Assembly: GCF_024171815.1 (NCBI RefSeq)
Contig: NZ_JAMTCJ010000002.1
Span: 496,001-560,000, forward strand
DNA length: 64,000 bases
Direction of reading: 5' to 3'
Source of the DNA: Williamsia maris
GTDB lineage: Bacteria > Actinomycetota > Actinomycetes > Mycobacteriales > Mycobacteriaceae
Numbering within the stretch: the stretch's first letter is position 1; every line of letters starts with the position of its first letter. The translations under genes were made by a program, and so were the position numbers. This document shows positions 1 through 64,000 of the stretch, piece after piece. The notes beneath the pieces were generated by a model. It saw only the letters and a list, made by a program, of their open reading frames with translations. It was not told the DNA's origin and did not search any database.

Positions 1-23
1 TGGGGCAGTGGTCGTCTGTGGGG

Positions 24-998
24 TCAGGCGGAGCAGTTCTCGGTTGCCACCGGGGCGAGCTTCCCGCCGATGGCAGCGAGGAGTTCGCTCGCGTAGCACT
101 GCAGATCCTCATACGGCCCGTGTGCTCGAGCGGTGTCGAACAGCTTCGACACCAACGCCGCCTCGCCGTACTTGCAGCCGAGGCTCAGTACTGCGCTCGC
201 GGCGGCGCCGACCGGTCCACCGACAGCTGCCACGGCGGCTCGCGCGGCCGACGTGCACCCGATCTTCACGCCCACCCCGAGGACAGCGGCGGCCGCCCGC
301 CGCACGGCGTTCGCCTCACCACCGGTCAGAGCGATCTGGACCGACCGTCCGAACGTGATGCGCGGGTCGGCAACCACCGGGAACCGCGTTGCCGCAGTGG
401 GTTCGACGACCTGCGTGATGGTCGACCCCGAGACGTCGAAGCGCGTGTCGACCGACCCTCCGTCGGCGGCGACGGCCCACGGCTTGGCCACCGATCCGAG
501 CGTGACGTCGACCCCGCCCTGGGATGCACGCAGGGCGACACCGCCGTCCGGGCGCAGCATCAGACGCTGATCGGGATCTCCGCCGACGTCGAACGCGTAG
601 GACGACGCACCCGGCGTCGCGCCGATGGTGATCGCGTGCTGCGCCACCCCGGGCGACACCGCCTGCGACACGATCTTGGCGTTGCCCGCATCGGCGACGG
701 CGGCACCGTCGACGACACGGCTGCCATCGGATCGCTGGGCGGTCACCGTCGCCTCGGCGCCGCTCGGCGAGGTGACGACGACACGCGCCGGGCCGGACGC
801 CGGCACCGACACCCCGTCCGAGGAGACCCCGGTCCCGGTCGGCTGCCCCGCGTCCGAGGTCGCCTTCTGGGTGGCGGCGACCGCCGTCTGGTCGCTGAGG
901 TCACCCGCGGGAGCCGCCTGCGCGGGTACCGCCATCGTCCCGAGGACTGTCGCGATCGCGCCGGCCATCACCACCGCGCTGCGCCGCCACCGTGTCAT
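24..998 (-). CDS. Secreted protein of unknown function
   Basis: Predicted 324-aa exported protein. The N-terminus is a classical signal peptide: MTRWRR positive head, hydrophobic core, and an AQA-A cleavage site near residue 28. The mature part is rich in Ala, Val, Gly and Thr. It ends in a segment with four cysteines that could form two disulfides. I do not recognise the family or a function. The start at 998 is chosen because AGGA lies 8 nt upstream of this ATG; an in-frame ATG at 1016 is possible. The open frame continues upstream through a 15-bp tandem repeat, which is more likely promoter DNA than coding. Confidence 0.7.
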   Translation of the reverse strand: MTRWRRSAVVMAGAIATVLGTMAVPAQAAPAGDLSDQTAVAATQKATSDAGQPTGTGVSSDGVSVPASGPARVVVTSPSGAEATVTAQRSDGSRVVDGAAVADAGNAKIVSQAVSPGVAQHAITIGATPGASSYAFDVGGDPDQRLMLRPDGGVALRASQGGVDVTLGSVAKPWAVAADGGSVDTRFDVSGSTITQVVEPTAATRFPVVADPRITFGRSVQIALTGGEANAVRRAAAAVLGVGVKIGCTSAARAAVAAVGGPVGAAASAVLSLGCKYGEAALVSKLFDTARAHGPYEDLQCYASELLAAIGGKLAPVATENCSA

Positions 999-1010
999 CG
1001 AATTGTTCCT

Positions 1011-1055
1011 GCCCATCACGTGAGTGCCCATATCGTGAGTGCCCATATCGTGAGC
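1011..1055. repeat. Three tandem 15-bp repeats upstream of the secreted-protein gene
   Basis: Three adjacent copies: GCCCATCACGTGAGT (1011-1025), GCCCATATCGTGAGT (1026-1040), GCCCATATCGTGAGC (1041-1055). They lie directly upstream of the start codon of the secreted protein and downstream of the nei gene start-distal end. A 15-bp period is about 1.5 helical turns. The role is unknown; an operator array or a slippage-prone 5' leader are both possible. Confidence 0.85.
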
Positions 1056-1137
1056 GAGGGTATCGAGCCTCGGTAAGCAAAGTCGCGGAATCGCGAGATC
1101 CGGCGAAGGCGACCGACACCGTGCCCGCCGGGACGCC

Positions 1138-1950
1138 TCAGGGCCCCGTGGGGTTCGTGGGCTCGGGTTGGCAGTGCGGGCACCACCAGGTCCGGCGGCG
1201 TTCCGGATCGTTCGGCACCTCGTCGACCACCAGTATCGTTGTGCCACAACGTAGACAGGGTCGGCCGGCTCGCCCCGCGACCCAGTGCTGTTCCCCCTTG
1301 CGTTTGTTGCCCGTGGTCACCTGCATCGCCCCGGGCACGGTGGCCGAATGGGTCAGGGCGCGGGCGCCGAGCCGGAGCAGGGCGTCGAGGTCGACATCGG
1401 CGACAGGTGTCCACGGATAGTGTCCGCGCAGGAAACACAGCTCGTTGACCCAGAGGTTCCCGAAACCGGCGACGCAACGTTGGTCGAGGAGGGCTGCGAC
1501 GAGCGCCCGTCCGGGATCGGCCGCCAGCCTGCGCGCGGCCTCGGCGGCATCCCAGTCGGTCCGTAGCGGATCGGGTCCCAGATAGCCGACGGCCTGATCC
1601 TCGTCACCGGTTCGGAGCAGTTCGACGACCGGAAGCCGGACCCCGTACGCGGCGGGTCCGTCGGTCCGCAGGACGACCCGCACGTCGGGCATCACCGACC
1701 GCGGCAGCCACTTACCCTCCTTCGAGACGGTCCAAGACCCCTGCATGCGCAGGTGGGTGTGCAGCGTGAGGTCGCCCGACAACCGCGTCAGCAGATGCTT
1801 GCCGTACGTGACGTGTTCGAGCACGGTGCGGTCGGCGAGATCTGCCGTGGCGTGTGCCGGGACCCGCAATTCGCCGTGCGTCAGCACGCGGCCTCGCATC
1901 GCGGAGTCGAGGCGCCGGGCGAGCGCGAACACGGTGTCACCTTCGGGCAC
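1138..1950 (-). CDS. nei: Nei/Fpg-family DNA glycosylase (endonuclease VIII type)
   Basis: 270-aa bifunctional DNA glycosylase/AP lyase for oxidised bases in base-excision repair. The start is the GTG at 1950, which gives the invariant N-terminus PEGDTVF. After Met removal the N-terminal proline is the catalytic nucleophile and the next Glu assists. GAGGA lies about 10 nt upstream. The protein shows the LRMQGSW beta-strand, a helix-two-turn-helix region, and a C-terminal zinc ribbon (CLRC and CPHC pairs, about residues 240-265). The PEGDTVF start resembles mycobacterial Nei (Rv3297) more than the PEGHTLH paralogue; that assignment is from memory of the family. Longer in-frame starts upstream would bury the catalytic proline. 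Confidence 0.9.
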   Translation of the reverse strand: MPEGDTVFALARRLDSAMRGRVLTHGELRVPAHATADLADRTVLEHVTYGKHLLTRLSGDLTLHTHLRMQGSWTVSKEGKWLPRSVMPDVRVVLRTDGPAAYGVRLPVVELLRTGDEDQAVGYLGPDPLRTDWDAAEAARRLAADPGRALVAALLDQRCVAGFGNLWVNELCFLRGHYPWTPVADVDLDALLRLGARALTHSATVPGAMQVTTGNKRKGEQHWVAGRAGRPCLRCGTTILVVDEVPNDPERRRTWWCPHCQPEPTNPTGP

Positions 1951-2011
1951 GTACCCATCGTCCTCGTCATCACGGGTTACGTCATAGACCCGGGGCGGGT
2001 AGGACTGATCC

Positions 2012-2473
2012 ATGACACCTCGAACGCTGCCACCTCGAACTCTCGGCTCGGCCGCCGTCATCGGATTCGCCAGTGGTCTGCGGAGCGCGGTGGGGATCGC
2101 ATCGTTCGTGCACGCGCGGTTCGCCGGGACCCCGAATGCCGCGCTGGCCGACGGTGTCGCGGCGCTCGCGATCGTCGGCGAATCCGTCGCCGACAAACTC
2201 CCGTTCACGCCGTCGCGCCTGCAGTTGCCCGGGCTCCTCGCCCGGGTCGCGGCCGGCGGACTGGGGGCGTACAGCCTGACGCGGCGCGCCGACCCCGAGA
2301 CCGTCGCCGCCACGATCGTCATCGGTTCGGTTGCGGCGCTGGCGGGTTCGTACGCCGGTGCGGCCTACCGGTCGGCGGCGTCGACGAAGGTCCCGCCGGT
2401 CGCGGCCGCGCTGGCCGAGGACGTCGCCGCCAACGCGCTGGCCTACACCGCGGTGGTCAACTCACGCCCGTGA
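2012..2473 (+). CDS. DUF4126-like small membrane protein
   Basis: 153-aa protein dominated by Ala/Gly/Val-rich hydrophobic segments, probably four membrane helices, with a short positively charged N-terminus (MTPRTLPPRTLG). It resembles DUF4126-type proteins of actinobacteria, which have no established function. Its last 17 nt overlap the 3' end of the convergent SDR gene. It starts 61 nt from the divergent nei start. Confidence 0.7.
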   Translation: MTPRTLPPRTLGSAAVIGFASGLRSAVGIASFVHARFAGTPNAALADGVAALAIVGESVADKLPFTPSRLQLPGLLARVAAGGLGAYSLTRRADPETVAATIVIGSVAALAGSYAGAAYRSAASTKVPPVAAALAEDVAANALAYTAVVNSRP

Positions 2474-3248
2474 TCCCACCGTCGACACGGAGTTCCACGC
2501 CGGTGATGTAGTCGGCCAGAGGGCTGGCCAGGAACGCGATCGCGGACGCGATGTCATCAGGGCGTCCGAGCCGTCCGACAGGGTTCGGGGCGTAGTCCGA
2601 CGTCACCGCGGCCTCGATGTCCTCCCACTCGGCACCCATGTTCTCCGGCCGCGCGGCGAACATCGACCGCATCGACGGGGTGAGGATGACCCCGGGGCTG
2701 ACGCAGTTCGCGGTCACCCCGGAACCGGCCAGGTGTTGCGCGAGGCTCACCGTCAGGTTGACCACCGACGCCTTGGCGGCCGAGTACTCCACCATCGTGG
2801 TCAGCGGGGTGACCGTGGCCCGGGTCCCGATTGTCAGAACCCGACCCCACCCCGTCGCGCGCATGCTCGGGGTGAGGCGGCGGATCAGCCGGACGGTCGA
2901 GAGGACGTTCCCCTCGAACGCCTGCAACCAGTCGTCCGGATCTGCGGTGTGCCAGGTGTTCTCGACGAACGGGCCGGCGTTCGCGACGACGATGTCGACT
3001 CCCCCGAGCGCGGCCACCTCGTCGCAGATGCGGTCGGTGTCTTCGGCGCGGGTCAGGTCACCGACCACCACCGATGTCTGCGCTCCGGTTGCCGCGATCT
3101 GCGCGGCTGCCTCCTCGGCTCGACCGCGGTCGCGTCCATGGACGACCACGGCGCACCCTTCCTCGGCGAGGCGCTGCGCAACCGCACGGCCGATGCCGCC
3201 GCTGCTCCCGGTGATCAGGGCGCGGCGGCCCGACAGGTCGAGGTCCAT
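2457..3248 (-). CDS. Short-chain dehydrogenase/reductase with a Thr in the Ser position
   Basis: 263-aa classical SDR, an NAD(P)-dependent oxidoreductase of unknown substrate. The cofactor motif TGSSGGIG is at residues 13-20, NAG in the fourth strand (VVANAG), and the catalytic pair YSAAK near residue 155. Counting back 13 residues from the catalytic Tyr, the usual Ser is a Thr (IGTRAT), a conservative change seen in some SDRs. The C-terminal DGG is typical. The gene overlaps the convergent DUF4126 gene by 17 nt. Confidence 0.88.
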   Translation of the reverse strand: MDLDLSGRRALITGSSGGIGRAVAQRLAEEGCAVVVHGRDRGRAEEAAAQIAATGAQTSVVVGDLTRAEDTDRICDEVAALGGVDIVVANAGPFVENTWHTADPDDWLQAFEGNVLSTVRLIRRLTPSMRATGWGRVLTIGTRATVTPLTTMVEYSAAKASVVNLTVSLAQHLAGSGVTANCVSPGVILTPSMRSMFAARPENMGAEWEDIEAAVTSDYAPNPVGRLGRPDDIASAIAFLASPLADYITGVELRVDGGITGVS

Positions 3249-3280
3249 GCGACGACGCTAGGCCACGACGCCGACACCCC

Positions 3281-3640
3281 TCACGTGATGACGGTTCCGT
3301 CCGCGGGCTCGGCGGTGATCTTCTTGTCGCCGATCAGGGCACGCAGCGGCCAGAACAGGACCCACAGCAACGGGTAGAGCACCCAGTAGTAGATGACACC
3401 GACGACCAGTCCCCCGACGGCCCAGAACGGCCAGCACAGCAGGAACAGCAACTGCACCAGCTGCTTGATCACGACGGGCATCCCCTCGCCCATCGCCAAC
3501 ATCGCCCGAGGGTGCATCCCCCGGAGATACGAGCGGAGCCCGTCGTCGACGGGGCCGGACGCCGGCGGGGTCCCGAGACGTTCCTGATCCTCGTCGAACG
3601 GCAGACCCGACTGCGGTCGCGGCGCTGGGGCATTGGTCAT
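3281..3640 (-). CDS. Small membrane protein of unknown function
   Basis: 119-aa protein with a polar, proline-rich N-terminal half (to about residue 55) and two closely spaced aromatic-rich membrane helices (VIKQLVQLLFLLCWPFW and VIYYWVLYPLLWVLFWPL). I do not recognise a characterised family. The upstream sequence of ATG 3640 includes AGGAGT (in GACAGGAGTAGCC), a good ribosome binding site. It ends 32 nt before the SDR gene start on the same strand, so the two may be co-transcribed. Confidence 0.7.
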   Translation of the reverse strand: MTNAPAPRPQSGLPFDEDQERLGTPPASGPVDDGLRSYLRGMHPRAMLAMGEGMPVVIKQLVQLLFLLCWPFWAVGGLVVGVIYYWVLYPLLWVLFWPLRALIGDKKITAEPADGTVIT

Positions 3641-3762
3641 GGCTACTCCTGTCAGGTTCCCGACAACTCACCGAGCGCCGAACCTAGCCGGGCGGTGTTG
3701 GAACTCGATTGGATCTCCCCCACCGCGAGACAAGCCACGCCTCGCCGTCGAAGAATGGGGTC

Positions 3763-4095
3763 ATGGCCTACGACGAACACCTCGCGGATCGCGTCCGCGA
3801 GCTCCTCGAGATCGAGCCGGGCGTGACGGAGAAGGCCATGTTCGGCGGACTCGCGTTCCTCATCGACGGACACATGGTGGTCGCCGTCAGCACAGAGGGC
3901 GGACTGATGCTGCGCGTCCCACCCGACGAGACCGATGCACTGCTCGAGCACCTGCACACGTCCCCGATGATCATGTCCGGGCGTGAGGCGCGCGGATGGC
4001 TGCGTGTCGCCGCCGCGGGAATCGAGAGCCACGACGAGCTGGGTGACTGGGTGGATCGCGGCGTCGCTCACGTGCGCACACTCCCACCGAAATGA
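3763..4095 (+). CDS. TfoX N-terminal-domain protein
   Basis: 110-aa protein matching the TfoX N-terminal fold: the KAMFGGLAFLIDG segment (about residues 24-36), then RVPP and a C-terminal WV helix. In gammaproteobacteria TfoX regulates competence; stand-alone N-domain proteins of actinobacteria have no assigned role. The start at 3763 (MAYDEH) fits family length; the frame is open to 3709 but that extension is unlike the family. Confidence 0.8.
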   Translation: MAYDEHLADRVRELLEIEPGVTEKAMFGGLAFLIDGHMVVAVSTEGGLMLRVPPDETDALLEHLHTSPMIMSGREARGWLRVAAAGIESHDELGDWVDRGVAHVRTLPPK

Positions 4096-4170
4096 CACCG
4101 GTCTCACCCGCGGCGACGAGCGGTGATCTTCGTCCCCCGAGGCAGACGAGCGGTCGAGATCGCGGGCACC

Positions 4171-4186
4171 AGACTCTATAGTCTGC
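4171..4186. promoter_or_regulatory. Perfect 16-bp palindrome overlapping a promoter: likely TetR operator
   Basis: CAGACT-CTAT-AGTCTG forms a perfect inverted repeat ending 3 nt before the ATG of the TetR gene at 4190. It contains TATAGT (4178-4183), a good -10 hexamer placed 6 nt from the start codon, so the transcript would be leaderless. Binding here by the encoded regulator would block its own promoter (inference). Confidence 0.75.
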
Positions 4187-4189
4187 CTA

Positions 4190-4798
4190 ATGACACCCGA
4201 GGACACCGGGGAACCTGTCGAATCCGGCTCCCCTGACCGCAAAGGTTCTATCCGCGAGCGCATTCTGGCCACCGCGGTCGAACTGTTCGGCGAGCTGGGA
4301 TACACCGAGACCACCATGGAGCGGATCGCGGTCGAGGCACAGGTGGCTCGCGCCACCGTGTTCAATCACTTCCCGCAGAAGGAGTTGCTGCTCGGCGAGG
4401 TGGCGCGCTCTCTGCACACGAGTTTCGGCGACCTCCTCCGCAAGGACACCGATCCCGCACTCCCCCTGCGCAACCGGATCCTCGACGCACAGGAGCGGTG
4501 GTCGTTGGCCTACGCGCGGGATGTCGACGCGGCGCTGCCGTTGGTACGGGCCTGGGTGTACGCGGGCGGTCCGCTACTGGCTGTTCCGGACTCGACCGCC
4601 GAGGTCCTGACCGAGATGATCGCCGAGGCGCAGGACGACGGGAGCCTGCCGCGGGCCGGATCACCGGCCTCCCTCGGCCAGGCGATGAACGACGCGTTGA
4701 CCGGCGCGATGATCCGCTGGACCAAGCAGGAGGAACCGACAGCGGAGTCGCTGCGGGACGTGATGCTCGCGGCGGTCCACGCCATCAAACTCGAGTAG
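4190..4798 (+). CDS. TetR-family transcriptional regulator
   Basis: 202-aa regulator. The N-terminal helix-turn-helix (about residues 20-65) contains MERIAVEAQVARATVFNHF, the TetR recognition helix pattern. The C-terminal ligand and dimer domain is of unknown specificity. ATG 4190 has no ribosome binding site; with the -10 TATAGT just upstream it probably makes a leaderless mRNA. The palindrome at 4171-4186 is the likely autoregulatory operator. The only neighbours are a TfoX-like gene upstream and a convergent TetR gene, so the target is unclear. Confidence 0.88.
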   Translation: MTPEDTGEPVESGSPDRKGSIRERILATAVELFGELGYTETTMERIAVEAQVARATVFNHFPQKELLLGEVARSLHTSFGDLLRKDTDPALPLRNRILDAQERWSLAYARDVDAALPLVRAWVYAGGPLLAVPDSTAEVLTEMIAEAQDDGSLPRAGSPASLGQAMNDALTGAMIRWTKQEEPTAESLRDVMLAAVHAIKLE

Positions 4799-4807
4799 CG
4801 CCGCGGG

Positions 4808-5515
4808 TCACTCCTGCGCGAGCAGTCGCTCCAGGTAGTCGAGATCCTGTCGGATGAGGGCGATGGCCCGCTCCGGCCCCTCGGGGGTCGACGGACCTAC
4901 CTCGGTCTGCGCCACCGTCCGCAACGCCATGTCGGCGAGCTGGACCGCCGCGGCCCGATCCGCGTCGGGGTCACCGGGCGTGTGCCACCAGGCAACCCAG
5001 TTCAGCATCCCGATGATCCCGAGCGCGGCGGTCCGCGGATGGATGGGTCGCATCTCGCCACTGCGCACACCGTCCTCGATCACCCGGACGAACTCCTGGA
5101 GCACGTGCCGCCTGCTCTGCTGAAAGGTCCGGGAGATCTCGTCGGGCAACGCCGCCTCGGACCGGATGATCAGCTTGAACCGGTCGGCGGTCTGCGCCTG
5201 GTTCAGCGCGATCGCCGTGGCCATCTTGCGGAGTTTCTCGCTGGGACCGAGATCGGTGCGTTCGTTGATCTCGTGCAGCATCGCGGCCGGGGTGTCGGTG
5301 CTCTCGCTGACCAGACGCGACAGCAGCGCGTCCTTGTTCGCCACGTAGTGATAGAGCGATGGCCGTGTCAGTCCGGTGGCGTCGGCGATGTCCTGCAGCG
5401 TCGTGCTCGCGTACCCCTTCTCGGCGAACAACCGCGTCGCCTGGTCGAGGATCTGCTTCTCGACCAGCTCGCGACGAGGGTTGCGCGCCGGCACCGACTC
5501 GTCCTCGCTGCTCAT
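4808..5515 (-). CDS. TetR-family regulator linked to the catabolic cluster
   Basis: 235-aa regulator with an N-terminal HTH (ATTLQDIADATGLTRPSLYHYV type pattern, about residues 35-60) and a ligand-binding domain containing YxxxxAxxR-like helices. The start ATG at 5515 follows GGTGAAGGATAACC-type sequence read on the opposite side; upstream starts are possible. It sits 37 nt downstream of the flavin hydroxylase gene on the same strand, so it is plausibly the last gene of the left catabolic arm and its regulator. No palindrome was seen at its own start. Confidence 0.85.
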   Translation of the reverse strand: MSSEDESVPARNPRRELVEKQILDQATRLFAEKGYASTTLQDIADATGLTRPSLYHYVANKDALLSRLVSESTDTPAAMLHEINERTDLGPSEKLRKMATAIALNQAQTADRFKLIIRSEAALPDEISRTFQQSRRHVLQEFVRVIEDGVRSGEMRPIHPRTAALGIIGMLNWVAWWHTPGDPDADRAAAVQLADMALRTVAQTEVGPSTPEGPERAIALIRQDLDYLERLLAQE

Positions 5516-5552
5516 CGGTGAAGGATAACCGGCAGGGCTCACCGAAACGCCC

Positions 5553-7133
5553 TCACACCGAGGACGCGACGGCAGGCGCTCCTCTCTCGGTCCCCCTGTC
5601 GGCGCGCTCGGGTGTCGCCACGAGGTGGGTACGACCACTGACCAGAGCCGCCGCCGCATCGGCGAGACACTCCGACGGGATCTCCACGACCACCAGTGCG
5701 TCGGTACCGCGGACCACGCGCTCGGCGATGTCGAGACGGGTCAGGACGGCGTCGCGGTCGGAGGCCCCGGCCACCCAGACCACCGCATCTCCCCGCGCCG
5801 CGGCGACGAGCCGATCGGCCGCCTCATCCCAGGCCGACTCGGTGTCGACGTGGTGGACGACGGTCTTCGGGTCGTCGCGCAGGTCCGTCGGAGCCAGTCG
5901 TGCGGGGTAGGAGCCCCGCGGGTGCTCCAGGGGCTGCGCCAGCACCCACTGCGCGACGTCGTCGGGCCGCGGCCTGCCGACGTCGACGCCGGCGTAACTC
6001 GTCACCCCCGCCCACGCCACCTCGGGCGCCGAATCGAGGAACCGGTCCAGACCCACCTTTCCCGACCGGGTCATGTACGAGACCATCAACCGGTCCACCG
6101 GCAGATCCATCCGCTGCGGGAACGACTCCCACCACAGTTCGCTGCGACGGGCGATCTGCTGGAGATGCTCGACCGCGGGTCGGCGGATCCTCTCGTACCG
6201 TGCGAGCGCGTCGGCGATCGAGTCCGAATCCCGCAGGGCCACATCGAGTGCGATGGCGTCCTCCATCGCCAGCTTGGTCCCCGAGCCGATCGAGTAGTGG
6301 GCGGTGTGCGCCGCGTCGCCGAGGAGGACGACGTTGTCGACCGACCAGCGGTCACACCGGACGGTGCGAAACCGCATCCAGCGGGTGCGGTTGCCGATCA
6401 GGCCGTGGTCACCGAGCGTTCCGGCGAACGCCGACTCCAGATACCGCAGCGAGGTCTGATCGGAGTCGGTCGGGCCGGTCTCGGCGGTCGAGACGTCGAA
6501 ACCGGCTCGCCGCCAGGTGGCCTCGTCGGTCTCGACGAGGAAGGTGCTGCGGTCGGCCGAGTACGGGTAGGCATGCGTGACGAACGTCCCGTGCTCGGTC
6601 GTCGACGGGACGAAGATGGCGCTCGGTAGCGCGAAATCCGTTCCGCACCAGAGGTACAGCCCGGCACCGGTGGTGAGGTGGGCGCCGAAACGGGGATCGG
6701 ATTCCCGGGTCGCGCTGTTGATCCCGTCCGCCGCGATCACGAGGTCGGCGTCCAGGTCGGCCGCCGCATGGCGTTCACCGAAGACGAGGCTGACCCCGGC
6801 GCGCTGCGCCTGATCCTGCAGGATCGCCAGCAGCTGCGTCCGGGCTATGGCCAGCAGGTCGCCGTGCGCGATGCGGACCACATCCGCACCCACCTGCATG
6901 GACATCTCGTGGGAGTACGCGGCCGCGACGATGGCCTCGAGCGACGCCGCGTCGGCGTCCCGGAGGTTGCGCTGGGTGCGGGAGGCGAGGCCGACACCGA
7001 ACCCGAACGTGGTGTCGGGCGAGCTCTGTTCGTAGACGGTGACGTCGGCGTCGGGGTGGCGCAGCTTCAGCAGTCGTGCTGCGTAGAGGCCGCCGGGGCC
7101 ACCACCGAGGACGGCGATGCGAGCGAGGTTCAT
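5553..7133 (-). CDS. FAD-dependent aromatic hydroxylase (salicylyl-CoA/anthraniloyl-CoA monooxygenase type)
   Basis: 526-aa flavoprotein. Features are GGGPGG dinucleotide binding (residues 10-15), AADGINSATRES (DG motif, about residue 150) and GDAAHTAHYSIGSGTKLAMEDA (second FAD motif, about 290). This last signature is shared with salicylyl-CoA 5-hydroxylase and 2-aminobenzoyl-CoA monooxygenase/reductase (family knowledge). It predicts hydroxylation of an aromatic CoA thioester using NAD(P)H and O2. The last 130 residues form a separate alpha/beta segment, much shorter than the old-yellow-enzyme domain of the bifunctional relatives. An aryl-CoA ligase gene lies 49 nt upstream in the same operon, which supports a CoA-bound substrate. 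Confidence 0.8.
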   Translation of the reverse strand: MNLARIAVLGGGPGGLYAARLLKLRHPDADVTVYEQSSPDTTFGFGVGLASRTQRNLRDADAASLEAIVAAAYSHEMSMQVGADVVRIAHGDLLAIARTQLLAILQDQAQRAGVSLVFGERHAAADLDADLVIAADGINSATRESDPRFGAHLTTGAGLYLWCGTDFALPSAIFVPSTTEHGTFVTHAYPYSADRSTFLVETDEATWRRAGFDVSTAETGPTDSDQTSLRYLESAFAGTLGDHGLIGNRTRWMRFRTVRCDRWSVDNVVLLGDAAHTAHYSIGSGTKLAMEDAIALDVALRDSDSIADALARYERIRRPAVEHLQQIARRSELWWESFPQRMDLPVDRLMVSYMTRSGKVGLDRFLDSAPEVAWAGVTSYAGVDVGRPRPDDVAQWVLAQPLEHPRGSYPARLAPTDLRDDPKTVVHHVDTESAWDEAADRLVAAARGDAVVWVAGASDRDAVLTRLDIAERVVRGTDALVVVEIPSECLADAAAALVSGRTHLVATPERADRGTERGAPAVASSV

Positions 7134-7182
7134 GAGATCTCCATACGATCGATCCAGGTGTGGTCTGCGAGGACGCCCGACC

Positions 7183-8877
7183 TCAGCGGTCGGCGAGCAC
7201 CTTGTCGGCGATGTCGGCGCGCAGACTCTTCTTGTCGATCTTGTTGACGGTGGTTCGGGGGAGCGCCGGGACCCACTCGAGGCGTTCGGGCCACTTGAAC
7301 TTCGCGACACCGAGTCGGGTCAGGTGTTCGCGGATCTCGGCCAGCGACAGCTCACCCTGGGCAGCAACGAGATACGCGCAGGTCTTCTCACCGAGGCGGG
7401 GATCGGGCATCGCGACGACAGCCGCGTCGTCGATGCCGGGATGCTCCACCAGGAGGAACTCGAGCTCCTCGGCGTTGATCTTCTCGCCGCCCCGGTTGAT
7501 GAGGTCCTTGATGCGTCCCTCGATGGACACGTATCGGACGTCGTCGATGACGACGATGGTCGCCAGGTCACCGGTCCGGTAGAAGCCGTCCGCGGTGAAC
7601 GCCGACCGATTGTGTTCGGCCGCATCGAAATATCCCGAGATCGTGTAGGGACCACGACAGCACAACTCCCCCACGACGCCGTCGGAGACCTCGGTCTCGG
7701 TGCCCGGTTCCAGGATGCGGACCTCGTCGTCCGGGGCGACCGGCGTACCGACGGTCTCCACCCGGGCACGTAACGGTGCGTCGAGAGGCGTCACCGCGAA
7801 CATCCCCTCCGACATCCCGAAGAGTTGACCGCCCCAGTGGCTTTCGCCGTCGTCGACCCGGGCCATCAGCTCCGCGGACACCTTGGCACCGGACAGGATG
7901 ACCCTCCGCAACCGGTCGCGGACGCGGTCGAACCCGGGGTCCATGACCGCCTGATAGTGCCCGTGCCCGATGAGGACCTCGGTGGCCCCTGCCCGTTCCA
8001 TCAGGTCGAAGGCACTGGCGGCGTCGGCGGTCGCCAGCACGAGGCAGGCGCCGACGGAATGCGACGCGTGCAGACCGCACACGATGCCGGCGTTGTGGAT
8101 GATCGGGATCAGATGGGCCACGCGGCTCGTCTCGTCCCACCCCAGCCACCGGGCGTACATCTCGGCGTTGTTCCAGTATTCGGCGTGGATGCGCGGGATC
8201 ACCTTGGGCACACCGGTGGTCCCGCCGGACAGCTGGAACGCCACGACGTCCTGCGGGTCGATGTCGCGTTCGATCGCCTCGACAAAACCTCGTGCCGCCG
8301 ACGCGTCGACGTCGAGACCCAGGTCCTCCAGTCGGATCGAGCCGGGCTCGGCCGACGGCGCACCCACCGTGAGGATGTGTCGGACGGTGTCGCCGCCGGC
8401 CGCGTGCTCGTGGGCGAAGCGCAGCAGGTCGAACGACGGGTCCCCGACCTCGACGATGTGCGCCACCGCACCGACGGTCCGGCTGACGTGTCCGATCTCG
8501 TGCATCCGATGCGCGGCCAGGGTGGCGACGGGTACGAGCCCCGCCTTGAGACAGCCGTACCAGGCCAGGACGGTCCCGAGGCGGTTGGTCAGCTGGAACA
8601 CCACCGGGTCCAGCCGGCGCAGACCGAGGTCGATCAGCCCGGCCGCGATGGCGTCGGTCCGTCGGTCGAGTTCGGCGTAGGTCATCGACCCCTCGGCGGT
8701 GATCACCGCCGGTCGGTCGGGATGACGTGTCGCGACGTCGTGGAACCTGCGTCCGGTCGGATCCGCACTCCACGAACCGGTTTCGCGATGACGCCGGGCC
8801 CGATCGGGCGGGTACGGGATCAGCCGACCGTCCCAGTCGTCGTACGTGGTCTGCCCACGTGCGTCGATCGTGGTCAC
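7183..8877 (-). CDS. Aryl-CoA/AMP ligase (2,3-dihydroxybenzoate/salicylate-AMP ligase type)
   Basis: 564-aa ANL-superfamily adenylating enzyme. The phosphate loop LSGGTTGVPKVIPR is at about residue 190, GYFDAAEHN/YRTGD near 400, GGEKINAEE near 450, and the catalytic Lys in LPRTTVNKIDKKSL near the C-terminus. The length and the Tyr-Asp-rich N-terminus (DWDGRLIPYPPD) match DhbE/EntE/SdgA-type aryl ligases (family knowledge). It probably activates an aromatic acid as AMP and then CoA ester for the downstream hydroxylase. The GTG start at 8877 overlaps the HyuB stop codon (GTGA), implying translational coupling. Confidence 0.85.
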   Translation of the reverse strand: MTTIDARGQTTYDDWDGRLIPYPPDRARRHRETGSWSADPTGRRFHDVATRHPDRPAVITAEGSMTYAELDRRTDAIAAGLIDLGLRRLDPVVFQLTNRLGTVLAWYGCLKAGLVPVATLAAHRMHEIGHVSRTVGAVAHIVEVGDPSFDLLRFAHEHAAGGDTVRHILTVGAPSAEPGSIRLEDLGLDVDASAARGFVEAIERDIDPQDVVAFQLSGGTTGVPKVIPRIHAEYWNNAEMYARWLGWDETSRVAHLIPIIHNAGIVCGLHASHSVGACLVLATADAASAFDLMERAGATEVLIGHGHYQAVMDPGFDRVRDRLRRVILSGAKVSAELMARVDDGESHWGGQLFGMSEGMFAVTPLDAPLRARVETVGTPVAPDDEVRILEPGTETEVSDGVVGELCCRGPYTISGYFDAAEHNRSAFTADGFYRTGDLATIVVIDDVRYVSIEGRIKDLINRGGEKINAEELEFLLVEHPGIDDAAVVAMPDPRLGEKTCAYLVAAQGELSLAEIREHLTRLGVAKFKWPERLEWVPALPRTTVNKIDKKSLRADIADKVLADR

Positions 8878-11195
8878 CGGGTCGCCACCGCCGGCAACAG
8901 TCGCGAGATCTCCAGGGAGTGATCGGGGTGATCGGCCGGGACGATGCCCGAGTAGATGGCCGTCCAGCAGCCCGGGCAGCACAGCTGACGGAACACGATC
9001 GGTGTGTCGACGTACTCGGTCGGGTCGGACGTGACCTGGGGGCCGGCCGCCGAGGACGGGCCCTCGAACCGCGCGAGATCCAGGACCCCGCCGTTCTTGT
9101 CGTCGCCGAGCAACCGACCGCAGTGCGCGCAGGCGATGACACGCGAGTCACCGACACTGACCTCGGCGAGGTTGTCGTCCAGTCGTCGGCCCAGGCTCAG
9201 GTCCATCGTCGGGGCGTCGGGGTGCTGCGTGGATCGCTCCCGACGTTCGGTCAGCATGGACGTCCGTAGTTTCGCGGTCGCGCGATCATCGGTGCCATTG
9301 TGGTCGACGACGACGCCGTAGACCGCGGCCGCGCCATCCGCGGTGACCTTGCCCTCGCGCAGATCGATCGCGACGGCGGCCGGGTCGCGCTGCAGCGGAT
9401 CGCCGTACCCTCCGCCACCCTGCCAGTGCATGTACAACACCTCGCCGGGCGCGACGTAGCTCTCCGCATAGCAGGCCCCGAACTCCCGGCCGCCCGCGAG
9501 TTCGTCGAGGTCGCCGGGGATGTGGCCGGCCGCGAACTGCTCGTTGATGTCGGTGCCGCGGGCAAGGATCTCGAGGCCGGTGTTGCCGGGATATCCGCCT
9601 GCCAGACCGTTGTTCTGGGCCACGGCCTTGCCCGCGGACGCCAGGACGAGACCCATCGGCAGGCTGGTTCCGTACGGGGTGACCGCCAACGACGCGCTCA
9701 CGCCGCCGCGCTGACGGCCGGGCCCGCCCGAGTCGGGCTCCTCGCGACGCCACAACGTGAGCAACGGGTAGAGGAACTCGGTCATCTCGGTGTCCGGGAT
9801 GCGGCCCATCGGGATGCAGAAGAGTCCTCCGGTGTCCATGCCGTCGGCCGTTGGACGCGCCCCGTATCCGCCGGCCATGGGCTCCATCATGATGTTGAGG
9901 AACGGGACCGGTTGCTCGGCCCGCTCGTCCAGCCCCGCGATCACCGCGGTGTCCCAGGTGCCGCAGCACGCCGCCTGCACACTGGCGCCCAGATCGACCG
10001 AGCGGTCCAGCATCTGCGAAAGACACTCCGCGATCAGGGTTCCGGTCAACCAGGCGGGTCCGATCGGGCCACGACTGACCGCGGCCGGGAAGCTCGCGTT
10101 GTTGATGGTGCCCTCTTCGGAGACGAGATCGAAGCACCGCATCAGACCGCCTGCCGACCACGGGATGTCGCCGGCGAGGATCGGGAGCAGCGCGAGCATG
10201 ACCCCACCGCGCATCCCGGCATAGGTGCAGTTGATGACGCCGGTCTGTTTGTCGGTGCCGGTGAAGTCGAACGTCAGATGGTCGTCGGTCTTGGACATCG
10301 CGACGGTGATCTTGTGGACGCCGCGGTCGCCCGCGTGTGACTGGTCCTGGTATCCGGTGGCCTTCCAGGTGCCGTCGGGCAGCGAGGTGAGCTTCGATCG
10401 GAGTCGCCCCTCGGCGTCGGTCATCATGCGCTTCATGACGGCCTTGACGGTGTCGGCACCGTACTGCTCGATGACCGCGTGGATGCGGTTGCGTCCCACC
10501 GTGTTGGCGCCGATCTTGGCGCGCAGGTCGAGGCCCACGAGCATCGGGACACGGGACCGGCGAACCCACACGTCGGCGACGTCGCGCTGGAGTTCGAAGT
10601 TGCGGACCACCTTGATCGGCGGGGTGGGCAGCGACTCGGAGAAGACGTCCTTGGCCGACGGGTCGAACGATCCGAGTCCCGATCCACCGAGATCCGGCTC
10701 GTGGCAGATGGCGCTGGTCCAGCTGAACAGCTTGCCCTCGTGGAAGATCGGTTGGTAGACGATGACGTCGCTCTGGTGCAGACCACCCCCGACCCAGGGA
10801 TCGTTGCAGAGGAACATGTCGCCCTCCTCGATGCCGGGATTGGTGGCGCGGTTCTGCAGCGTCCAGTAGATGGCGAGGTCGACGGCGCCGACGAGCATCG
10901 TGTTGTAGAGACCGACCTGGACCTCCTGGCCCAGTTCGTCGCTCACGGCGAAGTCGAAGTCGTTGGCGTCGGTGACGATCGGCGACCCCGACATCCGCTT
11001 GAGGGCTTCGCCCATCTCGTCGGTCACCGACCACAGGCGGTGGCGGATCACCTCGTAGGTGAGTGGGTCGAGGTCGTCGATCTGCTGCTGGGTCACCGTG
11101 TGGATCTGCAGGCTCGGCGGCAGTGAGCGGGCGAGGGCGTCGGGGTCGACGGGACGGCTCGAGAAGACTTCGGAGCCGGGGATCGGTGAGGTCAT
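8874..11195 (-). CDS. HyuB/AcxB-type subunit fused to an acetone-carboxylase-gamma-like zinc domain
   Basis: 773-aa protein. Residues about 40-590 are the hydantoinase-B/acetone-carboxylase alpha fold (DPLTYEVIRHRLW, NDPWVGGGLHQSDV, GGVSASLAVTPYG). Residues about 600-773 are an added domain with two cysteine pairs, CAHC at 689-692 and CCPGC at 739-743, like the zinc-binding gamma subunit of acetone/acetophenone carboxylases. Generic annotation would say N-methylhydantoinase B. The gamma-like tail instead suggests an ATP-dependent carboxylase of a small ketone or a ring-derived compound (inference). The gene is 10 nt downstream of hyuA and overlaps the ligase gene by 4 nt. Confidence 0.85.
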   Translation of the reverse strand: MTSPIPGSEVFSSRPVDPDALARSLPPSLQIHTVTQQQIDDLDPLTYEVIRHRLWSVTDEMGEALKRMSGSPIVTDANDFDFAVSDELGQEVQVGLYNTMLVGAVDLAIYWTLQNRATNPGIEEGDMFLCNDPWVGGGLHQSDVIVYQPIFHEGKLFSWTSAICHEPDLGGSGLGSFDPSAKDVFSESLPTPPIKVVRNFELQRDVADVWVRRSRVPMLVGLDLRAKIGANTVGRNRIHAVIEQYGADTVKAVMKRMMTDAEGRLRSKLTSLPDGTWKATGYQDQSHAGDRGVHKITVAMSKTDDHLTFDFTGTDKQTGVINCTYAGMRGGVMLALLPILAGDIPWSAGGLMRCFDLVSEEGTINNASFPAAVSRGPIGPAWLTGTLIAECLSQMLDRSVDLGASVQAACCGTWDTAVIAGLDERAEQPVPFLNIMMEPMAGGYGARPTADGMDTGGLFCIPMGRIPDTEMTEFLYPLLTLWRREEPDSGGPGRQRGGVSASLAVTPYGTSLPMGLVLASAGKAVAQNNGLAGGYPGNTGLEILARGTDINEQFAAGHIPGDLDELAGGREFGACYAESYVAPGEVLYMHWQGGGGYGDPLQRDPAAVAIDLREGKVTADGAAAVYGVVVDHNGTDDRATAKLRTSMLTERRERSTQHPDAPTMDLSLGRRLDDNLAEVSVGDSRVIACAHCGRLLGDDKNGGVLDLARFEGPSSAAGPQVTSDPTEYVDTPIVFRQLCCPGCWTAIYSGIVPADHPDHSLEISRLLPAVATR

Positions 11196-11205
11196 GAGGG
11201 CGCTC

Positions 11206-13308
11206 CTACTGGGCGACGATGGAGAGGTTGCCGAGACGGTCGACTGTGCCGGTGGTGCCGTGGGGGACGACGACCGTCGTGGTGGGGACCTCGACGATGG
11301 CCGGTCCGGTCAGGACGTGGCCGGCGGCGAGTTTGCTGTAGTCGTAGATGTCGCTGTCGACGAAACCGACGCGGCCGTCGAGACAGACCTTGCGACTTCC
11401 GATGCGGGCCGCGGAGGCGTCCGGCGAGTCCGCCGACTTCACCTCGGGCAGGGTCGGCGAGAACGGCAGCACGCCGGTCGCGCGGACGCGGTAGGTGATG
11501 GCCTGGATGCCGGCCTCACGGAAACCGCTGTCCTTGCCGTAGAGATCGGCGTAGCGCTGCTCGAACAGATCGGAGGCGTGCGCGACGCTGGTCGAGTCGA
11601 GAGCGCCCTCGGGGAGCGAGGTCGCCACCTCGGCGAGCTGCATCGTGTAGCGCATGTCGATCTCACGCTCTACCTCGATGCTGGTGAACGACAGCCCCTG
11701 CCGACTCAGGGCCGCACGGACACGCTTCTCCAGTCCGGCGAAGTTCTGTTCGGCCCTCGCCGGATCGAGCGGCATGGCCGCCGGGTCCGAGAGTTCAGCG
11801 GCGAGAACGATGTTCGACGAGGCCAGACCGTAGGCGGAGAACGCGGACGCAACCTGACCGAGCGGGACGACCACCTCTTTCACCCCGACCTCGGCGGCGT
11901 ACCCCGCACAGTGCGCGGGACCCGCGCCACCGAAGGCGTAGAGCACGAACTCACGCGGATCGTGTCCGGCCTCGACCACGGTCTTGCGCAGCAGGTCACC
12001 GGTCTGGGCGTTCTGCACCGCGTAGATGGCGGCCGCGGCGTCCTCGATCGACAGGCCCAGCGGCTCGGCGATCCGACGGCGGATCGCCTCGCGGGCGAGG
12101 TTCTTGTCGAGTGGCTTGCGGCCTCCCAGCAGGCCTCGCTCGGGCAGGATGCCGAGGACGAGGTTGGCGTCGGTGTTGGTGGGCTCGGTGCCGCCCTGCC
12201 CGTAGCAGGCCGGCCCGGGGACCGCCTGCGCGCTGTGTGGTCCGATCTGCAGGTTGCCGCCCGGATCGACCCAGGCGATGGCGCCGCCGCCGGAGCCGAT
12301 CGCGTGCACCTCGAGGGTGGGGACGTTGATCGGGTGGTGGTTGATGATCGTGCTCGACGCACGGACCGGCTCGCCGTCGACGACCAGTCCGACGAGGAAG
12401 GTCGTGCCGCCGACGTCGGTGGCGATGACGTTGCGGTGGCCCAGTTGCCGACCGAGGGAGACTGCGCCGACGACGCCGCCGGTCAGCACCGACCCGACCG
12501 TGCTGATCGCGTTCTTCGGTGCCTCGGCCGCGGCGACCGCGCCACCGTTGCTCTGCATCACCAGCAGCGGTCCGGCCAGCTTCAGATCTCGCAGCTTCGA
12601 CTCCAACGATCCGAGGTAGTCGCGCAGGCCCGGACCGATCTGCGTGCTCATGATGGTCGTGGCGTTGCGGGCGAACTCCCGGATTCGGGGGCTCACCTCG
12701 CTGGACAGCGAGACGAACATGTCCGGGTCGATCTCACGCACGAGTTCGCGGATCCGCTCCTCGTGGACCGGGTTGCGGAACGACCACAGCAGCGAGACCG
12801 CGATCCCCGACACCCCGTCGGCCACCAGCGACCGGATGGCCTCTCGCGCGGAGTCCTCGTCGAGCGCGACGACGATGTTGCCGTCACGATCGATCCGTTC
12901 GGTCACCTCCAGCGCGTGCCGCTTGGGGACCAGGCCGTGGGACTTGCTCTGCCCCATGACGTTCTGCAGTTGCTCGGGTGATCCGCCGAGGTAGCGGCCC
13001 TCCACGTTCATGATGTAGATCGAGTCGCGATGACCCTTGGTCGTGAGGAAGCCGACCGGCGGGACGTTGCCCATGACGAGCGCGTTCAGCGACGACGTCG
13101 TGCCGTGCGCGATGTGATGGGTGTCGGCCAGCATCTCCTCCACCGGGCGCCCCAACTGTTCGGCCAGCGCCACCAGGACATCGATGACCCCCTGGGAGTA
13201 GTCCGGGGGCGTCGACGGGGCCTTGGCGGCGACCACGGTGCCGGAACTGTCGTCGAGTACTGCGTCTGTGAACGTCCCGCCGACGTCCACTCCGATCACA
13301 TAGGTCAT
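11206..13308 (-). CDS. HyuA/AcxA-type ATP-dependent subunit (hydantoinase A/acetone carboxylase beta family)
   Basis: 700-aa partner of the downstream HyuB-like protein. The ASKHA-fold ATP site is visible: VDVGGTFTD (residues 7-15), HGTTSSLNAL (about 70), DVGGTTF (about 300) and the late FGGAGPAHCAGYA segment. The family phosphorylates carbonyl or lactam substrates before carboxylation or hydrolysis (family knowledge). ATG 13308 is preceded by AAAGGGAG at good spacing. It is the first gene of the left arm; the divergent spacer to 13580 holds the shared promoter-side motif. Confidence 0.88.
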   Translation of the reverse strand: MTYVIGVDVGGTFTDAVLDDSSGTVVAAKAPSTPPDYSQGVIDVLVALAEQLGRPVEEMLADTHHIAHGTTSSLNALVMGNVPPVGFLTTKGHRDSIYIMNVEGRYLGGSPEQLQNVMGQSKSHGLVPKRHALEVTERIDRDGNIVVALDEDSAREAIRSLVADGVSGIAVSLLWSFRNPVHEERIRELVREIDPDMFVSLSSEVSPRIREFARNATTIMSTQIGPGLRDYLGSLESKLRDLKLAGPLLVMQSNGGAVAAAEAPKNAISTVGSVLTGGVVGAVSLGRQLGHRNVIATDVGGTTFLVGLVVDGEPVRASSTIINHHPINVPTLEVHAIGSGGGAIAWVDPGGNLQIGPHSAQAVPGPACYGQGGTEPTNTDANLVLGILPERGLLGGRKPLDKNLAREAIRRRIAEPLGLSIEDAAAAIYAVQNAQTGDLLRKTVVEAGHDPREFVLYAFGGAGPAHCAGYAAEVGVKEVVVPLGQVASAFSAYGLASSNIVLAAELSDPAAMPLDPARAEQNFAGLEKRVRAALSRQGLSFTSIEVEREIDMRYTMQLAEVATSLPEGALDSTSVAHASDLFEQRYADLYGKDSGFREAGIQAITYRVRATGVLPFSPTLPEVKSADSPDASAARIGSRKVCLDGRVGFVDSDIYDYSKLAAGHVLTGPAIVEVPTTTVVVPHGTTGTVDRLGNLSIVAQ

Positions 13309-13579
13309 GCCGGTGTGCTCCCTTTCGGATACGAGTCGAAGACGCCGGCGACGCCGGGACGACTCCCGAGCCTGCTTACGTCTGCGTTGAGTATTCGACG
13401 CGAGTGATGACCTGTCAAGGACCAATTGTGAGAGCCATCACCAAGGGTCGCGACTGTTGGCATCGCCATTCTGCGTCGCGCTGCTGGTGGACGGGCCTTG
13501 ACGGATCGTCGCGTGCGTCGAATAATCATCGTCAGTGTCGAACTACATCGACATCGTTGTCCACCGGAAGGCCCAGCCC
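13309..13579. promoter_or_regulatory. Divergent promoter region with a duplicated 17-bp motif
   Basis: The 271-bp spacer between hyuA and the maleate-isomerase-like gene has no gene of its own. It carries GCGTCGAATAATCATCG at 13515-13531 (plus strand) and GCGTCGAATACTCAACG at 13385-13401 (minus strand), identical at 15 of 17 positions. Each copy points toward the gene it precedes. They are either matched promoters (AATAAT/AATACT as -10-like boxes) or operators for one regulator, and they tie the two arms together. Confidence 0.7.
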
Positions 13580-14338
13580 ATGACCACCCACCGCATCGGA
13601 CTCGTCGTACCGAGTTCCAATGTGACGGTCGAGACAGAGATGCCTGCACTGCTGGCCCGGCACCCCGACGCCTCGTTCTCCTTCCACTCGAGCCGCATGC
13701 GGATGACGGCGGTCTCTCCCGAGCAGCTCCGCGCCATGAACTCCCAGCGGGAGCGGTGCATCCTCGAACTCGGCGACGCCGGCGTGGACGCGATGCTCTA
13801 CGCCTGTCTCGTCGCGTTGATGGCAGCGGGCCCCGGTGAACACCAGCGGGTCGAGGGGTTGATCGCCGAGCAACTCGCGACCGGCGGGTCCGACGCCGCG
13901 GTGCGTTCGAGCGCCGGCGCGCTGGTCGAGGGCCTCCGGGCTCTCGGCGCCCGCCGTGTCGCACTGGTCACCCCCTACATGCGCCCGCTCGCCCAGAAGG
14001 TCGTCGAGTACATCGAGGCCGAGGACATCGCCGTCACCGACTGGCGCGCGCTGGAGGTGTCCGACAACGCCGAGGTCGGTGCCATAGCGGGATCGCGCGT
14101 GATGGAGGCCGCGCGCTCACTCGATCTCACCGGTGTCGACGCGCTCGTCATCTCGGCCTGCGTGCAGATGCCGTCGTTGCCCCTCGTGCAGGCCGCCGAG
14201 GACGAGTTCGGTGTCCCCGTCCTCTCGGCTGCCACCGCGGGTGCATACAGCCTTCTGCGCGCACTGGACCTCCCGGTCGATCTGGCCGGGGCCGGCTCGC
14301 TCCTGCGCGCCGACGCCTCCGCACCCGCCGCGATCTGA
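13580..14338 (+). CDS. Maleate isomerase/Asp-Glu racemase superfamily protein
   Basis: 252-aa protein of the maleate cis-trans isomerase and arylmalonate decarboxylase group. Two conserved cysteines sit in the expected half-sites: C76 in LYACLVAL and C194 in ISACVQMPS; Asn14 in VPSSNVTVE is also conserved. Two cysteines favour isomerase or racemase chemistry over decarboxylase, which keeps only one (family knowledge). It could convert a maleyl-type ring-cleavage product to the fumaryl form. ATG 13580 has GGAAGG upstream. It is the first gene of the right arm. Confidence 0.82.
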   Translation: MTTHRIGLVVPSSNVTVETEMPALLARHPDASFSFHSSRMRMTAVSPEQLRAMNSQRERCILELGDAGVDAMLYACLVALMAAGPGEHQRVEGLIAEQLATGGSDAAVRSSAGALVEGLRALGARRVALVTPYMRPLAQKVVEYIEAEDIAVTDWRALEVSDNAEVGAIAGSRVMEAARSLDLTGVDALVISACVQMPSLPLVQAAEDEFGVPVLSAATAGAYSLLRALDLPVDLAGAGSLLRADASAPAAI

Positions 14339-14356
14339 GAACTCAAGGAGAACAGC

Positions 14357-14995
14357 ATGTCTGATCTGAATCACAAGGTCCGAGGCGTCGACCACGTCGC
14401 CTACCCCACGTTCGACCCGGCCGGGACCGTCGAGTTCTACCGGGACGTCCTCGGCTTCCCGGTCGTGCACTCGATCTGCGCGGCCGGCTGGGGGCCGGAG
14501 AAGCATCCCGACTTCATCCACTTCTTCTTCGACATCGGCAACGACGACCGGCTGGCGTTCTTCTACTACTTCGGACTCGAGCCGTTCGAGGGCGGACCGC
14601 AGGGTGACGCCTACTCGCGCTTCGCCGATGACGTCCCGATCTTCTTCATCCGGTCCCGACACCTCGCCATCCACGTCGACGACGAGGACGACCTGCTCGA
14701 GTACCGCCGCCGACTCGACAGCAGCAACTGGCCGGTCGAGATGCAGATTCAGCACGAGACCATCGAGTCGATCTACACCCACGACCCCAACGGCTACATG
14801 ATCGAGATCACCAGGGCGATGCGACCGGTTACGCCGCAGGAAGACCTCGACGCGGAGCTGACCATCGACGCCCTGGTCGACGTCGTGCGCGGCCCGGATC
14901 CCAGCATGGCGAACCTGCTCGCGCGCAAGGCCGAACTCATCGTCGAGCGTGCCGCGCAGTGGGTCCCGTCCGACGAGGAGGTGGTGGCGCGGTGA
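14357..14995 (+). CDS. VOC-superfamily protein (glyoxalase/extradiol dioxygenase fold)
   Basis: 212-aa protein with a complete metal-binding triad for the vicinal-oxygen-chelate fold: H13 (GVDHVAYP), H102 (RHLAIHV) and E150 (YMIEITR). Aromatic-rich strands lie between them, and a helical C-terminal extension of about 55 residues follows. It could be a dioxygenase, isomerase or lyase acting in the same pathway; the exact reaction cannot be read from sequence. AAGGAGAAC lies upstream of the ATG. It overlaps the next gene by a GTGA junction. Confidence 0.8.
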   Translation: MSDLNHKVRGVDHVAYPTFDPAGTVEFYRDVLGFPVVHSICAAGWGPEKHPDFIHFFFDIGNDDRLAFFYYFGLEPFEGGPQGDAYSRFADDVPIFFIRSRHLAIHVDDEDDLLEYRRRLDSSNWPVEMQIQHETIESIYTHDPNGYMIEITRAMRPVTPQEDLDAELTIDALVDVVRGPDPSMANLLARKAELIVERAAQWVPSDEEVVAR

Positions 14996-15237
14996 CCACC
15001 CTGTACGTTCTCGACATCCCGGAGAACCACGACCTCGCGGCGGTCGCGGACAAGGACCCCTCGGTCGTGGTCGATCACGTCGGGCCCTACTTCCGGATCG
15101 TCTCCGACACCGACATCGTCATCGACCGTCGCGCGACCGGGTGTCGGCACGCGGTCTGGTACAGCAGCGTCGCCGGCCTTCACGAGAGCCGGATCACGCA
15201 GTGGGACAAAGACGCGATGCGCGTCGTGGGGTCGTGA
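14992..15237 (+). CDS. 81-aa protein of unknown function in the catabolic operon
   Basis: Small soluble protein starting at a GTG that overlaps the VOC stop (GTGA), and ending in another GTGA overlap with the hydrolase. It is rich in Asp and Val and has a conserved-looking core (VVDHVGPYFRIV, RHAVWYSSVAG, WDKDAMRVV). No signal peptide or membrane segment. The tight coupling on both sides argues it is a real gene and probably a pathway accessory or small enzyme. I do not recognise a family. Confidence 0.65.
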   Translation: MTTLYVLDIPENHDLAAVADKDPSVVVDHVGPYFRIVSDTDIVIDRRATGCRHAVWYSSVAGLHESRITQWDKDAMRVVGS

Positions 15238-16463
15238 CCGTCACCCGCCTCGGCGCGGGCCGGTACATCGACGCGGCGCAGGCCCCGGCGAACACCGTCA
15301 CCTCGGTCCACGAGTTGACGACGTCAGATGGCGCGAAGGTCGCGGGCGTCCTGCGGACAGTCCCCGGCGCACGGACCGTCGTCGCGTTGATGCACCCCCG
15401 CCAGGATCTGACGCACCACGTCCTGGTTCCGGAGTTGCTGGCCCGCGGGTTCGGGGTGTGGACACAGGGCACGCGCTCCCCCAACAACGACATCGCGCTG
15501 GTCCACGAGCAGGCACTGCTCGACGCAGCGGCGGGTCAGGTGTTCCTCCGCGACGCCGACTTCGATCATGTTGTGACACTGGGCCACTCCGGCGGCGGGA
15601 CTCTGTTCGCGTTCTACCATCAGCAGTCCGGGCTGCCCCCGGAACACCGCCTGCGTCGGACACCGGCCGGTCGACCGATCGATCTCGCGTCGGCCGACAT
15701 GCCCGCACCCGACGGGGCGGTGTTCATGGCGCCCCACCCGGGGCAGGGTGCGCTGCTGCTCCGGCTCATCGATCCCTCGGTGGTCGACGAGTCCGACCCG
15801 CTGTCGGTGGACCCGTCCCTCGATCCGTTCGGCCCGGCCAACGGCTTCGCCGAGCCCCCGCACAGTTCGCAGTACACGGACGATTTCGTCCGGCGATACC
15901 GGGCGGCGCAGCGGGCGCGGGTCGAACGTCTCGACCAGATCGCCCGCGAACGGGTGGCCGAGGCTGCGACCGCACGACGTCGACACAAGGACAGCGGGGA
16001 CGCGAGAGACCGTCGCGCCGCGCTGGTCCCGCGAATCCTCACCGTGTATCGCACCGACGCCGACCTGCGGTTCACCGATCTGTCGCTGAGTCCCAACGAC
16101 CGACCCTACGGATCGCTGTTCGGCCGGCGACCGGACCTCACCAACTCCGGGTTGGTCGGCTTCGGACGGTTCAGCACGCCGGACGCCTGGCTGTCCACGT
16201 GGTCGGGGCTGTCGACGAACGCCGACTTCCTCCGGTGCGCCCCGGCCGTCACGGTGCCGTCGCTGTTCGTCGAACTCAGTGGCGATCAGGCGTGCTTCCC
16301 CGACGACGCGACCGCGATGACCGAGGCCATCGGTGCCACCGATGTCACCCGAACGCAGGTGGCCGGAACGCATTTCGGCGGGCCGATCAGCGACGGCGCC
16401 CCCACCGGCGCGAGCCTGGCCGCCGCCGACATCGGGCAGTGGTTGGCCGAGCGCTTCAACTGA
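15234..16463 (+). CDS. Alpha/beta hydrolase
   Basis: 409-aa serine hydrolase. The nucleophile elbow GHSGGG places Ser at residue 119. A late acid (SGDQACFPDDA) and His (AGTHFGG, about residue 390) complete a plausible triad. A lid-like insertion of about 150 residues, rich in Arg and Asp, separates the two halves. GTG 15234 overlaps the previous stop codon. As the last gene of the right arm it could hydrolyse an ester, a thioester or a C-C bond of a ring-cleavage product (inference). Confidence 0.8.
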   Translation: MTVTRLGAGRYIDAAQAPANTVTSVHELTTSDGAKVAGVLRTVPGARTVVALMHPRQDLTHHVLVPELLARGFGVWTQGTRSPNNDIALVHEQALLDAAAGQVFLRDADFDHVVTLGHSGGGTLFAFYHQQSGLPPEHRLRRTPAGRPIDLASADMPAPDGAVFMAPHPGQGALLLRLIDPSVVDESDPLSVDPSLDPFGPANGFAEPPHSSQYTDDFVRRYRAAQRARVERLDQIARERVAEAATARRRHKDSGDARDRRAALVPRILTVYRTDADLRFTDLSLSPNDRPYGSLFGRRPDLTNSGLVGFGRFSTPDAWLSTWSGLSTNADFLRCAPAVTVPSLFVELSGDQACFPDDATAMTEAIGATDVTRTQVAGTHFGGPISDGAPTGASLAAADIGQWLAERFN

Positions 16464-16555
16464 CCGCCGGTGCGGTGACGGACAGGAGGTACGGATGCCA
16501 GCGACGTTCATCACCTCACCGTCGCGAGGCGGGACAACCTTCCTGGACATCACGT

Positions 16556-17083
16556 CTAGCGAGCACCGAGCCGCCTAACGCTGTGGTGACATCCAGGTTG
16601 AAACGGGATCGCAAATGCGCTTGCGTCTTCGATCGGCCAGTACCGCGAGCGATGGCTGCCGAACAGCTCGAGACAAGAGAACTCGACGCCTTCATGTGAA
16701 GCACACGCTGCAATGCTGTAGCGCGGCGGCGCTGCACGGTAAACCTCACATGTGTCAACGCCTTCGGAGATTAGACGCGCAGTCAGCCCTCTCACATACC
16801 AGGTGTTGAATTCGCTGACTGCTAACTGGCTTGCAGCGTTACGCAAGTTCACTCGACGGTTATTCGACACCGCAAGCCAAAGTTCCGGCTTGGAAATCTC
16901 GTGCATGAGCGAATCATCGTCTCCCGCAGTTATCGCTCGCCGCATCGCATCAGGCCACCTCTGCCGACCAAGCGAAGACAGCTGACGACCACGGTATGGG
17001 TTGCCTGAGGACTCCTCCTCCTCAAAGGCCGCAATCATGAACTCTCTTGTCAGAGCGTCAAGCTCTTCGTAGTGCATTCCCAT
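16556..17083 (-). CDS. 175-aa protein of unknown function in a lower-GC insert
   Basis: Starts MGMHYEELDALTREFM at ATG 17083 with GGAG 8 nt upstream. The N-terminal half is acidic and helical. The centre has FNTWYVRGLTARL. The C-terminal half carries conserved-looking Cys/His positions (YRAAPP, CASHEG, GPGCHH-like PGCHHSVRRL). These hint at a metal site or an enzyme active site, but I cannot name the family. Base composition is visibly lower in G+C than the flanks. It lies 37 nt downstream of a 53-aa gene on the same strand and faces an XRE-ImmA gene; a mobile or defence-linked pair is possible. Confidence 0.65.
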   Translation of the reverse strand: MGMHYEELDALTREFMIAAFEEEESSGNPYRGRQLSSLGRQRWPDAMRRAITAGDDDSLMHEISKPELWLAVSNNRRVNLRNAASQLAVSEFNTWYVRGLTARLISEGVDTCEVYRAAPPRYSIAACASHEGVEFSCLELFGSHRSRYWPIEDASAFAIPFQPGCHHSVRRLGAR

Positions 17084-17120
17084 GGCTTGATCTCCATACC
17101 GGTCTCGGGAGCAGCGCCGC

Positions 17121-17282
17121 TTACTTCTCTTTGGTGACGCCCTTGAAAGGTGCCGAATCGCTCTTGCGATCCAGAAATTGGCCATTTGAGCTGTCGCGCT
17201 TGGTCCAGCCGCCTGGTGTCTTCACTTGCGTTCGACTAGTCACTGCGCCCTTGCGCGAACCTTTGCCAGTGTTCTTTGCCAT
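17121..17282 (-). CDS. 53-aa basic protein
   Basis: Very small gene: MAKNTGKGSRKGAV, then TPGGWTKRDSSNGQF and KGVTKEK at the end. It is strongly basic, Gly/Ser/Lys-rich and predicted disordered. AGGA lies 5 nt upstream of ATG 17282; an ATG at 17288 is an alternative. I recall similar short lysine-rich proteins in many bacterial accessory regions, with no function. It is probably co-transcribed with the 175-aa gene 37 nt downstream. Confidence 0.65.
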   Translation of the reverse strand: MAKNTGKGSRKGAVTSRTQVKTPGGWTKRDSSNGQFLDRKSDSAPFKGVTKEK

Positions 17283-17452
17283 TTCCATCCTGTTCCCGTG
17301 CCGGGCGACGCGAGGTTGCGCCTGAGTGAAGATTACACCACCTTATTCGGCGTCGCGTTCGTCGTGTGATTCAGCGCAAAGGCACCACCGGTGTCGGAAC
17401 GTGCGTCAGAGGGCAGACTGGTTTTCGCAGGTGGACATTCAGGAGCGTGACT

Positions 17453-18484
17453 TTGACAGAATTGCCAGCAAACGGACGGTTCCAGCCCAGCCGGCTCCGG
17501 CTAGCGCGGGAATTGAAGCGCATGACGCAAACGGAGCTTAAGGGGCAGTGCGGCATCTCCGCGGCGTCCGTCAGTCAGCTTGAATCCGGCGCGTCTAGCC
17601 CCAGTGCCGAAACGATCTCGGCACTCAGCAAAGCCCTTGAGACACCTCCTGAGTTCTTCTTCCGTCCCGTAGCCGAGACACATGAAGGATTCTTTCGATC
17701 TTTACGCCGAACGTCTGTGACGGACCGCCGCCACGCTCGTGCGGTCGCTCAGATTGCCCATGATCTGGCGGCCGAAGGCAGCTCATCGGTCCTGATGGAT
17801 CTTGCGCTCCCTGCTATCCCGGTGGAGAGCCTCACCGACACAGACACACCGATCGCCGCCGCAAAGATGGTCCGGCAGGCGTGGAAAGTTTCATCTGGGC
17901 CGATTGCGAATGTAGTTGAGCTGCTGGAAGAGCACGGAATCGTAGTTCTGCGGCTCTCGTTGTCGACCGCGAACGTGGACGCGTTCTCGCTGCCCTTCGC
18001 AGACCGGCCGGTTGTAGTCCTCGGTAGCGACAAGAATGATCGCGCGCGCTCAAGGTTCGATGCGGCACATGAACTTGGCCATCTTGTGATGCACGGCCAA
18101 GAAATTTGGGGCACAAAGGAAGTCGAGACACAGGCACACTTGTTTGCAGCCGAGTTCTTGATGCCGGAGGCCGAGATCCGCGCGCAATTACCGACCTGGT
18201 CCGACTGGGAAACGCTGTTCAGCCTCAAGAAGACGTGGCAGGTATCGCTCGCAGCTTTGCTCATGCGCGCTAAGACGCTTGGACAAATGGACGGGTCCGC
18301 CTACCTGAACTCCGTCAAGGCCGCCTCGGCGAGAGGTTGGCGTCGAGTCGAACCCCTGCCGTTGGGTGCTCCCGAAGAACCTAGCCGATCGACGTCTCTA
18401 CTCCGGGACTACTTTGCAGGAGACTCCGGCGATTGGCTTCCTGCTAAGTGGTTTGACCTTGTTCAGCTCAGCGAAGTTGACTGA
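17453..18484 (+). CDS. XRE-family regulator fused to an ImmA/IrrE metallopeptidase
   Basis: 343-aa two-domain protein. Residues 12-65 form an XRE helix-turn-helix (LKRMTQTELKGQCGISAASV). Residues about 100-290 form the ImmA/IrrE (DUF955) domain with the zinc motif HELGH at 206-210 and a later Glu-rich helix (AAEFLMPEAE). Relatives cleave phage or ICE repressors or act in stress and toxin-antitoxin control (family knowledge). AGGAG (17441-17445) is 7 nt before the TTG at 17453 but only 1 nt before the GTG at 17447, so the TTG is preferred. Lower GC than the flanks suggests acquisition by transfer. Confidence 0.85.
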   Translation: MTELPANGRFQPSRLRLARELKRMTQTELKGQCGISAASVSQLESGASSPSAETISALSKALETPPEFFFRPVAETHEGFFRSLRRTSVTDRRHARAVAQIAHDLAAEGSSSVLMDLALPAIPVESLTDTDTPIAAAKMVRQAWKVSSGPIANVVELLEEHGIVVLRLSLSTANVDAFSLPFADRPVVVLGSDKNDRARSRFDAAHELGHLVMHGQEIWGTKEVETQAHLFAAEFLMPEAEIRAQLPTWSDWETLFSLKKTWQVSLAALLMRAKTLGQMDGSAYLNSVKAASARGWRRVEPLPLGAPEEPSRSTSLLRDYFAGDSGDWLPAKWFDLVQLSEVD

Positions 18485-18701
18485 ACCTGCACATCGAGCT
18501 GCAGAACATCAACGGCGGACCCGTCGATAAGCCAACTGCTAAGGCCCCACTGGGCCAAGTGAAATAGCAAGGTAATAGACCGAATTGCCCTCGCGGCCAT
18601 GCGTGCCTCTGCGCATGGAGGACGATGTCACCGAGGACAGAGCGGCGCCCAAAGGCCACTTCAGGTGATTTAAGGCCTGAACCTATCCCGGTGTCAGCTG
18701 A
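18485..18701. other. Spacer between the island and leuS, no gene seen
   Basis: 217 bp of lower-GC sequence at the right edge of the insert. Short open frames on both strands lack plausible starts or ribosome binding sites. No clear terminator or attachment-site repeat was found. Confidence 0.5.
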
Positions 18702-21527
18702 TCACAGAACAATGTTGATCATCTTCCCGGGCACGTAGATGACCTTGCGGGGTTCGCCGTCGAGCAGCGCCGCAACCTTCTCGTCAGCAAGGGCGATGGC
18801 CGTGACCGACGCCTCGTCGGCATCCGCGGCCACGGTGATCCGGCTGCGCACCTTGCCCTTCACCTGAATCGGGATCTCGACGGTGTCCTCGACCAGCAAC
18901 GCCGCGTCGGCGATCGGGAACGGGCCGTGCGCCAACGGCGCGCCGTGGCCAAGCCGTCCCCACAGTTCCTCGGCGATGTGCGGTGCGACCGGCGCCAGCA
19001 TCAGCAGCAGAGGCTCGACCACGTCGCGCGGTGCGCCCTTCGCGTACTCCTTGGTCAGGTGGTTGGTCAGTTCGATCAACTTGGCCACCGCGGTGTTGTC
19101 GCGCAGCGCGGCGTAGTCGTCACGGACACCGGCGATCGTCTTGTGCAGCAACTTGTTCGCCGACTCGCTGGGTGCGTCCTCGGTGACGCGGACCTCGCCG
19201 GTCTCCTCGTCGATCACCAGACGCCACACCCGCTGCAGGAACCGCTGCGCACCGACCACGTCCTTGGTGGCCCAGGGGCGGGACTGGTCCAGCGGACCCA
19301 TCGACAGCTCGTACACACGCAGCGTGTCGGCGCCGTAATCACGGCAGATGTCGTCGGGCGCAACGGAGTTCTTGAGCGACTTGCCCATCTTGCCGTACTC
19401 GCGGTTGACCGGTTGCCCCTCGTAGAAGAACCCACCGTCGCGCTCCTCGACCTCCTCCGCGGGCACGTAGACCCCGCGAGCGTCGGTGTAGGCGAACGCC
19501 TGGATCATGCCCTGGTTGTACAGCTTTCGGTAGGGCTCCTTCGACGTGACGTAACCCAGGTCGAAGAGCACCTTGTGCCAGAACCGGGAGTAGAGCAGGT
19601 GCAGCACGGCATGCTCGACGCCGCCGACGTACAGATCGAGCCCGCCCGGGTCGTCCGGCCCGTGGACGTCGGTCTGCGGTCCCATCCAGTACGCCTCGTT
19701 CTCCTTGGCGCAGAACTCCTCCGAGTTCGTGGGGTCGATGTAGCGCAGCTGGTACCACGAGCTGCCCGCCCACTGCGGCATGACGTTGGTGTCGCGGGTG
19801 TAGTGCTGCAGACCATCACCCAGGTCGAGGTCGACGTTGACCCAATCGGTGGCCTTGGCCAGCGGGGGAGAGGGAACGCTGTCGGCGTCGTCGGGGTCGA
19901 ACGACACCGGCGCGAAGTCGGCGACCTCGGGCAGCGCCACCGGGAGATCGGCCTCGGGGATCGGATGCGGTTCTCCCGCAGCGTCGTAGACGATGGGAAA
20001 GGGTTCGCCCCAGTAGCGCTGGCGGGCGAAGAGCCAATCGCGCAGCTTGTACTGGACCGTGCCGGTGCCTGCGCCCTCGGTCTCCAGCCACTCGATCATG
20101 GCCGTCTTCGCCGCGTCGACCCGCAGGCCGTCGAGGAAGCCCGAGTTGACGATGGGACCGTCACCGGTGAAGGCGGCCTCGACCGCGCCCTGCTCCGATC
20201 CGATCACCTCGATGATGGGCAGACCGAACGCGGTGGCGAACTCGTGGTCGCGCGGATCGTGCGCCGGGACGGCCATGATGGCTCCGGTGCCGTACCCGAT
20301 CAGCACGTAATCGGCGATGAACACCGGGATCTCGCGTCCGTCGACCGGGTTGACGGCATAGCCGCCGGTGAAGACACCGGTCTTCTCCTTGTTCTCCTGG
20401 CGCTCGAGATCGGACTTCGCGGCGATACCCGCGCGGTACTGCGCGATCGCGGCGGCCGGGTCGGCGACGCCACCGGTCCACCGCTCGTCGACACCGGCAG
20501 GCCACGAGTCCGCGGTCAGTGCGTCGACCAGCGGATGCTCGGGGGCCAGCACCATGTAGGTCGCGCCGAACAGGGTGTCGGGTCGTGTGGTGAAGACCTC
20601 GATCGCGGAGTCGGACCCGGGGACCGCAAAGGCGACCTGAGCGCCCCGGGACCGGCCGATCCAGTTCTGCTGCATGGCCTTGACCTTGTCCGGCCAGTCC
20701 AGCAGGTCGAGGTCGTCGATGAGGCGGTCGGAGTACGCGGTGATCCGCATCATCCACTGCCGCAGTCGCTTCCGGAAGACGGGGAAGTTGCCGCGGTCGC
20801 TGCGACCGTCGGCGGTGACCTCCTCGTTGGCCAACACCGTGCCCAGCCCCGGACACCAGTTCACCATCGAATCCGACTGGTAGACCAGGCGGTATCCGTC
20901 GATGACCGCGGAGCGTCCGTCCGCGTCGAGATCGGCCCAGACCGCGCCGTCGGCCGGGGTGCGCGCACCGGAATCGAATTCGGCGATCAGCTCGTCGATC
21001 CGCCGGGCGCGACCCAGGTCGGTGTCGTAGAAGGCGTTGTAGATCTGCAGGAAGATCCACTGCGTCCAGCGGTAGAACTCCAGGTCCGTCGTCGCCACCC
21101 GGCGACGCTCGTCGTGCCCGAGCCCGAGACGACGGATCTGCGCGAGGTAGCGCTCGATGTTCGCCTCGGTGGTGGTGCGGGGGTGGGTACCGGTCTGCAC
21201 GGCGTACTGCTCGGCGGGCAGGCCGAACGAGTCGAAGCCCATGGTGTGCAGGACATTGGCGCCGTCCATGCGATGGAAGCGCGCGTAGACGTCGCTGGCG
21301 ATGAAGCCGAGGGGGTGACCGACGTGCAGGCCGGCGCCCGACGGGTACGGGAACATGTCCTGGATGAACAGCTTTCCGCTGCCCGCACCGCCGGCGAACG
21401 TGGAGAGATCACCGGCCAGCGGGCCCACCGGATTGGGGGCCTCGAAGCTCCGGTTGTCGTTCCAGTTCCGCTGCCAGCGCTCTTCGATCTCGCCGGCCAG
21501 CTGGGCGGTGTAGCGGTACTCAGTCAC
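18702..21527 (-). CDS. leuS: Leucyl-tRNA synthetase
   Basis: 941-aa class I aminoacyl-tRNA synthetase that charges tRNA-Leu in the cytoplasm. Signatures are HVGHP in the N-terminal Rossmann fold (the HIGH motif), the CP1 editing domain (about residues 250-470) and KMGKS (the KMSKS motif, about residue 710). A C-terminal anticodon-binding domain follows. The start is the GTG at 21527 ([10 protein letters not shown]); longer in-frame starts extend into low-quality sequence. Its left neighbour is a lower-GC insert, so leuS marks the chromosomal edge of that insert. Confidence 0.97.
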
Positions 21528-21589
21528 CTGACCAGCGTAAAGCGTCCCCTGACAGTGACGGTTGGCGGTGTCGCTCGTATCATCGTGGA

Positions 21590-22036
21590 GTGAATTCTGT
21601 TGCCGTCGGTATCTCTGTCGCCGACTTCGTGCTGGCTGTCGCCTTCGGCGTGACCGGTGTGCTCGGACTGATGCGGCGCCTGCCCCGCAATCGTTTCGTC
21701 GGGATCCGTACACCCGTGACGCTGCGCTCGGACGAGACGTTCGCCGTCGCGCACGTCGTCGCCGGGCCGGGACTCGTGGGCGGCGCGGTCATCCTCGCGC
21801 TGGCCGGGGTCATCGGGATCGGCTCCGCAGGAGGCGTCGGACTGGCGTTCGCGCTGGTCGGTCTGGTCGCTGCGCTGGTCATCCTGGGAGCGGCCAGCTC
21901 CTTCGGTCTGCGCGCCGCGGCGCGCGTGCCGGACTGGGACGAGTCCGACAGCTGCGGCACCGGCGGAGGCTGCGGCAGCTGCGCCCTGTCGGGGGCGTGC
22001 GCGGCTCCCGGCGCGTCGTCCACCAGCGTCTCGTAG
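21590..22036 (+). CDS. SdpI-family membrane protein
   Basis: 148-aa protein with three or four membrane helices and the SdpI-like [18 protein letters not shown] loop (about residues 33-50), as in actinobacterial SdpI-domain proteins. The C-terminus carries a Cys-rich tail ([16 protein letters not shown]) that could bind metal. SdpI in Bacillus gives immunity to the SdpC toxin; no such toxin is seen here. GTG 21590 follows GTGGA. It is divergent from leuS with a 62-bp gap. Confidence 0.75.
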
Positions 22037-22052
22037 ACACCGCGAGGGTCGC

Positions 22053-23048
22053 GTGCTCAAACGGCTCCACATCGACGGCTTCATCCTGGCCATCCTGGCC
22101 ACGGTGGGCGTCGCGACGTTGCTCCCCGCCCGCGGGGAGTTCGCCGGCATCACGTCGTGGGTCGTGGTGGCCGCCATCGCCCTGCTGTTCTTCCTCTACG
22201 GCGCCCGCATGCACCCACGCGAGGCGCTCGAGGGGCTGCGGCACTGGCGTCTGCACCTGACGATCCTGGCCTTCACCTTCGCGCTGTTCCCGCTGATCGG
22301 TCTCGCGCTGAAGCCGATCGCACCGCATGTCCTCGGCGACGACGTCTACACCGGTGTGCTGTTCCTGTGTCTGGTGCCGTCGACGGTGCAGTCGTCCATC
22401 GCGTTCACGTCGATCGCCCGGGGCAACGTCGCCGGTGCGATCGTCAGCGCGTCGGCGTCGAACCTGCTCGGCGTGATACTGACGCCGCTGCTCGTGGTGG
22501 CGCTGATCTCCAGCACCGGGGGCATCACGATCTCGTGGACGTCGATCCTCACGATCGTGCTCGAGATCCTCGTGCCGTTCATCGTCGGACAGCTCGCCCG
22601 GCCGCTCATCGGTGGGTGGCTGACACGGCACGCCAAACCCACGAAGCTGGTCGATCGCGGATCGATCGTGCTGGTGGTCTACTCGGCGTTCAGCGAGGGC
22701 ATGCGCGAGCACATCTGGTCGACGGTGCAGTGGTGGCAGGTGCTGGTGCTGATCGCCGGGTCGATCGTGCTCGTGGGGGCGCTGCTGTGGCTCACCGGAT
22801 TCGTCGGCCGACGCCTGCATTTCAGGCGCGCCGACACCATCGCGATCCAATTCTGCGGGACGAAGAAGAGCTTGGCCACCGGATTGCCGATGGCCGCGGT
22901 GCTGTTCTCGGGAAGCAACGTGGGCCTGATCGTGTTGCCGCTGTTGGTCTTCCACCAGATACAACTGATGATGTGTGCCTGGTGGGCGGGGCGGCTGTCT
23001 CGCGAGCCGGTCGACGAACCGGAGATTGCCCCGGCCACCACCTCGTAG
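22053..23048 (+). CDS. Bile acid:sodium symporter family transporter (SLC10A7-like)
   Basis: 331-aa integral membrane protein with about ten helices. It shows the family-typical segments LVPSTVQSSIAFTSIARGN (about residues 108-126) and FCGTKKSLATGLPMA (about 267-281). It likely moves an organic anion with Na+; the substrate is unknown. It starts at a GTG 16 nt after the SdpI gene, so the two form an operon. The last 20 codons lie in a 60-bp tandem duplication whose second copy is just beyond the stop codon. Confidence 0.85.
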   Translation: MLKRLHIDGFILAILATVGVATLLPARGEFAGITSWVVVAAIALLFFLYGARMHPREALEGLRHWRLHLTILAFTFALFPLIGLALKPIAPHVLGDDVYTGVLFLCLVPSTVQSSIAFTSIARGNVAGAIVSASASNLLGVILTPLLVVALISSTGGITISWTSILTIVLEILVPFIVGQLARPLIGGWLTRHAKPTKLVDRGSIVLVVYSAFSEGMREHIWSTVQWWQVLVLIAGSIVLVGALLWLTGFVGRRLHFRRADTIAIQFCGTKKSLATGLPMAAVLFSGSNVGLIVLPLLVFHQIQLMMCAWWAGRLSREPVDEPEIAPATTS

Positions 23049-23113
23049 TCGCAGTGGGCGGGGCGGCTCAGTCGCTAGCCGGTCGACGAACCGGAGATCG
23101 CCCCGGCCACCAC
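22982..23113. repeat. 60-bp tandem duplication spanning a gene end
   Basis: Copy 1 is 22982-23041 and copy 2 is 23054-23113, offset 72 bp, with only a few mismatches. Copy 1 codes for the symporter C-terminus. Copy 2 is in the same frame but lies after the stop and has its own early TAG. Confidence 0.85.
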
Positions 23114-23136
23114 GTAGCCACCACGGCAACAGGCGT

Positions 23137-23751
23137 TCAGGCGGATTTCCCGATACCACGCAGGAGCATGTCGGCGACCTGGTCGGCGTGACGGTGCCCG
23201 TCGGTGGCGGGGTGTGCGTCGAGGTAGCCGAGCATGCTGTCCACCGCGCCCTGGTAGGTGACTGCCATGAGCAACGGATCCAGGCCCGCGTCGAAGTCAC
23301 CCTCGGACTGACCGCGGGCGAATATCTCGGCCTGTCGCGCGTACGTCTCGTCGTAGTCGTCGAGGCCGAAGCGCAGGTCGCCGGCGGGCGTCCGCAGGTT
23401 AACGACGATCTCCGCGATGGCGCGGCGTTGCGCGCCGTGGGTGAGACGCAGGCCGGCAGCGCCGTGTATCGCGGCGCGGATGACCCGCGGTGCGGGCTCC
23501 GACAGGTCCAGGGTCGCCGCGACAGCTGACCGCAGGACGAGGAGAGTCTGCCGTGCCGTCGTGTCGAACAGATCGTCGAGATCGGTGAAGTAATGCCAGA
23601 GAAGCCCTTTCGACACCCCGGCTCGGGACGCGATCTCCTCGGCGGTGGTCGCCTGGTACCCGACATCGGCGAGGACGTCGACGGTGGCCGCGACGAGCTG
23701 GTCTCGGCGTTGGTCGGGGCTGAGCCGACGGCGGACGGGCGCGTCGGTCAC
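23137..23751 (-). CDS. TetR-family regulator
   Basis: 204-aa regulator with an HTH at about residues 15-60 (TTAEEIASRAGVSKGLLWHYF). The GTG start at 23751 overlaps the stop of the upstream membrane-protein gene (GTGA), so the two are translationally coupled. Two palindromes with half-sites TTGACC/GGTCAA lie at the promoter of that operon (24121-24158) and are its likely operators. The regulated function is probably the four-helix membrane protein. Confidence 0.9.
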   Translation of the reverse strand: MTDAPVRRRLSPDQRRDQLVAATVDVLADVGYQATTAEEIASRAGVSKGLLWHYFTDLDDLFDTTARQTLLVLRSAVAATLDLSEPAPRVIRAAIHGAAGLRLTHGAQRRAIAEIVVNLRTPAGDLRFGLDDYDETYARQAEIFARGQSEGDFDAGLDPLLMAVTYQGAVDSMLGYLDAHPATDGHRHADQVADMLLRGIGKSA

Positions 23752-24128
23752 GTTCGGTCGCCGACGACGACAGCGATCACACCGACCATCACGACCGCGA
23801 TGCCGATCATCTCCACACGCATCCACACCGGGTAGAGGTCCGGGATGAGGGCTTGGACGACGTTGACCACGAGCAGGACCGCCGCGATGATCCCGACGGC
23901 CCGCGCGGCGCGCACACTCCCGCGCTCCGCCGCCCGTAGCCGAAGCGGGAGAAGAACCGCGAAGACCGCCACGATCACAGCGTGTACCCACGCCTCGGTG
24001 GGCGCCTGCGACGGCGCGGCCGCGCTGAGAACGGCCAGGGCGAAGATCGTCGCCGCGACCACCGCGACATAGATTCCGACGAGGCGGCACAAGCGGCCGA
24101 GCGGACGAGCGCGAACTTCGTTGACCAT
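23748..24128 (-). CDS. Four-helix membrane protein of unknown function
   Basis: 126-aa protein with four predicted membrane helices (about residues 12-35, 45-63, 72-94 and 103-123) and short loops. I do not recognise a characterised family. It is the first gene of a two-gene operon with the TetR gene. A perfect TTGACCATGCGGTCAA palindrome covers its start codon, so repressor binding would block transcription and hide the translation start. Confidence 0.75.
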   Translation of the reverse strand: MVNEVRARPLGRLCRLVGIYVAVVAATIFALAVLSAAAPSQAPTEAWVHAVIVAVFAVLLPLRLRAAERGSVRAARAVGIIAAVLLVVNVVQALIPDLYPVWMRVEMIGIAVVMVGVIAVVVGDRT

Positions 24129-24158
24129 GCGGTCAACACTAATTGACCAGCTGGTCAA
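24121..24158. promoter_or_regulatory. Two TTGACC-N4-GGTCAA palindromes: TetR operators
   Basis: Site 1, TTGACCATGCGGTCAA, is 24121-24136; site 2, TTGACCAGCTGGTCAA, is 24143-24158. Both are perfect 16-bp inverted repeats with centres 22 bp apart, about two helical turns. Site 1 includes the start codon of the membrane protein; site 2 overlaps the end of the upstream TetR gene. Confidence 0.85.
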
Positions 24159-24813
24159 CAGCAAGGGTTCGGCTAGGTCGATCGGGGGTCGCGAGTAGCC
24201 GAGCGTGCGCGATGACCCCGTCGAGCGCGGCCTCCAACGGGGCGGTGTCGCGGTGGATCTGGGCCAACAGCAGGCCGCCCTGCAGGGATGCGAGCGTCGA
24301 CCTGGCCAACGACTCGGTATCGACGTCCTCGCGCAGGACACCGCCGGTGCGCATCGACTCGTAGCCACGTCGGATCGCGCGCTCCCACCGCGACAGCGCC
24401 TGGGCGACGCCGGCGCGCGCACCCGGGTCGACCTCGGCGACCTGCACGCCCAGCGATCCCAGTGGACATCCACCCGAACACCCGCCGAGGCGCTGGAACT
24501 CGACGATCCACGCGCACCACCGCTGCAGCCCGTCGATCGAGTCGAGTTCGGCGAACATCGCCTCGTGCGCACCGACGATCGTGTCGTCCTGGTGCGCGAT
24601 GACCGCGTGCACCAATGCGTCCTTGTCGGAGAAGTAGTGATAGATCTGCGAGCTGCTCACCCCGGCGCGGGCACGCACGTCCTCCATGGTCGTACCCGCC
24701 ACACCGGTGTCGAGCATCAGCTCCGCCGCTGCACTCACGATGCGCGCCCTGGTCTCGCGACCCCTTGCGGTGAGTGGTCTCCCGGTGTTCGTGCGATGTG
24801 CTTCGACCGTCAT
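24139..24813 (-). CDS. TetR-family regulator divergent from a peroxiredoxin
   Basis: 224-aa regulator with an HTH at about residues 20-65 (TTMEDVRARAGVSSSQIYHYF) and a C-terminal domain containing the cysteine-rich GGCSGGCPLGSLG segment (about 108-120). Two cysteines in that position are seen in TetR proteins thought to sense thiol-reactive compounds (inference). It is divergent from the AhpC/TSA gene; TGGACAGTCCA at 24838-24848 lies between them and is a likely shared operator. Confidence 0.88.
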   Translation of the reverse strand: MTVEAHRTNTGRPLTARGRETRARIVSAAAELMLDTGVAGTTMEDVRARAGVSSSQIYHYFSDKDALVHAVIAHQDDTIVGAHEAMFAELDSIDGLQRWCAWIVEFQRLGGCSGGCPLGSLGVQVAEVDPGARAGVAQALSRWERAIRRGYESMRTGGVLREDVDTESLARSTLASLQGGLLLAQIHRDTAPLEAALDGVIAHARLLATPDRPSRTLAVDQLVN

Positions 24814-24831
24814 CGCACCAGCCTAGGTTTT

Positions 24832-24849
24832 CTGGATTGGACAGTCCAG
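24832..24849. promoter_or_regulatory. Palindromic operator between tetR and the peroxiredoxin gene
   Basis: The perfect 11-bp palindrome TGGACAGTCCA (24838-24848) is nested in a larger dyad (CTGGA at 24832, TCCAG ending 24849). It sits in the 104-bp divergent spacer about 70 bp from the peroxiredoxin start. Confidence 0.65.
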
Positions 24850-24917
24850 TTTTCTGTCGGCAGGCTGGCGTCACCGAGGCGACGCGCCCCGGGAACAACT
24901 CCAGTGAAGGACTGACG

Positions 24918-25583
24918 ATGACCACCTCGCAGGATTCGATGACCCAGCAGCTGACCGCGACCCTCGAGGGTTCGCTCACCCAACTACCCGCCGAGGTCAG
25001 CGCGGCGTTCGCCGCCGACCGGGACGGCCTCGACTCGACGGGCACCCCCGCCGGCGTGGCGGCGGTCGGTACCGCGGTCGCCGACGTCGACCTCACCACC
25101 GCGCAGGGCGCCACCACCCGTCTGCACAGCGAGCTCGGTGGACGTCCCGCCGTCCTGGTGTTCTACCGCGGCGCATGGTGCCCGTACTGCAATGTCGCGC
25201 TGGGTGCCTACCAGCGTGAGCTGGTGCCCGCGCTGACCGAACGCGGCGCGACCCTGATCGCCATCAGCCCGCAGAAGCCCGACGGCTCGCTCAGCGCGCA
25301 GGAGTCCAACGACCTGACCTTCACGGTCCTGTCCGACCCGGGCAACACCCTCGCAGGCAACCTCGGCATCATCGCGCCGAACAACCCCGATGCCATCGCC
25401 GCGCAGAAGCAGCTGGGTCTCGACGTCACCGAGCACAACGCCGACGGCACCGCCGATCTGCCGTTCCCGACCGTCGTCGTGCTCGACGCCGCCGGGACGA
25501 TCTCGTTCATCGACGTGCACCCGAACTACACGACCCGCACCGAGACGTCCGACATCATCGCCGCGGTCGATGCCCTGAGCTGA
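24918..25583 (+). CDS. AhpC/TSA-type peroxiredoxin
   Basis: 221-aa thiol peroxidase or thioredoxin-fold reductase. The active site FYRGAWCPYC has C88 and C91; the N-terminal helix precedes a typical alkyl-hydroperoxide-reductase domain (about residues 55-215). The CxxC pair is the pattern of the peroxiredoxin-like family often paired with TetR repressors, reducing peroxides or disulfides in the cytoplasm. The ATG has GAAGGACTGACG upstream. Divergent from the Cys-containing TetR gene, it is probably induced by electrophiles or oxidants (inference). Confidence 0.88.
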   Translation: MTTSQDSMTQQLTATLEGSLTQLPAEVSAAFAADRDGLDSTGTPAGVAAVGTAVADVDLTTAQGATTRLHSELGGRPAVLVFYRGAWCPYCNVALGAYQRELVPALTERGATLIAISPQKPDGSLSAQESNDLTFTVLSDPGNTLAGNLGIIAPNNPDAIAAQKQLGLDVTEHNADGTADLPFPTVVVLDAAGTISFIDVHPNYTTRTETSDIIAAVDALS

Positions 25584-25610
25584 CCGCGATCGACGACGCC
25601 GGGGTCTCGC

Positions 25611-26339
25611 CTACCGCTTCTGGCGGCGCGAACCCCCGTGCCAGTCCTCGGTGAGGCCTGCGTCCTCCTCGCTCACGCCGAGTGCGCGGAGCTGGGGCCG
25701 CTCGCGCAGACTGCGCTTGAGTTCGGCGAAGCCGGGGAACTGCGCGAGCCCGACGACGTGATCCCAGAGTTCGGCCGCCTCCTCCACGCGGGGGAGGCGG
25801 CTGATCACGGGCCCGAAGAACGCGACCCCCTCGGGCGGCCGGAAATGGATGATCGGCGTCCCGACGTCCTTGCCGGTGAGTCCGAGCGCCTCGTCGGTCT
25901 CGGCCTGGATGACGGCGTCCCACGTGTCGTCGTCGAGTGCCGCGAGGTGCGTCGAGGCCATACCCAGCTCGTCGAGGATCGGCGCGACGAAGTCCGCGGT
26001 ACCCCGGCGTTCGTGCGCCTCGGGCTCGTCGGGGACGGGCTCGGAGTCGAAGATCTTCTCCCCGAGCGCGGCATAGAGGGCGGTGACGCCGTCGCGGCCG
26101 TACTGGTCGCGCACGGATGCGGCCACCCGCAGGAGTCGCAGTCCCGCGGTGTGACCCGCCTCGTACTCCGGCGGGAAGTGCGCGGCGTAGTCGATGTGGG
26201 AGTTGAGGAGTCGCAACGAGATGAACCGCCACTCGACGGTGTAGTCACGCTCCCGCTGCACCATGCGGACCCACTTGCTGGTCATCCAGGCGAACGGGCA
26301 GACGGGGTCGAAGTAGAAGTTGATGTCAGCGGAGGCCAT
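25611..26339 (-). CDS. DsbA-fold mycothiol-dependent nitroreductase family protein, single active-site Cys
   Basis: 242-aa DsbA-like protein. The family (M. tuberculosis Rv2466c type) reduces nitro compounds or disulfides with mycothiol and mycoredoxin. The N-terminal active site here reads DPVCPFAWMTSKWV: C14 is kept, but the second Cys of the usual CPWC is Ala17, so a monothiol mechanism is expected. The cis-Pro loop and HFRPPEGVAFFGPV are intact. ATG 26339 has no clear ribosome binding site. Only 35 bp separate it from the divergent mycoredoxin-like gene, its likely reductant. Confidence 0.85.
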   Translation of the reverse strand: MASADINFYFDPVCPFAWMTSKWVRMVQRERDYTVEWRFISLRLLNSHIDYAAHFPPEYEAGHTAGLRLLRVAASVRDQYGRDGVTALYAALGEKIFDSEPVPDEPEAHERRGTADFVAPILDELGMASTHLAALDDDTWDAVIQAETDEALGLTGKDVGTPIIHFRPPEGVAFFGPVISRLPRVEEAAELWDHVVGLAQFPGFAELKRSLRERPQLRALGVSEEDAGLTEDWHGGSRRQKR

Positions 26340-26374
26340 GTGTCCACACAAGCACACCGCGTAGAACTGATCGC

Positions 26375-26695
26375 ATGAGTACACAAGCGTTCGTCGATGG
26401 TGTCGAGGTCGCGTGGCGTCCGGGGTGCCCGTTCTGCATGAAGTTGCGTAGCCAGATCCGACTGCGGGGGATCACCACCACCGAGTTCGACATCTGGTCG
26501 GATCCGTCGGCGGCCGAACGGGTGAGGCAGGTGACCGGCGGCGACGAGACCGTCCCCACCGTGTTCATCGGGACCGAGGCCATGGTCAACCCGTCCATCA
26601 AACAGGTCGTCGCGGCGATGGAGCGACAGCTGCCCGGTCGGACGGACCTGGTCCGCAGGCCCGGACTCCTCGCGCGGATCCGCGGTAAGCACTGA
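26375..26695 (+). CDS. Mycoredoxin-like glutaredoxin-family protein
   Basis: 106-aa thioredoxin-fold protein. The active site CPFC is at residues 18-21, TVPTVFIG is the cis-Pro loop (about residues 60-67), and a C-terminal basic helix follows. In Mycobacteriales such proteins recycle mycothiol mixed disulfides. TAGAACTG, a possible -10, is just upstream of the ATG without a ribosome binding site, which fits a leaderless transcript. Divergent from the DsbA-fold nitroreductase gene, forming a probable redox pair. Confidence 0.85.
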   Translation: MSTQAFVDGVEVAWRPGCPFCMKLRSQIRLRGITTTEFDIWSDPSAAERVRQVTGGDETVPTVFIGTEAMVNPSIKQVVAAMERQLPGRTDLVRRPGLLARIRGKH

Positions 26696-26701
26696 GCCCG
26701 G

Positions 26702-27412
26702 TCAGCGACCCACGACGTCGTCGACGGCCGGTAGTTCCTCGTCGGCGCGTCCACCGTGACGGAGTCGGCGGGCGGCGAACCCGGACACCAACGTGATGAC
26801 GATGACCGCGGCCAGTGCGCCGACGAACGGCCACGACAGCGGCGACGTCCCGTACGCGCCGACCGCGGTGTACCCGATCGCCGACGGCAGGATGCCCACG
26901 ACCGTTCCGAGGAGGTAGTCGCGGCCGCGGATCGCGCTCAGGCCGGCCGCGTAGTTGACCACCGCGAACGGGAACGGGATCAGTCGGATGAGGACCATCG
27001 CGATCAGACCGCGGCGCTGCAGGATCGCGTCGATCGACGCGATGCGCTCCCATCCGAGTCGGGCCACGCCGTCGCGTCCGAGCCACCGCGCGAGTCGGAA
27101 ACCGAGCCACGCACCGATCGTCGCGCCGACCATGACGACGGTCGCGCCCTCGATCAGTCCGAACAGCAATCCGCTCGCGATGGTGAGGGCACTGGCGGGG
27201 AACGGCGTCAGCGACACCGCGATGTAGACCAGCACGAACACGAGTAGGCCCCACGCGCCGGCGCCGTCCACACGATCACGCAGCGGCTGGGGGTCGGGGA
27301 TGTCGACGGTCACGGCGACGACAACCATGGCGACCACGATCGCCACGAGCAGAGCAGCTTTCCACCGATGGTTGAATCGGCCTGCGCTGCGTGTCGGTTC
27401 GGCGTCGTGCAC
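26702..27412 (-). CDS. TVP38/TMEM64 (DedA-related) membrane protein
   Basis: 236-aa protein with about six hydrophobic segments and the SNARE-associated/TVP38 signature FPASALTIASGLLFG (about residues 73-87), GATIGAWLGF and RLIPFPFAVVNYAAG. Members are lipid-scramblase-like or envelope-maintenance proteins (family knowledge). GTG 27412 start. It lies 6 bp from the convergent mycoredoxin gene end. Confidence 0.85.
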   Translation of the reverse strand: MHDAEPTRSAGRFNHRWKAALLVAIVVAMVVVAVTVDIPDPQPLRDRVDGAGAWGLLVFVLVYIAVSLTPFPASALTIASGLLFGLIEGATVVMVGATIGAWLGFRLARWLGRDGVARLGWERIASIDAILQRRGLIAMVLIRLIPFPFAVVNYAAGLSAIRGRDYLLGTVVGILPSAIGYTAVGAYGTSPLSWPFVGALAAVIVITLVSGFAARRLRHGGRADEELPAVDDVVGR

Positions 27413-27448
27413 ATCACTCCCGGGGTCGATGCTCAGACTAGTGGCCGA

Positions 27449-27922
27449 TCAGTCGAGGACGATGTCGTGCCCGGGCCCGCGTTGGTCGTCGGGGCGGACC
27501 CCGAAGTACCGACGCTCGGATTCGGCGATCGGGGTGTCGTTGATGCTCGCCTCGCGACGTCGCATGAGTCCGTACTCGTCGAACTCCCACAGCTCGTTGC
27601 CGTAGCTGCGGAACCACGCGCCGTCGGCGTCGTGCCACTCGTACTGGAAGCGCACGGCCATGCGGTTCTCCCGGAATCCCCAGAGGCTCTTGCGCAGGAC
27701 GTAGTCGAGTTCGCGTTCCCATTTCGCGGTCAGGAACTCCACGATCGCGCGTCGTCCGGTGAGGAAGGTGTCGCGGTTCCGCCAGACCGAGTCCGGCGTG
27801 TACGCGAGACTGACCTTCTCCGGATCCCGGGTGTTCCACGCGTCCTCGGCGGCCTGCACCTTCGCGATCGCGGTGTCCATCGTGAACGGGGGCAGGGGCG
27901 GGCGCGGCTCGGGAGCGGTCAC
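27449..27922 (-). CDS. DUF1348 (NTF2/SnoaL-like) protein
   Basis: 157-aa cone-fold protein. The family core [21 protein letters not shown]-type segment, [10 protein letters not shown], and [13 protein letters not shown] are recognisable; the family starts near the PPLPPFT segment, which supports the GTG at 27922 with GGGAG upstream. Function is unknown; a small hydrophobic pocket is usual for the fold. It overlaps nothing and is 8 nt downstream of the MOSC gene, so the two are likely co-transcribed. Confidence 0.88.
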
Positions 27923-27929
27923 GCGATCA

Positions 27930-28490
27930 TCATCTCCCGTCGGCGATGGGTTGCGCGCGGCGGATCTGGTCGGCCGCACGCGCCGGATCGAGATCCACCG
28001 AACAGCGGATGATCGCGCTGCCGAGTCGCAGGACACCGTCGCTAAGCGGCTGCGCCCGCAGACCGCCGCGTCCGATGAGCGCCTTGCGGGCCCCCTCGCC
28101 GGCCATCGTGTCCATCCACGAGCACGGATGGGCGGGGCGACCGCCACGGAACCGGATCGGCCCGTCGCCGGTGTCGATCTCGAACTCCTCGCCGCGCAGG
28201 GGATCGAGTTCGAGTCCGCGGACGGCGACGTTGCGACGGGCGACCACCGGGTCGGCGCCGTCGGTGGCGGCCTCCCAGGCCTCGAGCGCCAGGAAGGTCA
28301 CCGCGGCCTCGGTGTGTGCCCGCACCCCGAAGAACCGGTCGCCGCGGATGCCCTTGTCGGCGACGATGTCGACGTGGTCGGGGAGTGTTGTCGGCACGTT
28401 GTCGGCCGGGCCGTCCTTGGCGCGTCCGAAGTAGGCGTGCCCCGGCGACACCAGCAGTGTCACCACCTCGAAGCGATACTCGCGATCCAT
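27930..28490 (-). CDS. MOSC-domain protein
   Basis: 186-aa protein with the MOSC beta-barrel hallmarks: [11 protein letters not shown] (about residues 45-55), the Leu-Arg-Gly pattern [13 protein letters not shown], and a cysteine in AHPCSWMD (about residue 125) at the molybdenum-cofactor sulfur-carrier position. It probably handles molybdenum-cofactor sulfur or an N-hydroxylated substrate. Start ATG 28490 has GGAGG very close; a GTG at 28499 is possible. It is divergent from a 99-aa gene. Confidence 0.82.
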
Positions 28491-28517
28491 GCCCTCCACG
28501 CTGGCACACTGGTGGAT

Positions 28518-28817
28518 GTGACGGCATCCGGAGACCCGCAGAGCTACTCATCGGGCGAGCGTGTCTTCGGCCCGCCCCGCGGCACGTTCGACCCGGATTG
28601 GGCGGCAACGGCATTGCGTTCCAACCGCCCTGAGCTCGACCACCCGACCTCGGTTCGGCTCGTCACACAAGCGTGGGAGCTGTTGCGTGAGCGCGACATC
28701 CGCGGTGACGAGTTGACCGCGGCCCTGGCCTCAGAGTCCGGTGTCGACACCGATCTCGCCGGTGCCGTCTCGGCCATCGCGACCGAGACCGCACGCTTTT
28801 ATCTGGATCGCCCCTGA
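28518..28817 (+). CDS. 99-aa protein of unknown function
   Basis: Small, mostly helical soluble protein from GTG 28518 (GTG 28512 is an alternative). It has an N-terminal polar segment (SYSSGERVFGPPRGTFD) and a helical C-terminus (AWELLRERDIRGDELTAALAS). Codon use matches the genome. It is divergent from the MOSC gene and runs directly into the membrane-protein gene, whose coding frame continues across its stop codon. No family recognised. Confidence 0.6.
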   Translation: MTASGDPQSYSSGERVFGPPRGTFDPDWAATALRSNRPELDHPTSVRLVTQAWELLRERDIRGDELTAALASESGVDTDLAGAVSAIATETARFYLDRP

Positions 28818-28894
28818 CGGGCGCCACGGCCGATCCCCGAATCCGCGACCTGAGCAGTCGGTGGCTGTTCGGTCTGTTCTCGACGCTGCTGGCG

Positions 28895-30244
28895 GTGTCG
28901 CTGATCCTGCACCAACTGTGGTGGGACGGCCTCGAGACCGACTCCCTGCACGCCGTGGCCATCCTCGCCGCGCTGTGGTTGCTGGTCCGACCGACGTCGG
29001 TCGGACGCTTCGCGCTCATGCTGGCCGCCGAGGTCGTCGCGGTGGGCCACGACCTGCCCTACGTCGGCGACCACACGCTCGTCGTGTTCGTGACCGGTGT
29101 GGCCGTACTCGCCCTGCTGGGGTGGACCCTCGCAAGGAACCGACGCCTACCCGCACCCGGCGAGTTGTTCGACACCATCGCACCGTTCCTGCGCGTGCAG
29201 CTGATCATCGTCTACGCGGCCGCGGCGCTGTCGAAACTCAACACCGACTTCCTCGACCCGCAGACCAGCTGCGCCGGCCCGATGTCGCAGAAGATCATCT
29301 GGTTCGACCCCACTCTGCTGAGCGGGACCTGGCGGATCACGCCGTCGATCTGGGCGACCGTCGCGGTGGAGATCGCGCTGCCGATCCTGCTCGCGGTGCC
29401 CCGGACGCGCGTGATCGGCTTGGCTCTCGGGTGCGCGTTCCACGTGGTGCTCGCGCTCGCGGGCAACGTCCCGTTCTCCGCGGTGGCCCTCGCGCTCTAC
29501 GTCGCGTTCCTGCCGACACACACCGTCTCACGTCTGCACACCGTCCTGCTCCGACACCGACGACTGCGATCGGTGACCCGGACCGTGACGACCCCGACCG
29601 CATCGGTGCTCCTGTTCGCCGTCGGGGTGGGTCTGTGGTTCGGCGCCGCGCGGGTGCTCGGCCGTGACCCGTGGTCGTGGTCCGATGGGCTCGGCGGCGT
29701 CGCCCGACTCGCCATCGTCGTCATGGTCGGTCTCGCCGGCGTCGCGTTCGTGCTCGGACGACGTCGCGGCGGCACCCCCGAGTACGCCCGCCCGCGATCG
29801 GGGCGGCGTCTCGGCCACCCGATCCTGATCGTCGCGGTCGCGATGCTGCTCGCGAACGCCGCCTGTCCGTACCTGGGACTGAGATCAGAGAGCACCTTCA
29901 CGATGTTCAGCAACCTGCGCACCGAGCAGGGCGCGTGGAACCACCTGTTCATCCCGGAGTCGGTGCGCATCTTCGGGTTCCAGGATCGTCTGGTCACCGT
30001 GGTCGCGACCGACGATCCCGCGTTGGCCGCCCGGACGAGTTCGGGCACCGAGCTGACCCGGTTCGAGCTGGACCGGTATCTGCGGGCGCACCCCCGGGCG
30101 AAGGTCACCTGGTCGGAGGCCGGGCCGGACGGCGCGATCACCCGGTCGCGCGGGCCCGTGGCGGCGGCACCGGGGGAGACGTTCGCCGAGAAGCTGTTCC
30201 ACTTCAAGGACGTACGACCCCGCGAAGACGGTGACTGCGGTTAG
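28895..30244 (+). CDS. HTTM-like multi-helix membrane protein
   Basis: 449-aa or longer protein with about nine membrane segments. It shows HTTM-type features (FLRVQLIIVYAAAALSKLNTDFL, about residues 90-112, and GCAFHVVLALAGN near 175), related to vitamin-K-carboxylase-like membrane domains. The C-terminal 110 residues are soluble. The first conventional start is GTG 28895, but this cuts into the first hydrophobic helix. The frame is open upstream through WLFGLFSTLLAV to a CTG at 28814 that overlaps the stop of the previous gene, so the true protein may be 27 residues longer. Function unknown. Confidence 0.75.
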   Translation: MSLILHQLWWDGLETDSLHAVAILAALWLLVRPTSVGRFALMLAAEVVAVGHDLPYVGDHTLVVFVTGVAVLALLGWTLARNRRLPAPGELFDTIAPFLRVQLIIVYAAAALSKLNTDFLDPQTSCAGPMSQKIIWFDPTLLSGTWRITPSIWATVAVEIALPILLAVPRTRVIGLALGCAFHVVLALAGNVPFSAVALALYVAFLPTHTVSRLHTVLLRHRRLRSVTRTVTTPTASVLLFAVGVGLWFGAARVLGRDPWSWSDGLGGVARLAIVVMVGLAGVAFVLGRRRGGTPEYARPRSGRRLGHPILIVAVAMLLANAACPYLGLRSESTFTMFSNLRTEQGAWNHLFIPESVRIFGFQDRLVTVVATDDPALAARTSSGTELTRFELDRYLRAHPRAKVTWSEAGPDGAITRSRGPVAAAPGETFAEKLFHFKDVRPREDGDCG

Positions 30245-30301
30245 CCTGCTCAGAACACGGGCGATCGCGACGGGCGATCTCTCATCTGTCGAGGAGACGC
30301 G

Positions 30302-30700
30302 ATGACCCAGTCCGACCCGAAGCAGCCCGACCCCTACGCCACCGAATCCTTCACCGGAGATCCCTACGCGCAGAACCCGTATGCGGCATCACAGCCGCAG
30401 TACGGCGGCGCCTACGCACAGCCGCAACAGTTCACCCCGGCTCCGCCGTCGGCCAACGGTGGTTGGGCGGTCGCGGCGATTATCTTCTTCTGGCCGTTGG
30501 CGTTCGTCGCGGTCAGCCGCGCGTTCTCGGTCTACCCGCTCTGGGCTCAGGGGCGGTACGCCGAGGCGGAGGCCGCGTCGAAATCGGTCAAGCGGCTCGG
30601 TGTGATCTCGCTGATCATCATCGCGGTGCTGATCGTCCTCTACATCCTGGTGGTGATCATCGCTGTCGCGGCGGGACTCTCGTCGGATTCGAGCGTCTGA
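30302..30700 (+). CDS. CD225/dispanin-family membrane protein
   Basis: 132-aa protein with a Pro/Gln/Tyr-rich cytoplasmic N-terminus (residues 1-50, repeats of PYA and QPQ type). The CD225 core follows: NGGWAVAAIIFFWPLAFVAV, then SRAFSVYPLWAQGRYAEAEAAS, and a second helix near 100-125. The second segment (AVSRAFSV) and the re-entrant first helix are typical of dispanins, the family of eukaryotic IFITMs. Function in bacteria is unknown. GAGGAGACG precedes the ATG. Confidence 0.85.
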   Translation: MTQSDPKQPDPYATESFTGDPYAQNPYAASQPQYGGAYAQPQQFTPAPPSANGGWAVAAIIFFWPLAFVAVSRAFSVYPLWAQGRYAEAEAASKSVKRLGVISLIIIAVLIVLYILVVIIAVAAGLSSDSSV

Positions 30701-30716
30701 GCCCTCCGCGGTCGGC

Positions 30717-31643
30717 TCACCGCCGACGCCGGTAGAGCGACAGGGTGACCGACGCCGCGGTCAGCAACGGCACCGACACCGCCAGCCGGTCGGCACGGCG
30801 AACCAGGTCGGTGACGACGCTGTCGGACTCGACATCACGGCCAGCGCTCATGTCGCGGTACAGCGAGGCGGTGAACGGCGAGCCCTCGGCGATCAGCCGG
30901 GATCGTGCATTCGCGACCACCGCCGACGCGACCGTGATCCCCGATGCGATTGCCACCGAGACACATTCGTCGATCAGTGCTCCCGCAACCGTGGGACCGA
31001 ACTCGGTGGCGGTCACCTCGCCGACGTTCGCGCGCACCATCGTCGTGAGGGCAGCTGCCGAGGCGAGGAAGATCCACTTGTCCCACATGTCGGTGACGAT
31101 GCGGTCCGAACAGACGGTGTCGAAACCCGCGCCGGCCAGGGTCCGGTCGACCTCGGCGATCCGATCGGTCATCTCGCCCGACAGCTCGCCATAGCGCATG
31201 AACCGATCCGGGCCGAGCAGGTCCACGGCGCCGTCGGCCCCGAGCTGACTCGCCACCACCGCCACGCCACCGAGCACCGCCGACCCGAAGGCATCGGTGA
31301 GGCGGTCGAGGTGCCGCATGCCGTTGAGCAGCGGCAGTACACACGTCTGCGGCCCGACGGCCGGGGCGACGTCGGTGATCGCGGCGTCGAGCGCCTGCTC
31401 CTTCACCGAGAGGATGACGAGGTCGAACGCCCCGGAGACCTGCCCTGCCGTGATCTGCCCCGCCGTGATCGTCGCGACCGGTGTCGCCGACTCCCGCCCG
31501 GCGTCGCGGACGACTAACCCGTCCCGGGCGAGCTGCTCGGCCCGCGCCGGTCGGACGAGGAACGTCACGTCGCGGTTCGCCTCGATCAGGCTCGCGCCGA
31601 AGAACCCGCCCACCGCGCCGGCACCGACGATCAGGACACGCAT
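30717..31643 (-). CDS. Ketopantoate reductase (2-dehydropantoate 2-reductase) family
   Basis: 308-aa NADPH-dependent oxidoreductase. GAGAVGGFFGASL (residues 7-19) binds the cofactor; LPLLNGMRHLD (about 110) and DMWDKWIFLASAAALTTM (about 190) carry the catalytic Asn and Lys pattern. It could make pantoate for coenzyme A, although ApbA/PanE-type paralogues often have other substrates. ATG 31643 follows the YqgE stop by 4 nt on the same strand, so the two are one transcript. Confidence 0.85.
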   Translation of the reverse strand: MRVLIVGAGAVGGFFGASLIEANRDVTFLVRPARAEQLARDGLVVRDAGRESATPVATITAGQITAGQVSGAFDLVILSVKEQALDAAITDVAPAVGPQTCVLPLLNGMRHLDRLTDAFGSAVLGGVAVVASQLGADGAVDLLGPDRFMRYGELSGEMTDRIAEVDRTLAGAGFDTVCSDRIVTDMWDKWIFLASAAALTTMVRANVGEVTATEFGPTVAGALIDECVSVAIASGITVASAVVANARSRLIAEGSPFTASLYRDMSAGRDVESDSVVTDLVRRADRLAVSVPLLTAASVTLSLYRRRR

Positions 31644-31647
31644 CGAC

Positions 31648-32346
31648 TCAGTTGCGATCGACGTCGATGGGATGGGTCGCCAACAACGGCAGCGGCCACG
31701 GCTGGCGACGCAGGACGTCGGCGAAGACGTCGTCGGTAGCGGCGGCCAGCAGGTCGCGCGGCAACGCTGAGGCGATGAGCCACGAGTCGCGACGGAGTTC
31801 GTCGTCGAGTTGTCCGATGCCCCAGCCGGAGTAACCGGCGAAGATCCGGATGCCGTCCAGGGTCCGCTCGAGGTCCTCCGGGTCGGCGTCGAGATCGACC
31901 AGGACCACCCGGCCGTCGACCGGCCGGAGTCCGGTGACGGCCTCGACGTCGACCCCGGGCTTGACCACACCGAGGCACAGCGCCGAGTCCTGCTTGACCG
32001 GACCGCCGATGAACACCGCCCGCGGGGCGGCCGTCAGATCGGTCCACTGGGGGAGGAGGTTGTGCACCGCGGTCTGGCTCATCCGGTTGATGACGACACC
32101 CAGGCTGCCCGCGTCGTTGTGCTCGACGATGTAGATGACGGTGCGACGGAACGTGGGTTCGGTCAGCGTCGTGGCGGCGATGAGCACACTGCCCGCACGG
32201 ATCCGGCCGGCCTCCACGGTGTCCCACGTCGGGTTGAAACCCGTTCCGCGACCACGCGGTCCGTCGGACGGGGAGCCCCCGCCGGAGACGTCCCCGGCAG
32301 AGAAATCGTCCGAGGAGAAGTCCTCGGGGTCGTCTGGCCTGGCCAC
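31648..32346 (-). CDS. YqgE/AlgH family protein (UPF0301)
   Basis: 232-aa protein. The first 35 residues are an acidic, Ser/Gly-rich tail; the conserved domain starts near residue 45 (AGSVLIAATTLTEPTFRRTVIYIVEHN) and includes GGPV, GYSGWGIGQLD and the W-rich C-terminus. Function is unsettled; related proteins bind nucleic acid or regulate transcription. The same gene lies beside an MFS transporter in mycobacteria (Rv0038/Rv0037c). GTG 32346 is chosen because the next start upstream lies in unlikely sequence. Confidence 0.85.
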   Translation of the reverse strand: MARPDDPEDFSSDDFSAGDVSGGGSPSDGPRGRGTGFNPTWDTVEAGRIRAGSVLIAATTLTEPTFRRTVIYIVEHNDAGSLGVVINRMSQTAVHNLLPQWTDLTAAPRAVFIGGPVKQDSALCLGVVKPGVDVEAVTGLRPVDGRVVLVDLDADPEDLERTLDGIRIFAGYSGWGIGQLDDELRRDSWLIASALPRDLLAAATDDVFADVLRRQPWPLPLLATHPIDVDRN

Positions 32347-32473
32347 CCGTTCATCATGGCACGCCCGGTGCGCCGTGACAGGCCGTCCGGCAGTGGGTGC
32401 ACCGCACCCGCGCGCAGGAATCTCACAGCCCATGCCCAGGCACGACGCCCCGCGGGTTTGTACTCTCGGACAA

Positions 32474-33835
32474 GTGCGATTCCTGCGAGCGTTCCGTGAC
32501 CGCCCCGGGCTGTCGCGTCTGCTCGCGATCCGCCTGTCCAGTCAGGTCACCGACGGCCTGTTCCAGGCCGCGCTGGGCGGTGCCATCCTGTTCAACCCCG
32601 AGCGCCACGCCGACCCGCTCGCCGTCGCCGGTGGGCTCGCGGTGCTGCTCCTGCCCTACTCGGTGATCGGCCCGTTCGCCGGTGCGCTGCTCGACCACTG
32701 GGACCGCCGCACCGTGCTGATCTGGGCGAACGTGGCGCGGGCGGTCCTCGTGACCATCGTGGCTCTGTCGATCGCGATCGGCGCCCCCGACACCGTCGTG
32801 TTGGTCACCGCCCTGCTCGTGACCGGCGCCAGCAGATTCGTCGCATCCGGATTGTCGGCGGGACTGCCGCACGTCGCACCGCGCGAGATCCTCGTCGGGA
32901 TGAACGCGTTCTTCACCACGATCGGCGCGGGAGCGCTGGCGGTGGGCGCCGGCATCGCGCTGGGCCTGCGCCAGATCTTCGGCGCCGACAACATCGGCAG
33001 TGCGCTGACGACGATGGGCGCAGTTGTGATCGCGCTGATCGGAGCGGGCATCGCCGTCGGATTCGCCCACCTGGCGCTCGGCCCGGACCACCCCGACACC
33101 GAGGGCGCCGACGTCACCGCGGAACACCCGCGCGGTCCGGCGATGCGCGCGGTGGCGGTGGGCCTGCTGCACGGCGGGCGCGCCGTCGCCCGGGCCCGTG
33201 GGGTGTCGGGGTCACTGACCGCGATCGGCGCGCACCGGGTCGTGTTCGGCCTCAACACCCTCATGTTGCTGGTCCTCACGCGGCACTCCGCCCTCGGCGG
33301 CGGGCTCGCCGGGATCGGACTGGTCGCGTCGATGACGGCCGTGGGCATGTTCCTCGCGGCGCTGCTGACGCCGTGGTCGGTGGCGCGGACCGGCCGGCGC
33401 AACACGCTGCTGATCGCGCTGGGCATCGGGATCGTCGCGGAGACCACCCTGTTGACGTTCAACGGCATCGTGATCTGCGCAGCCGCGGTGGTGCTGGGAT
33501 GCATCGGGCAGATGTGCAAGCTCTGCGGAGACGCCGCCATGCAGATGGACACCGACGACGCCGTCCGCGGACAGGTCTTCTCCTTCCAGGACGCCATCTT
33601 CAACATCGCCTACGTCGGCGCGGTGACCGTCGCCGCGCTCGCCATCGCCGAGAACGGCCACAGCCCCGGGCTCCCCATCGCCGGTGCGGTCATCTATCTC
33701 GTGGCGCTGGGCCTGGTGCTGGGCATCTACTCGCAGCGCCGGACGTTCGCCGCCGAACGTCATTGCATCAAGGACTGTTTCGGCGACGTCGCCGCGGATC
33801 AGTCCCGCGCCGAACCCTCCTCGAACCTGACCTGA
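32474..33835 (+). CDS. MFS transporter (Rv0037c-like)
   Basis: 453-aa major facilitator with about twelve helices and the typical LLDHWDRRTVLIWANVARA loop between helices 2 and 3 (residues about 72-90). The substrate is unknown. It starts at GTG 32474, 127 nt from the divergent YqgE gene. Its 3' end overlaps the convergent Asp-rich gene by 37 nt. Adjacent placement with YqgE matches the M. tuberculosis order, which supports orthology. Confidence 0.88.
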   Translation: MRFLRAFRDRPGLSRLLAIRLSSQVTDGLFQAALGGAILFNPERHADPLAVAGGLAVLLLPYSVIGPFAGALLDHWDRRTVLIWANVARAVLVTIVALSIAIGAPDTVVLVTALLVTGASRFVASGLSAGLPHVAPREILVGMNAFFTTIGAGALAVGAGIALGLRQIFGADNIGSALTTMGAVVIALIGAGIAVGFAHLALGPDHPDTEGADVTAEHPRGPAMRAVAVGLLHGGRAVARARGVSGSLTAIGAHRVVFGLNTLMLLVLTRHSALGGGLAGIGLVASMTAVGMFLAALLTPWSVARTGRRNTLLIALGIGIVAETTLLTFNGIVICAAAVVLGCIGQMCKLCGDAAMQMDTDDAVRGQVFSFQDAIFNIAYVGAVTVAALAIAENGHSPGLPIAGAVIYLVALGLVLGIYSQRRTFAAERHCIKDCFGDVAADQSRAEPSSNLT

Positions 33836-34482
33836 CCCCGCGTCGTCCACAGGTCGGCGTGTCCGTCGGCGTCGTCGTCGACGAGTGCTGCGTCGAACTC
33901 CCCGTCCCCGTCGAGGTCGATGAGGACCCGCGCCGGCGACGGATCCGCCCCGGTGAACACCAGACCGACCTCCGACCGGCCGTTTCCGTCGACGTCGATG
34001 TCGCGGTGATCGGGCCGACCGGCGGTGGTGTCGGCTTCGGTGTCGGCGTTCGAGCCGGAGGCGCGCCCGGATTGCGCGCCCGGCACCGGCGCGGGGTCCG
34101 CGTGCGGTACCGCGGCGGCCGGGTCGGTCACCCGGTGATCCCACAGGCCGCGCCCGGTGTCGGAGTAGTAGGCGTCGGGGTGGCCGTCGTCGTCGGTGTC
34201 GAGGACCGCCAGGTCGGCGCGGCCGTCGCCGTCGGAGTCCCACATCGCGTCGTCGGCGGACCCGTCACCGTCGAAATCCAGCCGGACGGAATCGGGGACT
34301 CCGTCGCCGGACAGGTCGAGGTCGGCGACCGAGGTCCAGGAGGACATCTCGCCGACTCCGGAGCCGAAGCCGTAGGTGATCGACGATCGTCCGCCCGACC
34401 CTGGCTCAGGATGTTCGGCGATGGCGGGATCCCCGGGACCGTCCTGCTCGGCGGGGCCCAGTACGAGGATGTGGAAGTCCAT
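33799..34482 (-). CDS. Asp-rich calcium-binding-repeat protein
   Basis: 227-aa soluble protein with at least seven DxDxDGxxD-type loops (DLDLSGDGVPD, DFDGDGSADD, DSDGDGRADL, DTDDDGHPDA, DVDGNGRSEV, DLDGDGEFDA, DDDADGHADL). These resemble dockerin or thrombospondin-type calcium loops. Its N-terminus has no signal peptide. It begins at ATG 34482 and shares 37 nt at its 3' end with the MFS gene on the other strand. Function unknown; calcium binding is an inference from the loops. Confidence 0.78.
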   Translation of the reverse strand: MDFHILVLGPAEQDGPGDPAIAEHPEPGSGGRSSITYGFGSGVGEMSSWTSVADLDLSGDGVPDSVRLDFDGDGSADDAMWDSDGDGRADLAVLDTDDDGHPDAYYSDTGRGLWDHRVTDPAAAVPHADPAPVPGAQSGRASGSNADTEADTTAGRPDHRDIDVDGNGRSEVGLVFTGADPSPARVLIDLDGDGEFDAALVDDDADGHADLWTTRGQVRFEEGSARD

Positions 34483-34572
34483 GATGGCTTGGACGCACTC
34501 CAGCGGTGTGGAGTTCCGTCCCGTTCACACGGTGCGTAGCGTGGCAACCGCGTTCGTCAGCGAAAGGTCCCC

Positions 34573-35664
34573 ATGTACATCAGCGAACTGGGCGAACTCT
34601 GGCACCGCGCCCGAGTCGAGCCGAGCATCGTCCACCTCGATTCCGCCGCGGCGTCGCGGTCGTCGAACAAGGTCATCGAGGCGGTGACCGCGCACCTGTG
34701 GCGGGAATCCGAGCGCGGCGGCTACGTCGCCCAGGAACAGAGCTCCGAGCTCCTCGCCCGCACGCGGCGCGACATCGCCGCCCTCGTCGGACACACCGCC
34801 GACGAACTCGCCTTCCGCGAGAGCGCATTGGCCGCCCTGCGCGCCCTGCTCACCTACTGGAACATGCCGGTCTCGGCGACGGTGTGGGTCGCGCCCAACG
34901 AGTACGGCCCGAACCTCGACCAGTTCGAACGACGCGGTTACGCGGTGCACACCATGCCGTCGACCGACGGTTACGGCCGCGTGGACACCGACGCGCTGCA
35001 GAACATGCTGCAGTTCGAGCAGCCCGACTTCATCCACGTCTGCCACATCGGTTCGCACAGCGGGATCGTCCAGCCCGTCGCCAAGATCGTCGAGCTCGCG
35101 CACGACGCGGGCGTCCCGGTCGTCGTCGACGCCGCGCAGGCGCTCGGACAGGTCAACTGTGTGACCGGCGCCGACGTGGTCTACGGGACGAGCCGCAAGT
35201 GGGTCGCGGGCCCGCGTGGTGTCGGCTTCCTCGCCACGCGGTCGGACTCGCTGCGGCCGGTGGAGATCGAGAGCTCCGAGGCGTTCATCGCCGGGCGCAT
35301 CGGCCTGGGTGTCGCGGTGCAGGAGCTGCAGAGCTTCGGCGTCGAGAAGATCCACCGGGAGCTCGCGGCCATCGGCAAGTACACCCGCGAGCGTCTGTTC
35401 GGCGTCGGCAGCTGGGAACTCATGGAACCGGTCGGCGAGCAGTCGGCGATCGCGACCCTCGCCCCGCCGCCGGGGTGGGGCCCGTCGGACGTCGTCGCCG
35501 CACGAGATCGGTTGCGCTCCATCGGCATCCTGGTCACCTGCGCCGAATCGTGGCGCGCCCCGCTGTACACCGAGCAGTCGGTGTTGCGGATCAGCCCACA
35601 CCTCGACCTCCGACGCGGACACCTCGACCAGCTCGCCACCGAACTGCGCGGGATGGGTTACTGA
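34573..35664 (+). CDS. PLP-dependent class V aminotransferase-fold enzyme, EgtE-like
   Basis: 363-aa PLP enzyme. D186 in VVVDAAQALGQ and K209 in GTSRKWVAGPRGVGF (the internal aldimine lysine) are intact; HLDSAAASR is the N-terminal motif. The HLDSAA, GGYVAxE and GQVxC segments resemble EgtE, the sulfoxide lyase of mycobacterial ergothioneine synthesis (family knowledge). egtA-egtD are not nearby, so another cysteine-desulfurase-like role is possible. AGGTCCCC lies before the ATG. Confidence 0.75.
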   Translation: MYISELGELWHRARVEPSIVHLDSAAASRSSNKVIEAVTAHLWRESERGGYVAQEQSSELLARTRRDIAALVGHTADELAFRESALAALRALLTYWNMPVSATVWVAPNEYGPNLDQFERRGYAVHTMPSTDGYGRVDTDALQNMLQFEQPDFIHVCHIGSHSGIVQPVAKIVELAHDAGVPVVVDAAQALGQVNCVTGADVVYGTSRKWVAGPRGVGFLATRSDSLRPVEIESSEAFIAGRIGLGVAVQELQSFGVEKIHRELAAIGKYTRERLFGVGSWELMEPVGEQSAIATLAPPPGWGPSDVVAARDRLRSIGILVTCAESWRAPLYTEQSVLRISPHLDLRRGHLDQLATELRGMGY

Positions 35665-35715
35665 GGTTTCGCCGGGTAGCCCCGATCGACCGACCCCGTC
35701 GTCCATACTGGCGGC

Positions 35716-36081
35716 ATGGCGATCGACCCACGCGGACGAGATCTCAAGCGTTACCTCGCAGACGACCCGGGCGGACCGGTGGTGATGCTCAACCTGCTCC
35801 GCTTCGCCGAGGGCGGACGCGAGGCCTACGCCCAGTACGCGGCGGCGTTGAACGAGACCTTCCTCCCCCGGTACGGCGGCGAAGTGCTGTACGCGGGTGA
35901 CGGCTCGACGCCGCTGGTCGCCGAGGAGGGGCAGGACTGGGACGCAGTCCTGTTGGTGCGGTACCCGTCTCGCAGTGCGTTCAGCGAGATGGTGGCCGAC
36001 CCGGAGTATCAGACGGTGACCGGGCTGCGGACCGGCGCGCTCACCGAGGCAGTCCTGCAGGCCACCGTTCCCTGGACGTGA
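35716..36081 (+). CDS. DUF1330-type small protein
   Basis: 121-aa ferredoxin-like alpha/beta barrel protein. The YLADDPGGPVVMLNLLRFAEGGREAYAQYAAA segment, GEVLYAGDG and RYPSRSAFSEMV are typical of DUF1330 proteins. Members are dimeric with no firm function. It lies 51 nt after the EgtE-like gene on the same strand and is convergent with the ClC gene. Confidence 0.82.
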   Translation: MAIDPRGRDLKRYLADDPGGPVVMLNLLRFAEGGREAYAQYAAALNETFLPRYGGEVLYAGDGSTPLVAEEGQDWDAVLLVRYPSRSAFSEMVADPEYQTVTGLRTGALTEAVLQATVPWT

Positions 36082-36097
36082 CGGGGTCCGAGACCGC

Positions 36098-37840
36098 TCA
36101 GGCGCTCTCGCCCTGACGCAGGGTCGTCAACAGGTCGCGGTGGGTGATCCACCCGACGACCCGCTCGTGGTCGTCGTCGAGCACCGGCACACCGGTGCCC
36201 GCGTGGTCGGCCATGGCCTCGAGCGCTTCGTCGACGGTACTGAGCACCGTTAGAGCAGCTGGTAACTCGGCGATCTGGTCCACCGATATCGAGTGCGCGG
36301 CGGGAACCTGGAGGGCCTCCGCGACTCCTCGTGCGCTCACGCAGCCGCGGTAGCGACCGCTCGTCGGGTCGACCACCGGCAACATGGGCCACTGCGACTC
36401 GGCGAGCAGACCGGTCGCGGCGGACAGCTCGGTGTCACCCGCCATCGGTTCCGGGGCCGGTCCGACCGCGCGGCCGACGGTCTGGCCGCCAAAGGGGTCC
36501 GGCTCCACCGGTTTGTCGATGTCGATGCCGCGGCGCAACAGCTTTCGCGTATAGATGGTGTCCTTCGAGATGAGTTGGCTGGTCCCGGCCGCCATCGCCA
36601 CCGCGAGCATGAGCGGCAGGATGATGCTGTACTCCCCGGTGAGTTCGAACAGGATGATCACCGCGGTGATGGGTGCGCGCGTCGCCCCGCCCAGAGCGGC
36701 CCCCATCGCGATCAACCCGTACGCACCCGCGCTGACCACGATGCCCGGGGCGAGGTCGTGTCCGATGGCGCCGAAAGCGCTGCCCGCCATGGCCCCGATG
36801 AACAACGTCGGAGCGAACACGCCGCCGGATCCGCCGATACCGATGGTGAGGCTCGTGGCGATCATCTTGGCAACGAGGAGCAACAGCAGGAACCCGATGA
36901 CGTACTTGCCCTCGACCGCGTTCTGCAGGATCGGGTAGCCGACTCCGTACATCTGCGGTACCGCCAGCAGCACCGCGCCGAGCAACAGCCCACCGACGGC
37001 CGGCCGCGCCCAGTCGGGCCACCGCCACGCCCAGTCGCAGATGTCCTCGACGAGGTAGAGCACCTTGGAGAACAGCACCCCGACGGTGCCGACGACCACG
37101 CCCAGGACGAGGTACAACGCGTACTCAGCCGGGTTGTGCACGGTGAACACCGGCAACGACAGGAACGGGTCGTCGCCGATGATCGCGCGGGCGAGCAGGC
37201 TCGCGGTGACGCTGGAGAGCACCACCGCGCCGAACGACTCGGCGGCGAAGTCGCGCAGGATGAGCTCAAGGGCGAAGAACGGCCCGGCCAGCGGGGCGTT
37301 GAACGTCGCCGAGATGCCACCCGCAGCGCCGCAGGCCACCAACACCTTGAGACGACCGGCGTCGACACGGGTCCACTGGCCGAGGGTGGAGCCGAGCGCC
37401 GATCCGATCTGGACGATCGGCCCCTCTCGGCCCACCGACCCGCCACCACCGATGCACAGCGCCGAGGCCAACGCCTTGACCAACGCCACCCGGGGAGCGA
37501 TCCGACCGCCGCGCTGCGCGACCGCGTACATCACCTCGGGGACGCCGTGCCCCTTCGCCTCGGGCGCGAAGCGGTAGACCAGCGGTCCATAGATCGCGCC
37601 GGCGATCATGGGCGCGACGAGGAGAAACCAGATCCCGAGACCGGGAAAATGCGAACTGCCCACCCGACCGGCGTCGGAGAAGTCATCGGTCCCGGTGAAC
37701 AGCCAGGTGATCGAGGTGATCAGCCACCGGAAAGCGACGGCTCCCAGGCCGGTTCCCAGTCCGATGGCGACCGCCAGCGGAACGAGTGCGGTCCGACTCG
37801 TTCGAATCCAGCGGGTCGGCGACATCGGGAGCGCCGTCAT
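36098..37840 (-). CDS. ClC chloride channel/transporter with CBS domains
   Basis: 580-aa ClC-family protein. GGGGSVGREGPIVQIG (about residues 135-150) and GIGGSGGVFAPTLFIGAM (about 335-352) are the two hallmark anion-pathway motifs. The C-terminal 120 residues contain two CBS domains (about 450-575) that could bind adenosyl nucleotides. It probably exchanges chloride for protons. The GxxGxxxP glutamate E in GREGP is present, typical of transporters rather than channels. Confidence 0.92.
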   Translation of the reverse strand: MTALPMSPTRWIRTSRTALVPLAVAIGLGTGLGAVAFRWLITSITWLFTGTDDFSDAGRVGSSHFPGLGIWFLLVAPMIAGAIYGPLVYRFAPEAKGHGVPEVMYAVAQRGGRIAPRVALVKALASALCIGGGGSVGREGPIVQIGSALGSTLGQWTRVDAGRLKVLVACGAAGGISATFNAPLAGPFFALELILRDFAAESFGAVVLSSVTASLLARAIIGDDPFLSLPVFTVHNPAEYALYLVLGVVVGTVGVLFSKVLYLVEDICDWAWRWPDWARPAVGGLLLGAVLLAVPQMYGVGYPILQNAVEGKYVIGFLLLLLVAKMIATSLTIGIGGSGGVFAPTLFIGAMAGSAFGAIGHDLAPGIVVSAGAYGLIAMGAALGGATRAPITAVIILFELTGEYSIILPLMLAVAMAAGTSQLISKDTIYTRKLLRRGIDIDKPVEPDPFGGQTVGRAVGPAPEPMAGDTELSAATGLLAESQWPMLPVVDPTSGRYRGCVSARGVAEALQVPAAHSISVDQIAELPAALTVLSTVDEALEAMADHAGTGVPVLDDDHERVVGWITHRDLLTTLRQGESA

Positions 37841-38084
37841 GCGATTGTCGACAAATCGGACAGAGCAACGGGTTTGCCGATTGTGCGATGGCCGTGACTC
37901 ATCATCCGAACGTATCGGTGCGCCGATGCAACAGTCGTGACGGGTCCATCAGCCGTCGACGTCAGCACCGACATCCGCAGCCCGGCGAGGGTGGATCGAC
38001 GGTCGTGTCGCCGTCGCCACTACCGTTGCTCCGGAGCGCGCGGGCCGATCGGGCGCTGCGGGGCGCGAGAGTGGGGGCGGGACC

Positions 38085-39380
38085 GTGCGCAACAAACTGT
38101 CGAGACTCACCGACGCGTTCTGGTTCCTGCCGATGTCCCTCGGGATCGGCGCGTTGATACTGGCGCAGATACTGATCACGGCCGACCGTGCGATCGGCGA
38201 CGCCGATCTGGGGATCTGGGGTTCGCTGCTGTACCGGGTGGGTGCCAGCGGAAGCCGCGACATCCTCGGTGCCATCGGTGGCTCGATGCTCGCGGTGGCG
38301 TCCACGTCGTTCTCCATCACCGTCTCGGTTCTGGCGACCGCGAGTTCGACCTACGGCCCGCGCCTCGTACGGAACTTCATGAACGACCGTGGCAACCAGT
38401 TCGTCCTCGGGATCTTCGGGGCGACCTTTCTGTATTCGCTGATGGTGCTGCGATCCATCCAGGACCAGTCCATCACCGGCGGGCAGTTCGTTCCCGACAT
38501 CGCGGTGAACGTGGCGGTCATACTCGCCGTGGTCGATGTCGCGGTGCTCGTGTACTTCATCAATCACATCGCCGGGTCCATCCAGGTCTCCACCCTCTCG
38601 GCTCGTGTCCGATCCGAACTGGTCGACGTCGTCGACAGTCTTTATCCGCAGCAGCGGCCGGACAACTCGCGCCCCGCGACGTTCCCCGCCGCCGAGCACG
38701 AGCGCGTTCTCGCCGAGACGTCCGGGTTCGTCATCGACATCGACGAGCACGCGCTCCTGGCCGTGGCCGAACGGCATTCGTGTCTCATCGAGGTCCTGGT
38801 CCGACCGGGTGACCACGTCGTCGCCGGGGAGCCCCTGGTGCGGGTGACGCCGGGGGCGGAGGACGACGAGATACGTGCCGCCGTCTGCAGGGCAATCGAT
38901 CTCGGCAACACGCGCACCCCGATGCACGACGTCCAGTTCGCCGTCCAGCAGCTCGTGGAGATGGCGGTTCGTGCGTTGTCGCCAAGCACGAACGACCCGT
39001 ACACCGCGCACAACGCGTTCAGTGAGCTGGCCACCGGGATGGTGCCGATGGTCCGGCGTCCGACACCCTGGCTCGGACGCACCGACGGTGACGACACCGT
39101 GCGGCTCATCGTCACCCGTGTGCCGGTGACGGAACTGATCGACGACATCTTCGATGCCGTCCGCATCTATGCGCTCGCGGCACCGGTGGCGATGACCGCC
39201 GCCATCCTGCTGGCCCGACGCATCGGCGTCGCCGCCGTCGAGCCAGATGTCCGCGAAGCTGTGCTGCGTCACCTCGCACTCATCGAGGCCGCCGAGCGCG
39301 CTTCCGCCGGTGATCCGGTCACCGTCGACTTCTGCTGCGGTGAGATCGCAGCTGCCCGTGGGGCGATCACCGATGCATGA
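38085..39380 (+). CDS. DUF2254 membrane protein
   Basis: 431-aa protein with four N-terminal membrane helices (to about residue 170), including the DUF2254 region SMLAVASTSFSITVSVLATASSTYGPRL. A soluble C-terminal domain follows. GTG 38085 start with GGGGGCGGGACC upstream. Family function is unknown. It is divergent from the ClC gene across 244 bp. Confidence 0.85.
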   Translation: MRNKLSRLTDAFWFLPMSLGIGALILAQILITADRAIGDADLGIWGSLLYRVGASGSRDILGAIGGSMLAVASTSFSITVSVLATASSTYGPRLVRNFMNDRGNQFVLGIFGATFLYSLMVLRSIQDQSITGGQFVPDIAVNVAVILAVVDVAVLVYFINHIAGSIQVSTLSARVRSELVDVVDSLYPQQRPDNSRPATFPAAEHERVLAETSGFVIDIDEHALLAVAERHSCLIEVLVRPGDHVVAGEPLVRVTPGAEDDEIRAAVCRAIDLGNTRTPMHDVQFAVQQLVEMAVRALSPSTNDPYTAHNAFSELATGMVPMVRRPTPWLGRTDGDDTVRLIVTRVPVTELIDDIFDAVRIYALAAPVAMTAAILLARRIGVAAVEPDVREAVLRHLALIEAAERASAGDPVTVDFCCGEIAAARGAITDA

Positions 39381-39392
39381 TGACGACGAACC

Positions 39393-40583
39393 TCAGCGGG
39401 CGCCGGTGATCGGTTCCTCCGTCGGTTCCTCGTGCAGCATTGCCGCAACCGGTGTGTCCGTTGCGCTGTGCAACGCAATCGACACGATCACCGTGCCCGC
39501 GACGAGGGCGAAGACCTTCTCGGCGGAGTCGATGCCGGACGTCAACACCAGCAGGCCGTAGACCACACTCGCGAAGCCCTTCGGACCGAACCACGCCGCC
39601 GACAACCGCTCGTTACGGGCGAGCCGGTGGCTGCCGACCAAGGAGATCAACACCGGTATCGGTCGTCCGATCACGAGGACGAGAACGGCGAAGATCCACC
39701 CGCTGATCCCGACGTCACCGAGCAGGGCGGGCGTCACCAGCGCGCCGAATGCGAGCAGGGCGGCGTTCTTGGCCAACTCGCTGGTGAGTTCACCCACCGG
39801 GGCGAATGACTCCGAGGCACGTGGGCTCACGCTCGCCAGGGTGATCCCGGCGGTGAAGGCGGCGATGTAGGGGTTGGCCCCCACCGTGTCGGTGAGAACG
39901 AACAGGAGGATCGCCACGGCGAGAGGACCGGCAGCCTGGGCACGCGTGGTGACGCCGAGCACCGGCAGGCGCACCAGCAGCGCACCGACGATCGGCGCCG
40001 CGACACCGAGAACGAGGCCCAGGACGACCTCGATCAACACCGCCCCCAGCGAGGTGCTCTCGTCGACCCGCCCACCCAACGTGCCGATGAGGATCAGCAC
40101 GACCGGGAGGGCCAGACCGTCATTGAGTCCGCTCTCGATGTTGAGAAGGCTGCGGAGGCGAGCGGGTACGTCGTCACGGCCGACGAGTGCCGCGGCGAAC
40201 ACCGGGTCGGTCGGTGCCAGGATCGCGCCGATCAACATCGACGTCGTCCAGTCCAGACCGACGACGAGGTGCGCCAGAACGGCGACGACGCCGAAGGTCA
40301 GTGGCATCCCGATGAGCAGCGCGCGTGTCGGATCGGCCCACTCGTGCCGCAATCGGGAGAGCGGGGCCCGTTGTCCGTCCGCGAACAGAACGGCGAACAG
40401 CGTCACCGACGCCACCTCGCGAACCGTGTCGTTGCCCAGTCGTTCGGCATCGAGGACCAGCGGCCCCGCGAGCAGCCCGGCGAACAAGAAGATGCCGGAG
40501 GTCGACAGCGGACTTCGCGCCGAGAGATTGGACAGCAGCACCGCCGCCAGCAGGGCGAACCCGAACGTCGTCACGAAGGCCAT
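39393..40583 (-). CDS. CPA1-type Na+/H+ antiporter
   Basis: 396-aa protein with about twelve membrane helices. LAPTDPVFAAALVGRDDVP (about residues 123-141) and NIESGLNDGLALPVV (about 148-162) carry the conserved TD and ND pairs of NhaP/CPA1 exchangers. It lacks a cytoplasmic C-terminal tail, with only a short polar end. It probably exchanges cytoplasmic Na+ or K+ for protons. It is in tandem with the phosphoesterase gene. Confidence 0.88.
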   Translation of the reverse strand: MAFVTTFGFALLAAVLLSNLSARSPLSTSGIFLFAGLLAGPLVLDAERLGNDTVREVASVTLFAVLFADGQRAPLSRLRHEWADPTRALLIGMPLTFGVVAVLAHLVVGLDWTTSMLIGAILAPTDPVFAAALVGRDDVPARLRSLLNIESGLNDGLALPVVLILIGTLGGRVDESTSLGAVLIEVVLGLVLGVAAPIVGALLVRLPVLGVTTRAQAAGPLAVAILLFVLTDTVGANPYIAAFTAGITLASVSPRASESFAPVGELTSELAKNAALLAFGALVTPALLGDVGISGWIFAVLVLVIGRPIPVLISLVGSHRLARNERLSAAWFGPKGFASVVYGLLVLTSGIDSAEKVFALVAGTVIVSIALHSATDTPVAAMLHEEPTEEPITGAR

Positions 40584-40646
40584 CGGATCAGCATCCCCTG
40601 TACGACCCCGGTCGATGTCCTCGGACGGCTGGACGTCCGATCGCGG

Positions 40647-41786
40647 TCAGCGCGAGGACAGTTCCAACATCGCGATCTCGGGTGGTGCGCCGACCCGGAC
40701 CGGCGGCCCCCACGCACCGGCACCGCGGGTCGTGTAGATCGTGGTCGACCCGACCCGGTCGAGACCCTCGACGGTCGGTTGCTGAAGCGGGACCAGGTAC
40801 CGCAGCGGCCAGATCTGACCGGCGTGGGTGTGCCCGGACACCTGCAGATCGACACCGGCGTCCGATGCGTCGAAGGCCTGCAACGGTTGATGGGCGAGCA
40901 GCAGCACGAAGCGGTTCGGGTCGCGGCCGGCGAGAGCGGCGTCGAGGTCGGGCTCGTAGGGCTTCGGGGCGGTGGCGTCGTTGATGCCCGCGACGTCGAT
41001 GGTGGCGCCGGACCGGGTGACCGCGGCGCGTTCGTTGCGCAACACCCGGACGCCGAGGGAATCCCACCGGTCGAGCCACTTCCCGCCGTCGCCTGCGTAG
41101 AACTCGTGGTTGCCGCTCACCGCGAAAACCCCCAGGGGTGCGAACAACTCGCGCAGCGGCTCGAGGGCGGAGCCGACGAGTTCCACGGTCCCGTCGGTCA
41201 GGTCACCATCGAGGATGACGAGATCGGGGGACTGCGCGTTGACGTCGTCGACCACCTTCTGCACGAACCCGCGTCCACGGGCGGGACCGACGTGCAGGTC
41301 GGAGACCAACGCCACCCGGGTCCCGTCGAACTGCTCGGGCAGCCGGTCCAACGACACCGTCGTCCGCGTGACACGAGGGGACGCGGCCTCGAACAGTCCG
41401 TAACCGACCGCGACCACCGAGACGATCGCGACGAACGCCGAGCCGAACCGGTGGACCCGCAGCCGGACGTCGCCGGAGTCGCGGTGCCGGACCGCCATCA
41501 CCACCCGGATACCCAGGGTCACCAGACCGACCAGCGCGGTACCGAGGACGAGATAGAGAACCACTGCGAGCCAGGACAATCCGATGAACGCGGGTACGCG
41601 CGCCCACGCCGGGTCGAACAGTTCCCCCGAGCCGATGCCGATCAGCGCCAGCACCCAGAAGACCACCAGGATCACGTCGATGACTCGGGAGTACGGACGC
41701 GGCATCCGCGTCCCCCGGACGTACCGCAGATGCAACACCAGGCCGACCAGGGCCAGGAACGTACCGAACGCCAGGAGTCTCGTCAT
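40647..41786 (-). CDS. Membrane-anchored metallophosphoesterase
   Basis: 379-aa protein: four N-terminal membrane helices (to about residue 125), then a calcineurin-like domain with VSDLHVGP, DGDLTDG, SGNHEFYAG and SGHTHAGQ (His/Asp metal ligands in order). It resembles YkuE/YaeI-type phosphoesterases; the substrate is unknown. It ends 63 nt before the antiporter gene on the same strand. Confidence 0.88.
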   Translation of the reverse strand: MTRLLAFGTFLALVGLVLHLRYVRGTRMPRPYSRVIDVILVVFWVLALIGIGSGELFDPAWARVPAFIGLSWLAVVLYLVLGTALVGLVTLGIRVVMAVRHRDSGDVRLRVHRFGSAFVAIVSVVAVGYGLFEAASPRVTRTTVSLDRLPEQFDGTRVALVSDLHVGPARGRGFVQKVVDDVNAQSPDLVILDGDLTDGTVELVGSALEPLRELFAPLGVFAVSGNHEFYAGDGGKWLDRWDSLGVRVLRNERAAVTRSGATIDVAGINDATAPKPYEPDLDAALAGRDPNRFVLLLAHQPLQAFDASDAGVDLQVSGHTHAGQIWPLRYLVPLQQPTVEGLDRVGSTTIYTTRGAGAWGPPVRVGAPPEIAMLELSSR

Positions 41787-41826
41787 GTCCGGTTCAGGGT
41801 AGTTGCGCGACGAGCGCGGGCCGAAA

Positions 41827-43047
41827 TCAGCTCAGGCGCTTCTTCGCCTGCTTGACCAGCCCGCCGCCGATGATCAGCCGCTGGATCTCGCTGGTGCCCT
41901 CGTAGAGGCGGAGCAACCGCGCGTCCCGGTAGATCCGCTCGACCGCGACGCCGCGCATGTAGCCGGCGCCGCCGTGGACCTGGACCGCCGAGTCGGCGAC
42001 CTTGCCGAGCATCTCGGTGCAGAACAGCTTCGCCACCGACGGTGAGATCCGGCGGTCGGTCTCGTCGACCCAGGCGCGGGCGGCCTCGCGGACCAGGGCG
42101 CGACCGGCCATCACCTGCGTCGCCATGTCGGCGATCATTCCCTGGATCAGCTGGTTGTCGCCGATGGGCTTGCCGCCCTGGGTGCTGATGGCGGCGGAGT
42201 CCACCGACTCGTCGAGCGCGCGTTGGGCCTGGCCGACCGAGACCGCGGCGATGTGGATGCGACCGCGCGCCAGGATCGTCATCGCCGCCCGGTAGCCGAG
42301 GTCGGCTTCGCCGCCGACGAGCGCCGCGGCCGACACCCGGACCGAGTCGAAGTAGACCTCGGCGGTCAGCGACCCCTCCTGGCCCATCTTCTTGTCCTTA
42401 GGTCCCACGGTCACGCCGTCGGCGTCGGCAGGGACGAGGAACACCGCGATGCCCGGGCCGGACTCGTCGGCCGGACGGTAGCGGGCGAACACCACGAACA
42501 GGTCAGCCGTGGGGGCGTTGGTGATGTACCGCTTGTCCCCGGTGATGATCCAGTCATCGCCGTCGGCAACGGCTTTCGTGCGCAGACCGGCCGGGTTCGA
42601 GCCCGCGCCGCTCTCGGTGAGCGCGAACGAGGCGACGACCTCACCCGAGGCGATGCGCTCGAGCCACGTCTTCTTCTGTTCGTCGGTGCCGAACTGCACG
42701 AGCACCTGCCCGGCGATGCCGTTGTTGGTGCCGAACATCGACCGCAGCGCGAGGCTGGTGTAGCCGAGGACCTCGGCGAGCCGGACCTCCTGGGCGAGGT
42801 CGAGGCCGAGACCGCCCCACTCCTGCGGGATCGCGAAACCGAACAACCCGAGGTCCTTCGACGCCTGGCGCAGGTCGGCCGGGATCTCGTCGCCGTCGGC
42901 GATCTCCTGTTCGCGCGGGATCACCTTGGTGCGGACGAACTCCTCGGTGGTCGCGAGGATCTCGTCGAGTTCCTCCGGGCTGACCTCGGGTCCGCCAGGG
43001 GTGGTCTGTGTGCTGCTGTTCGGACCGGAGGCCGACGACGTCGTCAT
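41827..43047 (-). CDS. Acyl-CoA dehydrogenase
   Basis: 406-aa flavoenzyme of lipid or amino-acid oxidation. FALTESGAGSNPAGLRTKA (about residues 140-158) binds FAD, and the catalytic Glu is in LRLYEGTSEIQRLIIG (about 385). The first 30 residues are a Ser/Thr-rich extension. It probably acts on a short- or medium-chain acyl-CoA; specificity is not visible. It is downstream of glpD on the same strand with a 55-bp gap. Confidence 0.92.
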   Translation of the reverse strand: MTTSSASGPNSSTQTTPGGPEVSPEELDEILATTEEFVRTKVIPREQEIADGDEIPADLRQASKDLGLFGFAIPQEWGGLGLDLAQEVRLAEVLGYTSLALRSMFGTNNGIAGQVLVQFGTDEQKKTWLERIASGEVVASFALTESGAGSNPAGLRTKAVADGDDWIITGDKRYITNAPTADLFVVFARYRPADESGPGIAVFLVPADADGVTVGPKDKKMGQEGSLTAEVYFDSVRVSAAALVGGEADLGYRAAMTILARGRIHIAAVSVGQAQRALDESVDSAAISTQGGKPIGDNQLIQGMIADMATQVMAGRALVREAARAWVDETDRRISPSVAKLFCTEMLGKVADSAVQVHGGAGYMRGVAVERIYRDARLLRLYEGTSEIQRLIIGGGLVKQAKKRLS

Positions 43048-43102
43048 CAGACCAGCGTAAACCGCGGGGACGCGTGCCCCCGGTGGATCGGCCGGATGCT
43101 CG

Positions 43103-44695
43103 TCAGGCGCTGTGGGCGGCGCCGAGCTGGTCGAGGATGTGGGTGATCGCGGGCCGGCAGCGGGCGGCGTCGGCCTCGACCAGACCGATGCGGGTGCGTC
43201 GGTGCAGGATGTCGTCGACGTCGGTCGCGCCCTCACAGGTGACGGCGAACTCGATCTCGGCGCGGGTGACGTCGATGTCGCGGGCGATGGGGGCGAGCGG
43301 GGACGACACGGTCGCCATGTCGACGACGCGCCGGGCCTCACCGCCGTATCGGGCGAGCAACGACGCAGGCAGCCTGGAATCGCGCGGGCCGTGCGCACCG
43401 ATGACGGGGATCGACTCGGTGACACAGGGATACGCGTCGAGATTGCCCTTCGTCACGGCCGCGTCGACCGCGTCGGCGGCCATCTTGCGATAGGTGGTCA
43501 GCTTGCCGCCGACGACGCTGATCAGGCCGGTCGCGTTGATCCCGACGGCGTGCTCGCGGGACAGGTCCGCGGTGTCACCGTCGGCCTCGATCAGCGGTCG
43601 CAACCCCGAGTACGTTCCGATGACGTCCGCACGCGAGACCGGGGTGGCCAGCGCGGTGTTCAGGGTGTCGAGGATGTAGTCGATCTCGTTCTCCGACGGC
43701 ACCGACTCGTCCGGGATGGGCCCCGGGGCGTCCTCGTCGGACAAACCGACGTAGACCCGCCCGAGTTGCTGGGGCATCGCGAACACGAAGCGGCTGCGGT
43801 GCCCGGGAACCGGAACGGTCAATGCGGCGGTCGGGTTGCCGAACGTCGCGGCGTCGAACACGAGATGGGTGCCGCGGCTGGGTCGGATGTGGATCGAGTC
43901 GTCGACGGTCCCGGCCCACACGCCGGTGGCGTTGATGACCGTCCGCGCCTGCACCCGGAAGCTCTCGCCGGAGTCGACGTCGGTGAGCTGCGCACCGCTG
44001 CCGGTCACGTCGTCGGCCCGGATGCGCGTGCAGATCGCCGCGCCGTGCGACGCCGCGGTCCGCGCCACCGCGACCACCAGACGGGCGTCGTCGATGAGCT
44101 GGCCGTCGAAGGACCGCCAGCCACCGTGTAGGCCGGTCGGGGCGACCTGCGGGCATGCGGCGATGACCTCTGCGGAGGACACGTGCTCGGGGCGGCCGAG
44201 GACGCCGACCGGCGTGCGGGCGCCGCGACGCAACAGGTCACCGATCGCGAAGCCTGCGCCGACGATGGCCGATCCGAGGAACCCGTCGGCGCTCGCGCGC
44301 ACCGATGCGAGCCGTCCGACGCCGGCGGGGGCACCGTAGGCGGGGACGACCTGAGCCATCGGCGACACCAGGTGCGGCGCGATGGCGGTCATCAGGTGGT
44401 GGCGTTCGACCGCGCTCTCCCACGCGATGCCCAGATGCCCGGAGGCGAGGTACCGCAGACCGCCGTGCACCAGCTTGCTGCTGTAGCGGCTGGTCCCGAA
44501 GGCGAGGTCGCGCGATTCCACCAGCGCGACCCTCAGTCCGCGGGACGCGGCGTCGAGTGCGACCCCGACACCGGTGATGCCGCCGCCGATGACGAGTACA
44601 TCCCACGATGTCTGCGGGTTCTTCAACGCCGCGCGATCGTCGACCGCCCGCTGCGGGCTGAGGTCTGGGCTGTACGACAGCAGTTGAGTTCTCAT
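43103..44695 (-). CDS. glpD: Glycerol-3-phosphate dehydrogenase
   Basis: 530-aa FAD enzyme that oxidises sn-glycerol-3-phosphate to dihydroxyacetone phosphate and passes electrons to the respiratory chain. The GGGITGVGVALDAASRG dinucleotide fold (about residues 37-53), SSKLVHGGLRYL and the C-terminal DAO-type domain (about 400-520) are all present. ATG 44695 overlaps the stop of the TetR gene (ATGA), so the pair is translationally coupled. The divergent agpS and dagK make a lipid-precursor regulon likely. Confidence 0.93.
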   Translation of the reverse strand: MRTQLLSYSPDLSPQRAVDDRAALKNPQTSWDVLVIGGGITGVGVALDAASRGLRVALVESRDLAFGTSRYSSKLVHGGLRYLASGHLGIAWESAVERHHLMTAIAPHLVSPMAQVVPAYGAPAGVGRLASVRASADGFLGSAIVGAGFAIGDLLRRGARTPVGVLGRPEHVSSAEVIAACPQVAPTGLHGGWRSFDGQLIDDARLVVAVARTAASHGAAICTRIRADDVTGSGAQLTDVDSGESFRVQARTVINATGVWAGTVDDSIHIRPSRGTHLVFDAATFGNPTAALTVPVPGHRSRFVFAMPQQLGRVYVGLSDEDAPGPIPDESVPSENEIDYILDTLNTALATPVSRADVIGTYSGLRPLIEADGDTADLSREHAVGINATGLISVVGGKLTTYRKMAADAVDAAVTKGNLDAYPCVTESIPVIGAHGPRDSRLPASLLARYGGEARRVVDMATVSSPLAPIARDIDVTRAEIEFAVTCEGATDVDDILHRRTRIGLVEADAARCRPAITHILDQLGAAHSA

Positions 44696-45393
44696 GGCAG
44701 ATCTCCGTGCGTCCGTGGGTGGTCGGTGTCGGTGGGGCCGAGATAGCCGGTCAGGGCGATGCGCAGCTCGCCGGGCCACGCGCCACCGAGGATCGGCGCC
44801 ATCATGGCCCGCGACTGGATGGCCGACTGCGCGATGAGCAGGACCATCGCGGCGAGATGTTCGGGCTGTCCGGGCCGGATCGCCTCGAACGACTGGGCGG
44901 CCACGATCGCCTCGGTCAGCACGGTGAGGACACCGCGCTGGCTGGTTCCGAGCCGGGTGAAGATGTACGGCGCGATGACCTCGGGCTGCATCCGGCCCAG
45001 GCTCTCGAAGACGGCGTCCTCACCGACGGCGACGGCCACCCCGACGGTGGTGTCGATGAGGGCGTCGAGCACCGCGCGGCGGGTGGTGTCGGGCAGCAGA
45101 CCCGCGGGCGCACCCCGGTCGAGGACGTCGACCGAGGACCGCGCGTTCACACTGAGCGCCTCGGCGGCCGCGCGGGCGGCGGTGTCGATGTGCACACGGT
45201 GTTCGGTGATGATCTGCGCCATCTCGCGTGTGAGCAGGTCGCGGATGACCGACGACACCTCGGGCCAGCGGCGGTAGACCGTCGGCCTGCTGACCCCGGC
45301 CTCGCGCGCGACCTCGGCGAGCGTGATCTTGCGACCGTCGCTGCGCAGGAGGCAGGTGCGGGCGGCGTCGAGGACATCGTTACTGGTTGACAT
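44692..45393 (-). CDS. TetR-family regulator of the glpD operon
   Basis: 233-aa regulator with an HTH (about residues 22-45, TLAEVAREAGVSRPTVYRRW). It is the first gene of the glpD operon. Only 20 bp separate it from the divergent agpS gene, so one operator there would control both. The ATG has no ribosome binding site and the AT-rich spacer (GTGTAAAACTGTAAC) probably carries overlapping -10 boxes. Leaderless transcripts from both sides are likely. Confidence 0.88.
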   Translation of the reverse strand: MSTSNDVLDAARTCLLRSDGRKITLAEVAREAGVSRPTVYRRWPEVSSVIRDLLTREMAQIITEHRVHIDTAARAAAEALSVNARSSVDVLDRGAPAGLLPDTTRRAVLDALIDTTVGVAVAVGEDAVFESLGRMQPEVIAPYIFTRLGTSQRGVLTVLTEAIVAAQSFEAIRPGQPEHLAAMVLLIAQSAIQSRAMMAPILGGAWPGELRIALTGYLGPTDTDHPRTHGDLP

Positions 45394-45413
45394 GTTGTGT
45401 AAAACTGTAACGC
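45394..45413. promoter_or_regulatory. 20-bp divergent promoter/operator between tetR-glpD and agpS-dagK
   Basis: The whole spacer is AT-rich (GTGTAAAACTGTAACG core) and has no ribosome binding site for either gene. Transcription of both operons must start inside or right at the genes, which favours leaderless mRNAs and a single repressor footprint. Confidence 0.6.
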
Positions 45414-47075
45414 ATGACAGCGCCGTCGTCGGAGCAACCGACCACATCCGCACGTTCCGACGACAACGGTTTCCCCCGACCGCCGATGCAGTGGAACGCG
45501 TGGGGTGCGGCCGAGTCGGCGACACCGCTGTCGCAGAACATCACCGATCTGTTGCGCAGCGCGTTGGGCGTCACCGGTCATCCGCGTCCGGCGGTCGCGG
45601 CCGACGACGTCGCGTTGTCGCCCGGCCGGCTCACCGCTGCCGATCTCGACGACCTGCGCGCCGTGGTCGGGGACGCGTACGTCTCCGACGCGCACGCCGA
45701 CCGTCTGCTGCGTGCGGGCGGCAAGAGCACCCCGGATCTGCTGCGTCGGACGGCACGCGAGCAGGATGCCCCGGATGCCGTGGTGCTCCCCGGCACCGAC
45801 GACGAGGTCGCGACGCTGCTGCGCTGGTGCTCCGAGCACCACGTGGCGGTGGTCGCGTTCGGCGGCGGCACCAGCGTGGTCGGCGGTCTCGACCCCGTCG
45901 ACGGGGGACTGCGCGCGGTCATCTCGCTCGATCTGCGCCGGTTCGACCGGCTCGTCGACCTCGACGAGGTCTCCGGTGTCGCGGTGATGGGCGCCGGTCT
46001 GACCGGCCCACGCGCCGAGGAATTGCTCGGCGAGCGGGGCTTCTCGCTGGGGCACTTCCCGCAGAGCCACCAGTTCGCGACGATCGGCGGCTTCGCCGTC
46101 ACCCGGTCCTCGGGCCAGGACTCGGCGGGCTACGGCCGTTTCGACGACATGGTCGTGGGGCTCACCACCATCACCCCGCGCGGCACCCTGACGCTCGGCA
46201 CCGTCGCGAAGTCCGCGGCCGGTCCGGATCTGCGACAGCTGATCCTCGGCTCGGAGGGCACCCTCGGGATCGTCACCGCGGTGGCGCTGCGGGTGCACCG
46301 CACCCCGACCGCCGCGATCAACGAGGCCTGGCACTTCCCCGACTTCGTGACCGGGGCGCACGCCCTGCGTGCGGTCGCACAGCGCGGCCCCGGACTGGGC
46401 CCCACGGTGCTGCGTCTGTCCGACGAGGCGGAGACCGGCGTCAACCTCGCGAAGCCGGGAGCCATCGCCGACGGCACGGCGCCCGGCGGCACCCTGGCCA
46501 TCACGCGGTACGAGGGCGACGCGGCCGCGTGCGCCGCGCGCCGTGAGCTGACAGCCGACGTGCTGGCCGCGGCCGGCGGGACCTCCCTGGGGTCCGAAGC
46601 GGCCGACGCCTGGGAACACGGGCGGTTCTCCGCGCCCTACCTGCGCGACTCCCTGCTCGCGGTCGGCGCCGGCTGCGAGACGTTGGAGACGGCGACCAGC
46701 TGGGCGCGGATCCCTGACCTGCGCACCGCCGTGACCAGCGCACTCACCGACGCCCTGGCCGCGTCCGGGTCGCAGGCCCTGGTCCTGTGCCACATCTCGC
46801 ACACCTATCCCACCGGTGCGTCGCTGTACTTCACCGTCGTCTACAAGATGTCGTCCGAGATCGACCCGATCGAGCAGTGGGCGGCGGCCAAGTCCGCGGC
46901 CAACGACGCCATCGTCGCGAGCGGGGCCACCATCACCCACCACCACGCGGTCGGAGTCGACCACCGCGGACGGCTCGACGCGGAGATCGGGTCGGTGGGC
47001 GTCGAGATCCTGCGCGCGGTGAAGCAGGCCCTCGATCCGGCCGGGATCCTCAATCCCGGCAAGCTCATCCCATGA
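45414..47075 (+). CDS. agpS: FAD-linked oxidase, alkyl-DHAP synthase family (AgpS-like)
   Basis: 553-aa flavoprotein of the vanillyl-alcohol-oxidase fold. VVAFGGGTSVVGGL (about residues 148-161) and GHFPQSHQFATIGGFAVTRSSGQDSAGYG (about 218-246) bind FAD, and the C-terminal HHHAVGVDH segment carries the family His cluster. AgpS enzymes make 1-alkyl-DHAP, the first ether-lipid intermediate; in actinobacteria the substrate is not settled. The ATG is leaderless-like. Its stop overlaps the dagK start (ATGA). Confidence 0.85.
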   Translation: MTAPSSEQPTTSARSDDNGFPRPPMQWNAWGAAESATPLSQNITDLLRSALGVTGHPRPAVAADDVALSPGRLTAADLDDLRAVVGDAYVSDAHADRLLRAGGKSTPDLLRRTAREQDAPDAVVLPGTDDEVATLLRWCSEHHVAVVAFGGGTSVVGGLDPVDGGLRAVISLDLRRFDRLVDLDEVSGVAVMGAGLTGPRAEELLGERGFSLGHFPQSHQFATIGGFAVTRSSGQDSAGYGRFDDMVVGLTTITPRGTLTLGTVAKSAAGPDLRQLILGSEGTLGIVTAVALRVHRTPTAAINEAWHFPDFVTGAHALRAVAQRGPGLGPTVLRLSDEAETGVNLAKPGAIADGTAPGGTLAITRYEGDAAACAARRELTADVLAAAGGTSLGSEAADAWEHGRFSAPYLRDSLLAVGAGCETLETATSWARIPDLRTAVTSALTDALAASGSQALVLCHISHTYPTGASLYFTVVYKMSSEIDPIEQWAAAKSAANDAIVASGATITHHHAVGVDHRGRLDAEIGSVGVEILRAVKQALDPAGILNPGKLIP

Positions 47076-47998
47076 GCAGCCCCGTGCGGTCGGTCATCGC
47101 GCTCGTGAACCCGAACTCCCGCAACGGGGCGGGCCGAGCCACCGCGACCGCCGCGGTCGACGCGCTGCGGCGGCGCGGGGTCGAGGTCGTGACCCGCATG
47201 GGCGTCGACGCATCCGACGCCCGGATCGCGGCCATCGAGGCGGTCCGGTCCGACGCGGATGCGGTCGTCGTCATCGGCGGGGACGGGACGATCGGCCCGG
47301 TTCTCGACGCGGCGCGCGGGACCGGCACCCGGGTCGGACTGATCCCGGCGGGCACCGGCAACGACCACGCCCGCGCCCTGGACATCCCCACCGACGACCC
47401 CGAGGCCGCCGTCGACATCATCGTCACGGGCCACTCGCGGCGCGTTGACCTGGGGTTGATCACCAGCACGGCCGGGGAGTTCGTGTTCGGCACGGTGGCG
47501 GCGATCGGCCTCGACGCGGCGGTGACCAAGCGCGCCGTCGGTATGCGACACCCCCGCGGACAGTCGCGCTACGCCCTGGCCGCCGTCGCGGAGATCATGG
47601 CGCTGGCCCCTCGACACTTCCGCGTCACCGTCGACGGTGAGACCCGGGAGATGGATCTGGTGATGGCGTCGGTGGGCAACACCCCGAGCTACGGCGGGGG
47701 GATGCGCATCTGCCCGGACGCGGTCATCGACGACGGGCTGCTCGACGTGACGCTGGTCGAGTACGCGCCGCGTCGGCGACTGCTGCGGCTGTTCCCGACG
47801 ATCTATCGGGGGACCCATGTGTCCCGACCCGAGGTACACACGATGCGCGGCCGCCACATCGTCATCGAGGCGGACGATCCCGCACCCGCATCGGCGGACG
47901 GCGACCTCATGGGCACGACACCGGTGACGGTCGACGTGCTCCCCGCCGCCATCGATTTCCTGGTTCCGCCGTCCCGCGAGGTCACGTCACGGATGTGA
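47072..47998 (+). CDS. dagK: Diacylglycerol kinase-family lipid kinase
   Basis: 308-aa kinase: NPNSRNGAGRA (residues about 12-22), GGDGTIGPVLD (about 67-77, ATP loop) and PAGTGNDHARALDIP (about 92-106). The C-terminal domain has the YGGGMRICPDAVIDDGLLDV motif. It probably phosphorylates diacylglycerol or a related lipid. Coupled to agpS by a 4-nt overlap and opposite glpD, it suggests a phosphatidate or ether-lipid branch. Confidence 0.9.
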   Translation: MSSPVRSVIALVNPNSRNGAGRATATAAVDALRRRGVEVVTRMGVDASDARIAAIEAVRSDADAVVVIGGDGTIGPVLDAARGTGTRVGLIPAGTGNDHARALDIPTDDPEAAVDIIVTGHSRRVDLGLITSTAGEFVFGTVAAIGLDAAVTKRAVGMRHPRGQSRYALAAVAEIMALAPRHFRVTVDGETREMDLVMASVGNTPSYGGGMRICPDAVIDDGLLDVTLVEYAPRRRLLRLFPTIYRGTHVSRPEVHTMRGRHIVIEADDPAPASADGDLMGTTPVTVDVLPAAIDFLVPPSREVTSRM

Positions 47999-48008
47999 CA
48001 CAGGCCAG

Positions 48009-48052
48009 TTATCCCCAATCTCCACAGGGGGCTTGTGGACAACTATCCACAC
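48009..48052. promoter_or_regulatory. Cluster of three DnaA-box-like sequences
   Basis: TTATCCCCA at 48009-48017, TTGTCCACA on the minus strand at 48034-48042 (the perfect actinobacterial box) and CTATCCACA at 48044-48052. Spaced within 44 bp between dagK and csbD, in a non-coding spacer. dnaA, dnaN and other origin genes are absent. Confidence 0.55.
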
Positions 48053-48156
48053 CGATTGCCCGGCAACGACTTTCTGTGACCGCCCTGTGAATTCGGTTGC
48101 GGGGCAACCCTGCACCCGCGACAACCACATTCGAGCAAACACCTCGTAAACGACAA

Positions 48157-48193
48157 CGTGGGCGGTGCGGACCTCTCGGTCGCACCGCCCACG
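48157..48193. terminator. Bidirectional hairpin terminator
   Basis: CGTGGGCGGTGCG (48157-48169) and CGCACCGCCCACG (48181-48193) form a 13-bp perfect stem with an 11-nt loop. It lies between the convergent dagK and csbD ends and can serve both. Confidence 0.8.
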
Positions 48194-48211
48194 CTTGTGA
48201 GGACTACAGAA

Positions 48212-48382
48212 TTACTTGAACGTGTCCTTGATGTTCTCGCCGACCTTCTTCACGCCGGCCTTGCCCTGGTCGCCCTTGCCCTCGGCTTCGAGGTCCTTGT
48301 TGTCGGTCTTGTCCCCGACAACTTCCTTGGCCTTGCCGATGGCGTCTTCCGCTGCGTTCTTGGCCTTGTCGACGATTCCCAT
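48212..48382 (-). CDS. CsbD-family stress protein
   Basis: 56-aa protein with the CsbD pattern: MGIVDKAKNAAEDAIGKAKE, then a repeated K/E/D-rich amphipathic helix and the terminal GENIKDTFK. Family members are general stress proteins, in Bacillus under SigB (family knowledge). A strong AGGAGGA precedes the ATG. It lies 62 nt after dps on the same strand, with an 8-bp hairpin between them. Confidence 0.9.
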   Translation of the reverse strand: MGIVDKAKNAAEDAIGKAKEVVGDKTDNKDLEAEGKGDQGKAGVKKVGENIKDTFK

Positions 48383-48406
48383 GGTGTTCCTCCTGTGATG
48401 GGGGGT

Positions 48407-48426
48407 GGTCCGGCGGTTGCCGGACC
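48407..48426 (-). terminator. Intercistronic hairpin between dps and csbD
   Basis: GGTCCGGC (48407-48414) and GCCGGACC (48419-48426) form an 8-bp stem with a GGTT loop. No T-run follows. It may attenuate or process the dps-csbD transcript so that csbD is expressed differently from dps. Confidence 0.5.
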
Positions 48427-48444
48427 GGTGATGGTCGGGGTGGG

Positions 48445-48984
48445 TCAGCGAGCCTGGTCGGCAGCCTGCGCCTCGGACGTCGCGCCCGCGGTGGAGAGCT
48501 GGCCGGTGTAGTTCTCGAGGTGCGCACGGACGAACCAGTGGAACTTTTCCAGCTCAGCGGTCTGACCGATGAGGATGTCCTCGGTGACCGGGTCGATCTC
48601 GCCAACCGACTTGATGGCGTCGCGGTGCGAGGTGATGAAGCCGACGTAGACGAGGTCGAGGGCTCCGAGGTGGGCCTGGACCGAGTCGCGACCCAGCGTG
48701 TAGTCGTCCCACGAGCGGTCCTTCTCGATCGCGTTCGCGGTGCCTCGAGGGGACTCGCCGAAGGTGGCGATGCGCTCGGCGAGGGTGTCGGCGTATCCGC
48801 GGACGAGGTCGACCTGCGGGTCGATCATCTCGTGCACGCCGATGAAGTTCGTGCCGACGACGTTCCAGTGGATGTGCTTGAGGGTGAGGTGCAGATCGTT
48901 CAGGGCGCTCAGGCGCTCCTGCAGGGTGTTCGACACCGCAGCTGCGTCCTCGGGGGAGATTCCGGGCGTTGTGAAAGTAGCCAT
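48445..48984 (-). CDS. dps: Dps-family ferritin-like DNA-protection protein
   Basis: 179-aa protein with the Dps ferroxidase motif HLTLKHIHWNVVGTNFIGVHEMIDPQVDLVRGYADTLAERI (about residues 29-70, with conserved His, Asp and Glu) and a four-helix bundle. It stores iron and shields DNA from oxidants. An in-frame ATG at 49005 is an alternative start. GAGGAC lies close to the chosen ATG 48984. It heads the dps-csbD unit. Confidence 0.92.
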   Translation of the reverse strand: MATFTTPGISPEDAAAVSNTLQERLSALNDLHLTLKHIHWNVVGTNFIGVHEMIDPQVDLVRGYADTLAERIATFGESPRGTANAIEKDRSWDDYTLGRDSVQAHLGALDLVYVGFITSHRDAIKSVGEIDPVTEDILIGQTAELEKFHWFVRAHLENYTGQLSTAGATSEAQAADQAR

Positions 48985-49230
48985 GTCCTCGACGGTACGA
49001 GTCATTTCGGCTCTTGCCCACCGGCCTCACCGAATCGCAATCAGACCGAGGCAACGGTAACGATCCGGTAACGAGCGCCGTGACCGCTCTGTGGCTGTTC
49101 TGTCACTGATCCGTGACATCGCGGATGCGGCCCTGCGACGTGGAGGTGACAACGTCATCTGTCAGCAGCGTGCGAAGCCAGTCGGCACGAGATGTACCAC
49201 GACGACCGCACGAATCAGACGAGGAGCGTC

Positions 49231-49449
49231 ATGCACGCAATCCTGAACCATTCCGATGCCACGCCCGACGGTCCCACCCCTGCGCACGAAGGAATCCGGC
49301 TGAGTGGCGTTGTCGTCACTCTTGCCCTTCTGACCTGCATGTTCATCGTCGCTCTACCGCTACTGGGCTCGCTCGCCGCCGCCGCGGTGATCCTCGCGCT
49401 GTTCGCGAGCGCCGGCCTCGCGACCATCTTCGCGTTGTCGCGCCTGTAG
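49231..49449 (+). CDS. 72-aa single- or double-helix membrane protein
   Basis: Short polar N-terminus (MHAILNHSDATPDG) then two hydrophobic segments (LSGVVVTLALLTCMFIVALP and GSLAAAAVILALFASAGLATI). GAGGAG lies 4 nt upstream of the ATG. No family recognised. It is divergent from dps across 225 bp. Confidence 0.65.
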   Translation: MHAILNHSDATPDGPTPAHEGIRLSGVVVTLALLTCMFIVALPLLGSLAAAAVILALFASAGLATIFALSRL

Positions 49450-49478
49450 ACCCGACGCCGCAGTCTTCGCCGGGAGCG

Positions 49479-50135
49479 TCAGGCGAGCCCGCCCGCCTTG
49501 CCGACCCAGTCCGTCCCCGGTGGGGTGAACACGTCGATCACGACGTCGTCGTCGGTGTACGTCGCCTGAGTGGGACCGAGCACCGTCCGTAGTCGCTGGT
49601 GTACCTCGTCACCGGTCCACGGGTAGGCGGACACATGATGTCGCCAGTGCGCGGCGATGACCGTCGCACCGGCGTGCCGGTGGCGGTCGAGGGCCTCGGT
49701 GATCGCGGTCAGTTGCGGGTCGTCGAGGTAGTAGAGGACCTCACTGGCGACGACCAGGTCGAACCGGTCACCGTCGGGTTCGATCCCGTCGGCGATGTCG
49801 GAGACGTGGACCGCGACCCGGTCGGCGACCGCACCGAGTCGGGTGCGCGCCAGTTCGGCGGCTCGTGGGTCCAGTTCGAGACACACCAGCGACCCGCAGC
49901 GCTGCGCCAACAGCGCACTCAGGACGCCGATCGACGACCCGAGTTCGAGGGCTCGCTCGTACCGCGGGGCCGGCAGCAACGACATCGTGATGTCGTACTT
50001 GCGCGTCTCGTACCACCGCTCGGCGAAACCCCACGGGTCGTCGCTGTCGGCGTACATCGACCGGAAGTACTCCGGATCGACACTCGATCGCTGGTCGTCG
50101 GCGGGCACGGTCGGCTCCTGTTCGCGATCGGTCAT
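49479..50135 (-). CDS. SAM-dependent methyltransferase (NodS-like class I)
   Basis: 218-aa methyltransferase: the N-terminal PEYFRSMYADSDDPWGF segment, ELGSSIGVL motif I (about residues 65-73), a Glu in CLELDP that contacts SAM, and VVASEVLYYL. It resembles NodS-type N-methyltransferases or the methyltransferase half of bifunctional PIG-L proteins. It is the last gene of the four-gene operon. ATG 50135 overlaps the PIG-L stop (ATGA). Confidence 0.85.
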   Translation of the reverse strand: MTDREQEPTVPADDQRSSVDPEYFRSMYADSDDPWGFAERWYETRKYDITMSLLPAPRYERALELGSSIGVLSALLAQRCGSLVCLELDPRAAELARTRLGAVADRVAVHVSDIADGIEPDGDRFDLVVASEVLYYLDDPQLTAITEALDRHRHAGATVIAAHWRHHVSAYPWTGDEVHQRLRTVLGPTQATYTDDDVVIDVFTPPGTDWVGKAGGLA

Positions 50136-50902
50136 GAGAAGAACGTCTCGGTGGGTCCGGTCAGTCGGTCGAGCACGTGCGGTTCGAGGACGGCGCGGTC
50201 GGCCGGGTCGTCGGACAGGTCGGTGATCTGGGAGACGAAGGCGTGCACGGCGCGCTTCTTCGCCTCGACCGCGGCGGGACTCAGCCGGTGCCGTCGGGCT
50301 CGAGCCCACGGCACGGCCTCGTCGCCGGGGCGGGCCCAGTGCCACATCCACACGGGGTACTCCAGCAGCGCGATCCCGAGTCGGGACGCGACCGCCGACG
50401 CCGCGTGACCGACGGCCTCGTGGTCGGGATGACGGTCCGCACGCCACACCGACACGATCAGGGAGTGACCGCCGTATGCGGCGACCGCTGTGTCGATGGC
50501 CTCGGCGATCGCGTCGCCGTGGCGGTCGAGCCCGCCGTCGGGCAGCTCGTGATGGATGGTGCGGTTCACACCGAGGGCGCTCAACGCGGTGGTCAGCTCG
50601 GCGCGGCGGATGCCGGCGAGCGCCTCGGGCGTCACCGTCGGCGACCCGGGGTGCGACGCGGCGCCGTCGGACAGGCACAGGACGGTGACACCGATGCCCT
50701 GTGCGACCGCGTCGTGGAGGAACCCGCCCGCACCCAGCACCTCGTCGTCGGGGTGCGCCGAGACCACCAGGACCTGCTCCGAGTCGCCGTCGAGCGCCGA
50801 TGGCAGCTCGACGGAGTCGAGCCATTCCCGCCACTGCCCGGCCGGCGCGGCACCCGGATCGGCCGATGTCCACGCGGGCCTCGGTGGACCGTCCTGACTC
50901 AC
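50132..50902 (-). CDS. PIG-L/LmbE-family deacetylase
   Basis: 256-aa zinc-dependent N-deacetylase fold. AHPDDEVLGAGG (about residues 49-60) and HPDHEAVGHA (about 159-168) give the metal His/Asp set. Substrates are GlcNAc-containing compounds in characterised relatives (MshB, PIG-L). The GTG start at 50902 overlaps the stop of the ACAD-like gene (GTGA) and its own stop overlaps the methyltransferase start, so all three are coupled. Confidence 0.88.
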   Translation of the reverse strand: MSQDGPPRPAWTSADPGAAPAGQWREWLDSVELPSALDGDSEQVLVVSAHPDDEVLGAGGFLHDAVAQGIGVTVLCLSDGAASHPGSPTVTPEALAGIRRAELTTALSALGVNRTIHHELPDGGLDRHGDAIAEAIDTAVAAYGGHSLIVSVWRADRHPDHEAVGHAASAVASRLGIALLEYPVWMWHWARPGDEAVPWARARRHRLSPAAVEAKKRAVHAFVSQITDLSDDPADRAVLEPHVLDRLTGPTETFFS

Positions 50903-51849
50903 GATGCCCCGACCCCGCCCTCGTCCCGCGCATGCAACAAGGCACCCAGAGCGCGCAGGTCGTGTTCGGCGTGCGACTGGCGTAGATACACCGTCAGGTC
51001 GGCGACCGCCTGGGCGTGAGCCGCGTCGGCGACCAGCGGTCCGGGGCCGAGGCACCGACCGACCCGTTCGATGACCTCGGTCGCCACCTGTTCGATGATC
51101 GCGCGGACACGGAGAGCGATGGCTTGGGCGCCCTCGAGGTCGTCGGGCGCGGCGTCGAAGGCGTCCGCGGCGGCGGTCAGTGCCGCGGCGCCGTTCCACA
51201 GCGCGGTGTCCACGGCGCCGAGATGTACCAGTGTCAGGTCGTCGGACTTGCGTTGGCGGAACAGTCGGTCGGCCACCAGGGAGGCGCCGCCGAACCAGCA
51301 CGCCGCGACACCCACCGCACCGTGCCAGAAGCCGGGGCGGTGCAGGTACGCATCGGCGTCGGCGACGAATTCGACCGGTGTGTCCGCGAACTGGACCGCG
51401 TGGGTCTCCGTCGCCGCCATCCCGGAGTTGTGCCAGTCGCCGTCCGCGGCGGTGATCGACTCCTGCGCCAACTCCACGATGAACATCGCACGGCCGTCGC
51501 CGGTGCGGGCGGTGACGAGGGCGTGTGTGCATCCGTCGGCACCGGAGCACCAGGGTTTGGTGCCGGTCACCGTCCACGCGCCGGTCGGGTGCTCGGTGGC
51601 GGTCAGGACTGCGGTCGAGGACTCGGCGGCCCATACGCCCCACAGCTGATCGTCGCCCACGGGCTCCCGACCGAGGTCGCGCAGTATCGCGTCGGCATCC
51701 CAGTGGGCTTCGAGGAGTCGGCCGACGGAGATGTCGCGGCGGGTGTGCTCGGTGAGCAGCGCGAACCGCTCGCGGGTGGCCCCGGCAGCCGGCAGCGGCG
51801 GGGTGTCGGTCGACGCCGCGATGTCGCGGGCGTTGTCGATCGCGGTCAT
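50899..51849 (-). CDS. Acyl-CoA-dehydrogenase-like protein of the four-gene operon
   Basis: 316-aa protein, shorter than typical ACADs (about 380 aa). The middle strand region TGTKPWCSGADGCTHALVTA (about residues 95-115) and the C-terminal helical domain with RQSHAEHDLRALG (about 290) are kept, but the N-terminal helical domain is abbreviated. The clear catalytic Glu signature is absent, so it may bind an acyl group or a flavin without classical dehydrogenation. Start ATG 51849 overlaps the glycosyltransferase stop. Confidence 0.78.
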   Translation of the reverse strand: MTAIDNARDIAASTDTPPLPAAGATRERFALLTEHTRRDISVGRLLEAHWDADAILRDLGREPVGDDQLWGVWAAESSTAVLTATEHPTGAWTVTGTKPWCSGADGCTHALVTARTGDGRAMFIVELAQESITAADGDWHNSGMAATETHAVQFADTPVEFVADADAYLHRPGFWHGAVGVAACWFGGASLVADRLFRQRKSDDLTLVHLGAVDTALWNGAAALTAAADAFDAAPDDLEGAQAIALRVRAIIEQVATEVIERVGRCLGPGPLVADAAHAQAVADLTVYLRQSHAEHDLRALGALLHARDEGGVGAS

Positions 51850-52541
51850 CGCGCCATCGGTTCGGTGAGATGCGGGAGTGCGCCGGCGAATCCGCCGGGT
51901 GTGCGCCCGGTCCGACGTGTCGACGTCGAGACCGGCGCCTGCGCCGACCACGCGATCGCGACACCGCCGGCCGCGAGCCGCGCCACCAGGTCGACGTCCT
52001 CGTGTTCGACGAGCGGCGCGAAGCCACCCGCCGCGAGGTACGCCGTCGAGCGGAACCCCAGGTTCGCGCCGTGGACATGCCGGTGGCCGTCGTGGTTGGT
52101 GTAGGTCTCGGCGAACGACGAGGCCGCGTCGGCGGGCCATCCCGACCAGTCGTCCGGGGTGATGGTGCCGACGAACGCGTCGGCACCGGTGGCCGCCGCC
52201 ATCGACTGCGCCGACAGCCAGTTGCGGGGGACCCGCGAGTCGGCGTCGGTGGTGGCGAACCAGATGTCCACGCCCACAGACCGTCCCGCGAATCCGGCCA
52301 ACCGTGCGCAGCCGACGTTGTGGGAGTCGATGACCACCGTGGCGACACCCGGTGGGACCGCAGCGTCGGTGCCGTCGGTACAGGCGTCGAGGACGACGAC
52401 GATCTCCACGTCGGCGGTGACCTCCGCGGCGGCCGCGGCCACCGAGGCCACCGCGCCGGGCAGGGTGTCGACCTCGTCGTGGGCGGGTATGACCACGACG
52501 AACCGGTTGATCGTCGGACTTGTTGTGTCGAGTTCGTTCAT
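51846..52541 (-). CDS. Family 2 glycosyltransferase
   Basis: 231-aa GT-A-fold enzyme without membrane helices. FVVVIPAHDEVDTL (about residues 14-27), DACTDGTDA and TTDADSRVP (the DxD-like metal site, about 96-105), and the late VHGANLGFRSTAYLAAGGF and EHEDVDL segments are present. It is the first gene of the operon, with AGGAG 5 nt before ATG 52541. Gene overlaps then run GT2-ACAD-PIG-L-methyltransferase. Confidence 0.88.
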   Translation of the reverse strand: MNELDTTSPTINRFVVVIPAHDEVDTLPGAVASVAAAAAEVTADVEIVVVLDACTDGTDAAVPPGVATVVIDSHNVGCARLAGFAGRSVGVDIWFATTDADSRVPRNWLSAQSMAAATGADAFVGTITPDDWSGWPADAASSFAETYTNHDGHRHVHGANLGFRSTAYLAAGGFAPLVEHEDVDLVARLAAGGVAIAWSAQAPVSTSTRRTGRTPGGFAGALPHLTEPMAR

Positions 52542-52617
52542 GGGAACTCCTGTGCGGAGGGTGCGGCCGTCGGGCCGATGCGTTTTCCGACCCCGTACGT
52601 TCGAGGTCGTCAGGTGA

Positions 52618-53289
52618 TCAGTGGGCGAAAAGGTCTGAGCGAGCGAGTAGTTCGGATGCGTCGGCGAAGACCTCGGAGGCGCCCGCCGCGCGCAGCTCCT
52701 GCGCTGCGATTCCGCCGCTACGCACCCCGAGCCCATGGACGCCGATGTCGGTGGCCGCGACGAAATCCCAGGTCGCGTCGCCGATCATCACGGCGTTCTC
52801 GGCAGTGACCCCGGCGCGCTCGAGTGCGAGCGCGACGACGGTGGAATCGGGCTTGGCCGTCTCCACGTCGGCTCCCGACGTCACCGCGTCCACGGCATCC
52901 TCGACGTCGAGCAGCGACCGCAGGATCTCGAGTTCGTGCTCGGGCGCGGAGGTGGCCAGCACGACCACGAAATCGCTGTCCTTGCAACGGCGCACCAGAT
53001 CCCGCGCCCCGGGCAGCACGGTGAGTTCGTCGGAACGGCTTCCGTAGTGCTCGTCGTGCGCCGACGACAGCTCCGACGCGAGGTCCGACGACCCGGAGTC
53101 GCCGCCCGCGACGTCCATGAGTTCCTCGACGAGGAGCGATCCGTCCTTGCCGATACGACGGTGGATCTCCCAGGCCGGTGCGACCAGGCCGTGGTCGGCG
53201 AACGCGCGACGCCAGGCGTCGACATGCAGGTACACCGAATCGACCAGCGTGCCGTCGATGTCGAAAAGGATCGCCTGAGTGGGCGCCAT
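52618..53289 (-). CDS. HAD-superfamily hydrolase
   Basis: 223-aa phosphatase or phosphomutase of the beta-phosphoglucomutase-like HAD class. FDIDGTLVDS (residues about 8-17) has the nucleophile and acid Asp; LATSAPEHE, K in ETAKPDS and GDATWDF complete the motifs. GGAGG sits 7 nt before ATG 53289. The substrate is unknown. It is 76 nt upstream of the GT2 gene and in the same direction, so it may belong to the same transcript. Confidence 0.88.
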   Translation of the reverse strand: MAPTQAILFDIDGTLVDSVYLHVDAWRRAFADHGLVAPAWEIHRRIGKDGSLLVEELMDVAGGDSGSSDLASELSSAHDEHYGSRSDELTVLPGARDLVRRCKDSDFVVVLATSAPEHELEILRSLLDVEDAVDAVTSGADVETAKPDSTVVALALERAGVTAENAVMIGDATWDFVAATDIGVHGLGVRSGGIAAQELRAAGASEVFADASELLARSDLFAH

Positions 53290-53427
53290 GGAGAGGCCTC
53301 CGGACTGTGAGCTGCGCAACGCGGTCACCCGGTGATTTCAGGCCCTCGTTGTCCAACCCTAGTCCGTCGGACACCCTCGTCACTCGTCGACGACGTCGCC
53401 CGGACCTGCCGGTGACGGCCCGGGGAG

Positions 53428-53721
53428 CTAGAACTCGTCGCCCTCGGACGGCGCCGAGGAGGGGTTCAGTCGCTGCAGGTGCACGCGGCGGGCGAGCCGG
53501 ATCATGGGGCGGATCAGCAGTTCGATGCTGCCCACGAGGAACAACCACGTACCCGCTGTGGTGGTCGATTCACCGAAGAACAGCACGCTGCCTGCGATGA
53601 ACCAGATCGCGATCAGGATGTCGTTGACGATGCTGACGACTTCCCAGCGCTGGCGGATCACCAACTCGTCGTGACCGATACGCACCGTCAACGGGGAGTC
53701 ACCCCCGGCCGAACCGGTCAC
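53428..53721 (-). CDS. YrhK-domain membrane protein
   Basis: 97-aa protein with the YrhK-like pattern GHDELVIRQRWEVVSIVNDILIAIWFIAGS, two membrane helices and a conserved LIRPMIRLARRVHLQRL end. Function unknown. GTG start at 53721. It is upstream of the HAD gene on the same strand. Confidence 0.8.
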   Translation of the reverse strand: MTGSAGGDSPLTVRIGHDELVIRQRWEVVSIVNDILIAIWFIAGSVLFFGESTTTAGTWLFLVGSIELLIRPMIRLARRVHLQRLNPSSAPSEGDEF

Positions 53722-53864
53722 CGCCGACCGTCCGCGTCTCGTGATCCGCGGCCTCGTGATGCGCGCAATGCCCGTCCCCTCTCGATGAACTCCTGGTCGG
53801 TTCGTTCGTTCTTGTACGACGCCTTCGTATCACGAGGACCCACGACATCGACCCCGGCCGACCC

Positions 53865-53893
53865 GCCGGAGCCGCGTGGTGCGCGGCTCCGGC
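53865..53893 (-). terminator. 12-bp-stem terminator downstream of the Mn catalase gene
   Basis: GCCGGAGCCGCG (53865-53876) and CGCGGCTCCGGC (53882-53893) with a TGGTG loop, starting 11 nt past the catalase stop. No T-run, as is usual in high-GC actinobacteria. Confidence 0.75.
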
Positions 53894-53903
53894 GGGGATT
53901 CGG

Positions 53904-54812
53904 TCAGCTGGTGGGGTCGACCGCGTCCTTGATCTTCCCGACGACACCCTTCTCGGTACCGAAGGCGGCAGCGCGGGGTTCACCCATCGCACCGTCGTAG
54001 GTCGCGTACAGCTTGGGATCCGGCGGCGGGCCGGCCTGCACGTTGCCCAGCGGTTCCGGGTTGGCCAGGAACCCGTTCTGATGGATGCCGTCCGGAGCGG
54101 TGCCGTGCGCCCACCGGCCCTTGTCCGCGTCGGCGCCGTCGGAGAGGTGCCACAGGCTGGTCGCGTGCTCGGCGAACTCCTCGTCGAACAGGTCGTTGGG
54201 GACGATGGTGTCCTCGATGCCGTCGGCCTTGAGTTCCTCGATCGCGGCCAGCCAGAGGTTCTGGTGATACGTGTCGCGCGCGAGGTTGAACCGCAGCATG
54301 GCCTTCACACCCGGATCGTCGGTCATGTGGAACAGTCGAGCAGTCTGTAGACGGCCCTGGGACTCGAGCGAGACGTTGGAGCGGAAGTCCGCCAACAGGT
54401 TTCCGCTCGCGACGATGTAGCTGCCGTTCCAGGGGACACCGTTGCTGTTGGCGAGCAATGCCCCGCCACCGGAGACGATGGCCTGCTGGGGGTCCATCCC
54501 GCCCATGACTGCCGCGACGACCGGATCACCCATCGCGTTCTTGGTCGACTCGGTGGCCGGTGCGCCCTCGAGCAGGCGGGCGACCATCGTCGCGATCATC
54601 TCGACGTGGCCGATCTCCTCGGTCGCGACGTCCATGATCAGGTCCTTGTACTTGCCCTTCATGCGGCAGTTCCAGCCCTGCATGAAGTACTGCATGGTCA
54701 CCGTCATCTCTCCGAAGGTGCCGCCGATCAACTCCTGGAGCTTTCGCGCGAAGACCGGGTCCGGGTTCTCGGGGGCGATGTCGAACTGCATGTGATCGGT
54801 GTGACGAAACAT
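53904..54812 (-). CDS. Manganese catalase
   Basis: 302-aa non-haem di-manganese catalase that splits hydrogen peroxide. Ferritin-like helices carry the family ligands: GTFGEMTVTMQYFMQGWNC (about residues 30-48), VATEEIGHVEMIA (about 60-72), and NLARDTYHQNLW (about 185-196) with the second Glu/His set. ATG 54812 follows AGCAGGCACC. No signal peptide. It is divergent from the FAD-Rieske gene across a 486-bp spacer. Confidence 0.92.
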   Translation of the reverse strand: MFRHTDHMQFDIAPENPDPVFARKLQELIGGTFGEMTVTMQYFMQGWNCRMKGKYKDLIMDVATEEIGHVEMIATMVARLLEGAPATESTKNAMGDPVVAAVMGGMDPQQAIVSGGGALLANSNGVPWNGSYIVASGNLLADFRSNVSLESQGRLQTARLFHMTDDPGVKAMLRFNLARDTYHQNLWLAAIEELKADGIEDTIVPNDLFDEEFAEHATSLWHLSDGADADKGRWAHGTAPDGIHQNGFLANPEPLGNVQAGPPPDPKLYATYDGAMGEPRAAAFGTEKGVVGKIKDAVDPTS

Positions 54813-55298
54813 GGTGCCTGCTTTCGTTGGCCGTCGTGACATCACACGGACCGATGCTCGGACAGCACGAATCCACGGTGTCACAACGAGATACGACGAA
54901 CTTGTCACGTGCGGGGATCGAAGATGTCCCGCCGGGTGCATCCGCGTTGAACACCAGAGACCACGCGATGAGCGTGGTGCGACAAGAATTGAGGGAGATC
55001 ACGGCGAGGATGCTGCACCGCGGCGGTGGAATGGACTCACCGGCCTCGATCACAGTAGCGCGTTCTGCGTCCGAAACGAAAGGGTCGTGCGGATATCGTT
55101 GCGACACAGTCATATCGATGCAGCGTCGGCCGGTGGTGCTCACCGTTCGCCGGGTACCCGCGGCCCACGTGGGGTACAACTGGGACGAGGGATGACACGG
55201 CCAGCCCCGCCACACGTCCTTCCCGGTGCGACGCCCCCGAGATTCATGCGGCGCGCACGCCGACGCCGCCGTCCCGCGGCCTTCGAAGGAACGACTCC
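54813..55298. other. 486-bp spacer, no gene seen
   Basis: Divergent spacer between the Mn catalase and Rieske flavoprotein genes. Open frames on both strands have no good start or family match. The only notable element is a GTACCC/GGGTAC inverted repeat at 55154-55177, separated by 12 bp, about 120 bp before the flavoprotein ATG. Confidence 0.55.
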
Positions 55299-56802
55299 AT
55301 GACCAGTGTGTGGCTCGAGAACGACCGCTTCGAACATCGAACGCCTCTACCCGTCGGCGAGAGGTTCGACCACGTGATCGTCGGTGCCGGCATCACCGGC
55401 CTGGTCACGGCCGTACTGCTGGCCCGCTCCGGGGCTCGCGTCGCGGTGCTCGAGGCACGGCACATCGGTGGGGGGACCACCGGCAGCACCACCGCGAAGG
55501 TGTCGCTGCTGCAGGGCAGCCGGCTGTCCACCCTGGCCGACAAACACGGCGCCGACACCCTGCGGCGCTACGTCGAGGCCAACCGCATCGGCATGGAGTG
55601 GTTGCTCGACTACTGCGCGACCGCGTCGGTGTCCGTCGATCGTGAATCAGCGATCACCTATGCCACAACCGATTCGGGTGCGGACACCGTGCGCTCCGAG
55701 CACCGGCTGGCGCGCGAGGCCGGACTCGACGCGCAGATGACCACCACGTCCGAAACTACCGTTCCCGACGATCGCCGCGGTCGCACTGGCCGATCAGGCC
55801 CAGCTCGATCCCATGCCCCTGCTGCATGCGCTCAGCGCCGAACTGCGCAGCCTGGGCGGGATCGTGGTGGAGGACGCCCGCGTGGTCGGGGTCGGGTGGG
55901 CCGGACTGCGGTCGACGGTCGGGGTACGGACCAATCGAGGCGAGATCATCGCGGGAACCGTCGTGCTGGCCACCGGCACGCCCATCCTCGATCGCGGGGG
56001 CTTCTTCAGTCGCCTGCGGGCCCAGCGTTCCTATGTCGGCACCTTCGACGTCGGCGACCGCGCGCCGGCCGGGATGTATCTGGCGGCCGACTCCCCGACG
56101 GTGTCGTTGCGCTACGTCCGACGTCCAGGCGCGGACGACGAACCAGAGCGTCGCGTCCTCATGGTCGGCGGCTTCGGACACGAGGTCGCCCGGGGCGGCT
56201 CCGAGCGGAGTCACGTCCAGGAGCTGTTCGCCTGGACGCGCCGCAACTATCCCGATGCCGTCCTCGAGAACCGTTGGTCGGCCCAGGATTACAGCTCCAT
56301 CGACGAACTCCCCTACGTGGGCCCGCTGCTGCCGGGGGAGAGCCGCATCCAGGTCGCCACCGGGTTCGCCAAGTGGGGCATGACCAACGGTGTCGCCGCC
56401 GCACTGGCCATCTCCGAGCAGCTGCTCGGCACCGGTGACACGTGGGCCGACACGCTGCGCACCTGGCGTCCGTCGGAACTACGCGCCCTGCCCACCGCGG
56501 CGAAGACCAACGCACAGGTCGGTCTGCACATGACGCGCGGCTGGACCCGGGTCGTGCTGTCCGGGAAATCCGAACCCGGCGAGGGGGAGGGAGTCGTCTT
56601 CCGCCGCGGGCTCCGGCCGGTCGGTCGGTGCACGGTCGACGGTCAGACCTCCACGGTCTCGCCCATCTGCACACATCTCTACGGGATCCTCGACTGGAAC
56701 GACGCCGAGAAGTCCTGGGACTGTTCGCTGCACGGGTCGCGGTTCACCGCCTCCGGTCAGGTGATCGAGGGCCCGGCGACCGAGGCGCTGGGCCAGGTCT
56801 GA
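55299..56802 (+). pseudogene. FAD-dependent oxidoreductase with C-terminal Rieske domain, frameshifted
   Basis: Reads as one roughly 500-aa protein if one base is removed. The first frame (from 55299) has the Rossmann motif VGAGITGLVTAVLLARSG, HIGGGTTGSTTAKVS and a FAD-oxidase domain. From 55762 on, the rest reads in the next frame (PFPTIAAVALADQAQ...) and ends with the Rieske motif CTHLYG...CSLHG. Both halves are the right size and use normal codons, so the break is very recent or a sequencing error. The shift maps to the GAAA run at 55752-55755. The intact type is found next to catalases in stress loci of actinobacteria. Confidence 0.85.
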
Positions 56803-56808
56803 GCGAGT

Positions 56809-57528
56809 TCAGCGCGGGGCACGCAGGGGGTGATCGGCCTCGATCAGCTGGCGGGCGAGGTCGATCACGGCGACGTTGGCGTCCTGGGACAACTTGCGCA
56901 GCAGCTCCCAGGCCTGCAGGGCGTCGATGTCGAAGCGTTCCATGATCATGCCCTTGGCCTGACCGATCGTGTCGCGACTGGCGAGCGCGCTCGCGAACTG
57001 CACCTCGCGGCGGGCGCTGAACAGTGCCAGGGCGGCATGGGTGGCCACCGCGAGGCCGATCTCCTCCGCGTCGGTGGTGAACGCTCCCACCCGTGTGCTG
57101 TGGACGTTGAGTGCACCCATGCTGCTGTCGCTGCGGTACAGCTGAAAGGCCATGGTCGACCGGATGTCGGTGTCACGCACTGCGGCGGCGATGTAGGCCG
57201 GCCAGCGTGCCTCGGATCCGTAGTCCTCGACGCGAACGAGGTGTGACGTCCACTCCGTTGCCGCCTGGAGGCAGGGCCCCTGACCGGCGCTGGTCTGCAG
57301 TCGATCGATCAGCGCAGCCGTCGGGTCGGTGGGGGCCACCGTCGCGATCCCGCTCTTCGACACCAGGGTGATGGCGCAGGATTCGGCGCCGGGGATCTGT
57401 TCGATCGCGCCGGCCGTGGCCGCCACCAACAGATCCTTCTCGTCGATCGAGGTCTCGCCGGCGAGTTCGCGGGCCATGGCGGCCATGACGTCGTGGCGGA
57501 CGACCGCCGGAGGAGAGCTCGCGTCCAC
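56809..57528 (-). CDS. GAF-ANTAR RNA-binding regulator
   Basis: 239-aa protein. Residues about 15-165 form a GAF sensory domain; about 175-235 is the ANTAR domain (ASALASRDTIGQAKGMIMERFDIDALQAWELLRKLSQ), which binds two-hexaloop RNA terminators to antiterminate (family knowledge). The GTG start at 57528 has GAGGAG 5 nt upstream. It is convergent with the Rieske gene and sits among stress genes. No ANTAR hexaloop pair was noticed nearby. Confidence 0.9.
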   Translation of the reverse strand: MDASSPPAVVRHDVMAAMARELAGETSIDEKDLLVAATAGAIEQIPGAESCAITLVSKSGIATVAPTDPTAALIDRLQTSAGQGPCLQAATEWTSHLVRVEDYGSEARWPAYIAAAVRDTDIRSTMAFQLYRSDSSMGALNVHSTRVGAFTTDAEEIGLAVATHAALALFSARREVQFASALASRDTIGQAKGMIMERFDIDALQAWELLRKLSQDANVAVIDLARQLIEADHPLRAPR

Positions 57529-57635
57529 GTCTGCTCCTCATATTCGACTGTGCGACGGGGGAGCGGTGTGCCCCACCCGTCGCCGTCACCGTAGCACCAT
57601 TACGGCTCAACGTTTTTCGGTGACGTGAGCCCCGC

Positions 57636-58814
57636 TCACGGCTTGAGGATGATCTTCACCGCCCCGTCCTGCTTCTTCTGGAAGATGTCGTAGGCGTGCG
57701 GTGCCTGTTCGAGCGGTAGCTCATGTGTCGCAAAGGAATCGACGCCCAGCGGGTCGTCGTCGCCGAGCAGGGGGAGGATGTCCGGCACCCACTTCTTGAC
57801 GTTGGCCTGCCCCATGCGCAGCTGGATCTGCTTGTCGAACATCGTCAGCAACGGGAGCGGGTCTGCCGTCCCGCCGTACACACCGGTGAGCGCGATCGTC
57901 CCACCACGACGGACGATGTCGATGGCCGAGAGCACCGCGTTCAGTCGATCGACACCCGCGGTCTGCAGCAACGGTTGTGCGAGTGCGTCCGGCAGGACGC
58001 TCGTGACCTGCTGGAGCACCTTGGCCGTCGGTGACCCGTGCGCCTCCATGCCGACGGCGTCGAGCACCGAGTCGGTACCCCGACCGTCGGTCCGGCTGCG
58101 GATCTCCTCACCGATGTCGTCCACGGCGTCGAGGTCGATGACCTCGATGCCGCGGGCACGGAGCCGTTCGAGACGCTCGGGCACCCGGTCCACGCCGATC
58201 ACCCGGATCCCGCGTGCGTGGGCGATACGCGCGGCCATGTCGCCGATCGGCCCGAGGCCCAGGACGGTGAGCGAACCGCCGTCGGGCACCGACGCGTACT
58301 CCACGCCCTGCCACGCGGTGGGCAGGACATCGGACAGGTAGACGAACCGGGAATCCGACGGACCCTCGGGAACCTTGATGTGGGTGAACTGCGCCTGGGG
58401 AACCCGCAGGTACTCGGCTTGACCACCCGGCACCGCACCGTAGAGCGAGGAGAAACCGAACAGCGCCGCACCCATACCCTGATCTCGCACTTGCGTTGTC
58501 TCACACTGGGTGTAGAGGGAGGAGTCGCACATGTAGCAGGAACCACAGGAGATCTGGAAGGGGATGACCACGCGGTCACCGACCGCGAGATCGCCGGTGT
58601 CCGAACCCACCTCCTCGACCACGCCCATCGGCTCGTGACCGAGGATGTCGCCCGGGGTCATGAACGCGCCCAACACCTCGTACAGGTGCAGGTCGGACCC
58701 GCAGATGTTGGTCGAGGTGACCTTGATGATCGCGTCCGTGGGCTGCTCGATCCTCGGATCGGGCACCTCGTCGACGCTGACCTTTCGTTTGCCCTGCCAT
58801 GTCACTGCGCGCAT
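57636..58814 (-). CDS. Zinc alcohol dehydrogenase, formaldehyde-dehydrogenase-like
   Basis: 392-aa medium-chain dehydrogenase. C38 in TNICGSDLHLYE, H-E in GHEPMG and the structural zinc cluster CGSCYMCDSSLYTQC (four Cys) are present, with GLGPIGDMAARIA binding NAD. The long loop and HVQ-type residues resemble glutathione-independent FdhA, which oxidises formaldehyde or aldehydes. AGGAAGG lies upstream of ATG 58814. A 22-bp palindrome is 100 bp upstream. Confidence 0.85.
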   Translation of the reverse strand: MRAVTWQGKRKVSVDEVPDPRIEQPTDAIIKVTSTNICGSDLHLYEVLGAFMTPGDILGHEPMGVVEEVGSDTGDLAVGDRVVIPFQISCGSCYMCDSSLYTQCETTQVRDQGMGAALFGFSSLYGAVPGGQAEYLRVPQAQFTHIKVPEGPSDSRFVYLSDVLPTAWQGVEYASVPDGGSLTVLGLGPIGDMAARIAHARGIRVIGVDRVPERLERLRARGIEVIDLDAVDDIGEEIRSRTDGRGTDSVLDAVGMEAHGSPTAKVLQQVTSVLPDALAQPLLQTAGVDRLNAVLSAIDIVRRGGTIALTGVYGGTADPLPLLTMFDKQIQLRMGQANVKKWVPDILPLLGDDDPLGVDSFATHELPLEQAPHAYDIFQKKQDGAVKIILKP

Positions 58815-59133
58815 CGAGCAACCACCTTCCTGGTTCACGACGATGCGCCTGATGTGACGGGGACAGCGAGTTGTCAACTGTGCCAGGGTTTCTGCGCCGA
58901 GACGGAACTGAGGGACACGAGCCTCGGCTCGTGTCGATCGAGGTCGGCGACACCATCACAACCACGCTCATCGATCGTGGCTTGACCGCAGCTGGATAGC
59001 TCAACCTGGCCGTCGTTACCCGTCCACTGTGCCACGGAGTGACGCGCGCCCGCCACCGATCGCGTTCTACACTCGGGCCATCCGGTGCAGCCCCCGCCGG
59101 TCGGCGACGACATCAGGGGTGCGAAGGATGAAC
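58815..59133. other. 319-bp divergent spacer with a perfect long palindrome
   Basis: No gene seen. At 58914-58935 the arms GACACGAGCC and GGCTCGTGTC flank a TC centre, and AGTTGTCAACT (58869-58879) is a second palindrome nearer the dehydrogenase gene. They look like repressor sites rather than terminators because the central loop is only 2 nt. Confidence 0.7.
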
Positions 59134-59607
59134 ATGACTTCACAGTCGTCCGCGTTGTACATGCGGACACATCTGATCGGGGCGAGCGGCGGCCTGCAGT
59201 TGGCACGACTCGTGGCGAACGACCCGTGGACCGCGGGCGCGATCGATCACCTGCCGGCCGAGCTCGAGGAGGAGATGGCCTTCGTCCGTGCGCGCGTCGA
59301 GGAGCTCAGCGGCCACCGGGAGCGGTGGCTCGGCGCCGTGGTCGGACTCGGTACCGGCGTACGGGGCGTCGCCGGTGTGCTGCACGTGACCCGTGGCCGA
59401 TTCCGCAGGGTCGCCGCCCTGGAGGCGATGCGATCGCTGCTCCTGGCCAAGAAGGCGATGTGGGAACTCGGGATGGAGGGCCGGGTCGATTTCGGCTCCG
59501 GCGCCGCGCGGTGTGCGGAGTTGAACGACCAGGCCGCGCGGCAGGCCGAGGAACTGCAGGAGCTGCACCAGCGCGCGGCAGATGAGGCCTTCAGCGCCGA
59601 TCGATGA
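59134..59607 (+). CDS. 157-aa protein of unknown function
   Basis: Helical, Ala/Glu/Arg-rich soluble protein with two stretches (MAFVRARVEELSGHRERWL and AARCAELNDQAARQAEELQELHQRA) that could form a coiled coil. AAGGA lies 5 nt before ATG 59134; an ATG at 59128 has worse spacing. I do not recognise the family. It is divergent from the formaldehyde-type dehydrogenase and convergent with the 144-aa gene. Confidence 0.65.
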   Translation: MTSQSSALYMRTHLIGASGGLQLARLVANDPWTAGAIDHLPAELEEEMAFVRARVEELSGHRERWLGAVVGLGTGVRGVAGVLHVTRGRFRRVAALEAMRSLLLAKKAMWELGMEGRVDFGSGAARCAELNDQAARQAEELQELHQRAADEAFSADR

Positions 59608-59614
59608 CGCTCGC

Positions 59615-60049
59615 CTAGGGACGCGCTTCGTGCCCCGGACGTCCGTGCGTACGCCGCGATTCCTTCATCTCGGACTCGAAGACGTGCCGACGTCCGTCGA
59701 GAAGGTCTGTGCGCGTTCGTTTCTCGAAGTCCTTGACGGTGGCGTAGTAGCCGTCGTCGAACTCCTCCACGAGCTGGAACGTCCACCGACCCGGAAAGGT
59801 GTTGAGCCCGACGATCTCGGTGCGCATCCGCTCGGCCAACTCGGTGTGACCGGCGTCGGACAACGCGTCGGCGGCCTCGCCGAACAACAGATCGGCGTGT
59901 CCCGACATCTGGTGTGCCTCATACAGATGACCACGAACCCGCTCGACCCACTCGAGGGCTTCGGTCACCGCACCGACGGCCTTGACCGTCTCGTCGGTGG
60001 CCCCGTCCGGCCTGCGATGTGGATCGTCGGCCGGCAGGTCGTCACGCAA
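59615..60049 (-). CDS. 144-aa protein of unknown function
   Basis: Soluble protein, helical at the N-terminus, with WVERVRGHLYEAHQMSGHADLL (about residues 34-55) and FPGRWTFQLVEEFDDGYY (about 85-102). The TTG at 60049 overlaps the DICT gene stop by 8 nt, so the two genes are coupled. Later GTG or ATG starts are possible. No family recognised. Confidence 0.6.
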   Translation of the reverse strand: MRDDLPADDPHRRPDGATDETVKAVGAVTEALEWVERVRGHLYEAHQMSGHADLLFGEAADALSDAGHTELAERMRTEIVGLNTFPGRWTFQLVEEFDDGYYATVKDFEKRTRTDLLDGRRHVFESEMKESRRTHGRPGHEARP

Positions 60050-61355
60050 AGGTGAACCGGCTCAGGATGGAGTGCACCGCCTGGGTGACGGTGAGCCGCT
60101 CGTAGCTCTGCACGAAGTCGAAGGTGCGTTCCATGTCCGGGCCCTCGTCGTGCAGGTCGCGGGCGGCGAGCAGCGCACAGAAGTGCGGGCTCAGGACCGC
60201 GACGTTCCACTCGTTGACGATGTCGTCGGTCTCGTCGAGCGGCGCGTGGATGACGTTGCCGTCGATCATCGGCGCCAGGCCGACGCCGTAGACGCCGGCG
60301 AGGCCGGCGGTGTCGGCGAGTTGTTTCCACCGCACCGACGTCTGTGAGGTGAAGTTGCGCGCGTGCTGGAAGGTCCCGAGCACGATCACCGCTCCGCCCG
60401 CGGCGGCGGCCTGCGCCTCGAGGGCCTTGCTCATCTCGATCAGCAAATGCTTGGTGCCGCGTCGCGGCTGATGCCCGGCCGACCCGATCAGGTACGGAGT
60501 GGTGGTGTCGGCAGCCGGAGTCGACCACACCGGTGCGTCCGGCAGCGGGACGACGATCTCGTCGGCGAACGCCGCCGGGTCGTCGACCGGCGGGTACAGC
60601 GCGCCGAGCCCGTAGGTGGCGCCGATGGTCTGGGCCGACAACCGCAGTGCCTCGGTGTCCACACCCTCGGCGATGACCACGGCGTGGCTGCGTTCGACGT
60701 GCGCGGCGAGTGCGTGGGCGAGTCGGGCCATGGCGGGCTCGCTGGTCCGGGTCAGCAGTTCCGGTCCGGTGACGATGATGTCCGGTTCGATCAGCGACAG
60801 CATCGTCACGGCGTACTCACTGACCCCGAATCCGTCGACGCAGATGATCCGACCGGCGCGACGGGCCGCGTCGATCCGCGCCAGGGTGCGCTGCGGGTCG
60901 GCGAGCATCTCGTCGGGTTGGACCGACACCGCGAGACGCTCGAGCGAGTTCTCGAGGTCGGACTGGTCGATCGACGCGAGATCGACCATCACCAGCAGGG
61001 GCAGGACGTCGGCGATCATCTGGGCGGTGCCGGTGGCGGCGAAGGTGAACTTGTGGCGGTCGAGTGCGCGTTCCTGCTGCATCATCCGCGCCGCGCGCCG
61101 CAGCGACTCGGCGGTTCCGAGCGCGGAACCCGACGGTCCGCGGACCTGGAGCTCCGCCCCCGCCAGTGCACCGTCGTTGAGTCGCCGGATCGGCGCGAAC
61201 TGCATGGAGACCTCCAACGCCCCGACGAGTGAGTCCTCGTCCGGGGAAGTGCGAACTGGGCTTGATTCGGTGGAGATACGCCTCACCTCATCCTGGGAGA
61301 GCGGAAGGGCAGGTCCGAGAAACTCGTCATGATTGTCCCGTCTGGGAGAACGCAT
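60042..61355 (-). CDS. DICT-sensory/EAL-like signalling protein
   Basis: 437-aa protein. Residues about 50-265 are an EAL-like barrel in which only the late IAEGVDTEALR motif (about 225) is kept; the usual N-terminal EAL signature is degenerate, so c-di-GMP hydrolysis is doubtful. Residues about 275-430 are the DICT domain, a sensor found with c-di-GMP and two-component proteins (family knowledge). ATG 61355 has no clear ribosome binding site. It forms an operon with the 144-aa gene. Confidence 0.8.
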   Translation of the reverse strand: MRSPRRDNHDEFLGPALPLSQDEVRRISTESSPVRTSPDEDSLVGALEVSMQFAPIRRLNDGALAGAELQVRGPSGSALGTAESLRRAARMMQQERALDRHKFTFAATGTAQMIADVLPLLVMVDLASIDQSDLENSLERLAVSVQPDEMLADPQRTLARIDAARRAGRIICVDGFGVSEYAVTMLSLIEPDIIVTGPELLTRTSEPAMARLAHALAAHVERSHAVVIAEGVDTEALRLSAQTIGATYGLGALYPPVDDPAAFADEIVVPLPDAPVWSTPAADTTTPYLIGSAGHQPRRGTKHLLIEMSKALEAQAAAAGGAVIVLGTFQHARNFTSQTSVRWKQLADTAGLAGVYGVGLAPMIDGNVIHAPLDETDDIVNEWNVAVLSPHFCALLAARDLHDEGPDMERTFDFVQSYERLTVTQAVHSILSRFTFA

Positions 61356-61416
61356 CGGTCAGCAGAGGCGCTCGCACACGCGATCGCCGAGGCCGCTGCT
61401 GGACCGAGACCCCAGC

Positions 61417-62880
61417 TTAGCCCGAAGGCTTCTCGCGGCTCCACCACTCGAGGAGGGCGGCCTCCGCCTCGTCCCGGTCGAGTGGTCCGCGATCGAGTCG
61501 CAGTTCCTTGAGGAAACGCCACGCCCGACCCACGATCGGGCCGGCCGGGATGTCGAGGAGTTCCATGATCGCGTTGCCGTCGAGGTCCGGCCGGACCCGC
61601 TGCAGGTCCTCCTGCGCCGCGAGCTCGGCGATCCTGCGTTCGAGGTCGTCGTAGTTGCCCTGCAGCCGCGCCGCCCGGCGCTTGTTGCGGGTCGTGCAGT
61701 CCGCGCGGACCAGTTTGTGCAGCCGGGGGAGCAGCTCGCCGGCGTCGGTGACGTATCGACGGACCGCCGAATCGGTCCACCGGCCCTCGTCGTAACCGTG
61801 GAACCGCAGGTGCAGGAACACCAGGTTCGCCACGTCCTCGACGACCGACTTCGGGTACTTGAGTGCCTTCATGCGCTTGCGCACCATCTTGGCCCCGACC
61901 ACCTCGTGGTGGTGGAAGCTGACCCCGCCGTCCGGCTCGTGGCGACGGGTCGCCGGTTTGCCGATGTCGTGCAGCAGGGCCGCCCACCGCAGGATCAGAT
62001 CCGGGTCGGCCTCCTCGAGATCGACGGCCTGCTGCAGCACGGTCAGGGAGTGCCAGTAGACGTCCTTGTGCTGGTGGTGTTCGTCGATGGCCAGCTTCAT
62101 CCCGGGGATCTCCGGCAGCACCCGTTCCGCGAGACCGGTCTCCACCAGCGCATCGACCCCGTCGACGGGGTGGTCGCCCAGGATGAGCTTGTCCAGCTCC
62201 GCGGCGACCCGCTCCACGGTGATCCGGCCGATGGCGTCGACCATCTCGGTGATCGCCACGACGACGCGGGGTGCCGGGACGAAGCCCAGCTGGGAGACGA
62301 AGCGGACCGCGCGCAGCATCCGCAGCGGGTCGTCGGTGAACGACGTCTCCGGGGCGGCCGGGGTGTCGATGATGCCTGCCAGCAGGTCTTTCATCCCGTC
62401 GAGCGGGTCGAGGAACTCCTGCGCGCCGTCGGCGCCGATGCGGACGGCCATCGCGTTGATGGTGAAGTCGCGGCGGATCAGGTCCTCGTCGAGGGTGTCG
62501 CCGAAACGCACCTCGGGATTGCGCGACACCTGGTCGTAGGTGTCGGCGCGGAACGTGGTGATCTCGATGTGTTGGCCGTCGCGGACCGCGCTGACGGTGC
62601 CGTAGGCGATCCCGGTGTCCCAGGTGTGCTCGGCCCATCCACGCAGGATCGCCTGGACCTGCTCCGGTCGGGCGTCGGTGGTGAAGTCGAGATCGGAGCC
62701 GAGTCGGCTCAGGACGGCGTCGCGGACCGATCCGCCGACCAGATAGAGGGAGAAGCCCCGCTCGGCGAACCGGGCTCCCAGGGGGTCGAGAACCCCCGAC
62801 AGCTGCCGCAACGTCACCGCCGCGTGGGCCAGCAACCGGTCGCGGCGCTCGTCCGAGGAGTCCTCCCGCGTTGCTGTCAC
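61417..62880 (-). CDS. pcnA: CCA tRNA nucleotidyltransferase
   Basis: 487-aa class II nucleotidyltransferase that adds or repairs the 3' CCA of tRNA. LYLVGGSVRDAVLSRLGSDLDFTTDA (about residues 44-69) binds the metal and nucleotide; RRDFTINAMA and ETSFTDDPLRMLRAVRF follow. LLHDIGKPATR is a C-terminal HD domain (about 275). GTG 62880 is used; an ATG at 62913 with AGGGG upstream is also plausible. It is divergent from the Nudix gene, as with Rv3907c/Rv3908. Confidence 0.93.
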   Translation of the reverse strand: MTATREDSSDERRDRLLAHAAVTLRQLSGVLDPLGARFAERGFSLYLVGGSVRDAVLSRLGSDLDFTTDARPEQVQAILRGWAEHTWDTGIAYGTVSAVRDGQHIEITTFRADTYDQVSRNPEVRFGDTLDEDLIRRDFTINAMAVRIGADGAQEFLDPLDGMKDLLAGIIDTPAAPETSFTDDPLRMLRAVRFVSQLGFVPAPRVVVAITEMVDAIGRITVERVAAELDKLILGDHPVDGVDALVETGLAERVLPEIPGMKLAIDEHHQHKDVYWHSLTVLQQAVDLEEADPDLILRWAALLHDIGKPATRRHEPDGGVSFHHHEVVGAKMVRKRMKALKYPKSVVEDVANLVFLHLRFHGYDEGRWTDSAVRRYVTDAGELLPRLHKLVRADCTTRNKRRAARLQGNYDDLERRIAELAAQEDLQRVRPDLDGNAIMELLDIPAGPIVGRAWRFLKELRLDRGPLDRDEAEAALLEWWSREKPSG

Positions 62881-62975
62881 GGGGTCAGAGCCTACCCAGT
62901 ACACACCCGACATCGAGCCCCTGACCCGCGCCGGGGTTGAGGAAACCGGGGGTTGACAACGGCTAGCATCGTGGG

Positions 62976-64000
62976 GTGTCAGCCGAACCCTCCGAGCCGA
63001 AACGCGACGTCGCGGGACGTCCGCGGCGTCGGCGCGGCAATCGGCGAGGCGGGAAGCGCCGCGGTGCGCCCGGCTCCGTACAGCCCGGGACGGCAGCCGC
63101 CACGGCAATCGGTGACGCCGCACCCGCCCCCGCCGACACGTCCGACGCGCAGGCGCCCACCTCCGGTCCCACCCCGACCGAGGGTGGTCGGACCGGCAGC
63201 CGTCGCGGACGACGCGGTCGCAGGCGCAAGCCGAGCAGGCCCACCACCGACAACCCCGACGCCGCGGCCTCGGTCGCCAGTCCCGAGGGCGCCGACGCGT
63301 CGCCGGTGGCGGTCAAGCCGTCCGATCTCAACGCCATCAACCGCACCGCGGGCCACGGCGGACGCAGCGCGCGGAGCGGGGCGCGCGCGACGCCCACCAA
63401 GAACGCCAGCACCCCCAAGACGAACCCGCGCCTGCGCACCGTCCGGGAGACGTCGGCGGGCGGCCTCATCGTCTCCGGCATCGACGGCCCGGACCGCGAA
63501 CGCTGCGCCGCGCTCATCGGACGGGTGGACCGTCGCGGCCGGATGATGTGGTCGCTGCCCAAGGGCCACATCGAGACCGGGGAGACCGCGGAGCAGACCG
63601 CCGTGCGCGAGGTCGCCGAGGAGACCGGGATCGAGGGCAACGTCGTCGCGTCGCTCGGCAAGATCGAGTACTGGTTCGTCAGCGAGGGCAAGCGGATCCA
63701 CAAGACCGTGCACCACTATCTGATGCGGTCGACCGGCGGCGAGCTGTCCGACGCCGACTACGAGGTGGCCGAGGTCGCCTGGGTGCCGCTCACCGAACTG
63801 CCGCAGCGACTGACCTACTCCGACGAACGCCGTCTGGCCCGCACCGCCGAGGAGGTCATCGCCGATCTGGCCGACGACCCCGAACGGATGGCGCGGTCGG
63901 AGGCCGACAACGCCCGCACCGAGCCCAACGAGTACGAGAAGGCCGCCGCGGCACGCAATCAGCGCCGCAACGACGCCCCGAAGCCCGTGCGCGCCCGTCG
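62976..64000 (+). CDS. mutT4: Nudix hydrolase with long basic N-terminus, 3' end outside window
   Basis: Open frame from GTG 62976 to the window end, 341 codons seen without a stop. Residues about 1-160 are Arg/Gly/Pro-rich and disordered. The Nudix domain follows ([17 protein letters not shown]..., box [20 protein letters not shown] with the metal Glu residues). Opposite pcnA, this is the mutT4 (Rv3908) position; it may hydrolyse oxidised nucleotides or dinucleoside polyphosphates. TAGCAT (62964-62969) is a good -10 box 6 nt before the GTG, so the mRNA may be leaderless. Confidence 0.88.

Follow-up and report, generated by a model that had tools for sequence, protein, structure and literature searches.

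A conserved four-gene cassette in Williamsia maris as a candidate stress-linked pathway to an amino-sugar glycoside

What might a bacterium make with four overlapping genes that encode a glycosyltransferase (GT), an acyl-CoA dehydrogenase (ACAD)-like protein, a PIG-L deacetylase, and a NodS-like methyltransferase (MT), and that lie among genes of stress defence? This question is raised by a locus in the 64,000-nucleotide stretch of Williamsia maris DNA analysed here (the window). An earlier reading of the letters alone (the sequence-only reading) had likened the set to the Nod-factor enzymes, placed the ACAD-like protein in an acyl step, and considered an acylated glycolipid among the plausible products.

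Layout and conservation of the four genes

All of the window features described here are encoded on the reverse strand. Running head to tail from 52541 down to 49479, the cassette begins with the 231-residue GT of family 2 (GT2; 51846-52541; PF00535, E 8.8e-10) and continues with the 316-residue ACAD-like enzyme of flavoprotein fold (50899-51849; PF02770, E 1.1e-8, matching the ACAD middle domain only), the 256-residue PIG-L zinc deacetylase with a GTG start (50132-50902; PF02585, E 1.7e-27), and the 218-residue NodS-like SAM-dependent MT (49479-50135; PF05401 NodS, E 1.8e-12). The four identities given in the sequence-only reading are thereby upheld by Pfam. Since the letters at the three gene borders read ATGA, GTGA, and ATGA, each overlap is exactly 4 nt, as had been described and as the coordinates agree. 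On the MT side, the neighbours of stress type are Dps (48445-49005; PF00210) and a 56-residue CsbD-like small protein (48212-48382), the latter an ORF identified by eye from a motif typical of CsbD, while a Mn catalase (53904-54815; PF05067, E 3.4e-92) stands on the GT side. These flanks are present as first noted, with the addition that a HAD phosphatase (52618-53328; PF00702) and a YrhK-like protein (53428-53721) lie unmentioned between the GT and Mn catalase genes. The HAD phosphatase, 76 nt upstream of the GT, is possibly a co-transcribed accessory of the cassette. Promoter patterns of SigB/SigH type gave nothing beyond chance in the window; of those that we presume to mark stress sigma promoters, GTTT-N-GGGTA had no match and GGAA-N-GTT occurred 12 times where 9.6 would be expected, with no occurrence inside 5 kb of the operon. 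Anti-phage defence was considered and set aside, with the single PADLOC match, a mads_2 methyltransferase stretch against the MT (E 1.2e-14), being taken as generic.

The four genes are a conserved unit. Whether they stay together across phyla had been proposed in advance as a check, and rather than being scattered, all four are found no more than 4.5 kb apart in 59 of 73 stretches taken around ACAD hits (pairwise tblastn). Family profiles, built partly on sequences from the same genomes as the tested stretches, place the four genes inside 6 kb in 63 of the 73, and match none of 40 control 20-kb windows, which were set at round coordinates and drawn from 30 genomes that had yielded related loci. 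At least one gene is missing by profile search in the other 10 stretches, and as three of these carry the ACAD gene alone, the ACAD family also occurs without its three partners. The 73 stretches hold several close relatives and leave aside the window itself, G005, G025, G065, G080, and ACAD hits in related genomes weaker than 1e-9; they overlap with a 41-locus set, as several genomes are common to both, and the loci L136 and L137 seem near-identical. In 55 of the 59 linked loci, the genes share a single strand and one of three cyclic permutations.

Moreover, among 101 related genomes, the ACAD gene is found in 45 (counted up to E 1e-10, a threshold that G085 misses), the MT in 44, and the GT in 42, with all three in 40 and none in 54; Fisher tests, which make no correction for ancestry, give p values from 4e-21 to 3e-25. 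PIG-L was left out of this count, since five genes of that family are present in the genome. Mirror-tree correlations, likewise uncorrected for species ancestry, are 0.60-0.83 over the 59 loci and 0.42-0.78 in 14 Pseudomonadota loci, and would fit joint inheritance of the four genes. The set is present in Actinomycetota, Pseudomonadota, Acidobacteriota, and on one Nostoc plasmid. Counted as ACAD matches alone at 1e-15, and not as whole sets, there are 19 in 299 genomes from the phylum of Pseudomonas, 4 in 199 from that of Acidipila, and 18 in 296 from that of the window. Plasmid-collection records from three phyla, Nostoc included, also carry the set; loci were viewed in 11 of 32 records, one of which, a 3.66-Mb Acinetobacter baumannii record labelled as a plasmid, is chromosome-sized.

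Stress genes around the cassette

The stress context suggested by the sequence-only reading recurs elsewhere. KatE is found near the cassette in 17 of the 73 stretches against none of the 40 controls (p 3e-4), Dps in 8, Mn catalase in 5, and LigD in 4 (each 0/40 in controls), and a HAD phosphatase in 8 (1/40). When any stress or trehalose gene is counted, from a gene set picked after the neighbours had been viewed, the figures are 37 of 73 against 2 of 40 (p 2e-7), and the search for these genes finds nothing in the other 36 stretches. On an Acinetobacter ursingii plasmid, a PF14518 iron-containing redox enzyme and a catalase adjoin the cassette. As a side observation, this enzyme can be set, by description only, beside DtpC, which PMC13232832 describes as a diiron protein of haem-oxygenase-like type whose gene accompanies that of KatE.

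Families and residues of the four proteins

Among 25 GT sequences, the catalytic residues D99, D101, E181, and D182 are invariant, and the AF2 model (pLDDT 93.3) has a GT-A fold. The GT2 had been described as lacking membrane helices, and we find no clear one in it; the top 19-residue Kyte-Doolittle mean (1.70, at residue 33) is marginal, and that stretch forms a helix and a strand of the modelled GT-A core. For PIG-L, conserved catalytic residues lie in the HPDD and HPDH zinc motifs, of which H50, D52, D53, H158, P159, D160, and H161 are invariant in 20 members, and the Pfam scan gives PF02585 besides one other model at E 0.42. Its nearest solved relative is the archaeal diacetylchitobiose deacetylase Dac (E 5.2e-23), which acts in chitin breakdown, whereas the cassette PIG-L is encoded in a biosynthetic-looking operon.

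The MT is the only one of the four related to a Nod enzyme. Among characterised proteins, NodS is the closest to it (3OFJ, E 1.9e-27, with the next other enzyme at 2.8e-13), it shares with this distant homologue the N-terminal DPW stretch, and the Pfam NodS model (48 bits against a cut-off of 24) ranks above generic methyltransferase models. The NCBIfam NodS equivalog NF041650 matches 21 of 21 sequences of the MT family, though for the window MT at 53.7 bits against a cut-off of 300. Judged by these scores, the MT is homologous to NodS but is not NodS. The MT profile also matches 4ISC, a solved methyltransferase with no stated function, at E 4.7e-70, which makes 4ISC either a member of the family or a relative very near to it; in the open PubMed Central literature, we found no paper naming both 4ISC and methyltransferase. 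In 7 of 94 loci, PIG-L and the MT share one reading frame (four confirmed with Pfam), and the two would make a sensible deacetylate-then-N-methylate pair.

PF02770 is found in 30 of 30 ACAD-like sequences, and the C-terminal domain PF00441 at E 0.01 or better in four of them, the window protein not being among these. With the AF2 model (pLDDT 91.7), the best Foldseek match is KijD3, whose solved structure contains FMN together with a dTDP-amino sugar. In VIA-align, ACADs, ColB1, and TdsC tie at Z 28-29, the best ACAD alignment reaching Z 29.0 with an rmsd of 2.7 over 298 residues, while the sequence-profile search puts TdsC first and TdsC/DszC and 5GJ7 as best. On sequence and modelled fold, the protein is therefore assigned to the acyl-CoA dehydrogenase/class D flavin monooxygenase superfamily. 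Here, we aligned it with seven ACADs of the same genome. At what we take to be the MCAD-type and IVD-type positions of the catalytic glutamate, there is no acid: S292 is at least 90% conserved and G177 is invariant. The hhalign alignment is gapped at the first base position, where the gapped reading gives the likewise non-acidic L289, and the ungapped S292 reading was picked from the helix ends of the model.

Since the base positions are Ser and Gly, the ACAD-like protein is unlikely to serve an acyl step, and as both are non-acidic and the fold fits flavin monooxygenases equally well, the acyl role given to it earlier finds no support; the cassette also has no acyltransferase. Oxygenase or oxidase chemistry is more likely than acyl-CoA dehydrogenation. 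In fold, and in having no ACAD catalytic glutamate, the protein resembles the class D flavin monooxygenases (the nitrososynthases KijD3 and DnmZ, and DszC/TdsC). In contrast, the solved chains of these enzymes exceed it in length by about 60-90 residues, it has motifs of its own (RPGFWHG and RQSHAEHD), ACADs are its equal matches in VIA-align, and no reductase partner is seen, with no flavin reductase or ETF family in the 25 of 45 listed neighbour clusters whose representatives were scanned with Pfam.

A candidate product and its alternatives

As a whole, we read the locus as a dedicated, horizontally spread stress cassette (for stationary-phase, oxidative, or drying conditions) that would yield a small N-methylated, flavin-oxidised amino-sugar glycoside, a proposal that we believe about as readily as we doubt. 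The GT2 would move an N-acetylamino sugar (at its simplest, GlcNAc) from a nucleotide donor to a small soluble acceptor, for which trehalose is the best-placed guess. PIG-L would then take the acetyl group off the transferred sugar, the MT would N-methylate the exposed amine, and the ACAD-fold protein, presumably with a bound flavin, would perform an oxidation, with the genes perhaps being induced by stress. Among the matches listed from the open PubMed Central literature, subscription papers being outside its scope, the four-gene set is not described. Its terms are absent from the Acinetobacter desiccation paper PMC6181384, its genes are unnamed in excerpts of three others (PMC10325922, PMC13232832, and PMC13130816), and no account of it is given in excerpts of PMC13118837 and PMC7074687.

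A special case of the amino-sugar glycoside reading is trehalose tailoring, in which the GT would glycosylate trehalose or trehalose-6-phosphate and the other enzymes would decorate it to an amino-trisaccharide osmolyte, and this we consider rather doubtful, if conceivable. In its favour, the four genes are flanked in two Comamonas plasmids by ots genes that overlap or abut them (otsA-ACAD-PIGL-MT-GT-otsB), Legionella lytica has the order otsB-GH65-PIGL-MT-GT-ACAD, and ots, GH65, GlgE, or maltokinase genes lie by the cassette in 6 of the 11 viewed plasmid-collection loci, while a further one, that of Nostoc, has a GlgX-like fragment. However, both Comamonas loci come from one genus, stress islands may collect trehalose genes and the cassette independently, and trehalose genes alone are found in 12 of the 73 genomic stretches against 2 of the 40 controls, which is not significant (p 0.066). 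None is found among ten scanned neighbours in the window. The roles of trehalose and alpha-glucan have been separated in P. aeruginosa in PMC8084333, in which none of the cassette enzyme terms occurs.

The Nod-factor comparison of the sequence-only reading stands for the activities and for the MT, in that sugar transfer, N-deacetylation, and N-methylation mirror NodC, NodB, and NodS. It is nonetheless unlikely that the product is a Nod-like amino-sugar or glycolipid, both acylated and methylated, whose acyl chain would be the task of the ACAD-like protein, and on the family scans membership among the Nod-factor genes is rejected. NodC is a larger membrane enzyme, and no NodC-named model matches the GT in the Pfam or NCBIfam lists; NodB is a polysaccharide deacetylase, a family to which PIG-L does not belong. 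There is no NodA acyltransferase among the four genes and the ten scanned window neighbours, and among the scanned neighbour clusters a single one was identified as an acyltransferase, which lies close to 4 of 94 loci. Unlike the Nod genes, the cassette also has an extra flavoprotein and a stress setting, and no evidence was found for an acylated glycolipid product.

Equally improbable is a set of cell-surface or housekeeping polysaccharide enzymes that lies beside stress genes by chance. The structural neighbours of the GT (VIA-align Z about 20-22, in lists whose missing families stay candidates) do include TarS and TarP, which we take to be cell-wall enzymes, and WrtF, presumably an oligosaccharide fucosyltransferase. 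Yet patchy presence, plasmid carriage, and the 54 of 101 relatives without the set do not suit a housekeeping role, nothing in the GT stands out clearly as a membrane helix, and the 25 scanned neighbour clusters hold no flippase or lipid-carrier family, with an MFS transporter near 6 of 94 loci. Finally, a low-molecular-weight thiol or conjugate, by analogy with the mycothiol and bacillithiol pathways (MshA-MshB and BshA-BshB, a glycosyltransferase and a PIG-L deacetylase followed by a ligase), is very improbable, for although BshB1, BshB2, and MshB are the top NCBIfam matches of PIG-L and the neighbours are of oxidative-stress type, the scores fall far under the equivalog cut-offs (61.4 of 182.5 bits for BshB1 and 26.3 of 224.35 bits for MshB), the four genes include no cysteine ligase, and neither an MT nor a flavoprotein is known to have a place in those pathways.

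Coming back to the N-methylated amino-sugar glycoside, its flavin-dependent step may be pictured by analogy with KijD3, which N-oxygenates the amine of a nucleotide amino sugar. Were the flavoprotein to oxygenate the nitrogen that PIG-L exposes and the MT methylates, the product would be a sugar hydroxylamine or nitrone of the N-hydroxy-N-methyl amino-sugar glycoside type, perhaps built on trehalose. It might act as a radical trap in dried or starving cells, the whole being a speculation with only a slim chance of being right. If true, this would be a new class of protective solute, both osmolyte and antioxidant, moved between phyla partly on plasmids. More generally, a compact mobile pathway common to Actinomycetota, Pseudomonadota, Acidobacteriota, and a cyanobacterium, with stress genes close by in about half of its loci, points to a widespread protective metabolite, no name for which was found. 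It offers candidate functions for families with misleading annotations (acyl-CoA dehydrogenase and nodulation protein), and a direct way into the question of how bacteria of soils and surfaces withstand drying and oxidants.

Arrangement and conservation of the cassette

On the reverse strand of the window, the genes for the GT2 glycosyltransferase (GT; 52541-51846), the ACAD-like protein (51849-50899), the PIG-L deacetylase (50902-50132), and the NodS-like methyltransferase (MT; 50135-49479) follow in this order, and the 4-nt overlaps described in the sequence-only reading are borne out at all three junctions (ATGA, GTGA, and ATGA), such overlaps being the usual sign of a single translation-coupled operon. 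As was also claimed, the cassette lies between dps-csbD and Mn catalase: Dps and a CsbD-like ORF are downstream, and the end of a HAD phosphatase gene lies 76 nt upstream of GT, with a YrhK-like protein and the Mn catalase beyond, all on the same strand.

A single scan with the ACAD-like protein gave 41 loci in Actinomycetota, beta- and gammaproteobacteria, and Acidipila (a genus of Acidobacteriota). At 1e-3, ACAD hits occur in 55 of 101 related genomes, the weakest probably being ordinary ACADs, and in broader draws at 1e-15 the family is uncommon and patchily spread (19 of 299 genomes from the Pseudomonas phylum, 4 of 199 from that of Acidipila, and 18 of 296 from that of the window). We took 73 focal stretches, each surrounding a hit and at most 20 kb long, and pairwise tblastn placed all four genes within 4.5 kb in 59 of them. 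Family profiles placed them within 6 kb in 63 of these stretches and in 31 of the 41 scan loci, and found none of the four families in any of 40 control windows, which were drawn from 30 of these genomes. Since part of the profile training set came from the same genomes, the count by tblastn is preferable. Of the ten scan loci that are incomplete by profile, two (L006 and L019) run into contig ends, and most of the rest have a flank of only about 5 kb. The proposed set stays together across Actinomycetota, Pseudomonadota, Acidobacteriota, and a fourth phylum, represented by plasmid pn1 of Nostoc sp. UHCC 0926, which has all four families with GT on the opposite strand.

In the 59 complete loci, the arrangements ACAD-PIGL-MT-GT (26), GT-ACAD-PIGL-MT (25), and PIGL-MT-GT-ACAD (4), on one strand throughout, are cyclic permutations of one order, and the other four deviate in order or strand. 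Because linkage persists despite rearrangement, recent common descent alone is a poor explanation, and a shared function is pointed to. At 1e-10 in the 101 genomes, ACAD is found in 45, MT in 44, and GT in 42, with all three in 40 and none in 54 (Fisher p 4e-21 to 3e-25, values that ignore common ancestry). GT never occurs without ACAD, and MT does so in two genomes (G087 and G089). Some genomes that have ACAD without MT or without GT are affected by contig ends or low completeness (G005, G065, and G072), further exceptions being G080 (no GT) and G083 (neither MT nor GT).

In Paraburkholderia and Burkholderia, pairwise tblastn misses a divergent PIG-L close to the cassette (a cluster of 8 loci, with PF02585 in member L041). 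Such a divergent PIG-L adjoins the cassette at L041:7552-8298 (Paraburkholderia) and L189:7973-8695 (Cupriavidus), where the deacetylase has apparently been replaced in one lineage. Since a GT2 of another subfamily directly follows MT at L141:11174-12637, where the cassette GT is absent (gene cluster in 6 of 94 loci), some loci without this GT may have a replacement. ACAD relatives also stand without the other three genes (L082:11767-12933, L179, and L185), and these may form a sister family of other function; Methylobacterium plasmid pB likewise has an ACAD relative alone.

The four proteins

The MT has as its nearest solved relatives 4ISC, for which no function is stated (E 4.7e-70), and NodS (3OFJ; E 1.9e-27), with phosphoethanolamine N-methyltransferase far behind NodS (E 2.8e-13). 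Its N-terminal DPW stretch aligns with NodS, but it scores 53.7 of 300 bits against the NodS equivalog, far under the cut-off. The likening of the cassette to Nod-factor synthesis is reasonable for two or three of the activities, but the cassette does not qualify as a member of that system. For PIG-L, the nearest solved relative is diacetylchitobiose deacetylase, and the family metal and base residues, as assigned in MshB, are invariant. Seven of 94 loci, all in the window's gene order, have PIG-L and MT hits within one open frame, and Pfam gave a PIG-L domain followed by a NodS-type methyltransferase domain in four of these (L172, L173, L174, and L181); as exactly these two are fused, the arrangement fits consecutive steps on one amine.

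The GT is modelled with high confidence as a GT-A fold, and its DxD and ED pairs are conserved, though as its structural neighbours use varied donors, we predict none. Its sole marginal hydropathy stretch is folded into the modelled core, in keeping with the stated lack of membrane helices. For the ACAD-like protein (316 aa; model pLDDT 91.7), TdsC/DszC and 5GJ7/5Z8T lead the profile search, with ACADs and nitrososynthases lower, while KijD3 is the top Foldseek match and ACADs, ColB1, and TdsC are level in VIA-align (Z 28-29). From the modelled fold, we infer flavin binding. Aligned to seven same-genome ACADs, the IVD-type glutamate position falls on G177 and the MCAD-type on S292, the latter if a gapped part of the alignment is read without its gap, as the model's helix ends favour (with the gap, the residue is Leu). 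The conserved motifs RPGFWHG and RQSHAEHD are particular to the family.

Stress and trehalose neighbours

KatE lies near the cassette in 17 of 73 focal versus 0 of 40 control stretches (p 3e-4), and Dps (8), Mn catalase (5), and LigD (4) are likewise absent from all 40 controls, whereas an ABC ATPase, as background marker, occurs in 11 of 73 and 8 of 40. Any stress or trehalose gene is found in 37 of 73 versus 2 of 40 (p 2e-7, for non-independent loci and a list compiled after viewing neighbours), and 36 of the 73 have none of these genes. The link to stress is therefore good, in line with the suggested stress setting. Trehalose genes alone (12 of 73 versus 2 of 40) fall short of significance (p 0.066), so the trehalose link, which rests on plasmid operons, is only suggestive.

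Other neighbours include a GAF-ANTAR regulator (12 of 73 versus 1 of 40; window 56809-57528), DUF4235 within 10 kb (7 of 73 versus 0 of 40; for example L170:4263-5406), beside which an actinobacterial Holin-X family protein sits in some loci, and broad protein families, for example the short-chain dehydrogenases, which are among the commonest (15 of 94 loci, a raw count). The HAD phosphatase (window 52618-53328) recurs in 8 of 73 versus 1 of 40, and could dephosphorylate an intermediate.

Among 32 matching plasmid-collection records, 10 of the 11 opened have the four families complete. The cassette is enclosed between otsA and otsB in Comamonas antarctica and C. endophytica, Legionella lytica has the run otsB-GH65-PIGL-MT-GT-ACAD, and in Cupriavidus basilensis GlgE, maltokinase, KatE, and a divergent PIG-L adjoin ACAD-MT-GT. 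On two Acinetobacter plasmids, otsA and otsB are close to the cassette. In that of Acinetobacter ursingii (L079:3871-9604), catalase, DUF421, and an iron-containing redox enzyme (PF14518, a domain class resembling one reported for the desiccation protein DtpC) adjoin the cassette and otsAB, and the region looks like a mobile desiccation island.

Proposed pathway

We give an even chance to a route in which an acetamido sugar would be attached first, then deacetylated, and then N-methylated, with oxidation also taking part. At somewhat less than even odds, the ACAD-like flavoprotein would be an oxygenase or oxidase, trehalose is a candidate acceptor of low probability, and an N-oxygenated sugar (hydroxylamine or nitrone) serving as an antioxidant solute would be a decidedly improbable product. 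Among the matches listed, open PubMed Central full texts gave no description of the four-gene set. In the same library, no paper matched PIG-L together with NodS, or a PIG-L family deacetylase together with acyl-CoA dehydrogenase. While the enzyme superfamilies are each known, the pathway itself is, as far as we can see, apparently new.
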